Assembly: GCA_017990865.1 (NCBI GenBank)
Contig: JAGNNB010000076.1
Location: 1 to 10,167 of the forward strand
Direction of reading: 5' to 3'
DNA: 10,167 bases
DNA from: Lysobacteraceae bacterium
Lineage (GTDB): Bacteria > Pseudomonadota > Gammaproteobacteria > Xanthomonadales > Xanthomonadaceae
Position numbers and translations under genes: made by a program
The notes under the pieces: generated by a model
Database searches by the model: none
Seen by the model: only the letters and a program-made list of their open reading frames with translations
Told to the model about the DNA's origin: nothing
In this document: positions 1-10,167 of the stretch, in pieces
Numbering within the stretch: position 1 is the stretch's first letter
Layout: the number at the start of each line of letters is the position of its first letter

Positions 1-2007
1 CGCGTACACCGCGTTTGGAACGTCGCCCAAACCGGCACCGCCGATGCCGACCGCCTGCAGATCCTCGGGGAGATTTTCGGCGGCAGCCGGTCTTCGCGTT
101 TGGACCAACGCCTGCTGTTCAAGGATCAGTTGGTCGACAACATCAGCGCGTCCGCGTTCACCTCGCAACTCGGCTCCAATTTCTTCATCTCCGCCACGGT
201 GAAGAAAGGCGTGGACCCGGCGAAGGTCGAGGCGGCCATCGACGAAGAGTTGAAGAAATTGCTGCGCGACGGCCCCACGCAAGCCGAACTGAATCAAGCG
301 CGCACCGCGATCAAGGCCGGCTTCGTTCGCGGCATCGAACGCATCGGCGGGTTCGGCGGCAAAGCCGACGTGCTGGCCGAATGCGCCGTCTACACGCGCG
401 ATCCGGCTTGCTTCCGCGCCACGCTCAAGACCCTCGACACCGCCACCGTCGCGCAAATCAAAGCGACCGGCAACACCTGGTTGGGCGCCGGCAAAGGCAG
501 CCATACGCTGGTGGTGACGCCGGGCGAACGCACGCCGCTGCCGGAAGACGCTGCGGTGCAACCCGCCGCGCTGACCTTGCCGCCGGTCGATCCGAAATAC
601 AAAACCACGCCGAGCACGGTCGATCGCGGCGAAGGCGTGAAGGTGCCCGACACGTTCCCCGAACTGAAATTCCCGACCCTGCAGCGCGCGACGCTCAAGA
701 ACGGCACCCGCGTGGTGCTGGCCGAACGCCACGACATTCCGGTCGTGCAGATGAACTACATGTTCTCCGGCGGCTTCACCACCGACCGCGGCGGCAAACT
801 CGGCACGTCGAGTTTCGCGATGGGCATGCTCGACGAAGGCGCGGGTCAATACGACGCGATCGCTTTCGGCAATCGCGCCGAAGCGCTGGGCGCGAACATC
901 GGCGCCAGTTCCGGTTTGGACGGCGCCGGCGCGACGCTGTCGGCGCTCAAACAAAACCTCGACGCATCGATCGGACTGTATGCGGACATGCTGCGTCGCC
1001 CGCGCTTCGACGCGGCCGAAGTCGATCGCGTGAAGGCGAATTGGATCGCCGGCATCGCCCAGGAAAAAGCGCGGCCGAACAGCGCCGCGATGCGCGTACT
1101 GCCGCCGCTGCTGTACGGCGAAGGCCACCCCTACGCCATTCCGTTCAGCGGCACCGGCACCGAAGACGCGATCAAAACCCTGAATCGCGACGATCTGGTG
1201 GCCTATCACAAAGCCTGGGTGCGTCCGGAAGGCGCCACGCTGAACGTGGTCGGCGACACCACGCTGAAAGAACTCGTGCCGCTGCTGGAGAAACATTTCG
1301 GCGATTGGAGCGGCGAAGGCGACGCCCGCGCGAGCGTATCGGTTCCGCAAGTCGCGCTGCCCAAGAAGCCGCGCGTGTTCCTGATCGACCAACCCGGCGC
1401 GATCCAAGCCAACATCTACGTCGGGCAATTGGCGCCGCCCACCAACGACCCCGGCGCCATCAAGTTCGACATCGCCAACGCGGTGTTGGGCGGCGAATTT
1501 TCCTCGCGCTTGAATATGAATCTGCGCGAAGACAAGCACTGGGCCTACGGTTCGTACAGCTCGGCGTCGAATGCGCTGGGTCAGCGCCCGTGGATGGCGT
1601 TCGCGGCGGTGCAGATCGACAAGACCGCCGACTCGCTGAAGGAACTGCGTCGCGAAATCTCCGAGTACGCCAGCGGTAAAGCGCCGCCGAAGCCGGAGGA
1701 AGTGGCGAAGATCCAAGCGACCGAAATTCGCGGTTTGCCGGGTTCCTACGAAACCGCCAACTCGGTGCTCGGCACCTTGACCGGCCTCGTCCGCTACAAC
1801 CGCCCCGACGATTACGTGTTCCAACGCAAGGCGCAAATCGAATCGCTCGACGTGGCGCAAGTGAAAGCCGCTGCGGCGACGATCGATCCCGATGCGTTGA
1901 CGTGGGTGGTGGTCGGCGATCTCAAGCAGATCGAAAAAGCGGTACGCGCGCTGAAATTCGGCGAAGTGAGCATCGTGGACGCCGACGGCAAGTCCGTGAA
2001 GAAGTGA
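1..2007 (+). CDS. M16 family zinc metallopeptidase, two-domain fusion (5' end outside the window)
   Basis: The frame is open from the first base, so the gene starts upstream; 668 residues are visible. The first part (residues 1-180) is the C-terminal half of an M16 unit, with a GGSRSSRL segment. A second unit begins near residue 224 (FPTLQRATLKNGTRVVLAE). Where a catalytic HXXEH would be expected, the second unit has AMGMLDEGA, so it looks like the non-catalytic partner. It keeps the GGEFSSRLNMNLRE...WAYG segment (nt 1489-1551), which resembles the Arg/Tyr pair of inactive M16B subunits. The active HXXEH unit should therefore lie upstream, in the missing part. Family knowledge: such fused M16 proteins act as clamshell proteases on peptides or small proteins, usually in the periplasm of gammaproteobacteria. 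The signal peptide cannot be seen here. Substrate unknown. The stop codon is followed by a hairpin terminator. Confidence 0.93.
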   Translation, partial: RVHRVWNVAQTGTADADRLQILGEIFGGSRSSRLDQRLLFKDQLVDNISASAFTSQLGSNFFISATVKKGVDPAKVEAAIDEELKKLLRDGPTQAELNQARTAIKAGFVRGIERIGGFGGKADVLAECAVYTRDPACFRATLKTLDTATVAQIKATGNTWLGAGKGSHTLVVTPGERTPLPEDAAVQPAALTLPPVDPKYKTTPSTVDRGEGVKVPDTFPELKFPTLQRATLKNGTRVVLAERHDIPVVQMNYMFSGGFTTDRGGKLGTSSFAMGMLDEGAGQYDAIAFGNRAEALGANIGASSGLDGAGATLSALKQNLDASIGLYADMLRRPRFDAAEVDRVKANWIAGIAQEKARPNSAAMRVLPPLLYGEGHPYAIPFSGTGTEDAIKTLNRDDLVAYHKAWVRPEGATLNVVGDTTLKELVPLLEKHFGDWSGEGDARASVSVPQVALPKKPRVFLIDQPGAIQANIYVGQLAPPTNDPGAIKFDIANAVLGGEFSSRLNMNLREDKHWAYGSYSSASNALGQRPWMAFAAVQIDKTADSLKELRREISEYASGKAPPKPEEVAKIQATEIRGLPGSYETANSVLGTLTGLVRYNRPDDYVFQRKAQIESLDVAQVKAAAATIDPDALTWVVVGDLKQIEKAVRALKFGEVSIVDADGKSVKK

Positions 2008-2049
2008 TGCGACGACGCGCGGCTGCGCCGCGCGCTTGCGACGATCCAC

Positions 2050-2082
2050 CGATGCCCGCCATGATGGCGGGCATCGCATTTT
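2050..2082 (+). terminator. Rho-independent terminator after the M16 protease gene
   Basis: A perfect 11-bp stem (2050-2060 with 2066-2076) closes a 5-nt loop, then CA and a short TTTT run. It lies 43 nt after the M16 stop and 26 nt before the lipoprotein start, so it probably separates the two transcripts. The T-run is short, so readthrough is possible. Confidence 0.75.
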
Positions 2083-2107
2083 AGAAGACCGATTCGGAAG
2101 ACCGACG

Positions 2108-2446
2108 ATGAACGATTTCCGCCGCTCGCGCTCTTTTCCGACCATCGCGCTCGTTCTCGCGTCCGCGCTCGCGCCCAGCGGTTGCACATGGGTGGCGATG
2201 GCGCCCGGCGCATCGAAAGTGCGCGTGGTCGAGACCGCGCCGTCGGACTGCGAGCGCCGCGGCGAAATCGAAGTGTCGGTGAAGGACAGCGTCGCCTTCT
2301 ACGAGCGCAATCGCCTGAAAGTGAAGGACGAACTGGAGACGCTGGCGCGCAACGAAGCGCCCGGACTCGGCGCCGATACCGTCCAGGCCACCGCACCGCC
2401 CGCCGACGGCGCGCAGCGTTTCGTCGCCTGGCGTTGCGTGCGGTGA
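2108..2446 (+). CDS. DUF4156 family lipoprotein
   Basis: A 112-residue protein. ATG at 2108 is chosen because it places an Arg-rich n-region (MNDFRRSRS) before a hydrophobic stretch (residues 10-23) ending at Cys26, as expected for a lipoprotein signal. The in-frame ATG at 2036 would overlap the terminator and spoil the signal peptide. The lipobox (LAPSGC) is imperfect, with Pro at -3, but the following TWVAMAPGASKVRVVE...C...GEIEVSVKD...ELETLARNEAPGLGADTV...WRCV pattern matches DUF4156 lipoproteins such as E. coli YjeI as I remember them. Likely anchored in the envelope; no biochemical role is known to me for the family. Its stop overlaps the GTG start of the next gene, which suggests co-translation. 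Confidence 0.85.
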   Translation: MNDFRRSRSFPTIALVLASALAPSGCTWVAMAPGASKVRVVETAPSDCERRGEIEVSVKDSVAFYERNRLKVKDELETLARNEAPGLGADTVQATAPPADGAQRFVAWRCVR

Positions 2447-3426
2447 GCGAACGCAAAAGCGGCAAGCAACGGCGCGAGGATATCCGGCGCAAACGCGTCG
2501 AGCGCGCCGAACGCTTGCAGCGCGATGCCCAAAGCCCCGATGTCCGTTGGACTCAACGCGGCGATGGCGCGGGCGAAGCCGGCGTCGAACCCGCCGATCG
2601 CGATGTGCTCGCTAGCCTCAACAATCCGTACGCGACGCTGCCCGATCGCTACATCGACACCGTGTTCGACTGCCGCGATTGCGGCGAACAGCAGGTGTGG
2701 ACCGCGAAGCAGCAAAAGTGGTGGTACGAAGTCGCGCAAGGCGCGATCGACAGCCGCGCCGTGCGATGCCTGCCGTGCCGCCGCAAACGCCGCGACGCGC
2801 AACGCGCGCCCGGCGCGGATCGTTTGCGCGAGACGTGCGAGCGCATTCGCGCGCTCGGCGAACGTGCGCCCGACACCGCCGCGCGCGAAGCGATCGATGC
2901 CGCGCTCGCCGACAAATGGTGGGGCGTGCGCACCGTGGCGATCGGCGTGTTGGGGCGCTGGGGCGACGCGCAGGCCGTCACGCGCTTGAAAGCGCTGGTC
3001 GATGCCGGCCATGGCGCCAAACGCTGGGGCGATTGGGCATCGGAAGGCCGCCGCGCGGCGCTCAAAGCACTGGGCGAATGCTTGCCCGCATCGGAAATAC
3101 CGTGGGCGCTGGCGGTGTGTCTGCAGCGCGACAACGCGTGGCCGCTACCCACGCGGCTCGCGCCTTTGCCGTTGCCCGAATTCTGGCAAGACGTGTTCGC
3201 AGAGGAATGGCGCCGCAACGATCCCGCGCGGCTGCATCGCTTGACCTGGCTGTTGCGCGGCACGCGCGCCGATGCCGCGCAACAGACGCGTTGGCGAAGC
3301 GCGTTGGCGCAACACGAACACAAACTCGTTCGCCAAGCCGCGCTGTATGCGTGGCGCGATGTCGACACGAACGCGCGAGCGCAGCATCGCGGTAGAACCC
3401 TTCCGCTCGATTCGAAATGCTCGTAG
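2443..3426 (+). CDS. Zinc-ribbon protein with C-terminal HEAT-like helical repeats
   Basis: A 327-residue protein. GTG at 2443 is chosen as start because it overlaps the preceding stop (GTGA), the usual sign of translational coupling; upstream in this frame the sequence is only the antisense-free shadow of the lipoprotein gene. The N-terminus (residues 1-35) is strongly basic (KSGKQRREDIRRKRVERAERLQ). A probable zinc-ribbon domain follows, with C77-X2-C80 and C109-X2-C112 around an aromatic QQKWWYE segment; this resembles the 'probable zinc-ribbon' family. The rest is alpha-helical, with two HEAT-like stretches (AREAIDAALADKWWGVRTVAIGVLGRWGD, and the region around residues 290-310, HKLVRQAALYAW). 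The basic tail and zinc ribbon could bind nucleic acid, but that is inference. Function unknown; not tied to the lipoprotein by any known pathway. Confidence 0.8.
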   Translation: MSERKSGKQRREDIRRKRVERAERLQRDAQSPDVRWTQRGDGAGEAGVEPADRDVLASLNNPYATLPDRYIDTVFDCRDCGEQQVWTAKQQKWWYEVAQGAIDSRAVRCLPCRRKRRDAQRAPGADRLRETCERIRALGERAPDTAAREAIDAALADKWWGVRTVAIGVLGRWGDAQAVTRLKALVDAGHGAKRWGDWASEGRRAALKALGECLPASEIPWALAVCLQRDNAWPLPTRLAPLPLPEFWQDVFAEEWRRNDPARLHRLTWLLRGTRADAAQQTRWRSALAQHEHKLVRQAALYAWRDVDTNARAQHRGRTLPLDSKCS

Positions 3427-3739
3427 GCAAGATCGGATAGAGCGTGTCGGACAGCCCGTATTGCATCACCCATGATGCGTATGCCGATCGCATGGCTCGT
3501 TAGGGTGATATTCCCTCCCTTTCGCAAAGCGAAGGGGAGGGTTAGTGAGGGGTTAGAAGCCGCCTCGCTGCTGCCAACCCCCTCCCGGCCTCCCCCAGCG
3601 CTAAGCGCAAGGGGAGGAGATCGCGCACGCGAAGAATTTTGCGCAGACGCTCAATTCGCTCTTTCGGACGACTCACGGCGAACGGCGTGCTGAAGGCTGC
3701 GCTACCGTTCGCGTATCCAGGAAAAACGCGCGGCTCGCC
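3427..3739. other. Non-coding gap between convergent genes
   Basis: No convincing gene. Short open frames here (for example 3472-3693) run through a palindromic repeat and have no recognisable protein pattern. The gap separates the plus-strand zinc-ribbon gene from the minus-strand gene ending at 3740 and contains the repeat at 3511-3619. A 6-bp hairpin at 3463-3478 has no T-run, so I do not call it a terminator. Confidence 0.6.
3511..3619. repeat. Palindromic intergenic repeat element
   Basis: A composite element. The first hairpin has 13-nt arms (3513-3525 with 3529-3541, one G:T pair, 3-nt loop AAA). A GTTAGTGAGGGGTTAG segment follows, then an ACCCCCTCCC segment able to pair back, and a second hairpin with CCTCCCCC and GGGGAGG arms around AGCGCTAAGCGC (about 3590-3617). 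The architecture (hairpin, GTGAGGG, C-rich partner, hairpin) matches short dispersed palindromic repeats seen between genes in Xanthomonadales. It also resembles the element inside the restriction-modification gene at 9161-9289. Confidence 0.65.
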
Positions 3740-4141
3740 TCAACGCGGCGCCGAGTTGCCGATACGCACCGCCGTTTGTCCCAGGTGCGGCGTGCCGCCG
3801 GCGGCGTTCGGCGCGCGCACCTGCAAGCCGAAGCAGTGCTCGTCGAGTTTGCTCCACTCGCTCAATTCGCCGGTGTGCGCCCATTTGCGCACGATGCGCA
3901 GGCTGTAGCAGCCGGCCGCCTCGGTGTCGGCTGGCTCCCACTGCAGTTCGTGCCCGCCCAGCAAATGCATATCGAACACCGCGCCGAGCGGCGAACACAC
4001 GCGGAAATGTTCCGTGCCCAAGCCGTTCACCGGCGCGCCGGTGTCCGCGCGCGACACCGAAACGAAGACCTGCAGAGAAAACCCGTCTTCATGCACCGAT
4101 TTGGTTTCCTGCGAAACCGCATCCACGATCAACCGCGTCAT
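3740..4141 (-). CDS. Hypothetical protein, possible beta-sandwich/Ig-like domain
   Basis: A 133-residue protein that I do not recognise. ATG at 4141 is preferred because GGAGAA (4151-4146) lies 6 nt upstream, an excellent ribosome-binding site; an in-frame ATG at 4153 would overlap that site and add only MENA. No signal peptide or membrane segment is visible, so it is probably cytosolic. Alternating hydrophobic residues (FSLQVFVSVSRADTGAPVNGL, residues 21-41) followed by HFRV resemble the strand-turn pattern 'G-x-P-V-x-G-L....F.V' of Ig-like or carboxypeptidase-regulatory folds; this is inference only. Cysteines are at 49, 78 and 103; the C-terminus is Gly/Ala/Pro-rich. Normal composition and codon use and the strong RBS support a real gene. 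It stands alone between two repeat-bearing gaps. Confidence 0.7.
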   Translation of the reverse strand: MTRLIVDAVSQETKSVHEDGFSLQVFVSVSRADTGAPVNGLGTEHFRVCSPLGAVFDMHLLGGHELQWEPADTEAAGCYSLRIVRKWAHTGELSEWSKLDEHCFGLQVRAPNAAGGTPHLGQTAVRIGNSAPR

Positions 4142-4145
4142 AGCG

Positions 4146-4151
4146 TTCTCC
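4146..4151 (-). promoter_or_regulatory. Ribosome-binding site deciding the start of the minus-strand hypothetical gene
   Basis: On the minus strand the sequence reads GGAGAA, then CGCT, then ATG. The GGAG core is 6 nt from the ATG at 4141 and overlaps the alternative ATG at 4153, which argues for the shorter 133-residue protein. Confidence 0.6.
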
Positions 4152-4249
4152 ATTGAGGGACCGACGATGTACCGCTAAACCATGGCCGTCCGCGTATGGC
4201 AGAGGTCATCGCCACCGCCGCCGAGCCCCCCACCGTTCAGGCCATCCCT

Positions 4250-4276
4250 GTCATCCCGAGCGCAGCGAGGGACCTG
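4250..4276 (+). repeat. 27-bp dispersed repeat, copy A
   Basis: Contains the core CGAGCGCAGCGAGGGA followed by CCTG. The same 27 bp occur at 4372-4398 and, inverted, at 4428-4454. Identity with the inverted copy extends 4 nt further (CTTC). The upstream context (CCATCCCTG) is also shared with copy B apart from one extra C. Confidence 0.9.
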
Positions 4277-4371
4277 CTTCGACACCGCTCGATGGCGTGG
4301 ATGTCGCAATAGTGGGTGTCCCAGATGCCCATCCCAGGCACCCGAGCCCGCCACCGCGTAGACCATCCCCT

Positions 4372-4398
4372 GTCATCCCGAGCGCAGCGAGGGACCTG
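4372..4398 (+). repeat. 27-bp dispersed repeat, copy B (left arm of the inverted pair)
   Basis: Exact direct repeat of copy A. With copy C it forms an inverted repeat of 27 perfect base pairs around a 29-nt spacer (4399-4427), which could fold as one long hairpin in RNA or single-stranded DNA. Confidence 0.9.
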
Positions 4399-4427
4399 TT
4401 TTACCTTCTGCTCCGGCGGTGAAGAAG

Positions 4428-4454
4428 CAGGTCCCTCGCTGCGCTCGGGATGAC
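4428..4454 (-). repeat. 27-bp dispersed repeat, copy C (inverted)
   Basis: Exact reverse complement of copies A and B. The B-C pair has the head-to-head layout common to REP-type elements, which are often mobilised by RAYT transposases; no such gene is present in this window. Confidence 0.9.
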
Positions 4455-4727
4455 AAGCTTCTTTCTGCCGCGCCTCACAACGCCGGCCCCGGAACAGCCC
4501 GCCATCGGTCCCGACAAGCCGCCACCTCTCCGCACCGTCCGTCGGCCGCCCGGCCCTCCCGCAGCGGCCGATTCTGAGATACACCGCACGCTTCGAGGGC
4601 TGCAGGGCCGCGTGAGCCGCGCTTTATCCCCGCATCGGGCCGCCCGCCGGCTCGGGTCGCGCCGGGGCCGCCCACCCCGAACGCCCAGCCGGCGGCGGAA
4701 ACGCGCTACCCTATTCGGCTCTCCGCC

Positions 4728-4733
4728 TATAAC
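4728..4733 (+). promoter_or_regulatory. Possible -10 element upstream of oleA
   Basis: TATAAC differs at one base from the sigma-70 -10 consensus and stands out in very GC-rich DNA. No good -35 hexamer is seen at the right distance (GCTACC at 4705-4710). Transcription from it would begin only a few nucleotides before the oleA ATG at 4746, giving a nearly leaderless mRNA. This agrees with the absence of a clear Shine-Dalgarno sequence there. Confidence 0.3.
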
Positions 4734-4745
4734 GGTCGTCTGCCC

Positions 4746-5762
4746 ATGCTGTTCCAACACGTCGCCATCGCCGGTCTGGCTCACATCGACGCACCGCGTC
4801 AATTGACCAGCGCCGAGATCAACGCCCGGCTGCAGCCGACCCTCGACCGTCTCGGCATCAAGACCAACGTGCTGGAAGATATCGCCGGCATCTACTGCCG
4901 TCGCTTGTGGGACGACGGCGTCCAGGCTTCCGACGCCGCCACCCTGGCCGGCGTGAAGGCGCTGGCCGATGCCGGCATCGACCCCTCGCGCGTCGGCCTG
5001 CTGGTCAACACCTCGGTAAGCCGCGACTTCCTCGAGCCCTCCACGGCCAGCATCGTCAGCGGCAACCTCGGCCTGTCCGACACCTGCCAGAACTTCGACG
5101 TGGCCAACGCCTGTCTCGCCTTCCTCAACGGCATGGACATCGCCAGCCGCATGATCGAACGCGGCGAGATCGACTACGCGCTGATCGTCGACGGCGAAAC
5201 CGCCAACCTCGTCTACGACAAAACCCTAGAGCGCATGAGCAGCCCGGACCTCACCGAAGACGAGTTCCGCAACGAAATGGCGTCGTTGACGCTCGGCTGC
5301 GGCGCTGCGGCGATGGTCCTGGCCCGCGCCGAACTGGCCCCGGGCGCCCCGCGCTACCGCGGCGGCGTCACCCGCGCCGCCACGCAGTGGAACAGCCTGT
5401 GCCGCGGCAACCTCGACCGCATGGTCACCGACACCAAGATGCTGCTGATCGAAGGCATGAAGCTGGCGCAGAAGACCTTCATCGCCGCCAAACTGGCGCT
5501 CGGCTGGGCGGTGGAAGAAATGGACGAGTTCGTGATCCACCAGATCAGCAAGGTCCACACCCAAACCTTCGTCCAGGCCTTCGGCATCGACCCCAAGAAG
5601 GTCATGACCATCTTCGGCGAACACGGCAACATCGGCCCCGCCTCGGTGCCGATCGTCCTCAGCAAACTCCGCGAAATGGGCCGCCTCAAGAAAGGCGACC
5701 GCATCGCCCTGCTCGGCATCGGCTCGGGCCTGAACTGCTCGATGGCGGAAGTGGTCTGGTAA
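4746..5762 (+). CDS. oleA: OleA, thiolase-superfamily acyl-CoA condensing enzyme of olefin biosynthesis
   Basis: A 338-residue thiolase-fold protein resembling 3-oxoacyl-ACP synthase III. OleA carries out head-to-head, non-decarboxylative Claisen condensation of two long-chain acyl-CoAs to a 2-alkyl-3-ketoacid, the first step toward long-chain olefins. The active-site set of Xanthomonas OleA is present: nucleophile Cys123 in NACLAFLNG, Glu97 (in RDFLEPST; from family knowledge it reaches the partner subunit's site), His265 in VIHQISK and Asn295 in GEHGNIGPAS. The spacing equals the published C143/E117/H285/N315 set minus a constant 20 residues, the tag offset as I recall it. Length and the start MLFQHVAIAGL match the family. 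Normally OleB, OleC and OleD complete the pathway; none follows it in the window, where a strong terminator lies 25 nt after the stop. A plain FabH is less likely given this motif set. Confidence 0.95.
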   Translation: MLFQHVAIAGLAHIDAPRQLTSAEINARLQPTLDRLGIKTNVLEDIAGIYCRRLWDDGVQASDAATLAGVKALADAGIDPSRVGLLVNTSVSRDFLEPSTASIVSGNLGLSDTCQNFDVANACLAFLNGMDIASRMIERGEIDYALIVDGETANLVYDKTLERMSSPDLTEDEFRNEMASLTLGCGAAAMVLARAELAPGAPRYRGGVTRAATQWNSLCRGNLDRMVTDTKMLLIEGMKLAQKTFIAAKLALGWAVEEMDEFVIHQISKVHTQTFVQAFGIDPKKVMTIFGEHGNIGPASVPIVLSKLREMGRLKKGDRIALLGIGSGLNCSMAEVVW

Positions 5763-5787
5763 ACCCGCCGCGCCCCGCGTGACCCCA

Positions 5788-5821
5788 CCTCGCCCCCGCC
5801 CGTCGGGGGCGAGGCGTTTTT
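5788..5821 (+). terminator. Strong Rho-independent terminator after oleA
   Basis: A perfect 11-bp GC-rich stem (5788-5798 with 5804-5814) with a 5-nt loop, followed by CG and TTTTT (5817-5821). It sits 25 nt after the oleA stop and isolates oleA from the Fic gene. Confidence 0.92.
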
Positions 5822-5885
5822 GGGGTCTGCTCGCGCGACCGGCACAGGTTCGAAGCGGGGTGCGCGCCCGCAATCGCGTCGCGGA

Positions 5886-5912
5886 TTTTCTTTACCCGGC
5901 GCGAAAAGAAAA
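5886..5912. repeat. AT-rich inverted repeat in the Fic leader region
   Basis: TTTTCTTT (5886-5893) and AAAGAAAA (5905-5912) form an 8-bp all-but-one A:T stem around an 11-nt GC-rich loop, just upstream of a putative -35. It could be an operator or a weak hairpin; it may also be chance in an AT-rich patch. Confidence 0.3.
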
Positions 5913-5915
5913 ATA

Positions 5916-5944
5916 TTGCGATTTTTTTTCCTTGGTGGAATGAT
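5916..5944 (+). promoter_or_regulatory. Candidate promoter of the Fic/restriction-modification unit
   Basis: TTGCGA (5916-5921), a 17-nt spacer, then AATGAT (5939-5944), each matching the sigma-70 consensus at 4 of 6 bases. It lies in an AT-rich stretch with long T runs (5922-5929, 5954-5960), unlike the surrounding DNA, between the oleA terminator and the Fic start. Prediction by eye only. Confidence 0.35.
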
Positions 5945-5978
5945 CGGCGTCTATTTTTTTCATTCACGGGCGGTCGAT

Positions 5979-7199
5979 ATGCGCCCAGACGACTTCCACG
6001 CACCGCAAACCGGCCGCGTCATGCGCACGGCGCAGGGTTACTACGCCTTCGTCCCGGCGCCGCCTCCGCCGCCGATCGAGTACACGCAGCCGCTGGTTCG
6101 CCTGCTCTCGGCCGCCGACGCCGCCCTGAGCGAACTCTCCGGCATCGGCCGTTTGCTGCCGAATCCGTACCTGTTGATCGCTTCCTACGTCCGCCGTGAA
6201 GCCGTGCTGTCCTCGCGCATCGAAGGCACCCGCACCAGTCTGTCCGATCTGCTGGCCGACGAAGCCGGGCAACCGCCGCATGCGCCGCCCGACGACGTGC
6301 ACGAAGTTCGAAATTACGTCGAGGCCCTGGACTACGGCATCGAGCGCCTCGCCACCCTGCCGCTGTCGCTGCGGTTGGTGCGCGAAGTGCACGAACGCCT
6401 GATGCGCGGCGTGCGCGGCGACAGCGCCACGCCCGGCGAATTCCGCCGCAGCCAGAATTGGATCGGCCCGCACGGCAGCACCCCGGCCAACGCGCCGTAC
6501 GTGCCGCCGCCCCCGCAGGAGATGCTCGACGCATTGGCGGCATGGGAACTGTTCCTGCATCAGCGCGGCGAATTGCCCGATCTGGTGCAATGCGCGTTGA
6601 TGCACGAGCATTTCGAAGCCATCCATCCCTTTCTCGACGGCAACGGCCGCGTCGGCCGGTTGCTCATCACCCTGTTCCTGATCGAACGCGGGCGCTTGTC
6701 GCAGCCGTTGTTGTATCTGTCGGAATTCATCGAGCGCAACCGCGACGATTACTATCGCAGCCTGATGCGCATCCGCACCCACGGCGATTGGCTGGGCTGG
6801 TTGCACTACTTTCTGGCCGGCGTGGAATGGAGCGCACGTCGCGCCTTGCGGCAAGCGCAACAATTGCTGGCCTTGCGCGAACGCATGCGCAACGCACTCG
6901 CGCACGACCCGCGCGCCGCGGCGCTGGTGGACGCGCTGTTCGTCAACCCGTTCATCGACATCAAACGCGCGCAAGCGCTGCTGAGCGTCAGCGCCCCCAC
7001 CGCGCGCAAAACGCTCGCCGCGCTGGAAACCGCAGGCATGTTGCGTGCGCTGTCCGTCAGCGGCCGCGGCCGCGTCTATTTGGCCGACGCCGTCCTCGCC
7101 GCGATCGACGATCCGGGCGAGGAACGCGCGGTCGACGACTACGAATCGCAAGCGCCGGCCGATCGCAACGTCGGCACACCCCGCAAAGGACCGCCATGA
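5979..7199 (+). CDS. Fic family protein (probable AMP-transferase) with C-terminal winged helix
   Basis: A 406-residue protein from ATG 5979, where [14 protein letters not shown] fits Fic relatives as I recall them; in-frame ATGs at 5940 and 6021 are alternatives. Fic enzymes transfer AMP (sometimes another nucleotide group) to target hydroxyls. A Fic N-terminal domain (residues 35-90) carries [20 protein letters not shown] and the inhibitory motif SSRIEG, with Glu82 expected to block ATP binding. YVPPPPQEM (174-182) matches the segment before the Fic core. The catalytic motif [12 protein letters not shown] is intact (His216 to Arg227), so the enzyme should be active once de-inhibited. Residues 315-385 look like a winged helix ([23 protein letters not shown]), suggesting DNA binding and perhaps autoregulation. 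Five prolines in a row (28-32) may slow translation. The stop overlaps the next gene's ATG (ATGA), so the two are probably co-translated. Target unknown. Confidence 0.93.
7185..7190 (+). promoter_or_regulatory. Ribosome-binding site of the restriction-modification gene
   Basis: AAAGGA lies 5 nt before ATG 7196, inside the 3' end of the Fic gene. Together with the ATGA overlap it fixes the start and indicates coupled translation. Confidence 0.65.
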
Positions 7200-10167
7200 C
7201 CCCGCCCGACATCCGCGAGATCGCGCAGGACGATGCCGACAGCTTCATCGCCAAGTGGAGCGGTGTCGCCGCGTCGGAGTTATCCACGTCGCAGAGTTTT
7301 CTGATCGATCTGTGCCGTCTGCTCGGTGTGGATGCGCCGCATCCCACGCCCGAGCAGGACTACATGTTCGAGCGGCCCATCGTGTTCGCGCACGGCGACG
7401 GCAGCACCAGCGCCGGGCGCATCGATCTGTATCGCCGCGGCGCTTTCGTTCTCGAATCCAAGAAACTCAAAGCCGCCGCGCATACCCGCGGTTTCGACCA
7501 GGCGCTGCTGCGCGCGCGCAGTCAGGCCGAACAGTACGCCCGCGCGTTGCCGGCGGACGAAGGCCGGCCGCCGTTCGTGGTGGTGGTGGATGTCGGCAAT
7601 CGCATCGAGTTGTATGCCGAGTTCTCGCGCAGCGGCGGCACCTACACGCCGTTTCCCGACCCGCGCAGCCACCGCATCGCGCTCGCGGACTTGCGCGACG
7701 CAACGCTGCGCGAGCGCCTGCGCAGCGTCTGGACCGATCCGCTCGCGCTCGACCCCAGCCGCGAATCCGCGCGCGTCACCCGCGCCATCGCCGAACGACT
7801 CGCCGAGCTGGCGAAAAGTCTCGAAGCCGCCGGTCACGGCGCGGAGCAAGTCGCGCAGTTCCTGATGCGCTGCCTGTTCACCATGTTCGCCGAGGACGTG
7901 CGTCTGCTGCCGAAGGACAGTTTCCGCGACCTGTTGATCCGCTACGAACAACAGCCCGACGTGGCGATGCGCATGTTGGCGCAGTTGTGGCGCGACATGG
8001 ACAACGGCGGTTTCTCCGCGGCCATCGCCAGCGACGTGCTGCAGTTCAACGGCAAGTTGTTCAAGCAACCCGACGCGCTGCCGCTGGACAAAGCGCAACT
8101 GGAATTGTTGATTCTGGCCGCGAAAGCCGATTGGAAACACGTCGAACCGGCGATCTTCGGCACGCTGTTGGAACGCGCGCTCAGCGCGAAGGACCGGCAC
8201 AAGCTCGGTGCGCACTACACGCCGCGCGCTTACGTCGAACGTTTGGTGTTGCCGACGGTGATCGAACCGTTGCGCACCGAATGGCGCGATGCGCAGGCCG
8301 CCGCGATGGTGCTGGACGCCGACGACCGTCACGACGAGGCCGTCGCCGAGTTGCGGCGTTTCCATCATCGTCTGTGCACCGTGCGCGTGCTCGACCCGGC
8401 CTGCGGCAGCGGCAATTTTCTGTACGTCACGCTGGAACATCTCAAGCGCCTGGAAGGCGAAGTGCTGAACGCGCTGGACGAACTGGGCGACCGCCAGACC
8501 GGCCTTGCGCTGGCGGGTGAACGCGCCGATGCAGCCGCGGGCGAAACCGTGGACCCGCACAATCTGTTGGGCATCGAACTCAACCCGCGCGCCGCGGCCA
8601 TCGCCGAAGTGGTGCTGTGGATCGGTTATCTGCAGTGGCATTTCCGCACCCGCGGCGACGTGAACCCGCCGATTCCCGTGGTGCGCGATTTCCGCAACAT
8701 CGAATGCCGCGACGCGGTGCTGGCCTACGACCGCATGGAATACGTGCTGGACGAACGCGGCGTGCCGGTCACGCGTTGGGACGGCGAGACCATGAAAGTC
8801 TCGCCCATCACCGGCGAGAAGATTCCCGACGACACTGCGCGCAAGCCGGTGGAGCGCTACATCAACCCGCGCAAGGCCGCATGGCCGGACGCGGATTTCG
8901 TGGTGGGGAATCCGCCGTTTATCGGCAATAAGCGGATGCGGACCGCGCTGGGCGACGGTTATGTCGATGCCTTGCGCGACACATGGACCGATGTGCCCGA
9001 GTCAGCCGATGTCGTGATGTACTGGTGGCATCACGCCGCGTTGCTGACGCGTCGCGGCGCGCTGGAACGGTTCGGTCTGATCACCACCAATTCGATTCGA
9101 CAGGCCTTCAATCGCCGCGTGATCGAAGCGGCGATGGCGCCGCCGAGCGTGAAGGCCGCCGCTCTTCCCCCCTCTCCCACCGGGAGAGGGGCCGGGGGTG
9201 AGGGTCCGGCCAAGCGAGCATCATCAATGGCAGACACACCCTCATCCGGCGCTGCGCGCCACCTTCTCCCGGGGGGAGAAGGAAAAGCGCAGGCGCTGTC
9301 GCTGGTGTTCGCGATTCCGGATCATCCGTGGGTGGATATCGCCGACGGTGCGGCGGTACGGATTGCGATGACGGTGGCGCAAGCGGGTCATGCGATCGCC
9401 GTGTTGCGCGAAGTCGTCGATGAGCGCGATACCGGCGAGGATGAGATCGCGGTGACGCTTTACGAGAAGCGCGGCGTCATGCATGCCGATTTGAAGGTCG
9501 GCGCGAACGTCGCTAGCGCACTGCCCCTGCGCGCGAACTCGCTACTGAGCAATCGAGGCGTGATCCCCCACGGCGAAGGCATGACCGTCACCGAAGAACA
9601 GGCGACTGCGCTCGGTCTCGGGCGAGTGCCGGGACTCGAACGTCGACTGCGGCTATATCGCAACGGCCGTGATCTCACGCAAATGCCACGTAACGTCCGC
9701 GTGATCGACATGTTCGGGTTGTCAGCCGAGCAATCGCGCGAGCAGTTTCCCGAGATTTATCAGTGGTTGCTGGAACGAGTGAAGCCGGAGCGCGATGAGA
9801 ATCCAAGAGCTTCAAGGCGCGAGAATTGGTGGCTCTTTGGGGAAAATCAGCCAAAAATGCGCGCGGCATGTGCTGGACTAAAGCGCTTTCTAGCGACGGT
9901 TCAAACCAGCAAGCATCGATTCTTCACGTTCCTCGATGCCGATATCCTTCCCGACGACAAACTGATCGTCATCGGTCACGAAGATGCGTGGCTGCTTGGC
10001 GTCTTGTCTTCACAAATTCATATCGAGTGGGCGCTAGCTACTGGTGCGCGGCTTGGAGTCGGGAATGATCCCGTTTATAACAAGAGCTCCTGTTTCGAAC
10101 GCTTTCCATTTCCAGCCAAAACTGACAACGCGCATCGCATCCAAACTTTCGCCGAACAACTCGACAC
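7196..10167 (+). CDS. MmeI-like single-chain restriction-modification enzyme (type IIG/IIL), 3' end outside the window
   Basis: Continuously open from ATG 7196 to the window end: 990 residues, no stop. Order: a nuclease-like N-terminus with Asp77-X9-Glu87-Ser-Lys89 ([17 protein letters not shown]), the same spacing as MmeI D70/E80/K82; a helical spacer (about 180-350, ending [16 protein letters not shown]); the methyltransferase with motif [12 protein letters not shown] (399-409) and motif IV NPPF (572-575), typical of adenine-N6 methylation; then a specificity/C-terminal region ([50 protein letters not shown]). Such enzymes methylate one strand of their site and cut at a distance using SAM. 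A palindromic repeat lies in frame at residues 656-698. The last 350 nt are lower in G+C. A methyltransferase-only or DISARM DrmMI-like role is the alternative, but the intact D-EXK favours a full enzyme. The C-terminus cannot be judged. Confidence 0.9.
9161..9289. repeat. Palindromic repeat element inserted in frame in the restriction-modification gene
   Basis: Two hairpins delimit the element. The first has perfect 10-bp arms (9169-9178 with 9182-9191, 3-nt loop ACC); the second has perfect 9-bp arms (9262-9270 with 9274-9282, 3-nt loop GGG). Between them TGAGGGT (9199-9205) is complementary to ACCCTCA (9238-9244), giving a nested, cruciform-like structure. The gene frame stays open across it, encoding about 43 Pro/Gly/Ala/Ser-rich residues ([13 protein letters not shown]... 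to ...[11 protein letters not shown]). The flanks rejoin conserved-looking protein (NRRVIEAAM before, [14 protein letters not shown] after). The exact insertion points cannot be fixed without an uninterrupted homologue. Confidence 0.8.

Follow-up and report, generated by a model that had tools for sequence, protein, structure and literature searches.

An in-frame palindromic repeat in an MmeI-type restriction-modification gene lies at a loop that receives many repeat types

Palindromic repeats that are translated as part of proteins are best known from Rickettsia, and intragenic REPs have been recorded in several other bacteria (PMC3733652). The RPEs are dispersed palindromic repeats of ∼150 bp that are inserted, with the frame kept, into protein genes unrelated to one another and encode a conserved peptide (PMC10969869, PMC3733652). 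REPs within genes, coding for 20–82 amino acids, have been reported in several species (PMC3733652, PMC8266576, PMC6006769), and REPs have also been linked to RAYTs (PMC8266576, PMC6006769). In the parts of the open-licence literature covered here, we found no work that links DUF559 to dispersed repeats or describes an insertion hotspot in MmeI.

The DNA analysed, termed the window, is a stretch of 10,167 nt from a Lysobacteraceae bacterium. It ends within a gene whose product combines, in one chain, an N-terminal nuclease, a helical spacer, a gamma methyltransferase with the NPPF motif and a target recognition domain (Pfam MmeI_N, MmeI_hel, MmeI_Mtase and MmeI_TRD, all above their cut-offs), the composition of MmeI-type IIL/IIG enzymes; PADLOC assigns it to REase_MTase_IIG (E 0). 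The domain order is the same as that of MmeI (PDB 5HR4), which differs in having no insert at the equivalent site. Directly upstream of the MmeI-type gene, and overlapping it, is a Fic-family gene (window 5820–7199; PADLOC SoFic) with a match to the NCBIfam Fic adenylyltransferase model under its cut-off, and the two genes may form a defence pair. Another repeat, TGTCATCCCGAGCGCAGCGAGGGACCTG, occurs in three copies in window 4246–4455, one of them inverted.

The preliminary description had placed two strong hairpins within the open frame of the MmeI-type gene. Both perfect stems are present where it put them, and the frame is open throughout the element (Table 1). Judged by eye, the order is hairpin, tail, core, tail, hairpin, with the two tails facing each other. 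The 129-nt element strand has a folding energy of −72 kcal/mol (z = −4.45, with 1 of 200 shuffles equally good), and its minimum-energy fold pairs the two halves together rather than forming two separate hairpins. In the window copy, four of the six reading frames are open; special selection for stop-free frames was rejected as an explanation, as G+C-rich sequence has few stops anyway (hand estimate). A structured RNA was also considered and rejected, there being no Rfam match at the gathering score in the window, L371, L372, L250 or L226.

Table 1. Positions of the MmeI-type gene and of the parts of the palindromic element in the window
Feature	Position	Strand	Details	Basis or remark
MmeI-type (type IIL/IIG) restriction-modification gene	7196..10167	+		3′ end missing: contig stops
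Two-hairpin dispersed repeat	9161..9289	+	In frame, residues 656–698	Fold, genome matches, other genomes
Left hairpin	9169..9191	+	C-rich/G-rich 10-bp perfect stem, 3-nt loop; arms 9169–9178 / 9182–9191	By eye
G-rich tail of left unit	9192..9207	+		Sequence
Tail of inverted right unit and small hairpin	9237..9260	−	Tail 9237–9247, then small hairpin 9248–9260	By eye
Right hairpin	9262..9282	−	9-bp perfect stem, 3-nt loop; arms 9262–9270 / 9274–9282; outer end of inverted right unit	By eye

A 141-nt query (9155–9295) was compared with the organism's own 3.45-Mb draft genome, and 40 of the 61 candidates were scored. At least 36 matches to the element were found, itself included; most span one half of it, and most fall on the right-hairpin half. 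Of the 59 genomes searched, 35 (own included) gave matches, and in several genera there were copies of nearly full length. The element had been taken for a dispersed palindromic repeat, and the other copies in the host genome and elsewhere bear this out; nor did homologues carry the same peptide encoded by unrelated nucleotide sequence.

Reading frames were checked at 30 of the 36 own-genome matches. Within this genome the element is also read in frame, flanked on each side by Pfam domains, in ValS (L002), in an E2 acyltransferase (L005) and in a methylmalonyl-CoA-mutase-type gene (L028); the L005 and L028 copies correspond to one half of the element. In relatives it is in frame in E2 (L034) and HrpB (L042). 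For three further open frames (L014, L029 and L030), Pfam domains on both sides were not found. The element is, like the RPEs, a palindromic repeat with further copies in its genome that is inserted in frame in several unrelated genes with a shared peptide, and the comparison with RPEs made in the preliminary description stands. The likeness is one of behaviour. The insert differs from RPEs in its hosts (Lysobacteraceae and others), in the recurrence of many repeat types at one loop and in the inverted pairs found at a nuclease gene. By analogy, it appears to work like an RPE, and we do not file it as one.

To place the insert within its protein family, we aligned 239 proteins, of which 127 were locus ORFs and 112 came from databases, with a bias towards close relatives of the window protein in the latter. 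The insert lies in the loop preceding the strand that leads to IPDHPW. Among the 226 rows with readable flanks, this loop has at least 30 residues in 57 (the window's own row included), 20–29 in five and fewer in 164; after merging of rows at least 98.5% alike, loops of at least 30 residues remain in 53 of 218. The closest homologue (P0002, 84% identical) shares the insert. Among the 120 listed homologues, by contrast, the loop is just 14–15 residues long in 72, so that insert-free relatives exist, and it reaches 156 residues at its longest. A contig-specific insert or assembly artefact was rejected, as P0002, P0003, P0005 and others also carry it. The preliminary description was right as to the reality of the insert, with the correction that the insertion is neither unique to this gene copy nor confined to one repeat family; the recurrence of many repeat types at this site and the association with DUF559 described below went beyond it. 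The window's genome has a second MmeI-type gene (L193, G000:C55:1-1725), which contains one internal TAA and, in the corresponding loop, a gap of 114 nt.

Eight insert types were assigned by peptide: A (the window type), R (Rhodanobacter), B (RRDDG), C (PPxGN), D (VRAELVEA; L102, a Rhodocyclales MAG), E (GGTETR; L128), F (PPFQGG; L203) and G (SLAADSAE; L110). Types A, R and F are similar in layout, with C-rich hairpins. Type C inserts, with PPxGNxVxLxF-like peptides, are known from protein only (P0012, P0039, P0072, P0099 and P0119). The insert DNA of five non-window cases was searched against the genome of origin, with counts that take in the insert and, for some of them, its inverse match to itself. 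There were ten matches for L102, nine for L110 and 99 for L203, while the Rhodanobacter type gave 69 in one genome and 75 in another; for L128 the own-genome search gave none besides the insert itself.

Fold z-scores of −3 or lower were obtained for 13 of 22 insert rows (two of the rows repeat a gene), compared with 2.3% of 132 control segments; folding of the remaining 9 was not unusually good. A list of repeat-peptide motifs, drawn up after examples had been seen, was matched by 50 of 54 inserts at this loop compared with 5 of 50 at residue 935, the other position rich in large inserts. The loop at residue 935 was rejected as an equal hotspot on this count, as was the loop at residues 1049–1059, where 10 of 23 inserts fit the list and several are DUF559 fusions. 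The MmeI loop before the IPDHPW strand is an insertion hotspot for many repeat types.

The effect of the insertions on the reading frame was assessed with tblastn, independently of gene calling. Both flanks of the loop lie in one frame at all 118 distinct DNA loci where both were found, loci that are not fully independent of one another, and among them the frame is kept at all 18 whose gap measures at least 60 nt. Such frame keeping fits selection for an active enzyme. An AlphaFold2 model from 109 aligned sequences (mean pLDDT 86.3) replaced a model from 38 sequences that was too poor (pLDDT 56.8). In the newer model, residues 653–694 form the only long stretch with pLDDT below 50 (the others being 1–3 and 436–441), situated between a helix at 636–647 and a strand at 701–712. 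In a profile alignment with MmeI (5HR4), the insert falls between about residue 556 and residue 557, just before the segment bearing Trp570. This tryptophan helps to box the flipped adenine in MmeI (PMC4833311). The earlier proposal that the insert is tolerated in a loop is supported by the insert-free homologues, by the frame kept in all gapped loci and by the disorder predicted for the loop.

We consider it probable that the element is a non-autonomous two-hairpin repeat, in frame in an MmeI-type gene and tolerated in a disordered loop that is a recurrent landing site. A repeat built of hairpin, tail, short core, inverted tail and inverted hairpin would have entered the gene in frame. It would persist in a disordered loop between helix 636–647 and the strand leading to the adenine-boxing tryptophan, with the methyltransferase fold unspoiled; the enzyme is presumably active and the insert neutral. 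Selection for an active enzyme would spare insertions that keep the frame and remove the others, and in this way repeats of many types may have come to land repeatedly in this loop.

The distribution of insert types could also reflect few insertions, with block exchange of the specificity half having spread and reshuffled the inserts among related genes. Where pairs are at least 90% alike over residues 20–560, 181 of 196 (pairs that are not independent) fall below 72% downstream, and the change points in identity cluster near residues 580 and 683, flanking the insert loop. These clusters look as if specificity halves had been swapped at NPPF and at a conserved block (P0006 numbering). Recombination swaps blocks around the loop, and part of the difference in inserts between sisters comes from such exchange rather than from new insertions. 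The tree of residues 585–683 nevertheless still requires 38 changes of type and 18 between insert and no insert, and types D, E, F and G each stand alone in distant lineages; exchange with few insertions seems rather unlikely as the whole account. A FastTree phylogeny of the N-terminal-to-methyltransferase part required at least 26 insert/no-insert changes and 39 changes of type; for the downstream part (690–925) the counts were 38 and 49. On these sequence comparisons, repeated insertion and block exchange both act.

Retention of the insert for a function, whether through hairpins that adjust how strongly a toxic enzyme is expressed or through a loop that alters specificity or cleavage, would agree with the strong palindromes. 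It would also agree with the nearest local neighbours of the 59 carriers, which are of the same type in 30 cases, of another type in 22 and without insert in seven, so that 52 have a carrier as nearest local relative and some insert persists while its type changes. We nonetheless judge it improbable, given that inserts of different types, left hairpins read in three frames and loops of widely differing length (up to 156 residues) occur alike, that the window protein and P0002 match at only 30 of 44 insert positions (hand count) against 84% overall, that the loop is predicted to be disordered and that the element is also found in housekeeping genes. Far less probable still is an ordinary variation in length of a low-complexity loop, passed down with the gene, the repeat likeness being a by-product of high G+C content. 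The inserts of L073, L090, L100 and L104, linker-like and without strong hairpins, would suit that explanation. It is contradicted for the window insert by the genome copies and runs against the multi-copy matches for five types, the tandem copies of the whole peptide unit (two in P0003, three in P0004) and nearest local neighbours that are 85–97% identical yet of different insert type.

DUF559 (PF04480) domains are present in 8 of the 120 listed MmeI-type homologues (P0010, P0013, P0032, P0040, P0048, P0082, P0092 and P0102), and were confirmed in P0032 and P0040 at residues about 1151–1263. The fusions looked at are in frame near residue 1058, several of them adjoining a repeat peptide. Because of these domains we searched for DUF559 genes, and found them in 22 of 35 genomes, own included. 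At 17 of 27 DUF559 loci an inverted pair lies within 300 bp on both sides and outscores the 99th percentile in each of two control sets (29.7 and 37.0); the highest control, 65.4, was a position within DUF559 loci themselves. Class-wide, the flanking pair exceeded the threshold of 32.6 (99th percentile of 1000 random positions) at 58 of 90 DUF559 loci, compared with 2 of 323 called genes in control regions (2 of 75 when restricted to 90–200 amino acids), and 57 passing loci are spread over 42 of 65 genomes. At the other 32 loci a strong flanking pair was not found, and the highest random position, 75.4, was exceeded by just 8 of the 90. With a unit definition made after examples had been seen, a unit lies within 250 bp of 87 of 117 DUF559 loci versus 1 of 328 genes.

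One of the two DUF559 genes in the window's genome (L250) is flanked by an inverted pair of hairpin-plus-tail units, and the left unit of the insert matches the repeat at a DUF559 gene of this genome at 89% over 47 nt; for the other (L230), a strong flanking pair was not found. In G860, too, one repeat family occurs both within an MmeI gene and around DUF559, making two genomes with this arrangement. Eight DUF559 loci were chosen from plasmid records, and strong pairs are present at 4 of them and absent at the other 4. On pSymB of S. meliloti the pair measures 114 nt (96%), and in L371 (Ak57 pSymB, 820–1540) the DUF559 gene stands between nearly identical inverted two-hairpin repeats. The RIME elements of Sinorhizobium are intergenic repeats with two palindromes, and we take the L371 flanks to resemble them. 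In Deinococcus psychrotolerans the unit lies between paaD and paaZ and has inverted ends of 71 nt (93%); at this position Deinococcus sp. QL22 has no annotated gene. Judged as a possible MITE, a class defined by terminal inverted repeats with a target-site duplication, the window element shows inverted halves, with no clean empty site found for the window insert and no duplication established. Caulobacter VsrA, called a Vsr-like endonuclease with a proposed role in mismatch repair, shares its Pfam domain with the flanked DUF559 genes, and the part of its description covered here mentions no link to repeats (PMC12907096).

The arrangement is like that of REP/BIME/REPIN sequences and RAYTs in its paired inverted hairpin units, its dispersed copies and an enzyme gene bordered by units. 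It is unlike them in that the bordering gene encodes DUF559 (PD-(D/E)XK, Vsr-like) rather than a Y1 HuH transposase, and in that the element has a G-rich tail without a GTAG-type foot; GTAG and CTAC are both absent from the window copy, the only one counted. We regard DUF559 as a strong lead for the mover, and there is close to an even chance, with doubt slightly the heavier, that this small nuclease spreads the repeat class. The DUF559 unit would do so with its gene between inverted units, as RAYT genes lie among REPs. An equally tentative extension is a new REP-like mobile system of Gammaproteobacteria, Alphaproteobacteria and Deinococcus, in which DUF559 between inverted units of C-rich hairpin and G-rich tail would spread two-hairpin non-autonomous copies; in-frame landings would decorate proteins, the MmeI loop would serve as a docking site and DUF559 would sometimes become fused C-terminally. 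Somewhat less probable, though a serious contender, is that the repeats are moved by a different enzyme, for instance a RAYT (TnpA-REP) transposase, the DUF559 genes being passengers or merely situated in repeat-rich places. The published tie between REPs and RAYTs (PMC8266576, PMC6006769) speaks for it, as does the presence in the own genome of at least 36 repeat matches for two DUF559 genes, one of them flanked. Weighing on the other side are the excess of inverted pairs at DUF559 loci over control genes, the recurrence of such pairs in the three groups with differing repeat sequences, the lack of GTAG or CTAC in the window element and the finding that, among 59 loci selected for repeats, the sole inverted pair enclosing 250–1300 bp holds a DUF559 gene.

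Many bacteria have acquired insertions, of many repeat types, in a single loop of a defence enzyme, and this amounts to a natural experiment on which places in a protein tolerate foreign peptide. If DUF559 does spread these repeats, the mover of a widespread G+C-rich class of palindromic repeats would be identified, and a testable role would fall to a domain of unknown function.
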